Shown one piece after another: positions 1 through 53,980 of a DNA stretch of 53,980 nt. Under the pieces are notes generated by a model. That model saw only the letters and a program-made list of their open reading frames with translations, made no database searches and was not told the origin of the DNA. The translations under genes and the position numbers were made by a program. Location: contig WGLY01000034.1 of the NCBI GenBank assembly GCA_016125335.1, positions 1 through 53,980 on the forward strand, written 5' to 3'. Each line of letters starts with the position of its first letter. Position 1 is the first letter of the stretch. The DNA comes from Frankiales bacterium. GTDB taxonomy: Bacteria; Actinomycetota; Actinomycetes; S36-B12; CAIYMF01.

Positions 1-49
1 AGTGCGAACCCGCAGGACCCGTGGTGTCCCGGTCGTCGACGGCGGTCAT
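1..49 (-). CDS. 5' end of an unidentified gene (cut by window edge)
   Basis: Only 16 codons are visible, reading MTAVDDRDTTGPAGSH from an ATG at 49. A GGGAGG ribosome site lies about 6 nt upstream. The first ten codons, the ribosome site and the promoter are almost identical to those of the gene starting at 53875 on the other strand, so both belong to one duplicated family; the proteins diverge after residue 10. Multi-copy gene families with conserved 5' regions are typical of the actinobacterial DUF222/HNH (13E12) proteins, but no diagnostic motif is inside the window, so the family is a guess. Confidence 0.6.
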   Translation of the reverse strand, partial: MTAVDDRDTTGPAGSH

Positions 50-116
50 CGGGCACCTCCCACGGGTTCGGCTGGTTTCGGATGGATGTAGGAATGCTAT
101 CGGAGACCACCGACAG
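21..116 (-). repeat. Inverted repeat, left copy (promoter plus first codons)
   Basis: This 96-base segment matches 53808-53903 in inverted orientation with two mismatches by my reading. It covers the -10 element, the untranslated leader, the ribosome site and the first ten codons of the edge gene. Weaker similarity continues outward to about 190, including the inverted pair of DnaA-box-like motifs. The two copies face outward and bracket almost the whole window. Confidence 0.9.
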
Positions 117-122
117 GCACAA
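94..122 (-). promoter_or_regulatory. Sigma-70-type promoter of left-edge gene
   Basis: On the minus strand the -35 is TTGTGC (117-122) and the -10 is TAGCAT (94-99), with a 17-base spacer. The right-edge copy has TTGTGT and TAGCAT with the same spacer. The start codon is about 45 bases past the -10, so this is a leadered transcript, unlike many other genes here. Confidence 0.65.
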
Positions 123-155
123 CCCCCAAACCCCAGCAATCTCAACGGATTTCGC

Positions 156-190
156 CGATCTGTCGTCCACAGGCTGTGGATGACAGATCG
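156..190. repeat. Inverted pair of DnaA-box-like motifs (left copy)
   Basis: Two 16-base arms with one mismatch flank the central bases GGC. Each arm carries a 9-mer close to the actinobacterial DnaA box TTGTCCACA (TCGTCCACA, and TCATCCACA on the other strand). The equivalent site at the right edge is 53741-53761. The element lies just upstream of the edge-gene promoter. It could be a protein-binding site or a hairpin; DnaA binding is inferred from motif similarity only. Confidence 0.5.
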
Positions 191-510
191 CGAGACGAGC
201 AGCACCACCGACGTTGCAGAGCGACCAGGACATCGCACTCCCAGCACGTCGCACCCACAGGGCGTCGCGCTCGCAAAGGGCGCGCGGAGCAGGTCGTGCA
301 CACACGAGCCTCGTCGCGCGCGAGAGAAGGCGACACGGCAGAGGGCCGGGCTCCAGCCCGGTTCGGTGGGAGCCGAGGCTGCCGAGCTGAGGCTGGAGGC
401 GTCGTGAGGGGGGGCGGGTTGCGTTCCCGGCAGGTCCGGCTCGGAGCAGCCCGGGCTCGAGGACACGAGGCTGGCTGACTCAGCCGGCGCCCGTCGTCGG
501 CGGGGTCGCG
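191..510. other. Gene-free stretch
   Basis: No convincing gene is present. Open frames cross it on both strands, as expected in high-GC DNA, but none has a ribosome site, a recognised domain or a conserved neighbour. A short perfect palindrome, GGCTGACTCAGCC, lies at 473-485. The segment separates the left-edge gene from the 3' end of the GroES-like gene. Confidence 0.6.
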
Positions 511-858
511 CTAGAGGTAGAGCCCGGAGCGGCCGTCGCTCACCCGCGACGCGGCGAGGGCGTGCACGTCGCGCTCGCGCAGCAGCACGTACTCGCTGCC
601 CTGCAGCTCGACCTCGGGGTGGCTCTCCGGGTCGTAGAGCACCTGGTCGCCCACCTCGATCGTGCGCACGTTCGGGCCGATCGCGACCACGCGGGCCCAC
701 ATGAGCCGGCGTTCGACGGCCGCCGTGGCCGGGATCAGGATCCCGCCGCTGGACCGGCGGTCGCCCTCGCCGTCGTCGACGCGGACCAGCAGCCGGTCGT
801 GCAGGAGCTTGATCGGCACCGAGCCGTCGGGCAGCGGGGTCGTGTCGGGATGGCTCAC
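511..858 (-). CDS. GroES-like co-chaperonin protein (orphan)
   Basis: A 115-residue GroES-fold protein. The family core is visible: LLHDRLLVRVDD near residues 19-29, the mobile-loop sequence SSGGILIPAT, the AIGPN turn, and VGDQVLYDPE followed by YVLLRERDVHA. GroES caps the GroEL ring during protein folding. This copy has no groEL beside it and has an extended N-terminus and C-terminus, so it is probably a paralogue of the main groES. The GTG start at 858 lies 7 bases after a TACCCT hexamer, suggesting leaderless translation. Assignment to the fold is firm; partnership with GroEL is inference. Confidence 0.85.
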   Translation of the reverse strand: MSHPDTTPLPDGSVPIKLLHDRLLVRVDDGEGDRRSSGGILIPATAAVERRLMWARVVAIGPNVRTIEVGDQVLYDPESHPEVELQGSEYVLLRERDVHALAASRVSDGRSGLYL

Positions 859-865
859 GGCGCCG

Positions 866-871
866 AGGGTA
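866..871 (-). promoter_or_regulatory. -10 element of GroES-like gene (leaderless)
   Basis: TACCCT on the minus strand ends 7 bases before the GTG at 858, which places the transcription start at or next to the start codon. Confidence 0.55.
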
Positions 872-892
872 CGGGGCGGGCAGCGACCCCGC

Positions 893-1405
893 TCACCACC
901 CCCAGGTGCCCGGTCCGCCCTTGAAGGGGCCCACCACCGACGACGTGACCCACCCGCCGTAGAAGCCGCCGTCCTGCGCGCGCACCCGCTCGCCGTCGAC
1001 GAGCACCGAGTCGACCCGGCCCGGGTACAGCGAGACGTGGCCGACCAGCGCGCGGAACGCCGGCAGCGGGTCGGGGTAGGTCCAGGCCGCGGCCGGGGCG
1101 ACCGCGTCCCCCGCCACCACGTCGAGGTAGGCCGCCGTGCCCTTCCACTCGCACACGCTCGAGCCAGGGGCCGGGCGCAGCGCGCCGGGCGCCCAGTCGT
1201 CGCGGGGCAAGTACCAGGTGGGCGGGTGCGAGGTCTCGAGCACCTGCAGGGCGCGCCTGGACCGGCAGACCTCCACGCCCCCGAGGACGACCACGACGTC
1301 GGCCTGCACCACGCGCAGCGCGGGCGGCCGGGGGTAGTCCCACACCGACTCCTGGCCGGGGCCGGGCTCGACGGCGACGACGCCCGGCGGCGTGCGACGG
1401 GCCAC
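893..1405 (-). CDS. DUF427 domain protein
   Basis: About 170 residues. It carries the DUF427 hallmarks: SVWDYPRPP near the N-terminus, the WYLPRDDW segment, the C-E-WKG strand (SVCEWKGTAAYLDV), WTYPDPLPAF and a final SLYPGR...DGERV stretch. The fold is a small beta-rich barrel with no established enzymatic role. No ATG fits; the GTG at 1405 lies 5 bases after the stop of the DUF3618 gene, so the two are probably cotranscribed and translationally linked. The open frame runs further upstream only because it shadows the DUF3618 gene. Confidence 0.85.
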   Translation of the reverse strand: MARRTPPGVVAVEPGPGQESVWDYPRPPALRVVQADVVVVLGGVEVCRSRRALQVLETSHPPTWYLPRDDWAPGALRPAPGSSVCEWKGTAAYLDVVAGDAVAPAAAWTYPDPLPAFRALVGHVSLYPGRVDSVLVDGERVRAQDGGFYGGWVTSSVVGPFKGGPGTWGW

Positions 1406-1410
1406 CCGGG

Positions 1411-2037
1411 TCAGGACCGCCGGCGGCGGCGCACCACGCCGAGGCCCACGAGCAGGACGACGACGCCCGCCGCCATGAGGACGCGGTCCGGCTTGACGCC
1501 GCCGTACTCGTCGACGAACACGCCCTTGACCGAGGCCAGGCCGCGGGCTGCGACATTCTTGGGCGACACGTAGGCCTCGAGCTCGTCGATGCGTCCGGCC
1601 AGCCGGGCCCGCACGACGTCGAGGTCGGCCTCGATCTGCGCAGGGGTGCGCGGCGGGCGCGGCGGCTCGGCGGCCGTGGGCACCGACATCCCCGCGGCAC
1701 GCGCCACCTTCGTGACGTCGCGGGAGGCCTCGGCCGCGGCCTTGTCGGCCGCATGGGCCGCCGCCGCCGCTGCGCTGGACGAGGCGTCGGCCCGCGCGCC
1801 CGGGTTTCCCGCCACGCGCTCGTGGCCCTTGGCGGCCGCGTCGGCCACCTTGCCGGACCCGGCCACAGCTGCGGCGGCTGCGGCGTCGAGGCCCTTCTGG
1901 GCGGACTCCGCGGCCACCTTCGCGGCGTCGGGTCCTCCCGCGGCCGCGCGTTGCGCGGCCTGCTGGACCTGCTCTGCGGCTGCCTTCACGGAGTCGGCTG
2001 CTGCCGACGCGGTCTCGCGCACGGTGGAGTCGCTCAC
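1411..2037 (-). CDS. DUF3618 membrane-anchored protein
   Basis: A 208-residue protein. The first ~130 residues are an Ala/Lys/Glu-rich, probably helical region with repeated AAAE/AAD patterns, resembling late-embryogenesis-type or coiled stretches. It is followed by the DUF3618 signature PRTPAQIEADLDVVRARLAGRIDEL and then one C-terminal membrane helix (VLMAAGVVVLLVGLGVV) ending in five arginines, consistent with an inside-out tail anchor. The function of DUF3618 is unknown; it often sits in envelope or stress clusters. The GTG at 2037 follows a TAGGCT hexamer by 6 bases. Confidence 0.85.
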   Translation of the reverse strand: MSDSTVRETASAAADSVKAAAEQVQQAAQRAAAGGPDAAKVAAESAQKGLDAAAAAAVAGSGKVADAAAKGHERVAGNPGARADASSSAAAAAAHAADKAAAEASRDVTKVARAAGMSVPTAAEPPRPPRTPAQIEADLDVVRARLAGRIDELEAYVSPKNVAARGLASVKGVFVDEYGGVKPDRVLMAAGVVVLLVGLGVVRRRRRS

Positions 2038-2043
2038 GCGGCG

Positions 2044-2049
2044 AGCCTA
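2044..2049 (-). promoter_or_regulatory. -10 element of DUF3618 gene (leaderless)
   Basis: TAGGCT on the minus strand is followed by 6 bases and then the GTG at 2037. Confidence 0.55.
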
Positions 2050-2107
2050 CGCCGGGACCCTGCATCGGGGCAGGTCGGTCGGCCCGAGGACCCCGGTGCG
2101 CGGACGC

Positions 2108-3433
2108 TCACGCCGTGCGGCCGCCGGGCCCGGGAGCGCCCGTGCCGGCGCTCTCGGCGTCGGGTGCGTGGGTGTGCCCGTCGTCGTGCAGGCGGCCGTC
2201 GGCGTGCACGTGGGCGGTGTCCGGCAGCGCGACCTCGTCGACGTCGACGCCGGGATCGGCAGTCTCCGTCGCCTGCGCGGAGTCCGTGCCGAGGGTGGTC
2301 ACCGGCTTGAGGTTCTGCGACCACTTGTGCTCGATCCGGCCGAATCGCCACACGAGGATCGCGACCAGCCAGGTGAGCACGAAGAGCCCGACGATGACGA
2401 AGCCGACGTTGTTGAGGTCGATCCCCCCGATGGCCGCGAGCGGACCGCTGGTGATGCCCAGCTTGTCGGTCACGATCGACACCACCTCGATGAGGCCGAT
2501 GCCGAGGGCCACCGCCACGGACAGGCCGGTGATGACGATGTTGTAGTAGATCTTGCGCACCGGCTGGGAGAAGGCCCAGCCGTAGGCGAAGATCATGAAC
2601 GCGCCGTCGATCGAGTCCAGCAGGCTCATGCCCGCCGCGAACAGGGTCGGCAGCACCAGCACCGCGTACCAGGGCAGCTGGAACGCCGCGGCGCCGCCCG
2701 CGAGCACCAGCAGCGACACCTCGGTGGCCGTGTCGAACCCGAGCCCGAACAGCAGGCCCACCGGGTACATGTGCCGCGGCTTGCGCACGGCCTTGGTGAC
2801 GCCGCCGAGCAGCCGGTTCATGAAGCCGCGCTGCGAGAGGTGGTGCTCGAGCTCCACCTCGTCGAAGTGGCCCTCGCGCATGGCCCGGAAGACGTTGACG
2901 ATCTTCGCCAGCACGACGAGGTTGATGATGCCGATGAGGATCAGGAACGTGCCCGAGACCGAGGTGCCGATGAGCCCGAGCGTCGTCTGGAGGGTGGAGT
3001 TGCCGTCCTCGACCTGACCGGCCAGCGACTTGACGCCGATGCCCAGCAGGAAGCAGAGGCCGAACACGACGCTCGAGTGGCCGAGGGAGAACCAGAAGCC
3101 CACCGACACCGGCTTCTGCCCGTCGCTGAGCAGCTTGCGCGTGGTGTTGTCGATCGCGGCGATGTGGTCGGCGTCGAACGCGTGGCGCATGCCCAGGGTG
3201 TAGGCGGTGACGCCGATGCCGATGCCGAAGATCCCCGAGGAGCCGAGGTCGAAGCCCTGCGGGGCCACGACGCCGATGAGGGTGCCCCAGCCGACGACGT
3301 GCAGCAGCAGGACGAAGCCGGCCATCGCCGCGAGCACGATCCACTCGGTGCGGCCGAGGGAGATGCGGCGGTTGGGGAGCGCCTCGTCGACGAGGGTGGG
3401 GCCGGTGGGGGCCGCGACCGGGCGTGAGCTCAC
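2108..3433 (-). CDS. HoxN/HupN/NixA-family nickel/cobalt permease
   Basis: A 441-residue secondary transporter for Ni2+ or Co2+ in the inner membrane. All family signatures are visible: RHAFDADHIAAIDN in the second helix (the metal-binding H-x4-DH region), FWFSLGHSSVV, GLGFDTATEV and GMSLLDSIDG. About eight hydrophobic segments are present. The last ~60 residues form a cytoplasmic-looking Asp/His-rich tail (HVHADGRLHDDGHTH) that could bind metal; this is not a family constant. No urease or hydrogenase gene is in the window. The GTG at 3433 follows TAACCT by 6 bases, and a Nur-like box overlaps the upstream region. Ni versus Co specificity cannot be told from sequence. Confidence 0.95.
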   Translation of the reverse strand: MSSRPVAAPTGPTLVDEALPNRRISLGRTEWIVLAAMAGFVLLLHVVGWGTLIGVVAPQGFDLGSSGIFGIGIGVTAYTLGMRHAFDADHIAAIDNTTRKLLSDGQKPVSVGFWFSLGHSSVVFGLCFLLGIGVKSLAGQVEDGNSTLQTTLGLIGTSVSGTFLILIGIINLVVLAKIVNVFRAMREGHFDEVELEHHLSQRGFMNRLLGGVTKAVRKPRHMYPVGLLFGLGFDTATEVSLLVLAGGAAAFQLPWYAVLVLPTLFAAGMSLLDSIDGAFMIFAYGWAFSQPVRKIYYNIVITGLSVAVALGIGLIEVVSIVTDKLGITSGPLAAIGGIDLNNVGFVIVGLFVLTWLVAILVWRFGRIEHKWSQNLKPVTTLGTDSAQATETADPGVDVDEVALPDTAHVHADGRLHDDGHTHAPDAESAGTGAPGPGGRTA

Positions 3434-3439
3434 GGGGCG

Positions 3440-3445
3440 AGGTTA
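3440..3445 (-). promoter_or_regulatory. -10 element of Ni/Co permease gene (leaderless)
   Basis: TAACCT on the minus strand is followed by 6 bases and the GTG at 3433. Confidence 0.55.
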
Positions 3446-3446
3446 G

Positions 3447-3461
3447 TGCGAACGACTGGCA
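3447..3461. promoter_or_regulatory. Possible Nur (nickel-uptake regulator) box
   Basis: TGCGA-N5-TGGCA resembles the Streptomyces Nur consensus tGCaa-N5-ttGCa at eight of ten positions. It sits directly upstream of the -10 of the nickel/cobalt permease, where a bound repressor would block RNA polymerase. No nur gene is in the window. Confidence 0.35.
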
Positions 3462-3614
3462 ACTGCATCCGAGAAGCAGGAAGGGCGGTCGCCCGGTGCC
3501 GGCCGCAGCCGTCCTCAGCGCCGGCCCGGGCGCCGGGGGCTCCCGGCACGCACCGGCGGTGGCGGGCCTAGCCTCTCCCCTGCCCGTCCCGCCCGCCAGC
3601 CGAGAGGACCCGCC

Positions 3615-4094
3615 ATGACCGAGCGACTCGCCCCCGGGGACCCCGCACCGCCGCTCGGGCTCGTGGACGACCAGGGCACCCGGCACACCTGGAAGCAGCA
3701 CGCCGGCGAGCGGGTGGTGCTCTACGCCTACCCCGCCGCCATGACGCCGGGCTGCACCACGCAGGCGTGCGACTTCCGCGACTCGCTCGACGCCCTGGCC
3801 GCGGCGGGCATCACGGTGCTCGGCATCTCCCCGGACTCGCCCGAGAAGCTCGCGCGGTTCCGCGAGCGTGACGCGCTCACCTTCCCGCTGCTGTCCGATC
3901 CGGACCGCTCCGTGCTCACGGCGTACGGCGCCTACGGCGAGAAGCAGCTCTACGGCAAGACGGTCACCGGGGTGATCCGCTCGACGTTCGTGGTCGACGT
4001 CGACGCACGCGGGCGCGCCGTGGTCGAGCGGGCGATGTACAACGTGAAGGCGACCGGCCACGTGGCCAAGCTGCGCCGCGAGCTCGGCGTCTGA
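3615..4094 (+). CDS. bcp: Thiol peroxidase, BCP/PrxQ-type peroxiredoxin
   Basis: A 159-residue cytoplasmic peroxiredoxin that reduces H2O2 and organic hydroperoxides using thioredoxin-like donors. The active-site motif PGCTTQACDFRD carries the peroxidatic Cys47 and a second Cys52 five residues later, the atypical two-Cys arrangement of the PrxQ group. The usual F-x-x-R/P motif appears as YPAAMTPGC. Length is normal for the family. A GAGAGGA ribosome site precedes the ATG at 3615. It is convergent with the persulfide-response genes and separated from them by a hairpin. Confidence 0.95.
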   Translation: MTERLAPGDPAPPLGLVDDQGTRHTWKQHAGERVVLYAYPAAMTPGCTTQACDFRDSLDALAAAGITVLGISPDSPEKLARFRERDALTFPLLSDPDRSVLTAYGAYGEKQLYGKTVTGVIRSTFVVDVDARGRAVVERAMYNVKATGHVAKLRRELGV

Positions 4095-4110
4095 CCCCAC
4101 CCCCACCGAT

Positions 4111-4165
4111 GTCACTGGTGAAAGGGTCGCTTCCCGGGCTGGGAGACGACCGTTTCACCAGTGAC
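4111..4165. terminator. Long hairpin between convergent genes
   Basis: GTCACTGGTGAAA at 4111-4123 pairs perfectly with 4153-4165, and inner segments (GGTCG with CGACC, CTCCC-type pairs) extend the stem around a GGGCT loop. It lies between the ends of bcp and the CstR-like gene and probably terminates transcription from both sides. There is no strong U-tract, which is common for actinobacterial terminators. Confidence 0.7.
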
Positions 4166-4172
4166 GTGCGGC

Positions 4173-4442
4173 TCAGGCCAGGGACAGGAAGAGCTTCTCG
4201 AGGCGGGCGCGGTCCATGGGGGCGTCGTCGCCCCGGGACTCGGCCTCGATGCACGCGGTGAGACCGCACGCCACGATGGTGAAGGCGGCCCGGTCGATGG
4301 CCTTGGAGGCCGCCGAGAGCTGGGTGACGATGTCCTCGCAGTCCCGGCCGGCCTCGAGCATGGACAGGACGCCGTCGATCTGGCCGCGGGCGCGGCGCAG
4401 CCGGGTGGCGACGGCGGTGGAGGACTCGGCGTCGAGCTGCAT
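4173..4442 (-). CDS. CsoR/RcnR-family repressor, CstR-like (persulfide type)
   Basis: An 89-residue all-helical DUF156 repressor. The family pattern RLRRARGQIDGVLSMLE is followed by Cys35 and Cys64, the two conserved thiols. The copper-binding His of CsoR (between them, Mtb His61) is replaced by Gly60, and an extra Cys59 is present. Loss of His with both Cys kept is the pattern of CstR, which senses per- and polysulfides by forming a Cys-Cys link. The neighbouring CoA-disulfide reductase/rhodanese gene and a CsoR-type operator fit this role. ATG 4442 has an AGGAG site; an in-frame GTG at 4502 overlapping the upstream stop would add 20 residues. Persulfide rather than metal sensing is inference. 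Confidence 0.85.
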   Translation of the reverse strand: MQLDAESSTAVATRLRRARGQIDGVLSMLEAGRDCEDIVTQLSAASKAIDRAAFTIVACGLTACIEAESRGDDAPMDRARLEKLFLSLA

Positions 4443-4466
4443 GGGGTTCTCCTGCTCGGGGGCGGC

Positions 4467-4485
4467 TGTTGCGTCAGGTGCAACA
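4467..4485. repeat. Small inverted repeat before cstR-like start
   Basis: TGTTGC-N7-GCAACA is a perfect 6-base dyad in the 57-base gap between the reductase stop and the repressor ATG. It could be an intercistronic hairpin tuning relative expression, or an accidental feature of the N-terminal extension coding sequence. Confidence 0.4.
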
Positions 4486-4498
4486 ACGTCGACGGTGC

Positions 4499-6199
4499 TC
4501 ACGATGCCACCACCGCCCGCTCGATCCTGCCCGGGAGCAGGGTGAGGTCGCGGCGCGCCGCCGCGAGCGTCTTCAGGCCGCCGTCCAGGGAGGCGCTGTC
4601 GACGCCGTGCCCCACCAGCGCCCGGTGCGCCAGGTAGGACCGGAACCCGCTGGCGCAGAACAGCCGGACGGGCCGGCCGTCGGCCGCTGCCAGCACCTCG
4701 TCGAGGCGGTCGCGCAGCGCCGTGTGCGGGACGTTGATCGCGCCGGGCAGCGTGCCGCCGGCGTACTCGCGGGCCGACCGGACGTCCACGAGCAGCACCG
4801 AGCCGTCGGTGACGGTCTCGAGGTCGGCCTCGGTCCAGAGCACCACCGTGCCGTCCAGCACGTTCTGCGCGAGGAAGCCGGCCATGTTGACCGGGTCCTT
4901 CGCGCTGCCGAACGGCGGCGCGTAGGCCAGCTCGAGCTCGGCGAGGTCGTCGACGGTCATCCCGGCGCGCAGCGCCACGGCGAGCACGTCGATGCGCTTG
5001 TCGACGCCGGCCCGGCCCACGGCCTGCGCGCCCAGAAGCCGCCCCTCGGGGGTGAACAGCACGGCCAGGTGCACCTGGTGCGCCCCGGGGTAGTAGCCGG
5101 CGTGGTGCCCCGGGTGCAGGTGCACCACCGTGTGCTCGACGCCGGCGGCGGTCAGCTTGCGCGAGGTCGGTCCGGTGACCGCCGCGGTGAGGCCGAACAC
5201 CTTCACGATCGCGGTGCCCAGCACGGGGCGCGAGGCCACCTCCCGGCCCATGATCGCGTCCGCGGCGGTGCGGCCCTGGCGGTTGGCCGGGCCCGCGAGC
5301 GGGACCACGCCGGGCGCGCCGGTGACGGCGTCGTGCACCTGGATCGCGTCGCCCACCGCCCAGATGAACGGGTCGCTGGTCTGCTGCGACGGCGAGACCA
5401 CCACCGCGCCGTGGGGCGAGAGCTCGAGGCCCGCGTGGCGGGCGAGGTCGGTCGAGGGCCGGACGCCCACGCCGAGGAGCACGACGTCGGCGGGCACGCG
5501 GGAGCCGTCCGCGAGCACGACGTCGACCGCGTGCTCCGTCGCGGAGTCCTCCACGCCGGCGAGCCCGACGCCCACGCGGACGTCGACGTCGTGGGCGCGC
5601 AGCTCGTCCTCCACGAGGGCGGCCATCTCGGCGTCGAGGGCGGGCAGCACCTGCGGCGCGAGCTCGATCAGCGTCACGTCGAGCCCGCGGTGCCGGAACG
5701 CCTCCACGGTCTCGAGCCCGATGAACCCGGCGCCGACGACCACCGCGCGGCGCGCGCCCGCGTCGAGCATCTCGCGCAGGACGTCGGCGTCCGGGACGGT
5801 CCGCAGCGTGCGCACCTGGGGGCGGTCCAGGCCGGGCAGCGGCGGCACGATCGGCTCGGCACCGGTGGCCAGCACCAGCGCGTCGTAGGAGAGGTCGTAG
5901 GCCGACCCGGCCTCGAGGTCGCGCACCACCACGGTGCGGGCGGCGCGGTCGAGGGCCACCACCTCGTGGCGCACGCGCACGTCGAGGTCGAGCGAGCGCC
6001 GCAGGCTGCGCGGGGTGTGCAGGAGCAGCTTGTCGCGGTCGGCGATCTCGCCGCCCACGTGGTAGGGCAGCCCGCAGTTCGCGAACGACACGTCGTGACC
6101 GCGCTCGAGCACCACGATCTCGGCGCTCTCGTCGAGCCGGCGCAGCCGTGCCGCCGCCGACATCCCGCCGGCGACGCCGCCGACCACCACGATGCGCAT
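4499..6199 (-). CDS. CoA-disulfide/persulfide reductase with C-terminal rhodanese domain (CoADR-RHD)
   Basis: A 566-residue flavoprotein. The N-terminus has the FAD motif VVVGGVAGGMSAA and the diagnostic SFANCGLPYHVGG with the single redox Cys used by CoA-disulfide reductases. A second Rossmann motif VVVGAGFIGLE binds NAD(P)H, and YAPPFGSAKDPVNMAGF is the family dimerisation segment. From about residue 460 a rhodanese domain ends with the loop FCASGFRS, whose Cys carries a persulfide. Such fusions reduce CoA-persulfides or polysulfides. It is the first gene after a CsoR-family operator and is followed by the CstR-like repressor. Exact substrate (CoA disulfide, CoA persulfide, polysulfide) is undetermined. 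Confidence 0.92.
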   Translation of the reverse strand: MRIVVVGGVAGGMSAAARLRRLDESAEIVVLERGHDVSFANCGLPYHVGGEIADRDKLLLHTPRSLRRSLDLDVRVRHEVVALDRAARTVVVRDLEAGSAYDLSYDALVLATGAEPIVPPLPGLDRPQVRTLRTVPDADVLREMLDAGARRAVVVGAGFIGLETVEAFRHRGLDVTLIELAPQVLPALDAEMAALVEDELRAHDVDVRVGVGLAGVEDSATEHAVDVVLADGSRVPADVVLLGVGVRPSTDLARHAGLELSPHGAVVVSPSQQTSDPFIWAVGDAIQVHDAVTGAPGVVPLAGPANRQGRTAADAIMGREVASRPVLGTAIVKVFGLTAAVTGPTSRKLTAAGVEHTVVHLHPGHHAGYYPGAHQVHLAVLFTPEGRLLGAQAVGRAGVDKRIDVLAVALRAGMTVDDLAELELAYAPPFGSAKDPVNMAGFLAQNVLDGTVVLWTEADLETVTDGSVLLVDVRSAREYAGGTLPGAINVPHTALRDRLDEVLAAADGRPVRLFCASGFRSYLAHRALVGHGVDSASLDGGLKTLAAARRDLTLLPGRIERAVVAS

Positions 6200-6223
6200 G
6201 TCCGCTCCCGTCCTCGTCCGGAG

Positions 6224-6255
6224 CCATCAGGATACCCCTGGGGGTATCCTGATGG
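6224..6255. promoter_or_regulatory. CsoR/CstR-family operator
   Basis: Perfect 15-base arms (CCATCAGGATACCCC and its complement) flank a central TG. The core ATACCCC-TG-GGGGTAT matches the G/C-tract operators of the CsoR/CstR family. It lies 25 bases upstream of the reductase ATG, so the repressor encoded at the end of this operon would autoregulate it. Confidence 0.85.
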
Positions 6256-6341
6256 CGAACCGGGCGCGCGCGGATCCTTCCCGGCGACGCCGTCGTGCGC
6301 CGTCCCCGCCCGGACCGCCCGGCCGTACGACCCCGCCGCCC

Positions 6342-6347
6342 TAGGCT
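6342..6347 (+). promoter_or_regulatory. -10 element of tRNA-Leu
   Basis: TAGGCT lies 9 bases before the mature tRNA 5' end. No clear -35 is visible. Confidence 0.4.
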
Positions 6348-6356
6348 GACCACCGC

Positions 6357-6438
6357 GCGGACGTGGTGGAACTGGCAGACACGCAGGATTTAGGTTCCTG
6401 TGCTCCCGAGCGTGCGGGTTCGAGTCCCGCCGTCCGCA
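6357..6438 (+). tRNA. tRNA-Leu (anticodon UAG)
   Basis: A seven-base acceptor stem GCGGACG/CGTCCGC closes the molecule, with discriminator A at 6438. The anticodon stem CAGGA/TCCTG (from 6384) holds the loop TTTAGGT, so the anticodon is TAG at 6391-6393, reading CUA and possibly other CUN codons. A long variable arm (class II) and the TGCGGGTTCGAGTCCCGC T-arm are present. CCA is not encoded. Confidence 0.97.
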
Positions 6439-6517
6439 CGGGCTCGGGCGTCCGCTCGGCGGGCGCCGTACGCGCCCCCGCCGGGCCGGCGGGAGGGCGC
6501 TCGCGCAGACTGGGCGC

Positions 6518-6802
6518 ATGACGGTGCAGGTGCGCGAGAACGCAGGACTGGCCCGCTACGAGGCGCTCGTCGACGGCGAGGTCGCCGGGTTCGCGGAGTA
6601 CCACGACCGCGCCGGCCGCCGGGTGTTCACCCACACCGAGGTCGACCCGGCCCACGAGGGCCAGGGGATCGGCGGCGCGCTCGCCCGCGAGGCGCTCGAC
6701 GACGTGCGGCGCCGCGGCATGGCCGTCGTGCCGCTGTGCCCGTTCTTCCGGTCGTGGATCGACCGGCACCCGGACTACGCCGACCTCGTGGCGGCCTCCT
6801 GA
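6518..6802 (+). CDS. Small GNAT-family N-acetyltransferase (YjdJ/GCN5-like)
   Basis: A 94-residue single-domain protein of the short GNAT type. After an N-terminal beta sheet (RYEALVDGEVAGFAEYHDR) it has FTHTEVDPAHEGQGIGGALAREALDDVR, the acetyl-CoA-binding Q/GxxGxG/A loop, and a C-terminal PLCPFFRSWIDRHPDYADLV. The ending CPF-x-WIxxHPxY is a recurring feature of this subfamily. The substrate is unknown. A CAGACT hexamer 6 bases before the ATG may be a weak -10 for leaderless expression. It is convergent with rdgB, ending 20 bases before its stop. Confidence 0.9.
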   Translation: MTVQVRENAGLARYEALVDGEVAGFAEYHDRAGRRVFTHTEVDPAHEGQGIGGALAREALDDVRRRGMAVVPLCPFFRSWIDRHPDYADLVAAS

Positions 6803-6821
6803 CCCCACGACGGGCGCCGGA

Positions 6822-7445
6822 TCACTCCGGGAGGAGCTCGCGCAGCACGGGCACGAGGGCGCGCAGCGCCCGTCCGCGGTGGCTGATGGCGTCCTTCTCC
6901 CGGTCGGAGAGCTCGGCGCTGGTCCGCTGCTCGCCGTCGGGCACGAAGATCGGGTCGTAGCCGAAGCCGTTCGTGCCCCGCCGCACGCGCACGAGCCGGC
7001 CGGGCATCTCCCCGTGGACGACGGCCTCCCGGCCGTCGGGGAGCACGAGGGCCACGGCGCAGCGGAACTGCGCGCCGAGCCGCTCGTCCGGGGTGTCGGC
7101 GAGCTGGGCGAGCACGAGCTCGAGGTTCGCGACGTCGCCCTGCCCGCCGGACCACCGGGCCGAGAGCACGCCCGGCATGCCGTTCAGGGCGTCGACGCAC
7201 AGGCCCGAGTCGTCCGACACGGCCGGGACGCCGGTGGCCGCGCAGACGGCGCGCGCCTTGAGCAGCGCGTTGCCCTCGAAGCTGTCCTCCGTCTCAGGCA
7301 CCTCGGGCACGTCGTCGAAGGCGTCGATGCCCACGACGTCGACGTGCAGGCCGGCATCGTCGAGGATGCGGGCCATCTCGCCGATCTTGTGCGCGTTGCG
7401 CGACGCGAGCACGACCGTGCGGCGGCCGTCGACCCCGCCGCTCAC
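6822..7445 (-). CDS. rdgB: XTP/dITP diphosphatase (RdgB/HAM1)
   Basis: A 207-residue house-cleaning pyrophosphatase that hydrolyses dITP and XTP to monophosphates, keeping them out of DNA and RNA. Family motifs: [16 protein letters not shown] at the start (substrate-binding Ser/Asn and Lys), [34 protein letters not shown] with the catalytic Asp pair, [12 protein letters not shown], and the final SHRGRAL. The GTG at 7445 overlaps the rph stop by four bases (GTGA), so translation is coupled to rph. This rph-rdgB pairing is conserved in actinobacteria (Rv1340-Rv1341). Confidence 0.97.
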
Positions 7446-8167
7446 GACGCCAGGGCCTCCGCCTGCAGGCGGGTCAGCTCCGCGCAGCCGGCCGCCGCGA
7501 GGTCGAGGAGGCGGTCGAGCAGAGCCCGGTCGAAGGGCTCGCCCTCGGCGGTCCCCTGCACCTCCACGTAACGGCCGCCGCCGGTCATCACGACGTTCAT
7601 GTCTGTGTCGGCCGCGACGTCGTCGTCGTAGTGCAGGTCGAGCCGCGGCTCGCCGTCGACGATGCCGACGCTCACCGCGGCCACCGAGTCGACGATCGGC
7701 TGAGCGCCGGCCTTCACGTGCCCCTGCGTGCGCGCCCAGGCGATCGCGTCGGCCAGGGCGACATAGGCCCCGGTGATGGCCGCGGTGCGCGTGCCGCCGT
7801 CGGCCTGGAGCACGTCGCAGTCGATCATGATCGAGTTCTCGCCGAGCGCGGAGAGGTCGACCGCCGCCCGCAGCGAGCGGCCGACGAGGCGCGAGATCTC
7901 GTGCGTGCGACCGCCGACCCGGCCCTTGACCGACTCGCGGTCGCTGCGCGTGCCGGTCGCGCGCGGCAGCATCGCGTACTCGCCGGTGACCCAGCCGAGG
8001 CCGGAGTCCTTGCGCCAGCGCGGGACCCCCGGCGTGAACGAGGCCGCGCACAGCACGCGGGTGCGGCCGAACTCGACCAGGCACGAGCCCTCCGCGTGGT
8101 CGAGCCAGCCGCGCTGGAAGGTGACGGGTCGGAGCTGGTCGGCGGCACGGCCGTCGCTGCGGGTCAT
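7442..8167 (-). CDS. rph: Ribonuclease PH
   Basis: A 241-residue phosphorolytic 3'-5' exoribonuclease that trims tRNA 3' ends, leaving nucleoside diphosphates. It starts with [13 protein letters not shown], the canonical RNase PH N-terminus, and contains [62 protein letters not shown] and [20 protein letters not shown]; the last two carry active-site and metal residues. Length is typical. The ATG at 8167 is 7 bases after a TAGGCT hexamer, so a leaderless transcript probably begins here and continues into rdgB. Confidence 0.97.
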
Positions 8168-8174
8168 GCGCGAG

Positions 8175-8180
8175 AGCCTA
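8175..8180 (-). promoter_or_regulatory. -10 element of rph (leaderless)
   Basis: TAGGCT on the minus strand is followed by 7 bases and the ATG at 8167. Confidence 0.5.
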
Positions 8181-8211
8181 GGCCGGGCGGGGCACGGCAC
8201 CCGGCCGCGGG

Positions 8212-8955
8212 TCAGACCTCGAGCACCAGGCCCGGCTCGGCCAGCACCAGGTCGCCGTCGTAGGCCGCCCGGGCCTCGGCCTCGGTCTCCTCGCGCGGGG
8301 TCCACGGCACGAGATGGGTCAGCACCAGGCGCCCGGCGCCGGCCCGCACCGCGTGCTCGGCCGCCTGCCGCCCGGTGAGGTGCAGCCCCGGGGGGATCTC
8401 GTGGCGGTCGAGCAGCGAGGCCTCGAACAGGGCCAGGTCGGTCCCGGTCGCGATCTCGACCAGCGCGTCGCACTCCCCCGTGTCGCCGCTGAACACCAGC
8501 GAGCGCCCGCCGGCCTCGACGCGGACGGCGTAGGCCTCCACCGGGTGCGCCACGCGGACGGTCGAGACCCGGAACGGCCCCAGCTCGGTGACCGGGACGT
8601 GGTCGCGGAACTCGAACTCGCCGAGCATGCCCGGCTCCGGCGGCAGGTCGTAGGCGCGCACCATGCGCTGGTGGGTGCCCGTGGGGCCGAGCACCGGGAT
8701 CACGTGCGCCGGGCCTTCGGGCCGGTAGCGGCGCCAGACGTAGTAGGAGGTGAGGTCGAGGCAGTGGTCGGCGTGCAGGTGCGAGAGCACCACGGCGTCG
8801 ACGTCGAGCGGGTCGACGTGGCGCTGGAGCGCGCCGAAGGCGCCGTTGCCCAGGTCGAGCACGATCCGGTGCCCGTCGTGCTCGACGAGGTAGCAGGACG
8901 CCGGCGAGTCCGGGCCGGGATAGCTGCCCGAGCAGCCGACGACGGTGAGCCGCAT
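8212..8955 (-). CDS. MBL-fold metallo-hydrolase, Rv1339-like (probable cyclic-nucleotide phosphodiesterase)
   Basis: A 247-residue metallo-beta-lactamase-fold enzyme. The metal motif is [11 protein letters not shown] (HxHxDH), with further ligands in [15 protein letters not shown] and LTHLVPW. N-terminus [24 protein letters not shown] is characteristic of the Rv1339 group, an atypical class II phosphodiesterase reported to lower cAMP in mycobacteria. It sits between rph and murI in the same order as Rv1338-Rv1340, which supports orthology. Its ATG overlaps the murI stop by one base (TGATG). cAMP as substrate here is inferred from orthology; the protein also resembles tRNase Z-like hydrolases. 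Confidence 0.88.
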
Positions 8956-9761
8956 CAGCCGAACACCTCGACGGCGTGCTCGACGTCGATCACCTCGGGG
9001 CCGAGGAACCGCCGGGCCAGGGTGGAGAACGGGGCGGGGTCGCCCGTGGCACGGAAGCGGTGAACCGGCGGCGGGAGCGACGGGTCGCGCTCGAGCCCGT
9101 GGGCCACGAGGGTGCGGTAGACGTCGAGCGCGGTCTCGTCGGCGCTGTTGACCAGGGTGACCTCCTCGCCCACGACATAGGAGATGACGCCGGACAGCAG
9201 CGGGTAGTGCGTGCAGCCGAGCACGAGGGTGTCGACGCCCTGCGCGCTCACGGGGTCGAGGTACTCGTGCGCGACCGCCTGGAGCTCGGGGCCGCCGGTG
9301 ACGCCCTCCTCGACGAACTCGACGAACCGCGGGCAGGCCTGCTGCACCAGCTCGATGTGCGGCGCCGCGGCGAAGGCGTCGGCGTAGGCCCCGCTGGTGA
9401 CCGTCGCCCGCGTGCCGATGACGCCGACCCGGCCGTTGCGGGTCACCCGCGCGGCGCGGCGGACCGCGGGCTGGATCACCTCGACGACGGGCACCGCGTA
9501 GCGCTCGCGCGCGTCGCGCAGGACGGCGGCGCTCGCGGAGTTGCACGCGATCACGAGCAGCTTGACGCCCTGGTCGACGAGGTGGTCCATCACGTCGAGG
9601 GCGAAGGCGCGCACCTCGGGGATGGGGCGCGGGCCGTAGGGGCCGCGCGCGGTGTCGCCGACGTAGAGCACCGGCTCGTGCGGGAGCTGGTCGAGGACGG
9701 CCCGGGCCACCGTGAGACCGCCGACCCCCGAGTCGAAGATGCCGATGGGCGAGTCCGTCAC
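8955..9761 (-). CDS. murI: Glutamate racemase
   Basis: A 268-residue cytoplasmic enzyme making D-glutamate for peptidoglycan. Motifs in order: [44 protein letters not shown] with the first catalytic Cys, and [11 protein letters not shown] with the second. The open frame extends upstream, but the conserved start is the GTG at 9761, which is preceded by TAGGCT at 7 bases. The following MBL gene overlaps by one base, making murI-MBL a coupled pair. Confidence 0.97.
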
Positions 9762-9768
9762 GCCTGCG

Positions 9769-9774
9769 AGCCTA
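9769..9774 (-). promoter_or_regulatory. -10 element of murI (leaderless)
   Basis: TAGGCT on the minus strand is followed by 7 bases and the GTG at 9761. Confidence 0.5.
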
Positions 9775-9954
9775 GGGCCACCGCCGCCGTGCCGCGGCCA
9801 GCCCGCGCGGGCGCTGTGAGCGCCGCCACGGAGGGCGCCGTCACCCGTTCGCGTGCCACGTTCGGAGCAGCCCCGGCCCCGGCCGCTCAAGCCGGGCCTC
9901 CTGCCACCCGATGGACGCGGCCAGTGGCGGACCCTGGGTGGGGGTGGCGGAGCG

Positions 9955-10857
9955 ATGTCGAGTGCGCCGGGCTGGTACGCCGACCCCGCGGCCGAGGACC
10001 GCGTGCGCTACTGGGACGGGACGGCCTGGTCGGCCGAGTCGCACCCCGTCCCGGGCAGCGTCGCGGCGCTCGTCCTCGACCCGCCCCACGAGGTGCTGCC
10101 CGACGTCGTCGAGGAGCCTGACGAGACCCCCGTCCCCTGGTGGCGCCGCCCGGCCGTGGCCGCCGGGGCGACCGCGGTGTCGGTCGTCCTGCTGGTCGCG
10201 GGCGGCGTGGCCTGGCGGGCGCTCTCGGCGTCCGAGCCGCCGCCGCAGCCGGTCGCGACCTCCGGCCCGGCGCTCAAGGCGGCGGGCGCGGGCCGCCAGC
10301 TCGACGGGTTCCGGCCGCCCGAGGACGTGCCGGAGGTGGGGGTCCACGCGGCACCCGCACCGCACGGCACCGTGCTGACGGCCGCCACGCTGGCCGGCTG
10401 GTGCGGCGCCGCGGCGGCCACCGACGGCACCCGCATCGCGCGGCGGACCTGGACCGTCACGATGCCGGCAGGCCATCCGGGCGCGCGCGTGGAGGCGGTC
10501 GCCTACGCCGACGCCGACCGGGCCCGGGCCGCGTTCGAGGAGTTCGGGGCGCACGCCCAGGCGTGCGCCGGGCGCAGCACGGTGGGCACGCGCACCGTGC
10601 GCTGGTCGCCGGTGTCGTTCGAGCAGCTGGCCGTGGGCGGCGACGGCTCGGTGGCGGCGCGGGCCGTGGTGGCCACGGACACCCGGACCCGCGGCACCCC
10701 GACGCGGCGCGCCTACACGATGACGGTCGCCGCGCAGCGGGGGCAGTTCCTGGCGCTGGTCACCAGCACCCAGGCCACGCCGTTCACGCCCGGGGACCTC
10801 GAGCGGCTGCGCCTGCTCTGGGTGGACCAGACGGCGTTCCTCGACGGGACGCCCTGA
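9955..10857 (+). CDS. DUF2510 domain single-pass membrane protein
   Basis: About 300 residues. The N-terminus [22 protein letters not shown] is the DUF2510 motif, a short WYxDP...WDGxxW module found at the cytosolic end of actinobacterial membrane proteins. Residues ~65-88 form one membrane helix ([21 protein letters not shown]). The remaining ~210 residues would be extracytoplasmic, with two cysteines (LAGWCGAA and AQACAGR) that could form a disulfide. No known catalytic domain is seen. It lies on the opposite strand from its neighbours, in the slot that Rv1337 (rhomboid protease) occupies in M. tuberculosis. Role unknown. Confidence 0.85.
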
Positions 10858-10879
10858 CGGCGGTCGCGTCCGTGGGGCC

Positions 10880-12103
<1,224 letters not shown>

Positions 12104-12107
<4 letters not shown>

Positions 12108-12229
12108 GGTGGGACGTACTCCGCTCGTGGTGCCCGGCGGGGCCGGGCGGCTGCGTTCTGGTCGGTGCGCCGTGCTGTCGGTGCCGGCCGGGCTCCGCGC
12201 GGGGCGGGGCGCCGGGCAGGCCCGACCAT
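12104..12229 (-). CDS. Possible 41-residue leader peptide overlapping cysO
   Basis: An Arg/Pro/Ala-rich frame beginning MVGPARRPAPRGARP and ending AEYVPP. Its TGA overlaps the cysO ATG (ATGA), and its ATG lies 10 bases after a TACCCT hexamer (12240-12245), so it would start within a few bases of the mRNA 5' end. The arrangement suggests translational coupling or attenuation of cysO. There is no cysteine codon, so it is not a Cys-attenuator of the mycobacterial type. The composition is typical of random GC-rich frames, so it may be a non-coding leader. Confidence 0.3.
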
Positions 12230-12367
12230 GGCAAGTCCGAGGGTAGGCCGCCCTATTCCCGCGCACGAATCCGGCGCGGCACCGTGCGTCCGCATGCCGA
12301 GACGGACCGGCTCACCCGTCGGACGTGGCCGGCGCCGGGGCCGACGACATCGGCCCGGAGGGTGGCG

Positions 12368-12784
12368 TCAGACCACCCGCACCGGCTCCTCGGTGACGAC
12401 GCCGTCGACGATGCGGAACGACCGCAGCTCGTAGGGGCCGTCCTCCGAGCCTGTCTCGCGCGTGGACACGAGCACGTAGTGGGCGTCGGGCTCGGAGGCG
12501 TAGGAGACGTCGGTGCGCGAGGGGTAGGCCTCGGTGGCCGTGTGCGAGTGGTAGACGACGACCGGCACCTCGTCGCGCTCGTCCATCTCCCGGTACAGGC
12601 GCAGCAGGTCCATCGAGTCGAACTCGTAGAACGTCGGCGAGCGCGCGGCGTTGACCATGGGGACGAACCGCTCGGGCCGGTCGGTGCCGGCCGGGCCGGC
12701 GATGACGCCGCACGCCTCGTCGGGGTGGTCCTGGCGGGCGTGGGCGACCATGGCGTCGACGAGGTCCCGGCGGATCGTGAGCAT
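12368..12784 (-). CDS. mec: Mec, JAMM-family CysO-cysteine peptidase
   Basis: A 138-residue zinc metalloprotease of the JAB1/MPN+ (JAMM) class that releases cysteine from the CysO-Cys adduct. The JAMM signature is clear: an upstream Glu23 in PDEACGVIAG, then H79-S-H81 and PSRTD with Ser89 and Asp92. Length agrees with Mtb Rv1334. The ATG at 12784 is 6 bases after TACCCT, pointing to a leaderless transcript starting here. Mec, CysO and CysM are consecutive but separated by a 260-base region upstream of cysO with its own likely promoter. Confidence 0.96.
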   Translation of the reverse strand: MLTIRRDLVDAMVAHARQDHPDEACGVIAGPAGTDRPERFVPMVNAARSPTFYEFDSMDLLRLYREMDERDEVPVVVYHSHTATEAYPSRTDVSYASEPDAHYVLVSTRETGSEDGPYELRSFRIVDGVVTEEPVRVV

Positions 12785-12790
12785 GGCGTC

Positions 12791-12796
12791 AGGGTA
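12791..12796 (-). promoter_or_regulatory. -10 element of mec (leaderless)
   Basis: TACCCT on the minus strand is followed by 6 bases and the ATG at 12784. Confidence 0.55.
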
Positions 12797-12865
12797 GGAG
12801 ACCGGCCCGCGCCCCGGTCGGCGGGCAGCGGCGCCCGGGTGCCGGGCCCTCCGGGACCGACGCGC

Positions 12866-13465
12866 TCACCCCTCGCCGCTGGCCGTGCCGTCCGGCTCGT
12901 CGTCGAGCCCGGGGTCCAGGCCGGTCAGCGCGTGGACCAGCGTCTCCTGCAGGTAGGTCAGCCAGTCGTAGACGTGGTAGAGCGCCACCAGCGGGTGGTC
13001 CTCGGGCAGGGCCAGGAACTCGTCGTGGTTGTCCTCCTGCACCCCCAGCCGGCTGCCGAGGGTGAGGCGCAGGTCGTTGAGCGTCCCGAGCCAGGACTGG
13101 GCCTCGGCCTCGGTGAGCACGAGCTTGTCGCCCGAACGGCGCAGCGTGCCGGCCACCGTGCGGGCGTGCGCCAGCTTGGTGTCGCGCAGCGAGCGCTCGG
13201 TGAACCGGCGGAACTCCGCGGCCGCGTCGTCGTCGTCGCGATAGGCGTCGGGGAACAGCCGAGCCAGGGCCGGGTCGTCCGGCCGCTGCGCCTCGGGGTC
13301 GATCCCCACGAGCTGCGCGAGCGGGTCGGCGTCGGCCCAGTCGTCGTCGGGGGCGACGAACTCCTCGAGCTGGCCGACGAGGTCGAGCAGGATGCTGCGC
13401 TCCACCTCGTCCGCGCGCAGCTGCACGCGGCCGGTGAGGCTGCGCCGGAAGCCGTGCACGCCCAT
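12866..13465 (-). CDS. DUF2017 protein
   Basis: A 199-residue acidic cytoplasmic protein, orthologue by position of Rv1332, always found after clpS in actinobacteria. Recognisable stretches include VQLRADEVERSILLDLVGQLEEFV, DPALARLFPDAYRDDDDAAAEFRRFTERSLRDTKL and LTEAEAQSWLGTLNDLRLTLGSRLGV. It is predicted to be mostly helical with no signal peptide or membrane helix. Its ATG overlaps the clpS stop by one base, so expression is coupled to clpS. A role linked to ClpS-dependent proteolysis is suggested only by this strict neighbourhood. Confidence 0.9.
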   Translation of the reverse strand: MGVHGFRRSLTGRVQLRADEVERSILLDLVGQLEEFVAPDDDWADADPLAQLVGIDPEAQRPDDPALARLFPDAYRDDDDAAAEFRRFTERSLRDTKLAHARTVAGTLRRSGDKLVLTEAEAQSWLGTLNDLRLTLGSRLGVQEDNHDEFLALPEDHPLVALYHVYDWLTYLQETLVHALTGLDPGLDDEPDGTASGEG

Positions 13466-13755
13466 CAGTCGTCCTTCTGCAGCGTCGCCCAGAGGCCGTA
13501 GGAGTGCATCGCGGTGACGTCGCGCTCCATCTCCTCGCGCGACCCGCTCGACACCACGGCCCGTCCCTCGTAGTGGACGCTGCGCATGAGGCTCTCGGCC
13601 TTCTCCCGTGGGTACTTGAAGTAGGTCATGAACACGTACGTGACGTAGGACATGAGGTTGACCGGGTCGTTCCAGACGATGGTGACCCACGGGTTCTCCG
13701 GCGCCGTGACGTCGTCGACGTCCGGCCGCTCGAGCTCGACCGGCGCGGTTCCCAC
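13465..13755 (-). CDS. clpS: ATP-dependent Clp protease adaptor ClpS
   Basis: A 96-residue adaptor delivering N-degron substrates to ClpC/ClpA-ClpP. The binding-pocket motif [19 protein letters not shown] contains the conserved Asn-Asp pair, and [18 protein letters not shown] carries the conserved His region. The GTG at 13755 is the only fitting start; the actinobacterial type lacks a long N-terminal tail. It heads a coupled clpS-DUF2017 pair. Confidence 0.96.
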
Positions 13756-13820
13756 CGCCCCATGCTCGCACGCAGCCGCCGCGCCCCGTCGCGGCGGCGA
13801 CCACGCGAGTCCCGGCGTCG

Positions 13821-13826
13821 TACCCT
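13821..13826 (+). promoter_or_regulatory. -10 element of class V aminotransferase gene (leaderless)
   Basis: TACCCT is followed by 6 bases and the GTG at 13833. The GGAGG between them is too close to the start to work as a ribosome site, which favours a leaderless message. Confidence 0.5.
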
Positions 13827-13832
13827 CGGAGG

Positions 13833-15557
13833 GTGTCCGACGAGCTGCTCCCGATCCCGCCCCGAGACCCGTCCCTGCCGGAGCCGCCGCTGCTCGCCGC
13901 GATCCGCGACGGCGTCATCGGCGACGACCAGGTGATGCACGGCCCCTACGGCCCGCGCCGGGTGACCTACGCCGACTACACCGCGTCCGGCCGCGCGCTG
14001 GGCTTCATCGAGGACTTCATCCGCGCCGAGGTCCTGCCGCGCTACGCCAACACCCACACCGAGAGCAGCGGCACGGGGCTTCAGACCACGCGGCTGCGCG
14101 AGGACGCGCGCGCGATCGTGCACGAGAGCCTCGGGTGCGGCGAGGACGCCGTCGTCATCTTCTGCGGCTCGGGCTCCACGGGCGCGATCGACAAGCTGGT
14201 GGGGATCCTCGGGCTGCGCATCCCAGCCGACCTCGACCGCCGCTACGGCTTCTCCGCGCAGATCCCGCCCGAGCAGCGGCCGGTGGTGTTCATCGGCCCC
14301 TACGAGCACCACTCCAACGAGCTGCCCTGGCGCGAGTCGATCGCGGACGTGGTGCAGATCCCGGAGGACGCCGACGGCCACATCGACGCCGTCCGCCTCG
14401 AGGCCGAGCTCGTGGCCCACGCGGACCGCCCGCTCAAGATCGGGTCGTTCAGCGCCGCGTCGAACGTCACCGGGATCATGACCGACACCCGCGGCATCGC
14501 CTCGCTCCTGCACCGGCACGGCGCGCTGTCGTTCTGGGACTACGCGGCCGCCGCGCCCTACCTCGACATCGACATGTCCGCGGATCCGGCGGACCCGCTC
14601 TCGTACAAGGACGCGGTGATGCTCTCGCCGCACAAGTTCGTGGGCGGCCCCGGCACGCCGGGAGTGCTCGGCGTGCGCCGCGACCTGCTCACCAACTCGG
14701 TGCCCGTCGTCGTCGGCGGCGGCACGGTCGCCTACGTCAACCCGGCCGAGCACGTCTACCTCTCCGACCCCGTGCACCGCGAGGAGGCCGGCACGCCGGC
14801 CATCGTGGAGTCGATCCGGGCAGGCATGGTGTTCGGCCTCAAGCGCAGCGTGGGCACCGACGTCATCCGGGCCCACGAGTCGGACTTCCTGCGCCGGGCC
14901 GTGGAGGCCTGGAACCAGCACGAGAACATCGAGATCCTCGGCAACAAGGACGCCGAGCGCCTCTCGATCGTGTCGTTCACGGTCCGCCGGCCCGGCGGGC
15001 GCTACCTGCACCACAACCTCGTGGTCGCCGTCCTCAACGACCTGTTCGGCATCCAGAGCCGCGGGGGCTGCTCCTGCGCCGGCCCGTACGGCCACCGGCT
15101 GCTGGGCATCGACCTCGAGCGCAGCCACGAGTTCGAGCGCGAGATCACCCACGGGTGCGAGGGCATCAAGCCCGGCTGGGTGCGCGTGAACTTCAACTAC
15201 TTCATCAGCGACGCGGTGTTCGAGTACGTCGTGCAGGCCGTGGGACTGATCGCCGACCACGGCTGGAAGCTCGTCCCCCACTACCGGTTCGACCTCGCCT
15301 CGGGCCGCTGGCGGCACAAGGACGGCCCGGTCGAGCCCCCGCTGCGGCTGTCCCAGGTCTCCTACGTCGACGGCGTCCTCACCTACCCCTGCCACGACGA
15401 CCGGGCGCCGGAGTCCGACCTCGCCGGCTACCTCCGCTTCGCGCACGAGCTCATGGACGGCCTCCCCGACCCGGGCGAGGAGGTCGCCCGCAGCCGGGTC
15501 AGCGAGGACTTCGAGCACCTGCGCTGGTTCGAGCTGCCCGACGTCTGCCTCACCTGA
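13833..15557 (+). CDS. Class V aminotransferase / cysteine-desulfurase-like PLP enzyme
   Basis: A 574-residue protein, longer than NifS/SufS (about 400). The fold-type-I core is visible: [29 protein letters not shown] (PLP phosphate loop), [28 protein letters not shown], a conserved Asp in [11 protein letters not shown], and the PLP-lysine motif [18 protein letters not shown] Cys-rich loop [12 protein letters not shown] occupies the place of the desulfurase catalytic Cys. The final ~130 residues are an extra domain. Substrate is unknown. It is divergent from clpS and next to the cysteine-synthesis genes, so a sulfur-related role is possible but not shown. Confidence 0.88.
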
Positions 15558-15573
15558 GGACGCTCCGAGCCGG

Positions 15574-16110
15574 TCAGCCCTGCTCGTTCAGCAGCTGGAA
15601 GAGCACGTGGTCCTGCCACGTGCCCGCGATGCGCAGGTAGCGCGGCGCGAGGCCGAAGCGCTCGAAGCCGTTGCGGGCCAGCACCTTCTGCGAGGCGTGA
15701 TTGTGCCGCAGCGTGCCCGCCTGGAGCCGGTGCAGGCCCAGCTCGCCGAAGGCGATGCCCACCATCCGCGCGGCAGCCCGCGTCGCGACGCCGCGGCCGG
15801 TGCAGTCGCGGCGGACCCAGTAGCCGAGGTTCGCCGACAGGAACGGCCCGCGCACGATGCCGCTCAGCGTGATGCGCCCGACGATCCGCGCGCTCCCGCC
15901 GGCGTCGTCCTCCTCCACGATCACGTGCGGCAGCGCCCCGCCGCGCGAGTGGTCGTCGAGCACGAGGGCCACGGCCGTGGCCTGGCCCGCCTCGGTGAAC
16001 CACTCGGGGGTCCGCGCCGGCTCCCAAGGCGCCAGGAACTCCCGCTCGGCCGCCGCGACGGCGGCGAGCTCCGCGGCGTCGTCGAGCGAGACCAGCCTCG
16101 TCGTCAGCAC
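15574..16110 (-). CDS. RimJ/RimL-type GNAT N-acetyltransferase
   Basis: About 178 residues of the RimJ/RimL (acetyltransf_3) type, which acetylate protein N-termini or small amines. Visible features: TTRLVSLDDAAELAAV at the start, GRITLSGIVRGPFLSANLGYWV, RDCTGRGVATRAAARMVGIAFGELGLHRL (CoA-binding loop R/Q-x2-G-x-G/A), and NHASQKVLARNGFERFG. The GTG at 16110 is preceded by CACGAT at 6 bases; a GTG at 16158 would add 16 residues. Substrate unknown. It follows the GH18 gene in the same direction. Confidence 0.88.
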   Translation of the reverse strand: MLTTRLVSLDDAAELAAVAAAEREFLAPWEPARTPEWFTEAGQATAVALVLDDHSRGGALPHVIVEEDDAGGSARIVGRITLSGIVRGPFLSANLGYWVRRDCTGRGVATRAAARMVGIAFGELGLHRLQAGTLRHNHASQKVLARNGFERFGLAPRYLRIAGTWQDHVLFQLLNEQG

Positions 16111-16171
16111 GGCCCCATCGTGCCAGCGCCGGCCTGCGCGGCCGGCCACACCTGCCACCCGCGTCCGGCGC

Positions 16172-18241
16172 TCAGCTCACGTGGTCGCTGACGTGCACGC
16201 CGAAGTAGCCGTAGGCGCCCACGATGCCGGGCACGCCGTAGAACGCGACGCGGTACGGCGTGGTGACGTGCCGCACGGTCGGCGAGACGCGGAAGATCGC
16301 GCGGCCCCACTGGTCGGCCCTGGTCGCGGTCAGGCTGCGCCACCGGCCCTTCACCAGCACCTGGAGCACCGCGCGCTGACCGAGGTGCTTGGGGACGGCG
16401 CGGGCGATCACCAGCACCGACCCGCCGGGCGTCACCGCGGAGTACGACGGCGTGACCGAGACCTGCGAGCGCACCAGCAGCGTGCCCGCCGCACCCCCCG
16501 CCTTGCGCTCGAAGTTGCTGGCCACGATCACCTTGAACTTCGTCGCGGAGGTGACGTTGCGGGTGAAGCTCACCGTGCCGCTGGTCGAGGTGACGCCGCG
16601 GTCCGCGACGCGCCACGTCGCGCCGTGGGCCACGAGGAGCGTGGTCGTGGCGGACTCGACCGGCACGCCCTCGCTGGTCGCGGTCACGACGATCCGGGCG
16701 TCCTGCCCGTAGGTGGTGGGCGAGGTCGTGGCGACCCGCACCACGGTGGGGGTCGGCGCGATCGTGCGCGCGTAGCTGCGCAGCGCGGCCCACTGGCTCT
16801 GGTCCTCGCCGCCGATCGTCCATTGGGCGATCCCGCCGAGGTGGTACGTGCCGACCAGGCGGGCGCGGGCGGCGGCCGCCGAGGCGTCGTCGTACCACCC
16901 GGTGCGCGAGATGGTGCAGACGGCGGAGGCCAGCCCGGTGAACGAGACCGCTCCGTTGACCGCGGCCGTGGTGGCGGCCGTGAGCGTGATGGTCTTGCCG
17001 GTGCCGTCGACCGAGGCGACCCGGGTGCCCGCGGCGATGCCGGTGCCGCTCACCACCCAGCCCTTGCTGATCCCCGAGGTCGACGAGACCGCGAGCGTGG
17101 TGGCGCCCGAGGCGGCCGTCGCCGTCACCGTGATCTTGCGGTTCGCCCGGCCGGCGAAGCGAACCTGCGAGCTGAACGTCTTCTCCTGCGCCGTGGTGTC
17201 GAAGGTCGCCTTGGGCGGCGAGGTGACGGTGACGCCGGGGATGTCGAAGGCGGGGCCGGTCCACGTCGCGAGGTAGGACGGCGCACCCGCGGCCGTGTAC
17301 GTGTGCGTGACCCGCGACCACGACATCTGAGCCTTGAGGTCGGCCACGTCCTGGGCGCTGGTGCCCGGCAGGCCCGTCGTCGGGCAGCTCGACACGACGC
17401 CGCCCGAGTAGGACGTGCCGGTGTACCAGTCGCGCCCGTAGGAGGCGACGCCGATCTGCACCTTGCCGCTCGGCACCTGCGTCACGGCGAAGCGGGCCAC
17501 CGAGTCGACCCACGACATCGGGGCGATCGGGCCCGGCGAGGCGACGTGGTAGTCGTAGGTCATGATCCGCAGCCGGTCGATGTAGGGACCGATGCCCGCC
17601 CAGTCGTAGACCCAGTAGCCGGTGGTGGGCGAGCTGAGGTAGGGCGAGGCGATGGAGAGCTGCTTGCCCTGCGCGTGCAGAGCTGTGCCGAGGAGTCGGA
17701 CGAAGGCCACCCAGTTGGGCCGCGTGGTCGACCACGTGGAGCTGCCGTCGTTGAACGCGAAGCCCTCGAAGTCCAGGTCGATGCCGTCGTAGCCGTTCGA
17801 CGTCACCAGTGACACGATCTGGTTGACGAACGTGGCCCGCCGCGTGGTCGAGGCGAGCGTGGAGGCCATGCCGTGGGCGCCCATGCCGTCGGTGATGGTC
17901 GGGAGCACCCGCACCCCCGCCGCCTTCAGCTGCGGCAGGTAGGTGGCCTTCGACGACGAGCTCACCAGCTGGGCGATGCTCGACGTCGTCCCGGACAGCT
18001 GCGCGGTGTACCAGAACGGCGACACGTCGGTGAACAGGTCGGCGTTGGCGGTCACCGAGGCGGTGGACGTCGAGGAGCTCCAGTACGGGAGCCAGCCGGT
18101 GACGATCCGGCGCGGCGGCTGCGTCGTGGCGGCGCCGGCCGGCGCGCTGAGGGCCCCGGCGACCAGGGCGGTCGCGAGCAGCGCGAGGACGGCCGTGCGC
18201 GCCGCGAGGGCGCGCCGTCGCGGGGCGTGCGCGTGGTGCAT
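16172..18241 (-). CDS. Secreted GH18-family glycoside hydrolase with inserted and C-terminal beta domains
   Basis: A 689-residue exported protein. Residues 1-38 form a signal peptide ending in APAGAA. The GH18 barrel follows (IVTGWLPYW, then YDGIDLDFEGF with the DxxDxDxE signature, acid Glu159, and IMTYDYH for beta-6). The closing strand GGIAQWTIGGED is at ~469-480. Between beta-7 and beta-8, residues ~342-440 are a beta-rich insert (TTLAVSSTSGISKGWVVSG and IAAGTRVASVDGTG) like phage structural repeats. Residues ~498-689 look like two Ig-like domains. It resembles YaaH-type GH18 enzymes acting on GlcNAc-containing polymers; whether chitin or peptidoglycan is unclear. Confidence 0.9.
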   Translation of the reverse strand: MHHAHAPRRRALAARTAVLALLATALVAGALSAPAGAATTQPPRRIVTGWLPYWSSSTSTASVTANADLFTDVSPFWYTAQLSGTTSSIAQLVSSSSKATYLPQLKAAGVRVLPTITDGMGAHGMASTLASTTRRATFVNQIVSLVTSNGYDGIDLDFEGFAFNDGSSTWSTTRPNWVAFVRLLGTALHAQGKQLSIASPYLSSPTTGYWVYDWAGIGPYIDRLRIMTYDYHVASPGPIAPMSWVDSVARFAVTQVPSGKVQIGVASYGRDWYTGTSYSGGVVSSCPTTGLPGTSAQDVADLKAQMSWSRVTHTYTAAGAPSYLATWTGPAFDIPGVTVTSPPKATFDTTAQEKTFSSQVRFAGRANRKITVTATAASGATTLAVSSTSGISKGWVVSGTGIAAGTRVASVDGTGKTITLTAATTAAVNGAVSFTGLASAVCTISRTGWYDDASAAAARARLVGTYHLGGIAQWTIGGEDQSQWAALRSYARTIAPTPTVVRVATTSPTTYGQDARIVVTATSEGVPVESATTTLLVAHGATWRVADRGVTSTSGTVSFTRNVTSATKFKVIVASNFERKAGGAAGTLLVRSQVSVTPSYSAVTPGGSVLVIARAVPKHLGQRAVLQVLVKGRWRSLTATRADQWGRAIFRVSPTVRHVTTPYRVAFYGVPGIVGAYGYFGVHVSDHVS

Positions 18242-18523
18242 GAGGCTTCCCGTCGTCGTCGGCGCTCGGCGCCGGGGTCTCGTCTCGCGGGGTCGGGGGG
18301 TCGGGCAGGGGGACGTCGCCTCCGTCGGGGCGGCGGGGGGTCCGTCCTCCAGGTGTTGTCTCGTCCGAGCCTGCCTCAGGCTTGACTGCCAACCCCCACC
18401 GGGATGCCCGTCATGAGAGCTTCGTCCGCTTTCCGGCTCCCGCCCGCGGAGCGCCTCGCGCGGGCCTCCCGGAGTCCGGACCGGGTGTCCGCGCGGCGGG
18501 GCGGACCGGGCGCGGCGAGGCGG
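18242..18523. other. Intergenic region with GH18 leader and small hairpin
   Basis: No gene is apparent in this stretch. AGCCTG-CCT-CAGGCT (18368-18382) is a perfect short hairpin about 130 bases before the GH18 start, within what may be a long 5' leader. A known c-di-AMP-type riboswitch, often found upstream of wall hydrolases in actinobacteria, could not be recognised. Confidence 0.35.
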
Positions 18524-19699
18524 TCAGCGAGGGCTGCGGCCCGACCAGGTCCAGGGGTAGGCCGGGTCCTCGGCCGCGCGGGCCGCCGAGCCGATCTCCA
18601 GCGGGCGGAACGTGTCGACCATCACCGCGAGCTCGGCCGTGGAGGGCGCGCCGATCGAGGCCTCCACGCTGCCCGGCTGGGGCCCGTGGGTGAACCCGGC
18701 CGGGTGCAGCGAGACCGACCCCATCCCGATGCCCGCGCCCTTGCGGCTCATGAAGTCGCCGCCGCAGTAGAAGAGCACCTCGTCGCTGTCGACGTTGGCG
18801 TGGTTGTACGGCGCGGGGATCGACAGCGGGTGGTAGTCGAACAGCCGCGGCACGAAGGAGCACACGACGAAGCCGGGTCCCTCGAACATCTGGTGCACCG
18901 GCGGCGGCTGGTGCAGGCGGCCGGTGATCGGCTCGAAGTCGTGGATCGAGACCACCCACGGGTAGTTGCAGCCGTCCCACCCGACGACGTCGAAGGGATG
19001 GTGGGCGTACGTGTAGCGGGTGAGGCCCTGGCGCGTCCGCACGAGGACGTCGACGTCGGTCCCCTCCACCTCGAACGTGGCCTCGGGGCCGCGCACGTCG
19101 CGCTCGCAGTACGGGGAGTGCTCGAGGAACTGCCCGCGCGGCGAGAGGTAGCGGCGGGGCGGCCCCACGTGGCCGGAGGCCGCGACCACCAGCAGCCGCA
19201 GCGGGTCGGGGCCGCTGGGGAGCACGCGGTGCGTCGTCGACGTCGGGAGCAGCACGTAGTCGCCCTCGGAGACCGTGAGCACGCCGTAGGACGTCTCGAC
19301 GATGCCCGCCCCGGACTCGACGTAGAGCACCTCGTCGCCGATCGCGTTGCGGTACAGCGGGCTCGGCGCGGTGGCGGCGACGTAGGAGAGCCGGACGTCG
19401 CCGTTGCCGAGCAGCACGCGCCGGCCCGTGACGGCGTCGACGTCGCCGTCCATCGGGACGTCGTGGGTGCGGTAGTGCGCGGGCAGCAGCGGCAGGTTCG
19501 GCGCGAGGCCCGGGTCGGCCTCGGGCACGGCGACGGCGTCGACGATGGCGGTCGGCAGGTGCCGGTGGTAGAGCAGCGCGGAGTCGTGGCTGAAGCCCTC
19601 GATGCCGACGAGCTCCTCGGCGTAGAGGCCGCCGTCGGGCCGACGGTGCTGCGTGTGGCGCTTGCGGGGCACGTCCCCGACCCGGCGGTAGTACGGCAT
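18524..19699 (-). CDS. hmgA: Homogentisate 1,2-dioxygenase
   Basis: A 391-residue cupin-type Fe(II) dioxygenase that opens the ring of homogentisate to maleylacetoacetate in tyrosine/phenylalanine breakdown. Recognisable segments: MPYYRRVGDVPRKRHTQHR, NAIGDEVLYVESGAGIVET, the metal region HPFDVVGWDGCNYPW, VCSFVPRLFDYHPLSIPAPYNHANVDSDEVLFYCGGDFMSRKG and SVSLHPAGFTHGPQPG, supplying the His and Glu ligands. GGAGGG precedes the ATG at 19699. It is divergent from an unknown gene coupled to fahA, so all three probably respond together. No maleylacetoacetate isomerase gene is recognisable nearby. Confidence 0.96.
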   Translation of the reverse strand: MPYYRRVGDVPRKRHTQHRRPDGGLYAEELVGIEGFSHDSALLYHRHLPTAIVDAVAVPEADPGLAPNLPLLPAHYRTHDVPMDGDVDAVTGRRVLLGNGDVRLSYVAATAPSPLYRNAIGDEVLYVESGAGIVETSYGVLTVSEGDYVLLPTSTTHRVLPSGPDPLRLLVVAASGHVGPPRRYLSPRGQFLEHSPYCERDVRGPEATFEVEGTDVDVLVRTRQGLTRYTYAHHPFDVVGWDGCNYPWVVSIHDFEPITGRLHQPPPVHQMFEGPGFVVCSFVPRLFDYHPLSIPAPYNHANVDSDEVLFYCGGDFMSRKGAGIGMGSVSLHPAGFTHGPQPGSVEASIGAPSTAELAVMVDTFRPLEIGSAARAAEDPAYPWTWSGRSPR

Positions 19700-19778
19700 G
19701 GCGCCCTCCGGTCCGCCCGGAGCGGCTCCGAGCGCGTTCGCTATCCGGCGTACGATGTCCTCTCACAGTACGGTCCGC

Positions 19779-19784
19779 TAGCGT
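19779..19784 (+). promoter_or_regulatory. -10 element of the fahA-linked unknown gene (leaderless)
   Basis: TAGCGT is followed by 7 bases and the GTG at 19792. This spacing favours 19792 over the GTG at 19783, which would fall inside the hexamer. Confidence 0.5.
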
Positions 19785-19791
19785 GGCGCGC

Positions 19792-20685
19792 GTGTCAACC
19801 CCGACCCCCGCCCAGCGGGCCGGCATCGACGAGGGCCGCGCCGCCGCTCTCGTGGCCGGGCTCGTCGACGACGCCGCCGTCTTCCCGCCCGCGGCCACCC
19901 CGGTGCACGAGGCGCTGCCCGCCCACCGGGGCCACCGCCGGTCCTCCCACGACGTGGTGGTGGGCCCCTTCCTGGCACCGGTGTCGCGCCTCGGCGAGGT
20001 GCTCGACGCCCTGGACGCCGAGACCGGCTCGGACCCGCTCGACCTCGTCCTCGTGGCCGACACCGGCCTGGTCGAGGCGGCCGAGGCCCGCGCGGTGCTG
20101 CTCGACGACGACCGGGTCGAGCTGGTCGGCCTCGAGCTCGCGCTGCCCGTCGACGGCCCGCTCGCCGACTCGGCGCGGCTCACCCTGGCCACCCTGGACT
20201 TCGCCGTCCCGGCCGCCGTCGAGGTGCCGCTGGTGGCCGGCTGGCAGGAGGCGGTCGAGGTGATCGCGGCCGACGGCGCGGAGCGGGTCAAGATCCGCAC
20301 CGGCGGCGCCACCGCGGCGCACCACCCGTCCGAGGAGCTGCTCGCCGACGTCCTCGTCGCCTGCGTGCGGGCGGGAGCCAGGTTCAAGCTCACCGCCGGG
20401 CTGCACCACGCCCTGCGCCGCACCGCCGAGGGCACCGGGTTCGAGGAGCACGGCTTCCTCAACGTGCTGGCCGCCACCGCCCGCGCGATCGCCGGCGACA
20501 CCGCGGCCGAGGTGGCGCAGGTGCTCGCGCTGCGCACCGCGGACCCGCTGCTCGACGCGCTCGCCGGCGCCGACGCCCGCGCCGTGCGCGGCCGCTTCAC
20601 CTCGTTCGGCTCCTGCTCGATCAGCGACCCCGTGACGGACCTGCGTAGCCTCGGGCTGCTGGACGACGACCCCGAGGAGCGGTGA
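19792..20685 (+). CDS. Conserved protein of unknown function coupled to fahA
   Basis: About 297 residues, soluble, no signal or membrane segment. I recognise it as a conserved actinobacterial hypothetical but know no function. Distinct stretches: AALVAGLVDDAAVFPPAATPVHEAL, VVVGPFLAPVSRLGEV, alternating beta/alpha blocks up to ERVKIRTGG, then ARFKLTAGLHHALR and EEHGFLNVLAATARAI. The conserved Lys, Arg, His-His and His-Gly-Phe-Leu-Asn groups near strand ends suggest a barrel enzyme with a C-terminal active site. Its stop overlaps the fahA ATG (TGATG), and hmgA is divergent, so it very probably acts in homogentisate breakdown. It could be the missing maleylacetoacetate isomerase or an accessory hydrolase; this is inference. 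Confidence 0.75.
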   Translation: MSTPTPAQRAGIDEGRAAALVAGLVDDAAVFPPAATPVHEALPAHRGHRRSSHDVVVGPFLAPVSRLGEVLDALDAETGSDPLDLVLVADTGLVEAAEARAVLLDDDRVELVGLELALPVDGPLADSARLTLATLDFAVPAAVEVPLVAGWQEAVEVIAADGAERVKIRTGGATAAHHPSEELLADVLVACVRAGARFKLTAGLHHALRRTAEGTGFEEHGFLNVLAATARAIAGDTAAEVAQVLALRTADPLLDALAGADARAVRGRFTSFGSCSISDPVTDLRSLGLLDDDPEER

Positions 20686-21920
20686 TGGGCACCTGGGTGC
20701 CGGGCGCGGACGGCTCCGGGTTCGGCGTCGCGCACCTGCCCTACGGCGTCGTCTCGCACGCCGGCGGCCACCGCGAGCTCGCGGTGCGCATCGGCGACCA
20801 GGCGCTCTCCCTGGCCCGGCTCCACGACGCCGGGCTGCTCGACGGCCTGCTCCTGCACGCGACCGGCGTGTTCGACACCGGCTCGCTCGACGGGCTGCTG
20901 GCCCGCGGGCCGCAGGCGTGGGCGCTGGTGCGCGAGCGGCTGCAGTCGCTGCTCACCGACCCCGACGCGCAGGACCGGGCCCGCGCGGCGCTGCTGCCGC
21001 TCGGTGACGTATCCGTCCACCTGCCGTGGACCGTGGCCGACTACGTCGACTTCTACTCCAGCGAGCACCACGCCACCAACGTCGGGCGCATCTTCCGCCC
21101 CGACGGCGACGCGCTCACCCCCAACTGGAAGCACCTGCCCATCGGCTACCACGGCCGCGCGGGGACCGTCATGGTGTCGGGCACCGACGTCGTGCGCCCC
21201 TCGGGCCAGCGCAAGGCCCCGGACGAGGAGCAGCCGACGTTCGGCCCGTGCCGCCGCCTCGACGTCGAGGTGGAGGTGGGCTTCGTGGTGGGGACGCCGT
21301 CGCCGCAGGGCACCGCGGTGGCCGCCGACGCGTTCACCGACCACGTGTTCGGCGTCGTCCTGCTCAACGACTGGTCGGCCCGCGACATCCAGGCCTGGGA
21401 GTACGTGCCCCTCGGGCCGTTCCTCGGCAAGTCCTTCGCCACCAGCGTGTCTGCCTGGGTCACGCCGCTGGCCGCCCTCGCGGCGGCGCGGGTCCCGCCG
21501 CCGGTGCAGGACCCGGTCCCGCTGCCCTACCTGGCCGACCCGGACCCGTGGTCGCTGGACCTGCGGCTCTCGCTCGCGCTCGAGCGCGGCGGATCCTCGG
21601 CGGTGGTCTCGCGGCCGCCGTTCGCGGGGATGTACTGGACGCCGGGGCAGCAGCTGGCGCACCTCACGGTCAACGGCGCGTCCCTGCGCACGGGCGACCT
21701 GTTCGCCAGCGGCACGGTGAGCGGTGCGCAGCGCGACGAGCGCGGCTCCTTCCTCGAGCTGGCCTGGGGCGGGCGCGAGCCGCTGCCCGTCGAGGGCGTC
21801 GGCGAGGTGGCGTTCCTGGAGGACGGCGACGTCGTCACCATCCGCGGCGAGGCGAGGGCGACCGACGGCGGGATGCTCTCGCTCGGCGAGGTCGTCGGCC
21901 GCGTCGTGGCCGCCCGGTAG
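20685..21920 (+). CDS. fahA: Fumarylacetoacetase
   Basis: A 411-residue FAH enzyme that hydrolyses fumarylacetoacetate to fumarate and acetoacetate, ending tyrosine catabolism. It has the N-terminal FAA_hydrolase_N domain (FGVAHLPYGVV and RIGDQALSL) and the catalytic domain: VADYVDFYSSEHHATNVGRIFRP with the catalytic His, LPIGYHGRAGTVMVSGTDVVRPSGQ, LDVEVEVGFVVG with metal acidic residues, FGVVLLNDWSARDIQAWEYVPLGPFLGKSF and SGTVSGA. GAGGAG sits before the start; an overlapping GTG at 20682 is an alternative. Confidence 0.97.
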   Translation: MGTWVPGADGSGFGVAHLPYGVVSHAGGHRELAVRIGDQALSLARLHDAGLLDGLLLHATGVFDTGSLDGLLARGPQAWALVRERLQSLLTDPDAQDRARAALLPLGDVSVHLPWTVADYVDFYSSEHHATNVGRIFRPDGDALTPNWKHLPIGYHGRAGTVMVSGTDVVRPSGQRKAPDEEQPTFGPCRRLDVEVEVGFVVGTPSPQGTAVAADAFTDHVFGVVLLNDWSARDIQAWEYVPLGPFLGKSFATSVSAWVTPLAALAAARVPPPVQDPVPLPYLADPDPWSLDLRLSLALERGGSSAVVSRPPFAGMYWTPGQQLAHLTVNGASLRTGDLFASGTVSGAQRDERGSFLELAWGGREPLPVEGVGEVAFLEDGDVVTIRGEARATDGGMLSLGEVVGRVVAAR

Positions 21921-22060
21921 CGGGCACCGCGCGGCACCGTCGTAGGACCCGCGGCCCCCGCGACGCCGTCGATAAGCCGCGATGTTCTGTCATCGGACGC
22001 TGCGGCGCCGAACCGCCACGGCCGGATGCCGGACGCAGGGGCGCGTGCCACGATCGATCG

Positions 22061-23857
22061 ATGAGCCGGATCGAGGACTACGCCCTGCTCGGAGACCTGC
22101 ACACGGCTGCGCTGGTGAGCACGGCCGGCTCGGTCGACTGGATGTGCCTGCCGCACTTCGACTCCCCCGCGTGCTTCGCCGCCCTGCTCGACGATGCCGA
22201 GGCGGGTCGCTGGCTGCTCGCGCCCGCCGACGGGGGCGAGACGTCGCGCCGCCGGTACGTCGAGGGCACGCTCGTGCTCGAGACCGAGTGGGAGACCGGC
22301 GACGGCGCGGTGCGCGTCCGGGACTTCATGCCGCCGCGCAGCGACGTGCCGCGGCTGGTGCGCATCGTGGAGGGCGTGCGCGGCAGCGTGCCGATGACCT
22401 GCGAGCTGCGCCTGCGCTTCGACTACGGCCGCATCGTGCCGTGGGTGCGCGCGGCGGAGCAGGGCATCGAGGCGGTCGCCGGACCGGACCGGGTGCGCCT
22501 GCGCACCCCCGTGGAGACGGAGGGCCGCGACCGCACGACCGTGGCCGAGTTCACCGTGCACGAGGGCGAGCGGGTGCCCTTCGTGCTCACCTGGAGCCCG
22601 AGCCACGAGGACCCGCCGGACGAGATCGACGCCGACGACGCCCTCGAGGCGACCACGGCGTTCTGGCGCGACTGGCTCGACGGCAGCGACCGCATCGGCG
22701 GTCGCTACGCGGAGCCGGTCGCCAGGTCGCTCATCACGCTCAAGGCCCTCACCTACCACCCGACGGGCGGCATCGTCGCGGCGGCGACGACCTCGCTGCC
22801 GGAGCGGATCGGCGGCGAGCGCAACTGGGACTACCGCTTCTGCTGGCTGCGCGACTCGACGTACACGCTCCAGGCGCTGATCGCGGCGGGGTTCCACGAC
22901 GAGGCCAAGGCCTGGCGCGAGTGGCTCCTGCGCGCGGTGGCGGGAGACCCCTCGACGCTCCAGATCATGTACGCCATCGACGGCACCCGCCGGCTCCCGG
23001 AGATGGACCTGCCGTGGCTCTCGGGCTACGAGGGGTCGACGCCGGTGCGCGTGGGCAACGCGGCGTCCGGCCAGCTCCAGCTCGACGTGTGGGGCGAGAC
23101 CCTCGACGGCCTCGCGCTCGTGCGCGACGCCGGCCTGCGTGCGGGACACGACGCGTGGGACGTCCAGGTGGCGCTCATGGAGCACCTCGAGGGCGCCTGG
23201 GACCAGCCGGACAACGGCATCTGGGAGATGCGCGGCCGGCGCCGGCACTTCACGCACTCCAAGGTGATGGCCTGGGTCGCCGCCGACCGGATGGCGCGGG
23301 CCGTCCGGCGCTTCGACCTGCCCGGACACGCGAAGCGCTGGGAGGCGCTGCGCGAGACGATCCACGCCGACGTCATGAAGCACGGCTACGACGCCGACCG
23401 CCGCACGTTCGTGCAGTCCTACGGCAGCGAGGCCCTGGACGCGAGCCTGCTCAAGATCCCCCGGGTGGGCTTCCTCCCGCCGGACGACCCGGCCGTGCTC
23501 GGCACCATCGACGCGATCCAGCGCGACCTCACGAAGGACGGCTTCGTCCTGCGCTACCGCACCGGCGGGTCCGACGACGGCATGACCGGCGACGAGGGCG
23601 TGTTCCTCGCCTGCTCGTTCTGGCTCGTCGACGCGCTGCACGGCGCCGGACGGCGGGACGAGGCGGTCGCGCTGTTCGAGCGACTCCTCGGGCTGCGCAA
23701 CGAGGTGGGGCTGCTCAGCGAGGAGTACGACCCCGGCACCGGACGCCAGCTGGGCAACACCCCGCAGGCGCTGAGCCACCTCTCGCTGGTGGTCAGCGCG
23801 CTCCAGCTCGAGGCCGGCGAGGCCAGCCGCAGCGACGAGCTGCTCGCCCAGCGCTGA
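22061..23857 (+). CDS. GH15-family glycoside hydrolase (glucoamylase/trehalase-like)
   Basis: A 598-residue cytoplasmic protein. N-terminal beta-sandwich: IEDYALLGDLHTAALVSTAGSVDWMCLPHFDSPACFAALLDD, typical of the actinobacterial GH15 group that includes mycobacterial trehalase. The (alpha/alpha)6 barrel carries ATTSLPERIGGERNWDYRFCWLRDSTYTLQALI, the -1 subsite signature, and LLSEEYDPGTGRQLGNTPQALSHLSLV with the catalytic base Glu. No signal peptide. Trehalose or short alpha-glucans are the likely substrates; sequence alone does not decide. It stands alone with a CACGAT hexamer 6 bases before the ATG. Confidence 0.92.
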   Translation: MSRIEDYALLGDLHTAALVSTAGSVDWMCLPHFDSPACFAALLDDAEAGRWLLAPADGGETSRRRYVEGTLVLETEWETGDGAVRVRDFMPPRSDVPRLVRIVEGVRGSVPMTCELRLRFDYGRIVPWVRAAEQGIEAVAGPDRVRLRTPVETEGRDRTTVAEFTVHEGERVPFVLTWSPSHEDPPDEIDADDALEATTAFWRDWLDGSDRIGGRYAEPVARSLITLKALTYHPTGGIVAAATTSLPERIGGERNWDYRFCWLRDSTYTLQALIAAGFHDEAKAWREWLLRAVAGDPSTLQIMYAIDGTRRLPEMDLPWLSGYEGSTPVRVGNAASGQLQLDVWGETLDGLALVRDAGLRAGHDAWDVQVALMEHLEGAWDQPDNGIWEMRGRRRHFTHSKVMAWVAADRMARAVRRFDLPGHAKRWEALRETIHADVMKHGYDADRRTFVQSYGSEALDASLLKIPRVGFLPPDDPAVLGTIDAIQRDLTKDGFVLRYRTGGSDDGMTGDEGVFLACSFWLVDALHGAGRRDEAVALFERLLGLRNEVGLLSEEYDPGTGRQLGNTPQALSHLSLVVSALQLEAGEASRSDELLAQR

Positions 23858-23936
23858 CGACGCCCGCGGACCGCCCGCGGCGGCGGACCGGACGGTTCAC
23901 CGGCCGACCGTCGGCGGGGCGTGGTTGGGTCGTCCC

Positions 23937-24524
23937 ATGACGCAGATCGTGGTGCTCCCGTCCGTCCTCGGTGTCCGGCAGGGCGTGCTCGACGCCGCCG
24001 ACCGCTTGCGCGCCGCCGGCCACCACGTGCTGGTGGCCGACTTCCTCGCGGGCCGCACCTTCGACGAGTACGAACCCGCGCTCGCGCACGCCGAGGGCGA
24101 GCTCGGGCACGGCGTCCTCATGCAGCGCGCGACGGACGCCGTCGCCGAGGTGCCGGACGGGTTCGCCCTGCTCGGGTTCTCGCTCGGCACGGTGATGACC
24201 GCCCACGTCGCGAGCCTGCGCCCGGTGTCGGGCGTCGTCATGGTCGCGGGTGCCATCCCGCCCTCGGCGTTCGGCGACGGCCGCACGTGGCCTGCCGGCG
24301 TCCCGGGCCAGACTCACTCCACGATCGGCGACCCCTGGCGCGAGCAGGAGCTCGTCGAGGCCACGGCCGCGGAGGCGGCGGGTGCCGGTGCCTTCTTCGA
24401 CGTCTTCGACTACCCCGGCGCGGGCCACCTGTTCACCGACGCCTCGCTGCCCGACGAGTACGACGCCGAGGCCACCGAGCTCATGTGGTCGCGCGTGCTG
24501 CCCTTCGTCGCCGGGCTGTCCTGA
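23937..24524 (+). CDS. Dienelactone-hydrolase-like alpha/beta hydrolase with Ser nucleophile
   Basis: A 195-residue single-domain hydrolase. The nucleophile elbow reads GFSLGT instead of the GFCFGG of true dienelactone hydrolases, so the nucleophile is Ser. The C-terminal DVFDYPGAGHLFTDASLPDEY supplies the catalytic His in the GHLF motif; the Asp is probably in the preceding region where the strand is short. A second DLH-like gene with the classical Cys lies 1.1 kb downstream. Physiological substrate unknown. Confidence 0.85.
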   Translation: MTQIVVLPSVLGVRQGVLDAADRLRAAGHHVLVADFLAGRTFDEYEPALAHAEGELGHGVLMQRATDAVAEVPDGFALLGFSLGTVMTAHVASLRPVSGVVMVAGAIPPSAFGDGRTWPAGVPGQTHSTIGDPWREQELVEATAAEAAGAGAFFDVFDYPGAGHLFTDASLPDEYDAEATELMWSRVLPFVAGLS

Positions 24525-24529
24525 CGGCC

Positions 24530-24895
24530 TCAGCCGGTGCCGGCCGCCCAGGCGGTGGCCGCGTCGAGCTCGGCGTGCCCGAACACCTTGACCCGCCCCG
24601 GCAGGAACGCCCCCATGAGCGTGACCGCGGTGCGGTAGCGGCCGTCGTCGGTCACCACGGCCATCCGGTCCAGGCTCGACAGGTGGTGCATCCCCACCTT
24701 GGTGTCCTCCCACAGCGCGCCGGCGTCGTAGCCGGCACCGTCGTCGAGCACGTAGAGGAGCGAGGCCCGGGCGTCGCCGGCCACGGCCGCCTCGATCGCC
24801 GGGACCACCACGGCCGTGTAGTCCGCCGCGGTCACCTCCCCCTCGGCGCGCAGTCCGAGAACCCCTGACGGCAGACCCTGCATCACGGTGATCAC
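24530..24895 (-). CDS. SpoIIAA-like (STAS-fold) protein
   Basis: A 121-residue protein matching the SpoIIAA-like family (DUF3478/PF11964). Visible: GVLGLRAEGEVTAADYTAVVVPAIEAAVA, LLYVLDDGAGYDAGALWEDTKVGMHHLSSLDRMAVVTD and MGAFLPGRVKVFGHAELDAATAWA, which closes the fold. The family resembles anti-sigma antagonists but lacks proven partners. The GTG at 24895 is 6 bases after TAGTGT. It is convergent with the DLH-like gene, their stops only 5 bases apart. Confidence 0.85.
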   Translation of the reverse strand: MITVMQGLPSGVLGLRAEGEVTAADYTAVVVPAIEAAVAGDARASLLYVLDDGAGYDAGALWEDTKVGMHHLSSLDRMAVVTDDGRYRTAVTLMGAFLPGRVKVFGHAELDAATAWAAGTG

Positions 24896-24901
24896 CCGAC
24901 G

Positions 24902-24907
24902 ACACTA
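24902..24907 (-). promoter_or_regulatory. -10 element of SpoIIAA-like gene (leaderless)
   Basis: TAGTGT on the minus strand is followed by 6 bases and the GTG at 24895. Confidence 0.5.
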
Positions 24908-24973
24908 GGCCCGCCGGCGTCCCGGTGGCACCCGTCGCGGAGCGCGGGGCGGCGTGGCGACGGTGCGCGGCCC

Positions 24974-24979
24974 TACCCT
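24974..24979 (+). promoter_or_regulatory. -10 element of GNAT gene (leaderless)
   Basis: TACCCT is followed by 6 bases and the GTG at 24986. Confidence 0.55.
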
Positions 24980-24985
24980 GGGCCG

Positions 24986-25564
24986 GTGCCCGCAGCCAGC
25001 GTCGACCCCGTGGCGCTGAGGTTCGGCCGGCACGTGCTCGACCTGCCGGTCGACGGCGACCTGCCCGCGCTCGAGGCGGCGCTGGCGGATCCGGACGTCG
25101 CCCTGTGGAACCCCTCGGCCCATCGGCAGGCCGTCCCGGCGCACGAGCGGGCCCGCATGTGGCTCGCGGAGCGGTCCACGTGGGACGACGACCACGCCTC
25201 CTGGGTCGTGCGCGACGTCGACGGCACGCTCGTCGGCGCGGTCTCGGTCCACCACGTCGACCAGGTGATGGCGACCGGCGAGATCGGCTACTGGCTGGCG
25301 CCCCGCGGCCGCGGTCGCGGGCTGGGGCTGGCCGCGGTGCTGCTGGCCACCCGCTTCGCCTTCGACGTCCTCGGCCTGGCCCGGCTCGAGCTGTTCCACG
25401 CGGTCGAGAACGAGGCGTCGTGCCGGCTCGCCCTGCGCGCGGGCTACCTGCTGGAGGGCGTGGCGCGACAGAGCTTCGTCTACGGCGACGGCCTGCGCCA
25501 CGACGAGCACCTGCACGCGCGGCTGGCCGCCGACCCCGAGCCCGAGGTCGCCCTGCCGCAGTGA
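24986..25564 (+). CDS. RimJ/RimL-type GNAT N-acetyltransferase
   Basis: A 192-residue acetyltransferase. The order ALADPDVALWNPS, WVVRDVDGTLVGAVSVHHVD, ATGEIGYWLAPRGRGRGLGLAAVLLATRFAFDVLGLARLELFHAVENEASCRLALRAGYLLEGVAR is that of acetyltransf_3 enzymes; the R-G-R-G-R-G-L-G loop binds acetyl-CoA. Divergent promoter space with the SpoIIAA-like gene. Substrate unknown; these proteins act on ribosomal proteins, antibiotics or small amines in other species. Confidence 0.9.
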   Translation: MPAASVDPVALRFGRHVLDLPVDGDLPALEAALADPDVALWNPSAHRQAVPAHERARMWLAERSTWDDDHASWVVRDVDGTLVGAVSVHHVDQVMATGEIGYWLAPRGRGRGLGLAAVLLATRFAFDVLGLARLELFHAVENEASCRLALRAGYLLEGVARQSFVYGDGLRHDEHLHARLAADPEPEVALPQ

Positions 25565-25601
25565 GGCGGCAGGTCCGGGGGCGGAGCGGCGCGGCATCGG
25601 G

Positions 25602-25607
25602 TAGACA
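25602..25607 (+). promoter_or_regulatory. Possible -10 element of DLH gene (leaderless)
   Basis: TAGACA is followed by 7 bases and the ATG at 25615. The last base is A instead of T, so it is weaker than the other leaderless boxes. Confidence 0.4.
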
Positions 25608-25614
25608 GTGACTC

Positions 25615-26346
25615 ATGTGCCACGACGACGACAGCCGCCCGCCCAGCCCGCCCGTCGTCGGTGAGGTCGCGAGCCACCGGCTCCTGACGCTCACCGGAGC
25701 CGACGGGAACTCCTTCGCCGCCTACGAGGCGGTCCCCGCGAGCCCCAACGGGCGCAACGTGGTGATCCTTCCGGACGTGCGCGGCCTGCACCCCTACTAC
25801 GAGGCGCTGGCCGAGCGCTTCGCCGAGGCCGGCTTCCACGCGGTGGCGTTCGACTACTTCGGGCGCACGGCCGGCGTCGGCGAGCGGCCCGACGGGTTCG
25901 ACTGGCAGTCGGAGATCCCGAAGCTCACCCCGGCCACCGTCGGCTCCGACGTCGCCGCGACCGTCGCGCACGTCACCTCCCTCAACGAGGGGCCCACCTT
26001 CACGGTCGGCTTCTGCTTCGGCGGCAGCCACTCGTGGCGGCTCTCGGCGTCCGACCTCGGGCTCTCCGGCGTCATGGGCTTCTACGGCCGCCCCTCGATG
26101 CTCGAGGACGTCGAGGAGTCGTTCTCCACGCCGTTGCTGCTGCTCGTGGGCGGCGCCGACGCCGCCACCCCGCAGGAGGAGTTCCACGCACTCGACGACC
26201 GGCTGCGCGAGCGCGGCGTCGACCACGAGATGTACGTCTACGACGGCGCCCCGCACTCGTTCTTCGACCGGGCGTTCGCCGAGTGGAAGGACGCCTGCTC
26301 CGACGCCTGGACGCGCATCCTGGCGTTCACCGAGCGCCTGTCCTGA
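25615..26346 (+). CDS. Dienelactone hydrolase family protein (Cys nucleophile)
   Basis: A 243-residue alpha/beta hydrolase. The nucleophile motif is GFCFGGSHSW with Cys, the acid lies in LLLLVGGADAATP, and the His is in YDGAPHSFFDRAF, the complete Cys-Asp-His triad of the DLH family. It begins MCHDDDSRPP, as many actinobacterial members do. DLHs open dienelactones in chlorocatechol pathways, but most actinobacterial members have unknown substrates, and no aromatic ring-cleavage gene apart from hmgA and hpd is near. It overlaps the next gene by one base. Confidence 0.92.
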   Translation: MCHDDDSRPPSPPVVGEVASHRLLTLTGADGNSFAAYEAVPASPNGRNVVILPDVRGLHPYYEALAERFAEAGFHAVAFDYFGRTAGVGERPDGFDWQSEIPKLTPATVGSDVAATVAHVTSLNEGPTFTVGFCFGGSHSWRLSASDLGLSGVMGFYGRPSMLEDVEESFSTPLLLLVGGADAATPQEEFHALDDRLRERGVDHEMYVYDGAPHSFFDRAFAEWKDACSDAWTRILAFTERLS

Positions 26347-27047
26347 TGCCCTTCTTCGACGAGCTCCCGGAACCGCCCCCCGAGCCTGCCGGCAGCGGAC
26401 CTGTCTACCGCGACTGGCCGTGGGCGCAGCCGGAGCACTGGAACCCGGCGCCCGTGGCCGTCGGCGCGGTGGTCGGCCGCTCGGCCGACACCCTCGTCCG
26501 CCTCGACGTGCGCGACGCCTACCCCCGCGGCCTGGCCCTCGACGTGCGCGCGTGGCTGTCGCCCGACGGCGAGGGTCTCGAGGGCCTTCATCGCGGCTTC
26601 CACCCCCACCACCGTCGTGCCTTCGTCGACGACCTGCGGCTCGGGCTCCTGTGGCCGGACGGCACCCGGGTGGAGGCCGGCGAGCAGCAGGGCCCGGAGG
26701 CCGAGGTCGGTCCCGCACTCACGGCGGCCGGCGGAGGCGGGGGCGGCCTGACCTGGCGGTGGCACCTGTGGCTCTACCCGCTGCCGGCTCCCGGTCCGGT
26801 CACCGTCTACTGCGTCTGGGCCGGTCGTGGCATCGAGGAGACCGCCACCGGGCTCGACCTCGCCCCCGCGGTCGAGGCGGCGGTGCTCGCCGAGGAGCTC
26901 TGGCACCTGCCGACCGTCGAGGAGGCGCCGCCGGAGGGCGGCTGGTTCGCGTATGCGCCCATCGGGTCCTACAGCTCCTTCCCGGCGCAGGTGCCCGAGC
27001 CGGAGGGTTCAGGGGACGCTGCGGATGCGGGTGACGAGGACGGCTGA
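26346..27047 (+). CDS. Conserved hypothetical protein coupled to DLH gene
   Basis: A 233-residue actinobacterial protein of unknown function. It begins MPFFDELPEPPPEP and has two blocks I have seen in other unannotated actinobacterial proteins: the LRLGLLWPDGTRVEAGEQ region around residue 100 and the WLYPLPAPGPVTVYCVWAGRGIEET region around 150. Beta-strand-rich, no signal peptide. The ATG overlaps the DLH stop by one base, so the two are cotranslated. Its last 13 codons overlap, on the opposite strand, the 3' end of the MFS gene; an acidic, low-complexity tail there may be non-essential. Confidence 0.75.
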   Translation: MPFFDELPEPPPEPAGSGPVYRDWPWAQPEHWNPAPVAVGAVVGRSADTLVRLDVRDAYPRGLALDVRAWLSPDGEGLEGLHRGFHPHHRRAFVDDLRLGLLWPDGTRVEAGEQQGPEAEVGPALTAAGGGGGGLTWRWHLWLYPLPAPGPVTVYCVWAGRGIEETATGLDLAPAVEAAVLAEELWHLPTVEEAPPEGGWFAYAPIGSYSSFPAQVPEPEGSGDAADAGDEDG

Positions 27048-28262
27048 GAGCAGCGTGATCACGGCGGTGAGCACGTAGAGCCCGGTGTAGCCGGTGGCGC
27101 CCGTGACGATCGGCGCGGCGATCACCGGGGCGAGCACCTGCGGCGCGCTGTTGGCGATGTTGATGACGCCGAGGTCGCGGCCGCGGTCGACGGCGCGCGG
27201 CAGCACCTGCGTCACCAGCGCCTGGTCGACCGCGAGGTACATGCCGTAGCCGAGGCCGAGCACGAGCGCGGCCACCATCGCCCACGTGAACACCGGTGCG
27301 ACGGCGAGGATCAGCGCCGCCACGGCCATCACGGCCGTGGCGCCGATGACGTAGACCTTGCGCCGCCCGCTGCGGTCGGAGAGCCGGCCGAACAGCACCG
27401 CGGTGAGGATCGTGCCGACGGCGTAGAGCGCGATGAGCACGGTCTGGCCCTGCTCGGGGTCGGCGTAGTGCACGGCGTCCTTCAGCCAGTACAGGAGGTA
27501 GAGCGTCGCCATCGCGTTGCCCAGCATCATGAGGAACCGCGTGATCCACGCCCACGCGAAGTCCGGGTAGAGCCGCGGCGACACCCAGAACCCGCTCAGC
27601 CACGCGGAGAGCACGAACGGCGGCCGCTCGGACGCCGGGAGCGCGGCGTCGCGCGTGCGGAGCACGAACGGCAGCACGAGGAGCACGAGGAGCACCGCGG
27701 TGAGCACGAGACCCCCGTCGAGGTCCAGCACGACGAACGACACGAGGGCGACGCCGAGCACGATGCCCACGGTCTGCGCCAGCCCGATCCAGCCCGAGAC
27801 GAGCCCACGCTGCACTACGGGCACCTGGTCCGGCACGGTCGCCGTGAGGCCGGCGTAGGACGCGTTGATGGTCGCCTGGCACGCGAACCACACCAGGGCC
27901 AGCCCCACCACCGTGCTCTGCACGGTGAGGGCGAGGATCCCCAGGGCGCCGAGCACCGCGCCGTAGAGCACCCACGGCCGGCGCCGGCCCCAGCGGGAGG
28001 TGGTGCGGTCCGACAGGGCCCCGGCCAGCGGGTTGAACACGATCGAGGCGAACGCCCCGGCGCCGGTGATCCACGCCAGCGCCGTCTCCTTCGAGTGCGG
28101 CGCCGCCTGCTCGGCCAGCCGCGGCAGCAGGTTCTGGATCGGGGTGTAGAACGCCAGCATGATGCCGAGGTTGGCCAGCACCACGGCGGTGATGTAGCCG
28201 CGGCGCACCGGCGTCGTCGGCTCCTGGAGCGCCGCGGACGGCGCGGCCGGCACCGTGCTCAC
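27009..28262 (-). CDS. MFS transporter, SLC45/GPH-like sugar transporter
   Basis: A 417-residue integral membrane protein with about twelve hydrophobic helices. The loop SDRTTSRWGRRRPWVLYGA after helix 2-3 is the motif of the sugar-cation symporter-like (SLC45/GPH) branch, and GRLSDRSGRRKVYV is its repeat in the second half. The GTG at 28262 overlaps the stop of the beta-glucosidase gene by four bases, so transporter and enzyme are coupled. It probably imports a beta-glucoside such as cellobiose for the GH1 enzyme; the substrate is inferred from context. Confidence 0.9.
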   Translation of the reverse strand: MSTVPAAPSAALQEPTTPVRRGYITAVVLANLGIMLAFYTPIQNLLPRLAEQAAPHSKETALAWITGAGAFASIVFNPLAGALSDRTTSRWGRRRPWVLYGAVLGALGILALTVQSTVVGLALVWFACQATINASYAGLTATVPDQVPVVQRGLVSGWIGLAQTVGIVLGVALVSFVVLDLDGGLVLTAVLLVLLVLPFVLRTRDAALPASERPPFVLSAWLSGFWVSPRLYPDFAWAWITRFLMMLGNAMATLYLLYWLKDAVHYADPEQGQTVLIALYAVGTILTAVLFGRLSDRSGRRKVYVIGATAVMAVAALILAVAPVFTWAMVAALVLGLGYGMYLAVDQALVTQVLPRAVDRGRDLGVINIANSAPQVLAPVIAAPIVTGATGYTGLYVLTAVITLLSAVLVTRIRSVP

Positions 28263-29653
28263 GCGTCGGCCTCGAGGAACGCGCGGTACCAGGCGAACGA
28301 CGTCTTGGGGATGCGCCGCTGCGTCGGGTAGTCGGTGTAGACCAGCCCGAACCTCGGGCGGTAGCCCTCCGCCCACTCGAAGTTGTCCAGGAACGACCAG
28401 CAGAAGTAGCCGCGGACGTCGACGCCCTCGTCGATCGCCGCGCCGACGGCCCCGATGTGCGACCGGAGGTACTCGACCCGCCGCGGGTCGTCCACGACCG
28501 GCTCCTCGCCGTCGACGAGGACGTCGGGCACGGCGACGCCGTTCTCCGTCACCATCACCGGGGGCAGCAGCTCGCCGTACCGGTCGCGCTGCTGCACCAG
28601 GACGTCGCGCAGCCCGTCGGGCACGACCGGCCACCCCATGTCGGTCACCTCGTCGGACGGGTACTGCTTGAGCTCGAAGGGCAGCGGGTTGCCCTCGCCG
28701 GGCGCCGAGACGAGCGTGGGGTTGTAGTAGTTGATCCCGACGACGTCCAGCGGCGAGGACACCAGCGCCAGGTCGCCCTCGAGGACGCAGGAGCGGTCGA
28801 CGGCGATGCCCACCTGCTCCTCGTCCGGGTAGGTCCCCAGCAGGACGGGGTCCATGTACATCCGGTTCTGGATGGCGTCCATCGACACCGCCGCCCGCCG
28901 GTCGGCCTCGGAGCCGGACTCGGCGTGCACCGGCGACAGGTTGTGCGTGATGCCGATGCGCAGGTCGTGCGGCGAGGCGGCGCGCATCGCGCGCACCGCG
29001 AGGCCGTGGGCCAGCAGTAGGTGGTGGGTGGCCGTGAACGACTCGAACAGGAGGGTGCGACCCGGTGCGTGGGTGCCGAAGCCGTAGCCGAACGTGGCCG
29101 CCACCACCGGTTCGTTGAGCGTGATCCAGGTGTGCACGCGGTCGCCGAGGTTCTCCACCATCCACTCCGCGTGGTCGGCGAACCGCTCGGCGGTGTCCCT
29201 CGACAGCCATCCGCCCGCGTCCTCGGCCCACTGCGGCAGGTCCCAGTGGTAGAGCGTGGCGACGGGCGCGATGCCGCGCTCGAGCAGCGCGTCGACCAGC
29301 CGGTCGTAGAACGCGACGCCGCGCATCTCGACCGCGCCGTCCTCAGGCTCGATGCGCGGCCACGCGATCGAGAACCGGTAGGCGTTGACGCCCAGCCCGG
29401 CCATGAGGGCGACGTCCTCGGGCATCCGCGCGTAGTGGTCGCACGCGACGTCGCCGGTCTCGCCGTTCGCCGTCTTCCCCGGCGTGTGGCTGAACGTGTC
29501 CCAGATCGACGGGCCCCGGCCGTCGACGTCCACGGAGCCCTCGATCTGGTACGACGCGGTCGCCGTTCCCCAGAGGAAGTCCGGGGGGAAGGACGAGCGC
29601 CGCCGCCCGTCGGTGGTCGTCGCAGGGTCGCCCGGGTGCCACGCACGCTCCAT
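28259..29653 (-). CDS. GH1-family beta-glucosidase
   Basis: A 464-residue cytoplasmic glycosidase. The acid/base motif TLNEP (Glu181) and the nucleophile motif VTENG are both intact. Other family hallmarks: FPPDFLWGTATASYQIEGS, WDTFSHTPGKT, AYRFSIAWPRI, YHWDLPQWAED, VDVRGYFCWSFLDNFEWAEGYRPRFGLVYTDY. Start: the ATG at 29653 with a CAGGGT upstream is preferred to a GTG three codons earlier that lacks any site. Substrates would be cellobiose or aryl-beta-glucosides. First gene of a two-gene operon with the MFS transporter. Confidence 0.96.
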   Translation of the reverse strand: MERAWHPGDPATTTDGRRRSSFPPDFLWGTATASYQIEGSVDVDGRGPSIWDTFSHTPGKTANGETGDVACDHYARMPEDVALMAGLGVNAYRFSIAWPRIEPEDGAVEMRGVAFYDRLVDALLERGIAPVATLYHWDLPQWAEDAGGWLSRDTAERFADHAEWMVENLGDRVHTWITLNEPVVAATFGYGFGTHAPGRTLLFESFTATHHLLLAHGLAVRAMRAASPHDLRIGITHNLSPVHAESGSEADRRAAVSMDAIQNRMYMDPVLLGTYPDEEQVGIAVDRSCVLEGDLALVSSPLDVVGINYYNPTLVSAPGEGNPLPFELKQYPSDEVTDMGWPVVPDGLRDVLVQQRDRYGELLPPVMVTENGVAVPDVLVDGEEPVVDDPRRVEYLRSHIGAVGAAIDEGVDVRGYFCWSFLDNFEWAEGYRPRFGLVYTDYPTQRRIPKTSFAWYRAFLEADA

Positions 29654-29734
29654 GCGGGGCACCCTGCCACGACGCCGGGCGGTGTGGCAGGACGTCGCGC
29701 CACGTGGCGCGGGGTCGGACGAGGCGGGGTGGGC

Positions 29735-30454
29735 TCAGCCGGACCACGGCGGAGCCTGGCCGGGCCAGGCGGCCGGCACGCGGTCCGGCGGCGGCGCGGG
29801 CACGACGATCGTGCGGGCCGCCTTGTCGTGCAGGGCCTGACGCCAGGGGCGGTCCCAGAGCGGCCACAGGTAGTCGACGATGGCGAACAGGCCCTGGGTC
29901 AGGATGCTGCCGATCGCGTAGGTGCCCCAGCGCACGGTGGCCTGGAGCCAGGTGAGCGGCACGTCCTGCCGCAGCGGGCGGATCCGCAGGCGCAGCGCCC
30001 GCTTGCCGAGAGTGCGGCCCCAGACGACGTTCTGCGGCACCTGGTAGACGAAGCTCACCGCGAGCGTGAGCAGCGCGATCTGCACCGACACCGCGGTGAT
30101 CTCCGCCGACAGCTGCTGGAGCGCTGCGTCCGACGGGACGCCGCCGGCCGGGACGGACTCGGCGAAGCGCTGGGAGGCCGGCCAGATCAGCCACATCACG
30201 AACGGCAGCGTGAGCAGCGCCTCGAGGAACGCGTCGATGATCCGGGCCACCGCGCGCTGCGGCCAGGTGGCCAGCGGGATCGGCGCCACGCGCGGGTCGG
30301 CGGCCGGCGCAGGAGGCGGGGGCGCCGGCGGCGGCGCGGCGTCGCCGGGCTCGGTGGTGACCGACGTCGAGGCGCCCCAGCGCTGCCCGTCCCACCAGCG
30401 CACGTAGCCGCCGGAGGAGAAGGGGTCCGGGTACCAGCCGGGCTCCATCGACAC
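29735..30454 (-). CDS. DUF2510 plus RDD-family membrane protein
   Basis: A 239-residue protein. The first ~30 residues are a DUF2510 module (PGWYPDPFSSGGYVRWWDGQRWG), then a proline-rich linker (~35-55), then an RDD domain: QRAVARIIDAFLEAL with the Arg and Asp for which the family is named, FVMWLIWP, ALLTLAVSFVYQVPQNVVWGRTLGKRALRLRI and a last helix pair. RDD proteins are small membrane proteins with no settled function, some linked to ion transport. The GTG at 30454 is 6 bases after TAGGCT; an ATG two codons later is possible. Confidence 0.9.
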   Translation of the reverse strand: MSMEPGWYPDPFSSGGYVRWWDGQRWGASTSVTTEPGDAAPPPAPPPPAPAADPRVAPIPLATWPQRAVARIIDAFLEALLTLPFVMWLIWPASQRFAESVPAGGVPSDAALQQLSAEITAVSVQIALLTLAVSFVYQVPQNVVWGRTLGKRALRLRIRPLRQDVPLTWLQATVRWGTYAIGSILTQGLFAIVDYLWPLWDRPWRQALHDKAARTIVVPAPPPDRVPAAWPGQAPPWSG

Positions 30455-30460
30455 ACCCGG

Positions 30461-30466
30461 AGCCTA
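30461..30466 (-). promoter_or_regulatory. -10 element of RDD gene (leaderless)
   Basis: TAGGCT on the minus strand is followed by 6 bases and the GTG at 30454. Confidence 0.5.
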
Positions 30467-30521
30467 TGAGCCAGGGGCCACCGGAAGACGCACCGGCATG
30501 CCGGAAGGACGTCCGGCCGGA

Positions 30522-31310
30522 TCAGCTCGCTGCGGCGTAGAGCTCGTGCAGGGCGGCGGCGGCCGAGGTCCCCGGCTCCGGGGTCATGAACACGATCTGC
30601 TGGTCGTCGTCGGGCACCAGCAGGACGTCGCACGTGACGGGGACCGCCCCCAGGGTCGCGTGCGGGATGGTCTTGTGCCGTCGCCCGTGCGTGGTGGTTG
30701 GTTCGCTGGCCCAGAGCGCGTCGAACCACTGGCTGGCAGCCCGGAGCCCGGCGACCAGGCACTGCAGGGTGTCGTCGGCGGGGTAGCGGGTGGCCGCGGC
30801 CCGCAGCCGGGCGACCGCGACGTCGGCGAAGTCGTCCCCGGCGCTGCTCCAGGCCAGCCGGTCCCGGAAGAACCGGCGCGCGAGGTTGGTGCCGACGGTC
30901 AGGTCGGGCAGCAGCAGCCTGGCGTGGGCGTTGGCGGCGATGACCTCGTAGTCGGCCGCGGTCGCGATCACGGCTGCCGGGCCCACGCGGTCCAGGAGGT
31001 CGGCCACGTGGGGGCGCACGGTGCGTGGCACGACCCGGGCGATCGGGGGTTCGTGGCCGGCGAGCCGGAACAGCCGCGCGACGTCGGCTCCACCCAGCTC
31101 GAGCGCATCGCCGAGCGCCTGCAGCACGGGCGGCGACGGGCGCGCGCCTCGCGCCTGCTCGAGCCGCTTGTAGTAGTCCACCGAGATGTGCGCCCGCTCG
31201 GCGACCTCGTCGCGGCGCAGCCCCGGCGTCCGGCGTCGGCCGAGCGCCTGGGTCGCCGGCAGCGCGGTGCGCCGCCGGCGCAGGAACGAGGCCAGCGCCG
31301 CTCGCTCCAC
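30522..31310 (-). CDS. XRE-family regulator with MmyB-like ligand domain
   Basis: A 262-residue transcription factor. HTH region: LASFLRRRRTALPA, then RTPGLRRDEVAERAHISVDYYKRLEQARGARPSPPVLQALGDALEL. The C-terminal half is an MmyB-like ligand-binding domain (LLDRVGPAAVIATAADYEVIAANAHARLLL, PDLTVGTNLARRFFRDR, FADVAVARLRAAATRYPADD, LGAVPVTCDVLLVPDDDQQIVFMTPEPGT). GTG 31310 has GGGAGG at 5 bases and is the credible start. An in-frame ATG at 31379 would overlap the divergent SDR start and is rejected. As is usual for this family it sits divergently to an SDR oxidoreductase, probably its target. Confidence 0.92.
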   Translation of the reverse strand: MERAALASFLRRRRTALPATQALGRRRTPGLRRDEVAERAHISVDYYKRLEQARGARPSPPVLQALGDALELGGADVARLFRLAGHEPPIARVVPRTVRPHVADLLDRVGPAAVIATAADYEVIAANAHARLLLPDLTVGTNLARRFFRDRLAWSSAGDDFADVAVARLRAAATRYPADDTLQCLVAGLRAASQWFDALWASEPTTTHGRRHKTIPHATLGAVPVTCDVLLVPDDDQQIVFMTPEPGTSAAAALHELYAAAS

Positions 31311-31377
31311 CGTGGCCTCCCTGAGGGGGACTGACAGGGCCTGGTTCCCGAGGCCCCGCCCGACCAGGTTACGTGCC

Positions 31378-32097
31378 ATGAGCTCACCTCGTGTCCTCGT
31401 GACCGGCGGCACCAGCGGGATCGGCCTCCAGGCCGCCCGGCAGCTCAGCGGGCAGGGCTGGCAGGTGCTGGTCGGCGCGCGCGACCCCCACAAGGGCGAC
31501 CAGGTGGCTGCCGAGATCGGCGCCGAGGTCCTGTCACTCGACGTCACCAGCCGCGACAGCATCGACGCAGCGGCGGCCCGGGTCCCGCACCTCGACGCGC
31601 TGGTCAACAACGCGGGCATCTCCCTCGACATCGCCGACCTGATCACCGACACCGACGTCGAGGTCTTCCGCCGGACCTACGAGACCAACGTCTTCGGCGT
31701 CGTCGCCGTCACCAACGCCTTCCTCCCGGCGCTGCGGCGATCCGCACGAGGCCGCATCGTGAACGTCTCCAGCGGGACGGGGTCGTTGACCTGGAGCACC
31801 GGCCCCAACCCGCAGTTCGACCACCGCGCCGCCACGAGCGGGTCGGGCGCCGCCTACCGGTCGTCGAAGACGGCGCTCAACGCCCTCACGCTGTTCTACG
31901 CCCATGCGCTGGCGCCCGACCGGATCACGGTGAACGCGCTCGCGCCGGGGCTTCGGGCCACCCGGCTCAATGCGCGCGCCGCGGCCGGCGGCGACCCGGC
32001 CGAGGCCGCCGAGGCCGTCGTCCGGCTCGTCCAGCTGCCCGACGACGGGCCCAGCGGGAAGCTCTTCTCCTGGGACGGCAGCATCGTCCCCTGGTAG
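31378..32097 (+). CDS. SDR-family NAD(P)-dependent oxidoreductase
   Basis: A 239-residue classical short-chain dehydrogenase. Cofactor motif VLVTGGTSGIGLQAARQL, LDALVNNAGIS, the catalytic Ser in GRIVNVSSGTGSL, and the Tyr/Lys pair in AAYRSSKTALNALT. The Arg in LVGARDP suggests NADP preference. Substrate unknown. It is divergent from the XRE/MmyB-like regulator with only 67 bases between the two start codons, a common arrangement in which the regulator controls the SDR. Confidence 0.93.
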   Translation: MSSPRVLVTGGTSGIGLQAARQLSGQGWQVLVGARDPHKGDQVAAEIGAEVLSLDVTSRDSIDAAAARVPHLDALVNNAGISLDIADLITDTDVEVFRRTYETNVFGVVAVTNAFLPALRRSARGRIVNVSSGTGSLTWSTGPNPQFDHRAATSGSGAAYRSSKTALNALTLFYAHALAPDRITVNALAPGLRATRLNARAAAGGDPAEAAEAVVRLVQLPDDGPSGKLFSWDGSIVPW

Positions 32098-32125
32098 GCC
32101 CGGCGGACCGGACCGGCTCGGGGCG

Positions 32126-33337
<1,212 letters not shown>

Positions 33338-33347
33338 CTAGGCTCCA

Positions 33348-33374
33348 CTCGGCTGCACATTTCGTCCAGCCGAG
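33348..33374. promoter_or_regulatory. Inverted repeat in hpd-lrp intergenic region
   Basis: CTCGGCTG and CAGCCGAG are perfect 8-base arms separated by 11 bases, 20 bases before the regulator's ATG. A TAGGCT hexamer (33339-33344) just upstream could be the -10 of the regulator gene. The repeat is a candidate operator for the Lrp-type protein, or a leader hairpin. Confidence 0.45.
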
Positions 33375-33393
33375 CGACGAGGGAGTGGTCGAG

Positions 33394-33897
33394 ATGCCCG
33401 ATGCCGTGACCGTCGACTCGGTGGACGCGGCGATCCTGGACCTGTTCGCCGCGGAGCCGCGCATCGGCGTCCTCGAGGCGAGCCGCCGGCTCCGGCTGGC
33501 CCGGGGCACGGTGCAGGCCCGGCTCGACAAGCTCGCGGCGCGCGGCGTGGTCGTGGGGTGGGGCCCGCAGATCGACACGGTGTCGCTCGGCTTCCCCGTC
33601 ACCGCGTTCGTCACCCTCGAGATCGTGCAGTCCGGCCACGACGCCATCGGCGCCCGGCTCGCCTCGATCCCCGAGGTGCTCGAGGTGCACACCATCACCG
33701 GCAGCGGCGACCTGCTGTGCCGCGTCGTCGCGCGCTCGAACGCCGACCTCCAGCGCGTGATCGACCAGGTGGTCGCCACCGAGGGGATCGGCCGCACCTC
33801 CACGGTGATCGCCCTCGCCACGCAGGTGGGCCACCGGGTGCTCCCGCTGGTGAGGGCGGCCGCCGACGCCGCCGCGCAGCCGGTCGACGTCCGCTAG
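33394..33897 (+). CDS. Lrp/AsnC-family regulator (tyrosine catabolism)
   Basis: A 167-residue feast/famine regulator. The winged helix is SVDAAILDLFAAEPRIGVLEASRRLRLARGTVQARLDKLAARGVVVGWGPQID. The RAM/effector domain follows: FPVTAFVTLEIVQ, ARLASIPEVLEVHTITGSGDLLCRVVARSNADLQRVIDQVVATEGIGRTSTVIAL, with the G-x-G-D-x-L ligand loop. Start chosen at ATG 33394 with a GAGGGAG site; a GTG three codons earlier is possible. Because it is divergent from hpd, aromatic amino acids are the likely effectors. Confidence 0.93.
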   Translation: MPDAVTVDSVDAAILDLFAAEPRIGVLEASRRLRLARGTVQARLDKLAARGVVVGWGPQIDTVSLGFPVTAFVTLEIVQSGHDAIGARLASIPEVLEVHTITGSGDLLCRVVARSNADLQRVIDQVVATEGIGRTSTVIALATQVGHRVLPLVRAAADAAAQPVDVR

Positions 33898-33963
33898 CGG
33901 GACGCCGGGCGCCGCGGCACGCGCACCCACCGGTCGGACGACGACTCCGCGCCGCCGCGTCGG

Positions 33964-33969
33964 TACCGT
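33964..33969 (+). promoter_or_regulatory. -10 element of dacB-like gene (leaderless)
   Basis: TACCGT is followed by 6 bases and the ATG at 33976. Confidence 0.5.
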
Positions 33970-33975
33970 CCACGC

Positions 33976-35367
33976 ATGCCCACCGCGACCACAACCGCCC
34001 GCCGGCGACTCCTCGTCGTCGCCGCGCTCGCCGTGGGCGCGTCCGTCCTCCCCGCGTCCACGCCCGCCTCCGCCAGCGCCCCGCCGCTCCCGCCGGCACC
34101 GCGGACCGCCCCCGTGGCCGGCACGCGGCTGCCCGCCCTGCTCGACCGCCGCATCGCCTCGCTGGTGCCGCGCCGGGTCGCCGCGGCCCGGGCGCTGGGC
34201 CGCTACCGCACCGGGATGGTCACCGACCCCGTCACCGGCGCGGTGCTGTGGTCCTCCGGCGCCGGTACGCCGATGCGCGGGGCGTCCACCACCAAGCTCG
34301 CCACCGCCGTCACCACGCTGCACGTGCTCGGGACCGGCACCCGGTTCCCCACCCGGGTGGTCGCCGGGACGTCGGCGCGCGACCTGGTGCTCGTGGCCGG
34401 CGGGGACCCGCTGCTCACCAGCAGCCAGCTGCGCAGCCTCGCGCGGGACACGGCCCGTGCCCTGCTGCCGGCCGTGCCGGCCGCACCGGCGACACCACCG
34501 CCGGCGGGCACCCCGCCGCGCGTGGTCCGCTACACCGTCGAGGTGGACGACACGCTCTTCCCCCGGCCGAGCGCCGCACTGGGCTGGACGTCGTCCTACC
34601 AGCCCTGGGTGGTGACCCCGGTGCGCCCGCTCGTGCGCGACCTGCGCAACGGCTGGGACACCTCCGCCGACGTCGCGGCGTACTTCGCCGGGCAGGTGGG
34701 CACCGCCCTGCGCGGCCTGCTGGCCGACCGGCCGGACCTGCGCCCCCACGTCGTCTACACCGGCCGGGCCCGGGCGGCCGCGGGCGCCGCCGAGGTGGCC
34801 CGCTTCGCCGGCAACAGCTCAGGCGCCGCGCTGCGGTGGATGCTGCTCGTGAGCGACAACGACGTCGCAGAGATGCTGTTCCGCCAGAACGCGCTGCACT
34901 CGGGTGCCGGCGCGGGGTGGGCGGCCGCGAGCGCGACCGAGCTCGCCACGCTGCGCTCGCTCGGCGTCGACGTCCGGGGATGGCGGCTCTACGACGGCTC
35001 CGGGGTCTCCCGCGACGACCGGGTCTCGGCCCGCGGCCTCGTCCAGCTGCTCACCGTGGCCGACTCGCCGTACCACCCCGAGCTCAACCCGCTGCGCGGG
35101 TGGCTGCCCGTGGCCGGGGTCAGCGGCACGCTCTCGGCGTCGGCGCACCGCTTCACCACGAGGCCCACGTCGTGCGCCCGCGGCCTGGTGTCCGCCAAGA
35201 CCGGCACGCTGTTCGACACCATCGGGCTCGCCGGCTACGCGCACGGCAGCGACGGCGGCGTGCGGCCGTTCGCGGTGCTCGTGCACTCGGTCGACCCGCG
35301 CTACTCCAAGCTCACCGTGCGCCACGCGGTCGAGGTGGTGCCGGCCACGGCGACGGGCTGCTACTGA
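33976..35367 (+). CDS. dacB: D-Ala-D-Ala carboxypeptidase/endopeptidase, S13 (PBP4 type)
   Basis: A 463-residue secreted peptidoglycan hydrolase. Residues 1-34 are a Sec signal peptide with an RRR n-region, ending near ASAS. The penicillin-binding motifs are complete: STTK (Ser104, Lys107), SDN in LLVSDNDVAEMLF, and KTG in VSAKTGTLF. DDTLFPRPSAALGWTSSYQ, then GVRGW-like YDGSGVSRDDRVSARGLVQLL are characteristic of the S13 family. A Cys pair near the C-terminus (SCARG and GCY) may be disulfide-linked. It trims or opens crosslinks in the wall. Confidence 0.95.
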   Translation: MPTATTTARRRLLVVAALAVGASVLPASTPASASAPPLPPAPRTAPVAGTRLPALLDRRIASLVPRRVAAARALGRYRTGMVTDPVTGAVLWSSGAGTPMRGASTTKLATAVTTLHVLGTGTRFPTRVVAGTSARDLVLVAGGDPLLTSSQLRSLARDTARALLPAVPAAPATPPPAGTPPRVVRYTVEVDDTLFPRPSAALGWTSSYQPWVVTPVRPLVRDLRNGWDTSADVAAYFAGQVGTALRGLLADRPDLRPHVVYTGRARAAAGAAEVARFAGNSSGAALRWMLLVSDNDVAEMLFRQNALHSGAGAGWAAASATELATLRSLGVDVRGWRLYDGSGVSRDDRVSARGLVQLLTVADSPYHPELNPLRGWLPVAGVSGTLSASAHRFTTRPTSCARGLVSAKTGTLFDTIGLAGYAHGSDGGVRPFAVLVHSVDPRYSKLTVRHAVEVVPATATGCY

Positions 35368-35397
35368 CGCGGCGTCGCCGCCGTCCCGGTGTCGTGC

Positions 35398-36045
35398 CTA
35401 GCGCAGGGCGCGGGAGACCTCGCCGGCGGCGCGCAGCACCTTAGGGCCGACGTCGTCGATGGGCAGGTCGGTGAGGGCCACGACGCCGACGGAAGCCTCG
35501 ATCCCGGCGACGCCGAGCAGCGGGGCCGCGACACCGGACGCCCCGGGCTGCAGCTCACCGGTGGAGACGACCCAGCCGGGCTCGAAGGGTCGGCCGCCGC
35601 TGGCGCGGGCCGCGAGCACGGCGCGACCGGCCGCCCCGCGGTCGAGCGGGTGGCGGGCGCCCACGCGGTAGGCGACGTGGAAGTCCGAGCGGGTGGGCTC
35701 CACGACGGCGACGGCGAGCGCGTCGGAGCCGTCGACCACCGTGAGGTGCGCCGTGGCGCCGGCGGAATCGGCCAGCCGCCGCAGCGCGGGGACGGCGGCC
35801 TCGCGCAGCACCGGCTGCACCTGGCGCGCGAGCGCGAGCACGGCCATGCCGAGCCGGCAGCGCCCGTCACCGCCGCGGCGCAGCAGCGCGTGCTGCTCCA
35901 GGGTGACGACGAGCCGGTAGACGACGGTCCGCGACACCCCGAGGCGTGCGGCGATCTCGGTGACGGTCAGGCCGTCCGACGCGTCCGACAGCAGCTCCAG
36001 CACGGTGAGCCCGCGGTCGAGCGTCTGGCTGGTCTCGGCAACCAC
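35398..36045 (-). CDS. IclR-family transcriptional regulator
   Basis: A 215-residue regulator. The winged HTH is SQTLDRGLTVLELLSDASDGLTVTEIAARLGVSRTVVYRLVVTLEQHALLRR; the effector domain contains LRRLADSAGATAHLTVVDGSDALAVAVVEPT, HPLDRGAAGRAVLAA, GWVVSTGELQPGASGVAAPLLG and IEASVGVVALTD. GTG 36045 has a GGAGG site at 8 bases. The domain is slightly shorter than usual (about 250). No catabolic operon is adjacent, so its target is not visible; the 215-base region before HdeD may hold its promoter. Confidence 0.9.
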   Translation of the reverse strand: MVAETSQTLDRGLTVLELLSDASDGLTVTEIAARLGVSRTVVYRLVVTLEQHALLRRGGDGRCRLGMAVLALARQVQPVLREAAVPALRRLADSAGATAHLTVVDGSDALAVAVVEPTRSDFHVAYRVGARHPLDRGAAGRAVLAARASGGRPFEPGWVVSTGELQPGASGVAAPLLGVAGIEASVGVVALTDLPIDDVGPKVLRAAGEVSRALR

Positions 36046-36260
36046 GCCTGCCACCTCCGTCTCTCTCGTGTCCCGCGTCCCACTCTGCCGCACGGAGTCC
36101 GGCGTGGCGCGTCCGCTCACACTCTGACACGGCTCTGCGGACACCGCGCCATGCCCCGCGCGCGGAGCGTGGGGCGACTCACACTGCCCCGCGTCCTGGG
36201 ACGGAAACACCGATGGCGCCGCCGGATCGTCCGGCAGCGCCATCGGCGACGTCCGCGTGC

Positions 36261-36827
36261 TCAGACCCCGGCGAGCCGCTTGACCTGGAAGGCTCCCCAG
36301 ATCTCGCTGATGCCCACGACGATGAGCACGATGCCCGAGAGCACCACCAGCGTGCTCACGGCGAGGCTCGGCCACACGAACACGACGATGGCCCCGACGA
36401 TCAGCAGGATCCCGCCGGTGATGAGCCAGGCGCGCCCGTCGACGCCGCGCGCCTGAAGGCCGACGACGAGCTCGGTGATCCCGCGGAACAGCCAGGCGAG
36501 ACCGATGAAGAGCGCCAGCAGCTCCGCCTCGTTGTCGTTGTGCAGCGCCTTGAACATGAACACGGCCAGGATGATCCCGAGGATCCCCGTGACCGCCAGC
36601 AGGCCGCGGTTCACCGTGTGCGAGAACGACTGCGCCACCTGGAAGATCCCGCTGACCAGCAGGTAGAGCCCGAAGAGGATCGCCAGGACCGTCACGGTCT
36701 TGTCGGTCCAGACCAGGCAGGCGATGCCCAGCAGGAGCGTGAGCACCCCCACGGCGAGCAGCAGCCACCAGCTGCGGCCGATGCTGGCGAGCGCCTCGCG
36801 CTCCTCGGCGTCCGCTGTCATGGACAT
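36261..36827 (-). CDS. HdeD-family (DUF308) membrane protein
   Basis: A 188-residue membrane protein with six predicted helices in three repeats of the DUF308 type (WWLLLAVGVLTLLLGIACLVW, VLAILFGLYLLVSGIFQVAQSF, LLAVTGILGIILAVFMF, AELLALFIGLAWLFRGITELVVG, LITGGILLIVGAIVVFVWPSLA, VSTLVVLSGIVLIVVGISEIWGAFQV). E. coli HdeD gives acid resistance at high cell density, but the actinobacterial role is untested. ATG 36827 has GGGAG at 5 bases, so a second ATG two codons later is not used. Confidence 0.93.
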   Translation of the reverse strand: MSMTADAEEREALASIGRSWWLLLAVGVLTLLLGIACLVWTDKTVTVLAILFGLYLLVSGIFQVAQSFSHTVNRGLLAVTGILGIILAVFMFKALHNDNEAELLALFIGLAWLFRGITELVVGLQARGVDGRAWLITGGILLIVGAIVVFVWPSLAVSTLVVLSGIVLIVVGISEIWGAFQVKRLAGV

Positions 36828-36942
36828 GTGGTCTCCCTTTCCGCGCACGGCGGGCGCCGCGCCCACGCGACCAGCGTAGGGACTCGGCTGGGCACGCGTG
36901 CGCCATCGCGCAGCGTGTCCCCGCACGATCCTGGAGCGGTGC

Positions 36943-37695
36943 CTACAGCCGCCCGGCCTCGTGCACGCGCGCCAGGAACCCCTGCGTCAGCGGGTCCGAC
37001 GGCTCGTGCAGGACCTGCTGCGGCGCCCCGCGCTCGACGATCACGCCGTCGCAGAGGAACACGACCTCGTCGGCCACCTGGGTGGCGAAGCCCATCTCGT
37101 GCGTGGCGATCACCATGGTCATGCCGTCCGCGCGCAGGTCGCGCACGACGGCGAGCACCTCGTTGACCAGCACCGGGTCGAGCGCGGAGGTGACCTCGTC
37201 GAAGAGCATGAGCCTGGGCGAGAGCGCGAGCGCGCGCACGATCGCGGCCCGCTGCTGCTGACCCCCCGAGAGCCGGTCGGGGTACTGGCCCGCCTTGTCG
37301 GCCAGCGAGAACCGCGCGAGCAGGTCCATCGCGGTGCGCTCGGCCTCCGCCCGCGGGGTGCGCTGGACCCGGCGCATCGCGAGGGTGATGTTGTCGAGCA
37401 CCGTCATGTGCGGGAAGAGGTTGAACGCCTGGAACACGATCCCGATGCGGCGCCGGATCTCGTCGGCGTCGGCGCGCGGGTCGGCGAGGTCGACACCCTC
37501 GAAGAGCACGAGGCCGTCGTCGATGAGCTCGAGCTGGTTGATGCAGCGCAGCAGGGTCGACTTGCCGGAGCCCGAGGCGCCGATGAGGACGGTCACCGTG
37601 TGCTCGGGGACGACGAGATCGACGTCGCGCAGCACCACCTCGGACCCGAAGGTCTTGCGCACCCCGCGCAGCTCGAGCAGCGGCTGCGCGCTCAT
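36943..37695 (-). CDS. Amino-acid ABC transporter ATP-binding protein
   Basis: A 250-residue ATPase of the polar amino acid uptake type. Walker A GASGSGKST, Q-loop GIVFQAFNLFPHMTVLDNITLAMRRVQ (the FPH-T pattern typical of GlnQ-like proteins), signature LSGGQQQR, Walker B LMLFDEVTSALD and switch ATHEMGFA. Its ATG overlaps the permease stop by four bases (ATGA). Powers import of an unidentified amino acid or similar small solute. Confidence 0.95.
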   Translation of the reverse strand: MSAQPLLELRGVRKTFGSEVVLRDVDLVVPEHTVTVLIGASGSGKSTLLRCINQLELIDDGLVLFEGVDLADPRADADEIRRRIGIVFQAFNLFPHMTVLDNITLAMRRVQRTPRAEAERTAMDLLARFSLADKAGQYPDRLSGGQQQRAAIVRALALSPRLMLFDEVTSALDPVLVNEVLAVVRDLRADGMTMVIATHEMGFATQVADEVVFLCDGVIVERGAPQQVLHEPSDPLTQGFLARVHEAGRL

Positions 37696-38588
37696 GCCGT
37701 GCCCTGCGCGTTCTGCCGCGCGATGGACCGCGCCAGCACCCAGTCCGTGAGCCGGGTGAGCGGGACGGTGACGATGAGGAACATGACCGCCACGACGACG
37801 TAGGGGGTGTAGTTGAAGGTCAGCGACGCCTCGATCTGCGCCTGGCGCACGCCCTCCACGACGCCGAGGACGGAGATGAGGCTCACGTCCTTGAGCAGCG
37901 ACACGAAGTCGTTGAGCAGGGGCGGCACCACGCGGCGCAGCGCCTGGGGCATGACGACGTGGCGCATCGTCTGTCCCGGCGACAGCCCCAGCGACCGGGC
38001 GGCCGCGCGCTGGCTCGGGTGCACCGACAGCACGCCCGAGCGGATCACCTCGGACACGTAGGCGGAGTAGGTGACCACGAGCGCCGCGGTGCCGAGCACG
38101 GCGACGTCGGCACCGGAGATCACCGGCAGGTCCAGAGCCGGGATGCCGAAACCGATCAGGTAGATCACCAGCAGGATCGGGATGCCGCGGAAGATGTCGA
38201 CGTACACCGTGGCCAGGCCGCGGAACGGGGCCAGCGCGGCCGATCGCGACGTGCGGGTGAGCGCGAGCAGCATCGACATGATGGCGATGAAGACCGTCGA
38301 GACCACCACGAGCAGCAGGTCGAGCTTGAAGCCCTCCCAGATCGCGGGCACGACCGACCAGCCGTAGGACACGTCGAAGAACGTGGACTGCACGACCGGC
38401 CAGCCCGACGAGGTCAGGACCAGCCCGACGATGGCCCCGATGACGACGACGGACGAGACGCCGGCGACAACGACGCGCCGCAGGTTCTGGGCCCGCCGCG
38501 CAGCACGCCGGGCGAGCTCGTGCTCGCTCGGCGCCCAGTCCTCGGGGGCCGCGGCGCGCGCGGCCCCCGAGGGGGAGTCGAGGCTCAC
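37692..38588 (-). CDS. Amino-acid ABC transporter permease
   Basis: A 298-residue inner-membrane subunit. After a ~40-residue charged cytoplasmic N-terminus come one membrane helix (VVVAGVSSVVVIGAIVGLVL) and the BPD_transp_1 domain with about five helices. The EAA loop is QRAAARSLGLSPGQTMRHVVMPQALRRVVPPLLN, contacting the ATPase. VYVDIFRGIPILLVIYLIGFGIP is the HisM/GlnP-family signature. One permease gene is present, so it probably works as a homodimer. The GTG at 38588 overlaps the binding-protein stop by four bases. Confidence 0.95.
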   Translation of the reverse strand: MSLDSPSGAARAAAPEDWAPSEHELARRAARRAQNLRRVVVAGVSSVVVIGAIVGLVLTSSGWPVVQSTFFDVSYGWSVVPAIWEGFKLDLLLVVVSTVFIAIMSMLLALTRTSRSAALAPFRGLATVYVDIFRGIPILLVIYLIGFGIPALDLPVISGADVAVLGTAALVVTYSAYVSEVIRSGVLSVHPSQRAAARSLGLSPGQTMRHVVMPQALRRVVPPLLNDFVSLLKDVSLISVLGVVEGVRQAQIEASLTFNYTPYVVVAVMFLIVTVPLTRLTDWVLARSIARQNAQGTA

Positions 38589-39481
38589 GACAGGACGGGG
38601 GCGCCCTGGTTGGCCAGCCACTTCTCCTGAAGGGCCGCGAGGGTCCCGTCGGCGCGCAGGGCGTCGACGGCCTGGGTCACGCAGGTCGTCAGCGGGCTGT
38701 TCTTGGCCAGCAGCATCCCCAGGCTCTCCTTGGAGTCCGCCGTGTTGGGCAGCTGGCCCACGATCACGCCGTTGTCGAGCTCGGCGCCCACGAGGTAGAA
38801 GGCCGTGGGCAGGTCGACGACGAGGCCGTCGATCTGCTTGTTCTTCAGCGCCGTGACGGCGGCCGCGTTGTCGTTGAACACCGCCGGCTTGGAGCCCACG
38901 ACGTCGGTGATGGCCTGCAGCGACGTGGTGGCGACGGCCGCGCCGAGCTTGGCGTTCTTGAGCTCGGCCACGGTCGTGGCGTTGGCGATCGGGCTGCCCT
39001 TGTACGACACGACCGCCTGGGTCAGGTCGTAGTAGCTCGACGAGAAGTCCACGACCTTCTTGCGGGCGTCGGTGATCGAGAACTGCTGGATGTTCACGTC
39101 GAACTTCTTCGGCCCGGGGGCGATGGCGCCGTCGAAGGTCGTCCGGGTCCACACGACGTCGGAGTCGGCGTAGCCGAGCTTCTCCGCGACCGCGTACGCC
39201 ACGGCGGCCTCGTAGCCCTTCTTGTTCTCGGGCTTGTCGTCGATGACCCACGGCGGGAACGCCGGGCTGCCGGTGGCCACGGTGAACGTGCCGGGCTTGA
39301 GGGTCTGCAGCTGGTCGGGCGTGCACGGGTCGGCCGAGGCCGACGCCGAGGTCGCCGCGACGGCGGTGTCGGACGGGCTCGCCGAGCCGGCGGAGCTCGA
39401 CGTGGAGTCGCTCGTGGACGAGCCGCACGCCGCGAGCAGCAGCGCGACAGCCGGCGCGAGCACGATCAACGATCGGCGCAC
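38585..39481 (-). CDS. Amino-acid ABC transporter substrate-binding lipoprotein
   Basis: A 298-residue type-3 solute-binding protein. The lipobox LLLAACGSS places the lipidated Cys at residue 19, followed by a Ser/Ala-rich linker to ~60. The SBP_bac_3 domain has FTVATGSPAFPPWVIDDKPENKKGYEAAVAYAVAEKLGY, FDVNIQQFSITDARKKVVDFSSSYYDLTQAVV, AELKNAKLGAAVATTSLQAI and LLAKNSPLTTCVTQAVDALRADGTLAALQEKWLA. GTG 39481 has GGAGG at 5 bases and begins MRRSLIV. First gene of the operon; the ligand cannot be told from sequence. Confidence 0.94.
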   Translation of the reverse strand: MRRSLIVLAPAVALLLAACGSSTSDSTSSSAGSASPSDTAVAATSASASADPCTPDQLQTLKPGTFTVATGSPAFPPWVIDDKPENKKGYEAAVAYAVAEKLGYADSDVVWTRTTFDGAIAPGPKKFDVNIQQFSITDARKKVVDFSSSYYDLTQAVVSYKGSPIANATTVAELKNAKLGAAVATTSLQAITDVVGSKPAVFNDNAAAVTALKNKQIDGLVVDLPTAFYLVGAELDNGVIVGQLPNTADSKESLGMLLAKNSPLTTCVTQAVDALRADGTLAALQEKWLANQGAPVLS

Positions 39482-39576
39482 AGGGACCTCCGGGGATGGC
39501 GTCGGGACCGCCCCGCGCCGCGGACATTGTGCCAGCGGGCGGTCGGCGCCCCCCGCGCCGGGGGTGGACGCCGGGG

Positions 39577-40137
39577 TCAGCGCCCCTCGGGCCCCGGCTG
39601 CTCGCGCACGGCCCAGGGGTGCGGGGTCGCGGTGCGGGGCGTGGCGGTCGAGTGGGGCCGGACGCCGAGCAGCAGGTCCAGCGTGGTCCGCCGGTCGTGG
39701 CGCAGCAGGCAGGGCGCCCATGCGGCGACCAGCACCGCGAGCCCGGCGGCAGGGTGACCGGCCAGCTCGGCCAGCACGAGCACCAGCAGCGGGATCCCCG
39801 TGATGAGCCACACCCGCCCGCGGCGCAGCGGCTCGCCCGCGAGGTCGAAGGACTTCAGCTCGACGACGCCGTACCCCGGGGTGCCGTGGCCGAGCCGGCT
39901 GACCGCGGGCCACACCACGAGCACGACCAGCACGAACATGAGGTCGACCAGCCAGGGCGGCAGGCCGGTCTGCGTCGAGGCGTCGGCGGTCTTGTCGGTG
40001 AGCGCGATGTCGACGAACACGCCGACGCTGCCGATCAGCGCCGTGGCCGCGAGGCCGACGCCCGCGCAGACCGCGACGGTGATGGCGGCGCTGCCCAGCA
40101 CCTCGCGGCGCGAGGGAGGCCTGACCTCGGTCGCCAC
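39577..40137 (-). CDS. RDD-family membrane protein
   Basis: A 186-residue integral membrane protein with about five hydrophobic helices (AAITVAVCAGVGLAATALIG, LVDLMFVLVVLVVWPAVSRL, VWLITGIPLLVLVLAELAG, AAGLAVLVAAWAPCLL). The HGTPGYGVVELKSFDLAGEPLRRG strip between helices and the ending RHDRRTTLDLLLGVR resemble RDD proteins (usually KTLGKRxxGLRVV and D...TLHDxxAGTRVV). The N-terminal RDD arginine/aspartate pair is not obvious, so this is a divergent member. Follows the helicase by 45 bases and may be cotranscribed with it. Confidence 0.75.
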   Translation of the reverse strand: MATEVRPPSRREVLGSAAITVAVCAGVGLAATALIGSVGVFVDIALTDKTADASTQTGLPPWLVDLMFVLVVLVVWPAVSRLGHGTPGYGVVELKSFDLAGEPLRRGRVWLITGIPLLVLVLAELAGHPAAGLAVLVAAWAPCLLRHDRRTTLDLLLGVRPHSTATPRTATPHPWAVREQPGPEGR

Positions 40138-40182
40138 GCGTTCCCCCTCCCGTCCGCCGCCGGAGGCAGCGCGCGTTCGAGG

Positions 40183-41907
40183 CTAACGACGGCCCACGGC
40201 CCAGTCGCGCAGTTTTCCGATGCGTGCGCGCAGGTCGGCCGCACCGGCGCGAGGCACCTCGGGGCCGCCGCACACGCGGCGCAGCTCGGCGTGCACCGCA
40301 GCCTGCGACATGCCCGTCTGCCGGGCGTAGGCCCGCACGCAGTCGGCGAGCTCGCGCCGCAGCGCAGGGACGTCGGTGACCGCGGCGGCGGTCGGCGGCG
40401 CGGGATCCGGCGCGCGACGGCCGCGGGCGCGCAGGAGGTCGGAGACCTGGTCGGCGTCGAGCAGGCCCGGGATGCCGAGGAAGTCCTCCTCCTCGTCCGT
40501 GGTGGGCGGCGCGCCGAACTCGCCCCCGTCGAAGAGCACGCGGTCGAAGGTCGCCTCGCTCTCCAGCGCCTCGAAGGCCAGCTGCTCCTCGACGAGCACG
40601 TCCGCGGTGTCGCGCTGCGCCAGCGCCTGCGCCACGAGGACGTCCTCCTCGCTCCAGGTGCCCTCGGCGCGGCGGCCCAGGACGTGGTCGCGCTCCTCCT
40701 CGAGCTCGCCGGCCAGGCGGAGCAGGGGCGGCACGCTGGGCAGGAAGACGCTCGCCGTCTCCCCCCGGCGCCGGGCACGCACGAAGCGGCCGACGGCCTG
40801 GGCGAAGTAGAGCGGCGTCGAGGCCGGGGTGGCGTAGACGCCCACCATCAGGCGGGGGACGTCGACCCCCTCGCTCACCATGCGCACGGCCACCATCCAG
40901 CGGTCGGTCGACGCCGCGAACTCGGAGATCCGGGCGCCCGAGCGCGGGTCGTCGGAGAGCACGACCGTGGGACGCGCGCCCGTGATGGCCTCGAGCTGGC
41001 GGGCGTACGCGCGCGCCTTCGTCTGGTCGCCCGCGATCACCAGGCCGCCGGCGTCCGGCACGTGCTTGCGCACCTCGGTGAGCCGGCGGTCGGCAGCGCG
41101 CAGCACCTGCGGGATCCACTCGCCCTGCGGGTCCAGCGCGGTCCGCCACGCCTGACGCGTGACGTCCTTGGCCTGCTCGGCGCCCAGCAGGGCGCTCACC
41201 TCGTCGCCCGCGCGGGTGCGCCACCGCATGCGGCCGCTGTAGGCCAGGAACAGCACGGGCCGCACCACGTGGTCGCGCAGCGCGTCGGCGTAGCCGTAGA
41301 CGTGGTCGGCCGTGCTGCGCGGCACGCCGTCCGGACCGGGCGCGTAGGTCACCCACGGGATCGGGTTGACGTCGCTGCGGAACGGCGTGCCGGTGAGCGC
41401 GAGCCGGCGGGTGGCCGGCTCGAACGCCTCGCGCAGCGACTCCCCCCACGAGAGCGAGTCGCCGGCGTGGTGCACCTCGTCGAGCACCACGAGGGTGCGG
41501 CGGTCCTCCACGCGGCGCCGGTGCAGCAGCGGGTTAGCGGCCACCCCGGCGTAGGTGAGCGCGACGCCGAGGTAGTCGCTGCTCGTCACTCCCACGGCGC
41601 CGGAGAAGCCGGCGTCCAGCGGGATGCCCACACGGGCTGCCGCCTCGGCCCACTGCGTCTTGAGGTGCTCCGTGGGGGCGACCACCACCACCCGCTCCAC
41701 CACGCGCCGGTCGAGGAGCTCGGCGGCCAGCCGCAGGGCGTACGTCGTCTTGCCGGCGCCGGGGGTCGCGACGGTGAGGAAGTCGCGCGGGCCGCGGGCG
41801 AGGTAGGCGTCGAGCGCCGCCTGCTGCCAGGCGCGCAGCCGGTCGGCCGTGCCGCGGGCGGCACGGCCCGGGTAGGCCGGGGACAGGTGGGAGGCGGGGG
41901 CTGACAT
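40183..41907 (-). CDS. DEAD/DEAH-box superfamily II helicase
   Basis: A 574-residue SF2 helicase. Walker A is ATPGAGKTTYALRLA, motif Ia VVVVAPTEHLKTQW, motif II LDEVHHAGDSLSWG, motif III LALTGTPFRSD, and motif VI QAVGRFVRARRRGE; motif V region MVSEGVDVPRLMVGVYAT. Substitution DEVHH for DEAD/DEAH places it with the XPB/UvrB-like type III-restriction-related helicases. The last ~200 residues have no recognised domain except a possible small helical DNA-binding end (REL-ADCVRAYARQTGMSQAAVHAELRRVCGG). Present in many actinobacteria beside DUF3039. Presumed to act in DNA repair; not proven. Confidence 0.93.
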   Translation of the reverse strand: MSAPASHLSPAYPGRAARGTADRLRAWQQAALDAYLARGPRDFLTVATPGAGKTTYALRLAAELLDRRVVERVVVVAPTEHLKTQWAEAAARVGIPLDAGFSGAVGVTSSDYLGVALTYAGVAANPLLHRRRVEDRRTLVVLDEVHHAGDSLSWGESLREAFEPATRRLALTGTPFRSDVNPIPWVTYAPGPDGVPRSTADHVYGYADALRDHVVRPVLFLAYSGRMRWRTRAGDEVSALLGAEQAKDVTRQAWRTALDPQGEWIPQVLRAADRRLTEVRKHVPDAGGLVIAGDQTKARAYARQLEAITGARPTVVLSDDPRSGARISEFAASTDRWMVAVRMVSEGVDVPRLMVGVYATPASTPLYFAQAVGRFVRARRRGETASVFLPSVPPLLRLAGELEEERDHVLGRRAEGTWSEEDVLVAQALAQRDTADVLVEEQLAFEALESEATFDRVLFDGGEFGAPPTTDEEEDFLGIPGLLDADQVSDLLRARGRRAPDPAPPTAAAVTDVPALRRELADCVRAYARQTGMSQAAVHAELRRVCGGPEVPRAGAADLRARIGKLRDWAVGRR

Positions 41908-42003
41908 AGGTGAGCGACTCTAGGAGGCGACGGCCGACGACATGCCGACCCGGGTGGTGGCCCGTGTCACGCCCGGTCCGTGCTAGTGCGGACGCCGGGT
42001 GCG

Positions 42004-43386
42004 TCAGGCCGGCTGCCGGATCCGGCCGCCGGCCACCACGGCAAGCGCGGCGACCACGGCCATGACCAGCCAGATCGTCACGAACGTGGCGGCGCCGACC
42101 GGCCCGGCCGCGAAGGCGGTGCCGTAGATCGCCCCCGCGAGCCCCACGAGGAGCACCGAGCCGACCGAGTCGCACACCTGGAGCGCCGCGACGTTGGCCC
42201 CCTGGTCCTCCGGCGGCGACAGCTCGAGGGTCAGGGTCCCGATCGCGCCGAAGCACAGGCCCATGCCCACGGCCCCGGCGAACCATGAGAACGCCGCGAC
42301 CCAGAAGGGCACGGACGGGTCGAGCGAGAGCGGCAGGGTGGCCATGCACAGGGCCACGAGCCCCGCGCCCGTCTGAACCAGGAGGTGCCGCGGCACCCGG
42401 CCGTAGAGCCGGCCCTGGAGCTGCGAGCCGACCGCCCAGGCGACCGCGCCGATGGTGAGGGTGAGGCCCGACTGCGTGGTGGACACGCCGCGCACGGTGC
42501 GCAGCGCGAGGGGGACGAACGCCTCGCTGGCGAAGAAGGCGCCGGCCAGGATGCCGCGCATCACGACCACGGTGGGCAGCCCCCGGGCGAAGCGCAGCGA
42601 GCCCGCCGGCAGCAGCCGGCGCAGCGCCGGGAGCAGCAGCACGACCCCGACCGCGGCCATCACGACCCCGGCCGGGCCGCGGCGCGTGCCGCCCTCCTGG
42701 AGCAGGGCCAGGCCGGCGGCGGCCACCAGCGAGAGCCGGACCCTCCCCCGGCGGCGCGGCCCGTCCGTGAGCGCGCCGCCGAGGCGTGCGAGCCGCGGGG
42801 CCAGCAGCAGGATCGGGGGCAGGACGAAGGGCACGACGAGCCAGAACACCGCCCGCCACGAGACGTAGTCGGTGAGGAAGCCCGAGACCAGCGGGCCCAC
42901 GATCGCGGGCAGCACCCAGGCGGCCGAGAGCAGCGCGAACGCCCTCGGTCGCAGGCTGTCCGGGAAGGCCCGGCCCATCACGACGTACACCGTCACGATC
43001 GACAGCCCGCCGCCGAGCCCCTGCACCACGCGGGCGAGCACCAGCACCGGCATCGACCACGCGGCCCCGGCCAGCAGCGCGCCCGCGCCGAAGAGCGAGA
43101 CCCCCAGCAGCAGGGGCGCCCGCGGCCCGGCCCGGTCGCACCACTCCCCCGCGACCACCATGGCCACGAGGCTCGACACGACGTAGCCGTTGAAGGCCCA
43201 CGCGTAGGCGCCGAGCCCGTCGAGGGCCCGTGCCACCACCGGCATCGCGGTGGCGACGCCCACGCCCTCGAACGCGAACATCGTCATCACGAGGACGACG
43301 CCGAGCGTCATGGAGCGGTAGCGCGGGCCGAACAGGCCCTGGTCCTCGACGACCGGGCGCGGCCGCGTGTGCACGGGCTCGCTCAC
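42004..43386 (-). CDS. MFS transporter, multidrug-type (14-TM-like)
   Basis: A 460-residue membrane protein with about fourteen hydrophobic segments. Characteristic motifs: VATAMPVVARALDG (helix 1), [17 protein letters not shown] (motif A of the first half), VQGLGGGLSIVTVYVVMGRAFP (motif C-like), GPLVSGFLTDYVSWRAVFWLVVPF. Drug/metabolite efflux is likely, substrate unknown. The frame is open upstream to overlap DUF3039, but GTG 43386 (AGGA at 7 bases) gives the usual short N-terminus; a GTG at 43407 is possible. Confidence 0.92.
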   Translation of the reverse strand: MSEPVHTRPRPVVEDQGLFGPRYRSMTLGVVLVMTMFAFEGVGVATAMPVVARALDGLGAYAWAFNGYVVSSLVAMVVAGEWCDRAGPRAPLLLGVSLFGAGALLAGAAWSMPVLVLARVVQGLGGGLSIVTVYVVMGRAFPDSLRPRAFALLSAAWVLPAIVGPLVSGFLTDYVSWRAVFWLVVPFVLPPILLLAPRLARLGGALTDGPRRRGRVRLSLVAAAGLALLQEGGTRRGPAGVVMAAVGVVLLLPALRRLLPAGSLRFARGLPTVVVMRGILAGAFFASEAFVPLALRTVRGVSTTQSGLTLTIGAVAWAVGSQLQGRLYGRVPRHLLVQTGAGLVALCMATLPLSLDPSVPFWVAAFSWFAGAVGMGLCFGAIGTLTLELSPPEDQGANVAALQVCDSVGSVLLVGLAGAIYGTAFAAGPVGAATFVTIWLVMAVVAALAVVAGGRIRQPA

Positions 43387-43508
43387 CCGGGCGTCCTGGT
43401 CGGTCACGGCCTCCGCCAGCAGCTCGAGGCTGGGCGGGGCCGGGGCCGAGGCCGGCAGCGGCCCCTCGGGCGTTCCGCTCGGGGTGGGTCCGGGCCCGTC
43501 GGTCGCGC

Positions 43509-43793
43509 TCAGGAGCCGTCCCCGCCGGACGGGAACATCGCCTCGATGATGCGCCGGCAGTCGGGGCACACCGGGAACTTGTCCGGGTCGCGGCCGGGCA
43601 CCCACACCTTGCCGCACAGGGCGATGACGGGCTTGCCGGTCACCGCCGACTCCACGATCTGGTCCTTCTTCACGTAGTGCGCGAAGCGCTCGTGGTCGCC
43701 GTCCTCGACCTGGGTGTCGGGACGCTCCTCCACCAGGACCCCGCGGGCGGTCTCGGGGTCGGCCAGGGGCAGGGGCTCGAGCGGCGTCGTCAT
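43509..43793 (-). CDS. DUF3039 zinc-ribbon protein
   Basis: A 94-residue actinobacterial protein. After an acidic N-terminus come DGDHERFAHYVKKDQIVESAVTGKPVIALCGKVWVPGRDPDKFPVCPDC, the DUF3039 core; one Cys plus a CPDC pair (with an upstream His) could bind Zn or another metal. Function unknown, but it is strictly conserved in actinobacteria and commonly adjacent to the DEAD/DEAH helicase, as here. Confidence 0.93.
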   Translation of the reverse strand: MTTPLEPLPLADPETARGVLVEERPDTQVEDGDHERFAHYVKKDQIVESAVTGKPVIALCGKVWVPGRDPDKFPVCPDCRRIIEAMFPSGGDGS

Positions 43794-43850
43794 CCCGTCA
43801 TCGTAGGCCCGCGGCGGGTCGTCGCGGCCGGCCCGTCGGCGTGGACGCGC

Positions 43851-44441
43851 TCAGTTGAGGGACGGGTCCGTCGACGGCGTCGCGACGAAGGCGAGGTCGC
43901 CGCGCTGACGACGCAGGACGCGCTGCCAGAGGTCCTCGGGCTCGGCGTCGAACACGTCGTCCGGGCCGCCGTCGACGACGTACCACGCGCCCTCGTGCAC
44001 CTCGTCGTCGAGCTGGCCCGAGGCCCAGCCGGCGTATCCGGCGTAGATCCGGATGGCGGTGAGCCCGGCCAGCGACTCGTCCGGGTCCTGGTCGAGGTCG
44101 ACGAGGCCGAACGGGCCGGCCACGCGGCGGAACCCCTCCGGCTCCGGGCCGTCGACCGGGCCGGGCAGCAGGCCCAGTGCGAGGGCGCTGTCGTCGGCGA
44201 CGGGGCCGCCGCTGAACAGGACGTCGGTGCCCGTCGTGCGCCCGTCCCACGGCGGCAGCACCGCCCCCACCGGCACGTGGGACGGCCGGTTGATGACGAT
44301 GCCGAGGCTGCCCTCCTCGTCGTGGTCGAGCAGCAGCACCACGGCGCGGGCGAAGTTCGGGTCGTCGAGGACCGGCGCGGCCACCAGCAGGCGGCCCGCG
44401 GCAGGCAGGGCGGGAGGCACGTCCAGCGGCTCGAGCGTCAC
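43851..44441 (-). CDS. YqgE/AlgH family protein
   Basis: A 196-residue protein of the UPF0301 family. Diagnostic blocks: GRLLVAAPVLDDPNFARAVVLLLDHDEEGSLGIVINRPS, VLFSGGPVADDSALAL, RIYAGYAGWASGQLDDEVHEGAWYVVDG. The family fold is known but no activity is proven; AlgH regulates alginate genes in Pseudomonas. GTG 44441 agrees with the usual length and has a CATCCT 6 bases before it. Divergent from the whiB gene with a CRP-like dyad between them. Confidence 0.93.
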   Translation of the reverse strand: MTLEPLDVPPALPAAGRLLVAAPVLDDPNFARAVVLLLDHDEEGSLGIVINRPSHVPVGAVLPPWDGRTTGTDVLFSGGPVADDSALALGLLPGPVDGPEPEGFRRVAGPFGLVDLDQDPDESLAGLTAIRIYAGYAGWASGQLDDEVHEGAWYVVDGGPDDVFDAEPEDLWQRVLRRQRGDLAFVATPSTDPSLN

Positions 44442-44479
44442 GGCACCAGGATGCCTTCTCACCCGCCGAAGAGGCACGG

Positions 44480-44493
44480 GTGACGGACATCAC
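44480..44493. promoter_or_regulatory. CRP/GlxR-like dyad between yqgE-like gene and whiB
   Basis: GTGA-N6-TCAC is a perfect core for cAMP-receptor-family proteins, though the outermost T/A bases of the consensus TGTGA-N6-TCACA are absent. It is 39 bases upstream of the yqgE start and 155 bases before whiB. A binding site is plausible but short matches occur by chance. Confidence 0.35.
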
Positions 44494-44647
44494 GACGAGG
44501 TGCGGCAGAATCTGGTCCGGAAGGCCCGCGTCCGCGTAGGCTCCTTCCTGTAGGGATCCTTCCACGGGAACCACGAGGGCCCCCGCACCGAACAGGACGA
44601 TCGCAGAGCACGGGCGCCGGCCGCGAGCACTGCACGGGGAGGTTGGC

Positions 44648-44989
44648 ATGCCGCAGCAACCGCTCGCTCAGGTTCCCCTGGACGCGACGTGGGACTGGCA
44701 GGAGCACGGCGCCTGCCGTGACGCCGATACGGCCCTGTTCTTCCATCCGCAGAACGAACGCGGGCTGTCCCGCGTGCGCCGCGACCGCGCCGCCAAGTCC
44801 GTGTGCGCGCGGTGCGCCGTCCGCCTCGAGTGCGCCGACTACGCCATCCGCGCGCGCGAGCCCTACGGGGTGTGGGGCGGGCTCACCGAGGAGGAGCGCG
44901 AGCGCATCTACGCGCGTAGCTCGCTCTCGGAGTACGGGCGGGAGAAGGGCGCGGGTCTGCGCGCCGCCTCCGACTTCACGCGCGACTGA
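44648..44989 (+). CDS. WhiB-family iron-sulfur regulator, WhiD/WhiB3 type
   Basis: A 113-residue WhiB-like transcription factor carrying a 4Fe-4S cluster. The four Cys are C23, C53, C56 and C62 (C-x29-C-x2-C-x5-C). The turn [16 protein letters not shown] is the family signature. The motif [25 protein letters not shown] most closely resembles WhiD of Streptomyces and WhiB3 of mycobacteria, which act in sporulation/redox control. A GGGGAGG site is 5 bases before ATG 44648. It is followed 32 bases later by the arginine deiminase pathway genes. The Fe-S ligand role is established for the family; the regulon here is not known. Confidence 0.93.
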
Positions 44990-45001
44990 GGGGCTGCCGG
45001 C

Positions 45002-45025
45002 ATGGCCCGTGGCGAGCCCGCGTGA
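45002..45025 (+). CDS. Possible 7-codon leader ORF overlapping arcA
   Basis: ATG at 45002 reads MARGEPA then TGA, overlapping the arcA GTG by four bases (GTGA). A good GAGGGG site lies 8 bases upstream of this ATG, whereas arcA itself lacks a strong site. This suggests arcA is translated by coupling to a mini-ORF. It may also be a chance ATG. Confidence 0.3.
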
Positions 45026-46248
45026 CGCCCTTCCACGTCGACTCCGAGGTCGGCGACCTCCGGCAGGTGATCCTGCACCGCCCAGGCCTCGAGCTCTCGC
45101 GGCTCACCCCGCAGAACGTCCACGAGCTGCTCTTCGACGACGTCATGTGGGCCGCGCGCGCCCGAGCCGAGCACGACGCGTTCGCGGAGACCCTGCGCTC
45201 GCGCGGCGTCGAGGTGCACCTGTTCGCCGACCTCCTCGCCACGGCGATCGACCAGCCCGGGGCGCGCGAGTTCCTCCAGGAGGTCTTCACCACCGCCACC
45301 CGGTTCGGGCCCAAGCTGGAGGGCCGCCTCGACGAGATCGTGGCCGGCGCGGTCGCCGAGGACCTCGTCGACATGCTCATCGGGGGGATGCTCCGGCTCG
45401 ACCTCGACGTCGACGAGTCCGAGAGCCTGCTGCTGGCCTACCTCGACCCGCACGACTTCCTGCTGACGCCGCTGCCCAACCACCTCTTCCAGCGCGACAA
45501 CTCCGCGTGGGTCTACGACGGCCTGTCGGTCAACCCCATGGCCAAGACGGCGCGCAAGCGGGAGACGATCAACAGCCGCGTGGTGTGGAACTTCCACCCG
45601 ATGTTCCGCGACGCCGGGCTGCACTTCTACTACGGCAACGACCAGGAGGACCACGAGCCGGCGACGGTCGAGGGGGGCGACGTCCTCGTGGTGGGCAACG
45701 GCACGGTGATGCTCGGCATGGGCGAGCGCACCACGCCGCAGGGCATCGAGTTCATCGCCCGGCAGTACTTCCGGCACGGCAGCGTGCGCAAGGTGATCGT
45801 CGTCGAGCTGCCGCACTCGCGGGCCTTCATGCACCTCGACACGGCGATGACGATGATCGACCGCGACGCCTTCAGCGTCTACCCGTTCCTGCCCGACGAC
45901 CTGCGCTGCTTCAGCCTCGACCCCGTCGGCGAGGACGGCGACTACCGCGTCACCGAGCACGCCGAGCTGTTCCCCGTCGTCGCCGACGCCATCGGCGTGG
46001 AGTCCATCCGGGTGCTCAAGACCCCGATCGACCAGCTGGGCGCGATGCGCGAGCAGTGGGACGACGGCAACAACTTCCTGGCCGTCTCCCCCGGCGTCAT
46101 CGTGGGCTACGAGCGCAACACGACCACCAACACCTACCTGCGCCGCCACGGCATCGAGGTGCTCGAGATCGTGGGCTCCGAGCTCGGGCGCGGACGCGGC
46201 GGACCCCGGTGCATGAGCTGCCCGATCGTGCGCGAGGCTGTGCACTGA
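45022..46248 (+). CDS. arcA: Arginine deiminase
   Basis: A 408-residue enzyme converting arginine to citrulline and ammonia. Motifs: [55 protein letters not shown] with the catalytic acidic residues, [23 protein letters not shown] with the catalytic His, and [15 protein letters not shown] with the catalytic Cys at the C-terminus. The start is GTG 45022 with no strong site of its own. arcB follows; arcC (carbamate kinase) and arcD (arginine/ornithine antiporter) are not in this window. Confidence 0.97.
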
Positions 46249-46288
46249 CCGGAGCAGTCCACACCCCCGAGCCGCCAGGAGCCGCCGC

Positions 46289-47296
46289 GTGACCGTCGAC
46301 CTGCGCAACCGCGACTTCCTCAAGGAGCTCGACTTCTCCGCCGACGAGCTCGCCCACCTCATCGACCTCGCGGCCGGGCTGAAGGCCGCCAAGCGCGCGG
46401 GCACCGAGGAGCAGCGGATGCGCGGGCGCAACGTCGCGCTCGTGTTCGAGAAGACCTCCACACGCACGCGGTGCGCCTTCGAGGTGGGCTGCCACGACCA
46501 GGGCGGCCACGTCACCTACCTCGACCCGAGCGGCTCGCAGATCGGGCACAAGGAGTCGGCGGCCGACACCGCCCGCGTGCTCTCGCGCATGTTCGACGCG
46601 ATCCAGTACCGCGGGAGCTCCCAGTCGGTCGTCGAGGAGCTCGCGGCCCACAGCGACGTCCCGGTCTACAACGGGCTGACCGACGAGTGGCACCCCACCC
46701 AGATGCTGGCGGACTTCCTCACCATGCAGGAGCACGCCGGCGGCCGGCCCGCGTCGGAGATCTCCTACGCCTACCTCGGCGACGCCCGTTCCAACATGGG
46801 CAACTCCCTGCTGGTGATGGGGGCGATCATGGGCGCCGACGTGCGGATCGTGGCCCCGCGCGAGCTGTGGCCGTCGGCGGAGGTGCAGGAGGCCGCCCGC
46901 GGGCGCGCGCAGGCGTCCGGGGCCCGCGTGACCCTCACCGAGGACGTCACGGAGGGCGTGCGGGGCGTGGACTTCGTGCACACGGACGTGTGGGTGTCGA
47001 TGGGCGAGCCCCAGGAGGTCTGGGCCGACCGAGTGCGCCTGCTCGCGCCCTACCAGGTCTCCACGGACACGTTCGCGCTGACCGGCAACGACTCGGCCCG
47101 CTTCCTGCACTGCCTGCCCGCCTTCCACGACACGAGCACCGTGGTGGGACGCCGGGTCGCCGAGGCGACCGGGATGGCCGACGGCCTCGAGGTGACCCAC
47201 GAGGTGTTCGAGTCGGCCCGCAACGTGGCCTTCGACCAGGCCGAGAACCGGCTGCACACGATCAAGGCCCTCATGGTCGCCACGATCGGCCGCTGA
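46289..47296 (+). CDS. arcB: Ornithine carbamoyltransferase (catabolic ArcB type by context)
   Basis: A 335-residue enzyme. Carbamoyl-phosphate motif [35 protein letters not shown] for ornithine/carbamoyl phosphate contact, [25 protein letters not shown] and [10 protein letters not shown] are all intact. Length (335) matches catabolic enzymes rather than the ~310 of ArgF, and the immediate upstream arcA makes the ADI role likely; citrulline phosphorolysis yields carbamoyl phosphate. AGGAG lies 7 bases before GTG 46289. The anabolic role cannot be excluded. Confidence 0.95.
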
Positions 47297-47326
47297 CCCG
47301 GCCCGGCGCCGGGCGGCGCGACCTCG

Positions 47327-47332
47327 TAGCGT
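47327..47332 (+). promoter_or_regulatory. -10 element of DUF2516 gene (leaderless)
   Basis: TAGCGT is followed by 6 bases and the GTG at 47339. Confidence 0.5.
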
Positions 47333-47338
47333 GGCCCC

Positions 47339-47593
47339 GTGACCGTGCTCTACCTCCTCCTGTCCGTCGCCCTGTTCCTGCTCCAGGTGCTGGCGATCGC
47401 CGACCTCGTGAGCCGGTCCGACGACGACCTGCGCCGGGTCGGTCGCGGCACCCGCGCCCTCTGGTTCGGCCTGCTCATCACCGGGGTGCTGCTGAGCATC
47501 CTGTTCCGCTGGCTCGGGCTGCTCGGCGTCCTGGCCGCGGCCTACTACTTCCTCGACGTGCGCCCGCGGCTGCAGGCACTGCGGCGCGAGTGA
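47339..47593 (+). CDS. DUF2516 small membrane protein
   Basis: An 84-residue protein with two membrane helices (LYLLLSVALFLLQVLAIADLV and WFGLLITGVLLSILFRWLGLLGVLAAAYYFLDV). The cytoplasmic end DVRPRLQALRR follows the second helix. This is the DUF2516 family, common in actinobacteria and without known function. It is downstream of arcB but has its own leaderless promoter. Confidence 0.9.
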   Translation: MTVLYLLLSVALFLLQVLAIADLVSRSDDDLRRVGRGTRALWFGLLITGVLLSILFRWLGLLGVLAAAYYFLDVRPRLQALRRE

Positions 47594-47606
47594 CGACCGG
47601 CCCCTC

Positions 47607-47656
47607 CACGCGCCGAGGGCCCGTCCGCACTGCTGTGCGGGCGGGCCCTCGGCGTG
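47607..47656. terminator. Bidirectional terminator hairpin
   Basis: About 22 paired bases (47607-47629 with 47634-47656) with one bulged G and a single mismatch surround a CTGC-type loop. It lies between the converging ends of the DUF2516 gene and pckG. Confidence 0.85.
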
Positions 47657-47662
47657 AGCGGG

Positions 47663-49477
47663 TCAGGCCTGCTGGAGCCGGGTGCGGATCGCCTCGAGCT
47701 GGGCGTGCAGCTCGGCCGGCACCTTGTCGCCGAAGCGGGCGAAGTACTCGGCGGTGAGGTCGGCCTCCTGGAGCCAGGACTCCGGGTCGATGCGGAACAG
47801 CTCGGCCATGGTCTCCGCGGAGACGTCGAGGCCGTCGACGTCGATCCCGCCGGCCACGGGGACGCGGCCGATCGGGGTGTCGACGGCGTCGGCGAGGCCC
47901 TCGAGCCGGTCGACGATCCAGGCCAGGACGCGGCTGTTCTCGCCGTAGCCGGGCCACATGAAGGAGCCGTCGCCGTCCTTGCGGAACCAGTTGACCTGGT
48001 AGATCCGCGGGAGCTTGTCGGCGTCCGTGGCACGGCCGATCGACAGCCAGTGGCTCCAGTAGTCGGCCATGTTGTAGCCGCAGAACGGCAGCATCGCGAA
48101 GGGGTCGCGGCGCAGCTCGCCGACGGTGCCCTCGGCCGCGGCCGTCTTCTCCGAGGCGATCGTGGCGCCGACGAACACGCCGTGCTCCCAGTCGTAGGCC
48201 TCGGTCACCAGCGGGACGTTGGAGGCGCGGCGGCCGCCGAAGAGGATGGCCGAGATGGGGACGCCGGCCGGGTCCTCCCAGTTGGGCGCGATGGACGGGC
48301 ACTGGCCCGCCGGCGCGGTGAACCGGGCGTTGGGGTGCGCGGCCGGGGTGCCGGACTCCGGCGTCCAGTCGTTGCCCTTCCAGTCGACGAGGTGCGCCGG
48401 CGGCTCGGACAGGCCCTCCCACCACACGTCGCCGTCGTCGGTCAGCGCGACGTTGGTGTAGATGCAGTTGGCGTCCAGCGAGCGGATCGCGTTGGCGTTG
48501 GTGTCCATGCCCGTGCCGGGCGCGACGCCGAAGAAGCCGGCCTCGGGATTGATGGCGCGCAGCGTGCCGTCGGGCTGCGGCTTGATCCAGGCGATGTCGT
48601 CGCCGATGGTGCGGACCTTCCAGCCGGGCAGCGAGGGCTCGAGCATCGCGAGGTTGGTCTTGCCGCACGCCGACGGGAAGGCGCCGGTGACGTAGCGGAC
48701 GTCGCCGTTGGGGTGGGTGAGCTTGAGGATGAGCATGTGCTCGGCCAGCCAGCCCTCGTCGCGGGCCATGGCCGAGGCGATGCGCAGCGCGAAGCACTTC
48801 TTGCCGAGCAGCGCGTTGCCGCCGTAGCCCGAGCCGTAGGACCAGATCTCGCGGGTCTCGGGGAAGTGGACGATGTACTCCTCCGCGTTGCACGGCCAGG
48901 CGACGTCGGCCTCGCCGGGCTCGAGCGGGTGGCCCACGGTGTGCAGGGCCGGCACGAAGTCGCCGTCCTCGCCGATGAGGTCGAGCGCGGCCGAGCCCAT
49001 GCGGGTCATGATCCGCATGTTGACCACGACGTAGGGCGAGTCGGTGATCTCGACGCCGAGCTGGGAGATGCGCGAGCCGAGCGGGCCCATCGAGAACGGG
49101 ATCACGTACATCGTGCGGCCGCGCATCGAGCCGGCGAACTTGTCCTTCAGCGTCGCGCGCATGGCGACCGGGTCGGCCCAGTTGTTCGTGGGGCCGGCGT
49201 CCTCCTCGCGCAGCGAGCAGATGAAGGTGCGGTCCTCCACGCGGGCGACGTCGCTGGGGTGCGAGCGCGCGAGGAAGGAGTTGGGCCGCTTGGTCTCGTC
49301 GAGCCGGATGAAGGCGCCGCCGTCGACGAGGAGGGCGGTGAGGCGGTCCCACTCCTCCTGCGACCCGTCGCACCACTCGATCCGGTCCGGCTGCGTGAGC
49401 GCGGCGGTCTCCTCGACCCACTCGAGCAGCTTCTTGTTGCGGGTGGGCGGGTTCTCGAGACCGGGGAGCGTCGGCAT
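47663..49477 (-). CDS. pckG: Phosphoenolpyruvate carboxykinase (GTP)
   Basis: A 604-residue GTP-dependent PEPCK (typical Mtb length 606), interconverting oxaloacetate and PEP for gluconeogenesis or anaplerosis. The GTP-type P-loop is [12 protein letters not shown] with the reactive Cys; other signatures are [87 protein letters not shown] and [23 protein letters not shown] 49477 with an upstream GGGAC is preferred over ATG 49492. Two CRP/GlxR-like sites lie in its promoter region. Confidence 0.97.
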
Positions 49478-49597
49478 GGCTGTTCGTCCCATCGCGTGCG
49501 GCGGAGCGGTTCGGGGGCGGTCCCCTGTCCAACAGTGACGCAAGGATGCCCGGCTCGCAGGCCTACCGGTACGGCCCGGACCGATATGGCAGCCCTT

Positions 49598-49613
49598 TGT
49601 GACCGAATGCACA
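49598..49613. promoter_or_regulatory. CRP/GlxR-like binding site upstream of pckG
   Basis: TGTGA-CCGAAT-GCACA matches the consensus TGTGA-N6-TCACA at nine of ten positions, with TTGTG/CACAA symmetry extending one base beyond. It is ~121-136 bases upstream of the pckG ATG. In Corynebacterium glutamicum the cAMP-dependent GlxR binds the pck promoter, so this site is consistent. Confidence 0.6.
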
Positions 49614-49620
49614 AGCGCCG

Positions 49621-49636
49621 CGTGACCGGGGCCACA
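49621..49636. promoter_or_regulatory. Second, weaker CRP/GlxR-like site upstream of pckG
   Basis: CGTGA-CCGGGG-CCACA matches the same consensus at eight of ten positions. It begins 23 bases after the first site, about two helical turns, so two dimers could bind the same face of the DNA. Confidence 0.4.
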
Positions 49637-49800
49637 ACCCCGTAACCGCTGTCATGCGGGAGGGCCGATCCGGGCCCGCGCGCGGGGGTCGGCCGGGCCG
49701 GTCCGGCCCACCCCTGACGAGGCGTGTGACCCGGCGTCGGCCCCACGCGGAGCGGGTGCAGCGACGTGGCCGGCGGGGGCTCGGGCGGCCCCCGGACGCA

Positions 49801-49834
49801 GGAACGCCCGCCCCGTGACCGGGGCGGGCGTTCC
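49801..49834 (-). terminator. cspA terminator hairpin
   Basis: GGAACGCCCGCCCC pairs perfectly with 49821-49834 over 14 bases with a 6-base loop, 15 bases after the cspA stop. Confidence 0.85.
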
Positions 49835-49848
49835 GACGAGCGAGAAGA

Positions 49849-50052
49849 TCAGAGAGCGCGGACGTTCTCCGCCTGCGGGCCCTTCTGGCCCTGACCGATC
49901 TCGAACTCCACGCGCTGGTTCTCCTCCAGGGAGCGGTAGCCCGTCCCCTGGATCGCCGAGAAGTGCACGAACACGTCCGTGTCACTGCCGTCGGGGGAGA
50001 TGAAGCCGAAGCCCTTCTCCGCGTTGAACCACTTCACAGTGCCCTGCGCCAT
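49849..50052 (-). CDS. cspA: Cold-shock protein (CspA family)
   Basis: A 67-residue single cold-shock domain. RNP1 KGFGFISP and RNP2 VFVHFSAIQ are intact, with the N-terminal [15 protein letters not shown]. It binds single-stranded nucleic acids and melts RNA secondary structure. GAGGAG lies 9 bases before ATG 50052. A long leader or a small upstream frame (50066-50227) precedes it, as often found in csp genes. Confidence 0.97.
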
Positions 50053-50065
50053 ACCTGTTGTCTCC

Positions 50066-50227
50066 TCATGGGGACGGTGCGGATCGGGCCCTTTGCCCGG
50101 TCCGGGTTGCTTCCCGTCGTTGTGTCAGACCTGCCCATGGGGACGTGTCTAGCGCGGTCACGAAGCGGCGGGCCGCGTCGGCAACCAGTACGAACGAAAG
50201 TGCTGCAACCGCGAGGAGCATACCCAT
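50066..50227 (-). CDS. Possible 53-residue membrane peptide upstream of cspA
   Basis: An ORF starting [23 protein letters not shown] with one strong hydrophobic helix, ending SAPSP. Its TGA falls in the GAGGAG ribosome site of cspA, so coupling is possible. Third-position GC is lower than in neighbours and no ribosome site is seen, so it may instead be the cspA leader. An alternative ATG is at 50221. Confidence 0.3.
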
Positions 50228-50294
50228 GAGGAGGGGGATGCACCATGCCTCTGACCTGCGTCGCGCGTGGCGACGTCCCCCCGCCGGACGCCGG

Positions 50295-50300
50295 TAGCGT
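50295..50300 (+). promoter_or_regulatory. -10 element of DUF3467 gene (leaderless)
   Basis: TAGCGT is followed by 6 bases and the ATG at 50307. Confidence 0.5.
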
Positions 50301-50306
50301 CGGGCC

Positions 50307-50633
50307 ATGACCGACGCCCCGCACCCGGTGGGCCGCGCCCACCAGATCGAGCTGCCGCCCGAGCACGTCGTCGGCGTGCCCGCGGACTACGCCTCCGTGT
50401 GGCACACCACCGAGTCCCTCGTCATCGACTTCCTCGCCGCGCGGGGGCCCGCGGCCATGGCCGAGCACGAGGGGGAGCCCGTCCTGGTGCAGGACCTCGT
50501 CGTGAGCGCCCGGGTCCGGATGCCGCCCACGCACGTGATCGAGCTGATGAAGGCGCTCGAGCGCCAGCTCTCCCTGTGGGAGACCGAGACCGGACGGCGG
50601 CCGCCGGTCGACCCGGACCTGCCCGACCTCTGA
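50307..50633 (+). CDS. DUF3467 protein
   Basis: A 108-residue protein with the DUF3467 core: IELPPEHVVGVPADYASVWHTTESLVIDFLA, then VSARVRMPPTHVIELMKALERQLSLWETETG. The family is small, soluble and of unknown function, seen beside transport or DNA-metabolism genes. Here it stands alone between cspA and the GcvT-like oxidase, and a strong hairpin ends it. Confidence 0.88.
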   Translation: MTDAPHPVGRAHQIELPPEHVVGVPADYASVWHTTESLVIDFLAARGPAAMAEHEGEPVLVQDLVVSARVRMPPTHVIELMKALERQLSLWETETGRRPPVDPDLPDL

Positions 50634-50679
50634 CGGGACCGGGGTCGCTCCCCGCCCCGCGCCTCCCCCGGCCCGCGCA

Positions 50680-50722
50680 CCGGCCGGCCCCGCCTCGGGG
50701 GGGGTGAGGCGGGGCCGGCCGG
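50680..50722 (+). terminator. Terminator after DUF3467 gene
   Basis: Perfect 17-base arms (50680-50696 and 50706-50722) with a 9-base G-rich loop. It falls in a region without other genes, about 47 bases after the DUF3467 stop. Confidence 0.85.
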
Positions 50723-50935
50723 CCGGACCCTTCGTCTGGGGGCGCGTGCGGGTCCGATCGGTGTGGAACCGCCGTCCGCGGTCCTGGGGGTGGGGTCCCG
50801 GCGGGCGCCGGGCGGCAAGGGGGGATGCCGTTCCGCGCGGACGGTCGTTCATTTGTACGCAGTACGTCGGCCCCGAACCTCTCGGGAGCCTCACCGGGCC
50901 GTCCGGCGCCGCTCAGGATCCGGCCGTCCGCGCTC
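50723..50935. other. Gene-free stretch upstream of GcvT-like gene
   Basis: Nothing recognisable apart from GC-rich DNA. It includes a short dyad-like segment GCGGACGGTCG and an AT-containing patch TTCATTTGTACGCAGTACG (50849-50867) with the imperfect symmetry GTAC-GCA-GTAC. The patch could be a regulator site for the downstream gene. Confidence 0.3.
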
Positions 50936-50965
50936 CTGACCCACGGGTCAGCAGTCGCGTACTCT
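50936..50965 (+). promoter_or_regulatory. Promoter with palindromic operator candidate for GcvT-like gene
   Basis: CTGACCCACGGGTCAG (50936-50951) is a perfect 7-base dyad around AC. It overlaps the likely -35 (TGACCC). TACTCT (50960-50965) with a 17-base spacing is the -10, and the ATG at 50973 is 7 bases on, so the message is probably leaderless and controlled by a dimeric repressor. Confidence 0.55.
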
Positions 50966-50972
50966 CGCGGCC

Positions 50973-53429
50973 ATGGCCGCCCCGTCACTGCCGTCCCGGG
51001 CCCGCGTCGTCGTCATCGGCGGAGGCGTCATCGGGACCTCGGTCGCCTACCACCTCGCCGAGATGGGCTGGACCGACGTCGTGCTTCTCGAGCGCGACCG
51101 GCTCACCTCCGGCACCACGTGGCACGCCGCCGGGCTCATGGTCACCTTCGGCTCGACCTCGGAGACCTCGACCGAGTTCCGCAAGTACACCCGCGACCTG
51201 TACTCGCGGCTGGAGGCGGAGACCGGCCAGTCGACCGGGTTCATGCCCGTCGGCTTCATCGAGCTGGCCACCGACGCGGGCCGGCTCGAGGAGTACCGCC
51301 GGGTCTCGGCGTTCAACCGGTACTGCGGTGTCGACGTCCACGAGATCTCGCCACGCGAGGTGCTCGACCTGTTCCCGCTCGCCCGGGTCGACGACGTCCT
51401 GGCCGGGTTCTACGTGGCCGAGGACGGCCGGGCCAACCCGGTCGACGTCACGATGGCGCTGGCCAAGGGCGCCCGCATGAAGGGCGCCACCATCGTCGAG
51501 GGCGTCTCGGTCACCGGCGTCACGACGCACCGCGGTGCCGTCACGGGCGTGACCACGACCGCCGGCGACATCGAGGCCGAGTACGTCGTCAACTGCGCCG
51601 GCATGTGGGCGCGCCAGCTCGGCGAGCAGGCAGGGGTGAACATCCCGCTCCAGGCGGCCGAGCACTACTACCTCATCACCGAGGAGTTCGACTCGATCAA
51701 CAAGTCGTTCCCCGTGCTCGAGGACCCGGCCAACTACACCTACCTGCGCGAGGAGGGCGGCGGCCTGATGGTCGGCCTCTTCGAGGCCGTCTGCGCGCCC
51801 TGGAACGTGGCCCGGGTGCCGGACTCGTTCTCCTTCGGCGAGATCCCGCCCGACTGGGAGCGCATGTCGCCCTACCTCGAGGCCGCGATGAGCCGCGTGC
51901 CGATCTCCTCCGAGGTCGGCGTCCGCAAGTTCTTCTGCGGCCCCGAGAGCTTCACCGCGGACCTCCAGCCCGTGGTGGGCGAGGCGCCGGAGCTGCGCAA
52001 CTACTTCGTCGCGGCAGGGCTCAACTCCATCGGCATCCTCACCGGCGGCGGCATGGGCCGGGCGTTGGCGCACTGGATCACCACGGGCCATCCCGACGTC
52101 GACGTGACCGGCTTCAACATCGACCGCCTGCACACCTACCAGCGCAACCCCGAGTACCGCGCCACGCGCACCGTGGAGAGCCTCGGGCGCGTGTACGCGT
52201 GCCACTACCCGGACCACTCGATGCAGACAGCCCGCGGGGCCAAGCTGTCGCCGCTGCACCACCGGCTCGAGGCCCGCGGCGCGTACTTCCGCGACGTGAG
52301 CGGCTGGGAGAACCCGGGCTGGTACTCCGAGGACGGGACGCCGCCGCAGCGCGGCGAGCTCACGTGGGGCCGCCCGGACTGGTTCGACCGCTGGGCCGCG
52401 GAGCACCACGCCGCGCGGACCGGCGTCGTGCTCATGGACATGTCGTTCATGTCCAAGTTCCTCGTGCAGGGCCGGGACGCGGGCGCCCGCCTCAACTGGG
52501 TGTCGGCCAACGACGTCGACGGCCCGTGCGGAGTCATCACGTACACGCAGTGGCTCAACGAGCTCGGCCGGCTCGAGGCCGACCTCACCGTCACCAAGCT
52601 GGCCGACGACCGGTTCTGGGTGGTGGCCTCGGACACCGCCCACCGCCACGTGGAGACCCACCTGCGGCGGGCCTTCGAGGGCCACCACGCGTTCGTCACC
52701 GACGTGACCGGCGCGTACGCGCAGATCAACGTGCAGGGGCCCCGCTCCCGCGAGCTGCTCCAGTCGCTCACCAGCGCCGACCTGTCCGACGAGGCGTTCC
52801 CGTTCCGTACCGCGCGCGAGATCGACCTCGGCTTCGCGCGCGTGCTGTGCATCCGCATCACCTACGTCGGCGAGCTGGGCTACGAGCTCTACGTGCCGGC
52901 CGAGCAGGCGGTGCACGTCTACGACCGCATCGTGGCGGCCGGCCCGGCGTACGGGCTGGTGCACGCGGGCACCAAGGCGCTCGCCAGCCTGCGGCTGGAG
53001 AAGGGCTACCGCGACTACGGCCACGACATCGACAACACCGACTCCGTGCTCGAGGCCGGCCTCGGCTTCGCCGTCGCCCTCGACAAGCCCGGCGGGTTCC
53101 GGGGCCGCGACGCCGTGCTCGCCCTCAAGGAGGCCGGTCCGCTGCGGCGTCGGCTCGTGAGCGTGCTCGTCGGCGACCCCGAGCCGATGCTCGTGCACGC
53201 CGAGGTCGTCCGGCGAGACGGCGTCCCGGTGGGCTACGTGCGGGCCGGCTCCTACGGCCACACCCTCGGCGGCGCAGTCGGGCTCGCGATGGTCGAGAGC
53301 GACGGCGCCGCCGACGCGGCGTGGGTCTCCTCGGGCACCTGGACCGTCGAGATCGCCGACCGCCAGTGGCCGTGCACCGTGTCGCTGCGGCCGCTGTACG
53401 ACCCGGCCAACGAGCGCGTCCGCGGCTGA
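50973..53429 (+). CDS. GcvT-like FAD oxidase (dimethylglycine/sarcosine oxidase family)
   Basis: An 818-residue two-part enzyme. Residues 10-380 form a DAO-type flavin domain: VVVIGGGVIGTSVAYHLAEMG, GTTWHAAGLM with His51 at the place of the covalent FAD-His in dimethylglycine dehydrogenase, then FFCGPESFTADLQPVVGEAPELRNYFVAAG. An FAO_M/GcvT-like N-terminal segment lies at ~430-700 (VLMDMSFMSKFLVQGRDAGARLN) with a GCV_T C-terminal domain (~700-800). The C-terminal part binds folate, accepting the one-carbon unit. Likely demethylates dimethylglycine, sarcosine or a related N-methyl amine. No adjacent solute transporter or folate gene, so the substrate is open. Confidence 0.93.
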   Translation: MAAPSLPSRARVVVIGGGVIGTSVAYHLAEMGWTDVVLLERDRLTSGTTWHAAGLMVTFGSTSETSTEFRKYTRDLYSRLEAETGQSTGFMPVGFIELATDAGRLEEYRRVSAFNRYCGVDVHEISPREVLDLFPLARVDDVLAGFYVAEDGRANPVDVTMALAKGARMKGATIVEGVSVTGVTTHRGAVTGVTTTAGDIEAEYVVNCAGMWARQLGEQAGVNIPLQAAEHYYLITEEFDSINKSFPVLEDPANYTYLREEGGGLMVGLFEAVCAPWNVARVPDSFSFGEIPPDWERMSPYLEAAMSRVPISSEVGVRKFFCGPESFTADLQPVVGEAPELRNYFVAAGLNSIGILTGGGMGRALAHWITTGHPDVDVTGFNIDRLHTYQRNPEYRATRTVESLGRVYACHYPDHSMQTARGAKLSPLHHRLEARGAYFRDVSGWENPGWYSEDGTPPQRGELTWGRPDWFDRWAAEHHAARTGVVLMDMSFMSKFLVQGRDAGARLNWVSANDVDGPCGVITYTQWLNELGRLEADLTVTKLADDRFWVVASDTAHRHVETHLRRAFEGHHAFVTDVTGAYAQINVQGPRSRELLQSLTSADLSDEAFPFRTAREIDLGFARVLCIRITYVGELGYELYVPAEQAVHVYDRIVAAGPAYGLVHAGTKALASLRLEKGYRDYGHDIDNTDSVLEAGLGFAVALDKPGGFRGRDAVLALKEAGPLRRRLVSVLVGDPEPMLVHAEVVRRDGVPVGYVRAGSYGHTLGGAVGLAMVESDGAADAAWVSSGTWTVEIADRQWPCTVSLRPLYDPANERVRG

Positions 53430-53740
53430 CCCGCGCCACGTCCGCGGCCGAGGCACCGGGTCGCGTCCCGACCGAGCCACGGCGACCGCGCCCGAGCCAC
53501 GAGGTCGCGCACGGGACAGAGCCACAGGCTCTCGCCCGAGGCCGGGCGACACGATCGCTCCCGAGGCTGGGCCATGCGATCGCTCCCCGAGGCCGAGCCA
53601 CGCGATGGCATCCCGGGGCCGAGCCGGGCGAGCGCCTCCGGGCGGAGCCACACGGTCGTGTTCGAGGCTGCGTCCAGCGGTCCGTCCGTGCCCGATCCCG
53701 CGTTGCGGCGACAGCCGCGGGCCTTCCGAGCGGCGGCCCG
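53430..53740. other. Non-coding region with degenerate repeats
   Basis: No ORF is supported. It runs from the GcvT-like gene stop to the inverted DnaA-box-like pair, and mostly consists of the tandem repeat listed separately. Confidence 0.5.
53469..53660. repeat. Degenerate tandem repeat (20-27 bp units)
   Basis: Units begin with (C)CGAGGC or CCGAGCCACG and share the pattern GAGCCACGCGAT-N-GC(A/T)CC. Four clear units are 53536-53560, 53561-53586, 53587-53613 and 53614-53639; three shorter, more divergent ones precede them from 53469, and a partial one follows. There are no unique spacers, so this is not CRISPR. Such decaying arrays can be remnants of phase-shifting repeats or structural DNA. 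Confidence 0.7.
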
Positions 53741-53761
53741 CTGTCCACATCCTGTGGACAG
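53741..53761. repeat. Inverted pair of DnaA-box-like motifs (right copy)
   Basis: CTGTCCACA and TGTGGACAG flank TCC as a perfect dyad. Each arm is one base from the Streptomyces DnaA box TTGTCCACA. It corresponds to 156-190 at the left edge. Confidence 0.5.
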
Positions 53762-53801
53762 GCGAATCGGCCAAACCCCTTGGAAATACTGGGGTTAGGG
53801 G

Positions 53802-53830
53802 TTGTGTCTGTCGGTGGTCTCCGATAGCAT
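53802..53830 (+). promoter_or_regulatory. Promoter of right-edge gene
   Basis: -35 TTGTGT (53802-53807) and -10 TAGCAT (53825-53830) with a 17-base spacer, matching the left copy. Confidence 0.7.
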
Positions 53831-53903
53831 TCCTACATTCATCCGAAACCAGCCGAGCCCGTGGGAGGTGCCCGATGACCGCCGTCGACGACCGGGACAC
53901 CAC
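53808..53903 (+). repeat. Inverted repeat, right copy
   Basis: The counterpart of 21-116: same spacer, -10, leader, ribosome site and first ten codons, with two base differences. Confidence 0.9.
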
Positions 53904-53980
53904 CCCCTCGTTCGGCCCGGTGGGTCTCGGGTTCCACCCGGACTGGGACGTGCACGACCCGATCGCGTGGCTGACCGGCG
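53875..53980 (+). CDS. 5' end of an unidentified gene (cut by window edge)
   Basis: 35 codons are visible from ATG 53875, preceded by GGGAGG. The peptide begins MTAVDDRDTTPSFGPVGLGF and continues HPDWDVHDPIAWLTG, similar in start to the left-edge gene. No conserved domain can be recognised from this much. It may belong to the multi-copy DUF222/HNH endonuclease group of actinobacteria; this is only a suggestion from its repeated, promoter-sharing nature. Confidence 0.6.
   Translation, partial: MTAVDDRDTTPSFGPVGLGFHPDWDVHDPIAWLTG

Follow-up and report, generated by a model that had tools for sequence, protein, structure and literature searches.

In Streptomyces coelicolor, the repressor ScCsoR (SCO0620) binds ATACCn6GGTAT and is released from DNA when sulfane sulfur modifies Cys37, Cys66 being needed as well. 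The published circuit comprises four genes, encoding the persulfide dioxygenase (PDO), TauE, a rhodanese, and ScCsoR itself, with neither SQR nor CoADR among them, and the sensor has two Cys only (PMC7533328). In the Firmicutes, the CstR of Enterococcus faecalis controls the CoA-persulfide reductase CoAPR (PMC9405070), which agrees with the statement in an earlier, sequence-only reading of the present locus that CstR-controlled CoA-persulfide reductases are known in that group. The CstR proteins of Staphylococcus aureus, Streptococcus pneumoniae, and E. faecalis share the CsoR fold and both sensor Cys with the repressor analyzed here. A Bacillus licheniformis cluster reportedly combines a YrkD repressor with sulfur-oxidation genes (PMC9918477). 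The CsoR of Streptomyces lividans (4ADZ) has the same fold and a G-tract operator with TAC/GTA ends, but it responds to copper, and the form described for the copper CsoR site is TAC-X9-GTA (PMC3902906), as opposed to TAC-X8-GTA for the operator reported below.

The 53,980-nucleotide stretch under study (hereafter the window; contig WGLY01000034.1 of a Frankiales bacterium) carries a repressor gene, P0001, downstream of a gene for a CoADR-rhodanese fusion, P0002. Both lie on the minus strand in the order operator, CoADR-rhodanese, repressor, as had been read from the sequence. P0001 is very probably a persulfide-responsive repressor of the CstR/ScCsoR type that acts over the CoADR-rhodanese operon and five others. 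Like P0001, ScCsoR is actinobacterial and has its Cys 29 residues apart (37/66), and it recognizes the 16-bp site predicted for P0001, ATACCn6GGTAT. Because its sensing of sulfane sulfur has been demonstrated (PMC7533328), novelty of such a switch in an actinobacterium is not supported. P0001 differs from ScCsoR in its extra Cys59 and in that its six sites also lead to SQR, CoADR-rhodanese, thioredoxin, an ECF sigma factor, and a small Cys-rich protein. A literature search over open-licence papers, mostly titles and the starts of abstracts and hence no proof of absence, returned no report of SQR or CoADR as targets of a CstR in actinobacteria, nor of a single CstR-type repressor in that group uniting CoADR, SQR, and PDO. 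The features of the locus are as follows; relatives are the best 80 of at least 556 confirmed.

4173 to 4442, minus strand: CstR-like CsoR-family repressor P0001, 89 aa (open reading frame; PF02583, 3.3e-20; best PDB match 7mq1, 1.5e-12)
4251 to 4253, minus strand: codon of Cys64, second sensor Cys (Cys in 80/80 relatives)
4263 to 4265, minus strand: codon of Gly60, at the His position of copper CsoR (Gly in 79/80 relatives)
4266 to 4268, minus strand: codon of Cys59, the extra Cys (Cys in 9/9 same-genus orthologues, codon TGC or TGT)
4338 to 4340, minus strand: codon of Cys35, sensor Cys at the start of helix 2 (Cys in 80/80 relatives)
4499 to 6199, minus strand: P0002, putative CoA-disulfide/persulfide reductase fused to rhodanese, 566 aa (open reading frame; PF07992, PF02852, PF00581)
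6223 to 6256, no strand: perfect palindrome of 34 bp with 16-nt arms and a 2-nt center, predicted operator of the CoADR-repressor operon
6232 to 6247, no strand: predicted 16-bp operator core ATACCCCTGGGGGTAT, shared with five other genome sites and situated 32 bp from the CoADR start codon

The repressor and its partner enzyme

The P0001 gene starts with ATG, with AGGAG upstream, and its product belongs to the CsoR/RcnR (DUF156) family (PF02583, 72.7 bits against a cut-off of 22.8). Translation of the open reading frame places Cys35, Cys59, Gly60, and Cys64 exactly where the sequence-only reading had put them. The sensor Cys pair, ~29 residues apart, aligns to the Cys of SpCstR, and Cys35 and Cys64 with Gly60 at the position of the copper-ligand His form the CstR-like residue set that had been claimed; the resulting C35-G60-C64 departs from the C-H-C ligand set of copper sensors. 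In a PDB sequence search, the nearest solved protein is SpCstR of Streptococcus pneumoniae (7mq1, 1.5e-12), followed by two copper CsoRs, 6ahx (1.6e-7) and 2hh7 of M. tuberculosis (5.3e-7), with InrS (2e-6) and FrmR (4e-4) the weakest, so that CstR is the nearest to P0001 among CsoR, CstR, InrS, and FrmR. Pneumococcal CstR, a Firmicutes protein, differs from P0001 in having Asn at the Gly60 position and Glu at the Cys59 position of the alignment. The hallmark of the formaldehyde sensor FrmR is Pro2 together with Cys35; residue 2 of P0001 is Gln. NCBIfam returned no CstR call for P0001, its RicR and FrmR models matching far below their cut-offs.

An AF2 model of P0001 (44 sequences; pLDDT 93.6) consists of three helices (residues 5-30, 35-69, and 78-88). 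A Foldseek search with this model lists pneumococcal CstR first, with InrS, CsoR, and FrmR close behind (E 3e-3 to 8e-3); because these values are weak and the four families lie close together, the fold alone is not decisive for the class of P0001.

The partner P0002 has the features of its class, an FAD/NAD reductase with an active-site Cys followed by a C-terminal rhodanese with a Cys, and C42 and C515 are its only Cys residues. Its PDB matches (3nta, 3icr, and 8a56) span both domains, over which it resembles the Bacillus anthracis CoADR-RHD (3ICR/3ICS), the E. faecalis CoAPR (8A56), and 3NTA, which we take to be Shewanella Npsr. The C42 and rhodanese C515 of P0002 correspond to a C42 and C508 pair in CoAPR (PMC9405070). 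P0002 differs in that it scores below the cut-off of the NCBIfam equivalog TIGR03385 for CoA-disulfide reductase (449.3 against 578.8 bits), and its substrate is a prediction. The mycothiol use envisaged in the sequence-only reading finds a pathway gene in this genome, which encodes MshC (639.7 bits, cut-off 485.1).

The operator and its genomic sites

The palindrome upstream of the CoADR-repressor pair had been described as perfect with 15-base arms; it is perfect, but the arms are 16 nt long and it extends over 6223-6256. The window contains a single copy and 100 shuffles contained none, and the core of the palindrome fits ATACCN6GGTAT, in line with its assignment to the CsoR/CstR operator type. 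The outer 9 bp of each arm are peculiar to 6223-6256, with at most one contiguous outer pair at the five other sites of this genome and at the seven other CoADR sites of the genus (the G002 site has 7/9 matches, but these are non-contiguous). The 34-bp extended palindrome was rejected as a general operator because the outer nine pairs are missing from these five and seven sites. Since these pairs are special to one site, the functional operator is predicted to be, most likely, the 16-bp core, and the outer nine pairs may matter at 6223-6256 alone. One site in G009 has an 11-pair extension as well. Scans of 6150-6500 for a sigma-70 promoter and a terminator gave no match, which carries no weight in a GC-rich actinobacterium.

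A genome scan for further operators, proposed with the earlier reading, located five more exact core sites besides 6232-6247, giving six mismatch-free matches to ATACCCCNNGGGGTAT in the 3.93-Mb genome. Up to three mismatches yielded 20 matches versus 8 for the reversed pattern, and the looser ATACCN6GGTAT retrieved the identical six sites against 0 for its reversal. Because there are six exact matches and none to the reversed looser pattern, the operator core is beyond chance. The six sites lie 32-67 bp from the start codons of called genes. Genes were called with a codon-score caller, which performed poorly in the low-GC relatives G003 and G005, where tblastn served instead, and which overlooked the small Cys-rich genes of this genome, recovered by protein search. 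The genes behind each site are given below, where the later genes in each row would share one transcript with the first.

Site 1: CoADR-RHD, then the repressor
Site 2: thioredoxin, two rhodaneses, a lipoprotein-like rhodanese, and MBL-rhodanese (PDO); a peroxiredoxin further on
Site 3: 38-aa Cys-rich protein, ECF sigma factor with zinc-finger domain, TauE
Site 4: membrane protein with GCPVCNK, 120-aa protein, methyltransferase
Site 5: 55-aa Cys-rich protein, with a NifX-like protein on the opposite side
Site 6: SQR (PDB SQR, 8e-40), 73-aa protein

The MBL-rhodanese behind site 2 matches 3tp9 and 3r2u. Recognizable sulfide or persulfide genes thus follow sites 1, 2, 3, and 6, and a sulfide/persulfide gene set under a common operator is borne out at these four of the six sites; sites 4 and 5 have none by name.

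The same operator recurs among relatives. Ten same-genus genomes contain ATACCN6GGTAT 50 times and its reversal once, the strict core being exact in 41 of the 50, and the sole genome of the ten without a repressor match at an E limit of 1e-12 (G007) has no site. Across 60 relatives, this genome included, there are 219 sites versus 12 reversed; the mean is 4.33 sites in the 45 genomes with a repressor match versus 1.6 in the 15 without (Mann-Whitney p=7e-4), with exceptions on both sides (4/45 repressor-positive genomes without sites and 7/15 repressor-negative genomes with them). Sites in the genus recurrently precede genes for SQR, thioredoxin-rhodanese-PDO, sigma-TauE, and membrane proteins, and L078 and L091 are among those with no nameable sulfur gene nearby. 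CoADR-RHD adjoins the repressor in all nine Cys59-type genus orthologues, and the operator stands upstream of CoADR in eight of them, with one mismatch to the strict core in G001; the G003 contig starts at the CoADR gene.

Cys59 and the specificity of the sensor

The third Cys beside the sensor site, singled out in the sequence-only reading, is real and kept throughout the genus, but it replaces Thr or Ser and probably faces away from the sensor pair. It could in principle make P0001 a different switch, either a thiol sensor of oxidants or mycothiol disulfide or one with a second sulfur bridge, which we consider very unlikely. This would fit the retention of Cys59 in 9/9 genus orthologues through TGC/TGT codon changes, although 51/89 columns are invariant among the same nine, so that the conservation is weak evidence. 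It would also fit the appearance of Cys59 at three places in a tree of 107 rows, which has few columns and many open forks: the genus itself (support 100/99), a Mycobacterium gordonae pair, and a Dormibacterota MAG, requiring three changes, at least two of which are forced by well-supported branches. Against this possibility, residue 59 is Thr in 38 and Ser in 32 of the best 80 of at least 556 relatives (70/80), Cys in 4 (among them L099, which duplicates the G004 contig), and Ala, Val, or Asn in 2 each. Moreover, because helix 35-69 is continuous, C59 would, on an ideal helix, point ~140 degrees away from C64, leaving C35, G60, and C64 on one face. Cys59 is therefore probably a conserved lineage variant that is not essential to sensing. 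It was also rejected as a mark of CoADR-linked repressors: CoADR-RHD lies near the repressor in five of the 80 named loci, some of which are incomplete (L099, L101, L103, L110, and L116), and only L099 has Cys59, with Thr or Ser in L101 and L110 (both Actinotalea) and L103 (a MAG). A third Cys has a precedent in pneumococcal CstR, the structures of which are of C9A mutants.

Could P0001 instead be a copper sensor that dispenses with the His ligand and binds Cu(I) via Cys35, Cys59, and Cys64? Three Cys near the sensor site would suit such a role, and two relatives, L031 and L159, each have a Gly-type repressor that shares an operon with copZ-copA behind an equally spaced 8-base site (2-nt center, one mismatch). 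These two loci weaken a clean rule that Gly at the His position means sulfur, and Gly there does not by itself exclude copper gene targets. However, a canonical CsoR is already encoded in this genome: the only other PF02583 gene found encodes a Cys-His-Cys protein that matches S. lividans CsoR at 5e-34, and it precedes copZ- and copA-like genes (names assigned by reading). It is this second CsoR, and not P0001, that is of the S. lividans kind. Its promoter has the differently spaced site TACCCC-CTA-GGGGTA, with a 3-nt center and the TAC-X9-GTA form, such that 8 bases separate TAC and GTA at the sulfur-type sites of this genome and 9 at the copper-type site. In addition, no copper gene was seen directly behind any of the six 2-nt-center sites, and the CoADR-linked repressors L101, L110, and L103 have Thr or Ser at residue 59. 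Taken together, we judge a copper role for P0001 very unlikely. As a counted motif the 3-nt-center site was discarded: with up to one mismatch allowed, it occurs at two places, both exact, and because the reversed pattern has four, the count proves nothing. The second of the two places is flanked by a DUF4396 gene and one without a name. The location ahead of csoR-copZ-copA and the agreement with the published CsoR form are the basis for reading the X9 site as a copper site.

A nickel/cobalt (RcnR/InrS-type) or formaldehyde (FrmR-type) regulator is extremely unlikely: metal-transport genes do stand beside the CoADR-repressor operon (NicO at 2108-3433 of the window [PF03824, 315 bits] and in G010, CbiM in G004, ZnuA in G009) and InrS is near the P0001 model by fold, but P0001 has no His ligands, the only operator in the window is 6232-6247 with none at NicO, the transport gene varies between relatives while the six sites lead elsewhere, and no formaldehyde gene was noticed among the genes read around the sites and in the window.

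A small Cys-rich protein associated with the operator

Both copies of the small Cys-rich protein in this genome lie close behind an operator, at 37 and 41 bp (2/2). Members of this group are 37-75 aa long, contain C-x4-C-x2-C, GCGxH, and C-x-C (or C-x-G-H), and gave no match in Pfam or in NCBIfam (E 0.01) or among PDB sequences (E 1). Six genus copies are found behind operators, but these are not independent because the loci had been fetched around operators. We therefore turn beyond the genus to 36 copies from 33 genomes, drawn from overlapping phylum samples of 149 and 396 genomes (all 17 places outside this genome in the former and 19 new loci among the matches listed in the latter). An operator with up to two mismatches within 250 bp upstream accompanies 13/36 of them (7/17 and 6/19) versus 0/36 for the reversed pattern; two of the 13 sites are far off, at 159 and 221 bp. 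In six small Cys-rich genes, the end of the operator overlaps the start codon (GGTATG).

The protein is present in 48/396 sampled phylum genomes, this one included. In the 149 genomes minus our own, a CstR-type match (E <=1e-12) occurs in 8/14 genomes with the small protein (E <=1e-5) compared to 11/134 others (Fisher p=3e-5), and in five of these eight (G097, G098, G144, G161, and G198) the two genes lie within ~3 kb. Conversely, the fetched stretch of 18/80 CstR loci (the best 80 of at least 556) includes the small protein, with the operator in 5/18 and its reversal in 0/18. Alignment of those 18 proteins reveals C2, C7, C10, C18, H21, and C35 to be invariant. As counter-evidence, no such site is near 23/36 outside copies, and 6/14 genomes with the small protein have no CstR-type match. 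An AF2 model (relative L160, 18 sequences) reached pLDDT 74 and pTM 0.46 and is thus too weak to name a fold. The literature search described above, with the same limits on proving absence, found no paper on this protein. We tentatively suggest, as one possibility to which we would give somewhat less than even weight, that it is a dedicated component of the CstR regulon in Actinomycetota, made on CstR release and serving as a sulfane-sulfur carrier or sink, or as a zinc-thiolate center repaired or tuned under persulfide stress.

A model for the switch and its implications

These data are consistent with a model in which reduced P0001 would bind ATACCCCNNGGGGTAT before its own CoADR-rhodanese operon and five more, blocking transcription. 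A rise in persulfides or polysulfides would lead to persulfidation of Cys35, together with Cys64 of the partner subunit, or to their cross-linking through sulfur; the modified repressor would leave the DNA, and the operons would be transcribed. The products (SQR, persulfide dioxygenase-rhodanese, rhodaneses, thioredoxin, a TauE-type exporter, and CoA-persulfide reductase) would in turn lower sulfide and sulfane sulfur. The release of DNA by sulfane sulfur, the Cys35/Cys64 chemistry, and the enzyme activities are inferred by analogy with ScCsoR and CstR, and Cys59 most likely has no essential part in the switch. Of the persulfide switch put forward in the sequence-only reading, the observation itself is confirmed and the interpretation supported in part, its novelty as an actinobacterial case not being supported.

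The type of switch is known from Streptomyces, but the regulon predicted here appears wider than the published actinobacterial case. The ScCsoR/CstR switch, proven for four genes in Streptomyces, is suggested to run a complete sulfide-to-sulfite route in a genus represented here by draft genomes alone, comprising SQR, persulfide dioxygenase, rhodaneses, thioredoxin, CoA-persulfide reductase, and an exporter. Within this genome, the two kinds of site suggest a spacing rule, TAC-X8-GTA for sulfur versus TAC-X9-GTA for copper, although L031 and L159, with copZ-copA behind 8-base sites, speak against so simple a rule. If the proposed role of the small Cys-rich protein is true, an unannotated protein family would be tied to the control of reactive sulfur.

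A small Cys-rich protein behind CstR-type operators

In the genome under study (G000), two genes for a small Cys-rich protein lie directly behind predicted CstR-type operators (ATACCN6GGTAT, 2-nt centre):

C21:55338-55502 (-), small Cys-rich protein gene (locus L181)
C1:13203-13316 (-), small Cys-rich protein gene (L180)

The same arrangement is found in L068, L072, L081, L085, L088 and L089. The unannotated protein, which has no match in Pfam, NCBIfam or PDB, carries the motifs C-x4-C-x2-C, GCGxH and then C-x-C or C-x-G-H. In six loci (L184, L185, L193, L194, L208 and L212) the last bases of the operator form part of the gene's start codon (GGTATG), and this overlap suggests leaderless messages whose start is covered by the operator. 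At L072:3394 (G009) lies a further operator whose perfect palindrome extends 11 pairs past the core, resembling window 6223-6256.

Neighbours of the repressors

Metal-transport genes of varying kind repeatedly adjoin the CoADR-repressor operon: NicO (window, G010), CbiM (G004) and ZnuA (G009). The repressor gene and a convergent peroxiredoxin-like gene (3615-4094, +) are separated by an inverted repeat, identified by visual reading, that looks like a two-way terminator.

Window 2108-3433 (-), NicO gene
L067:8260-9498, L066:3-314 and L071:6826-7797, metal-transport genes in relatives
Window 4109-4166, inverted repeat

Two other repressors are CstR-like, with Gly at the His position, and stand in a row with copZ and copA; ahead of each is a 2-nt-centre site with one mismatch. 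A second site of copper-type spacing (3-nt centre) was also located.

L031:1454-3243, Gly-type repressor, copZ, copA
L159:4967-7733, Gly-type repressor, copZ, copA
G000 C27:65034-65048 (L200:4035), copper-type site between genes for a DUF4396 membrane protein and a protein without Pfam family

Possible further layers of control

A CstR-type operator precedes a sigma factor gene, possibly adding a second layer of control:

L013:12376-13209 (-), ECF sigma factor with zinc-finger (zf-HC2, anti-sigma-like) domain

Second CstR-type paralogues (G006 C92, G008 C153, G010 C190; 48-56% identity to P0001, the window's repressor) sit near PDO/TauE-type genes in genomes that retain the Cys59 type, and both repressors may read common operators.
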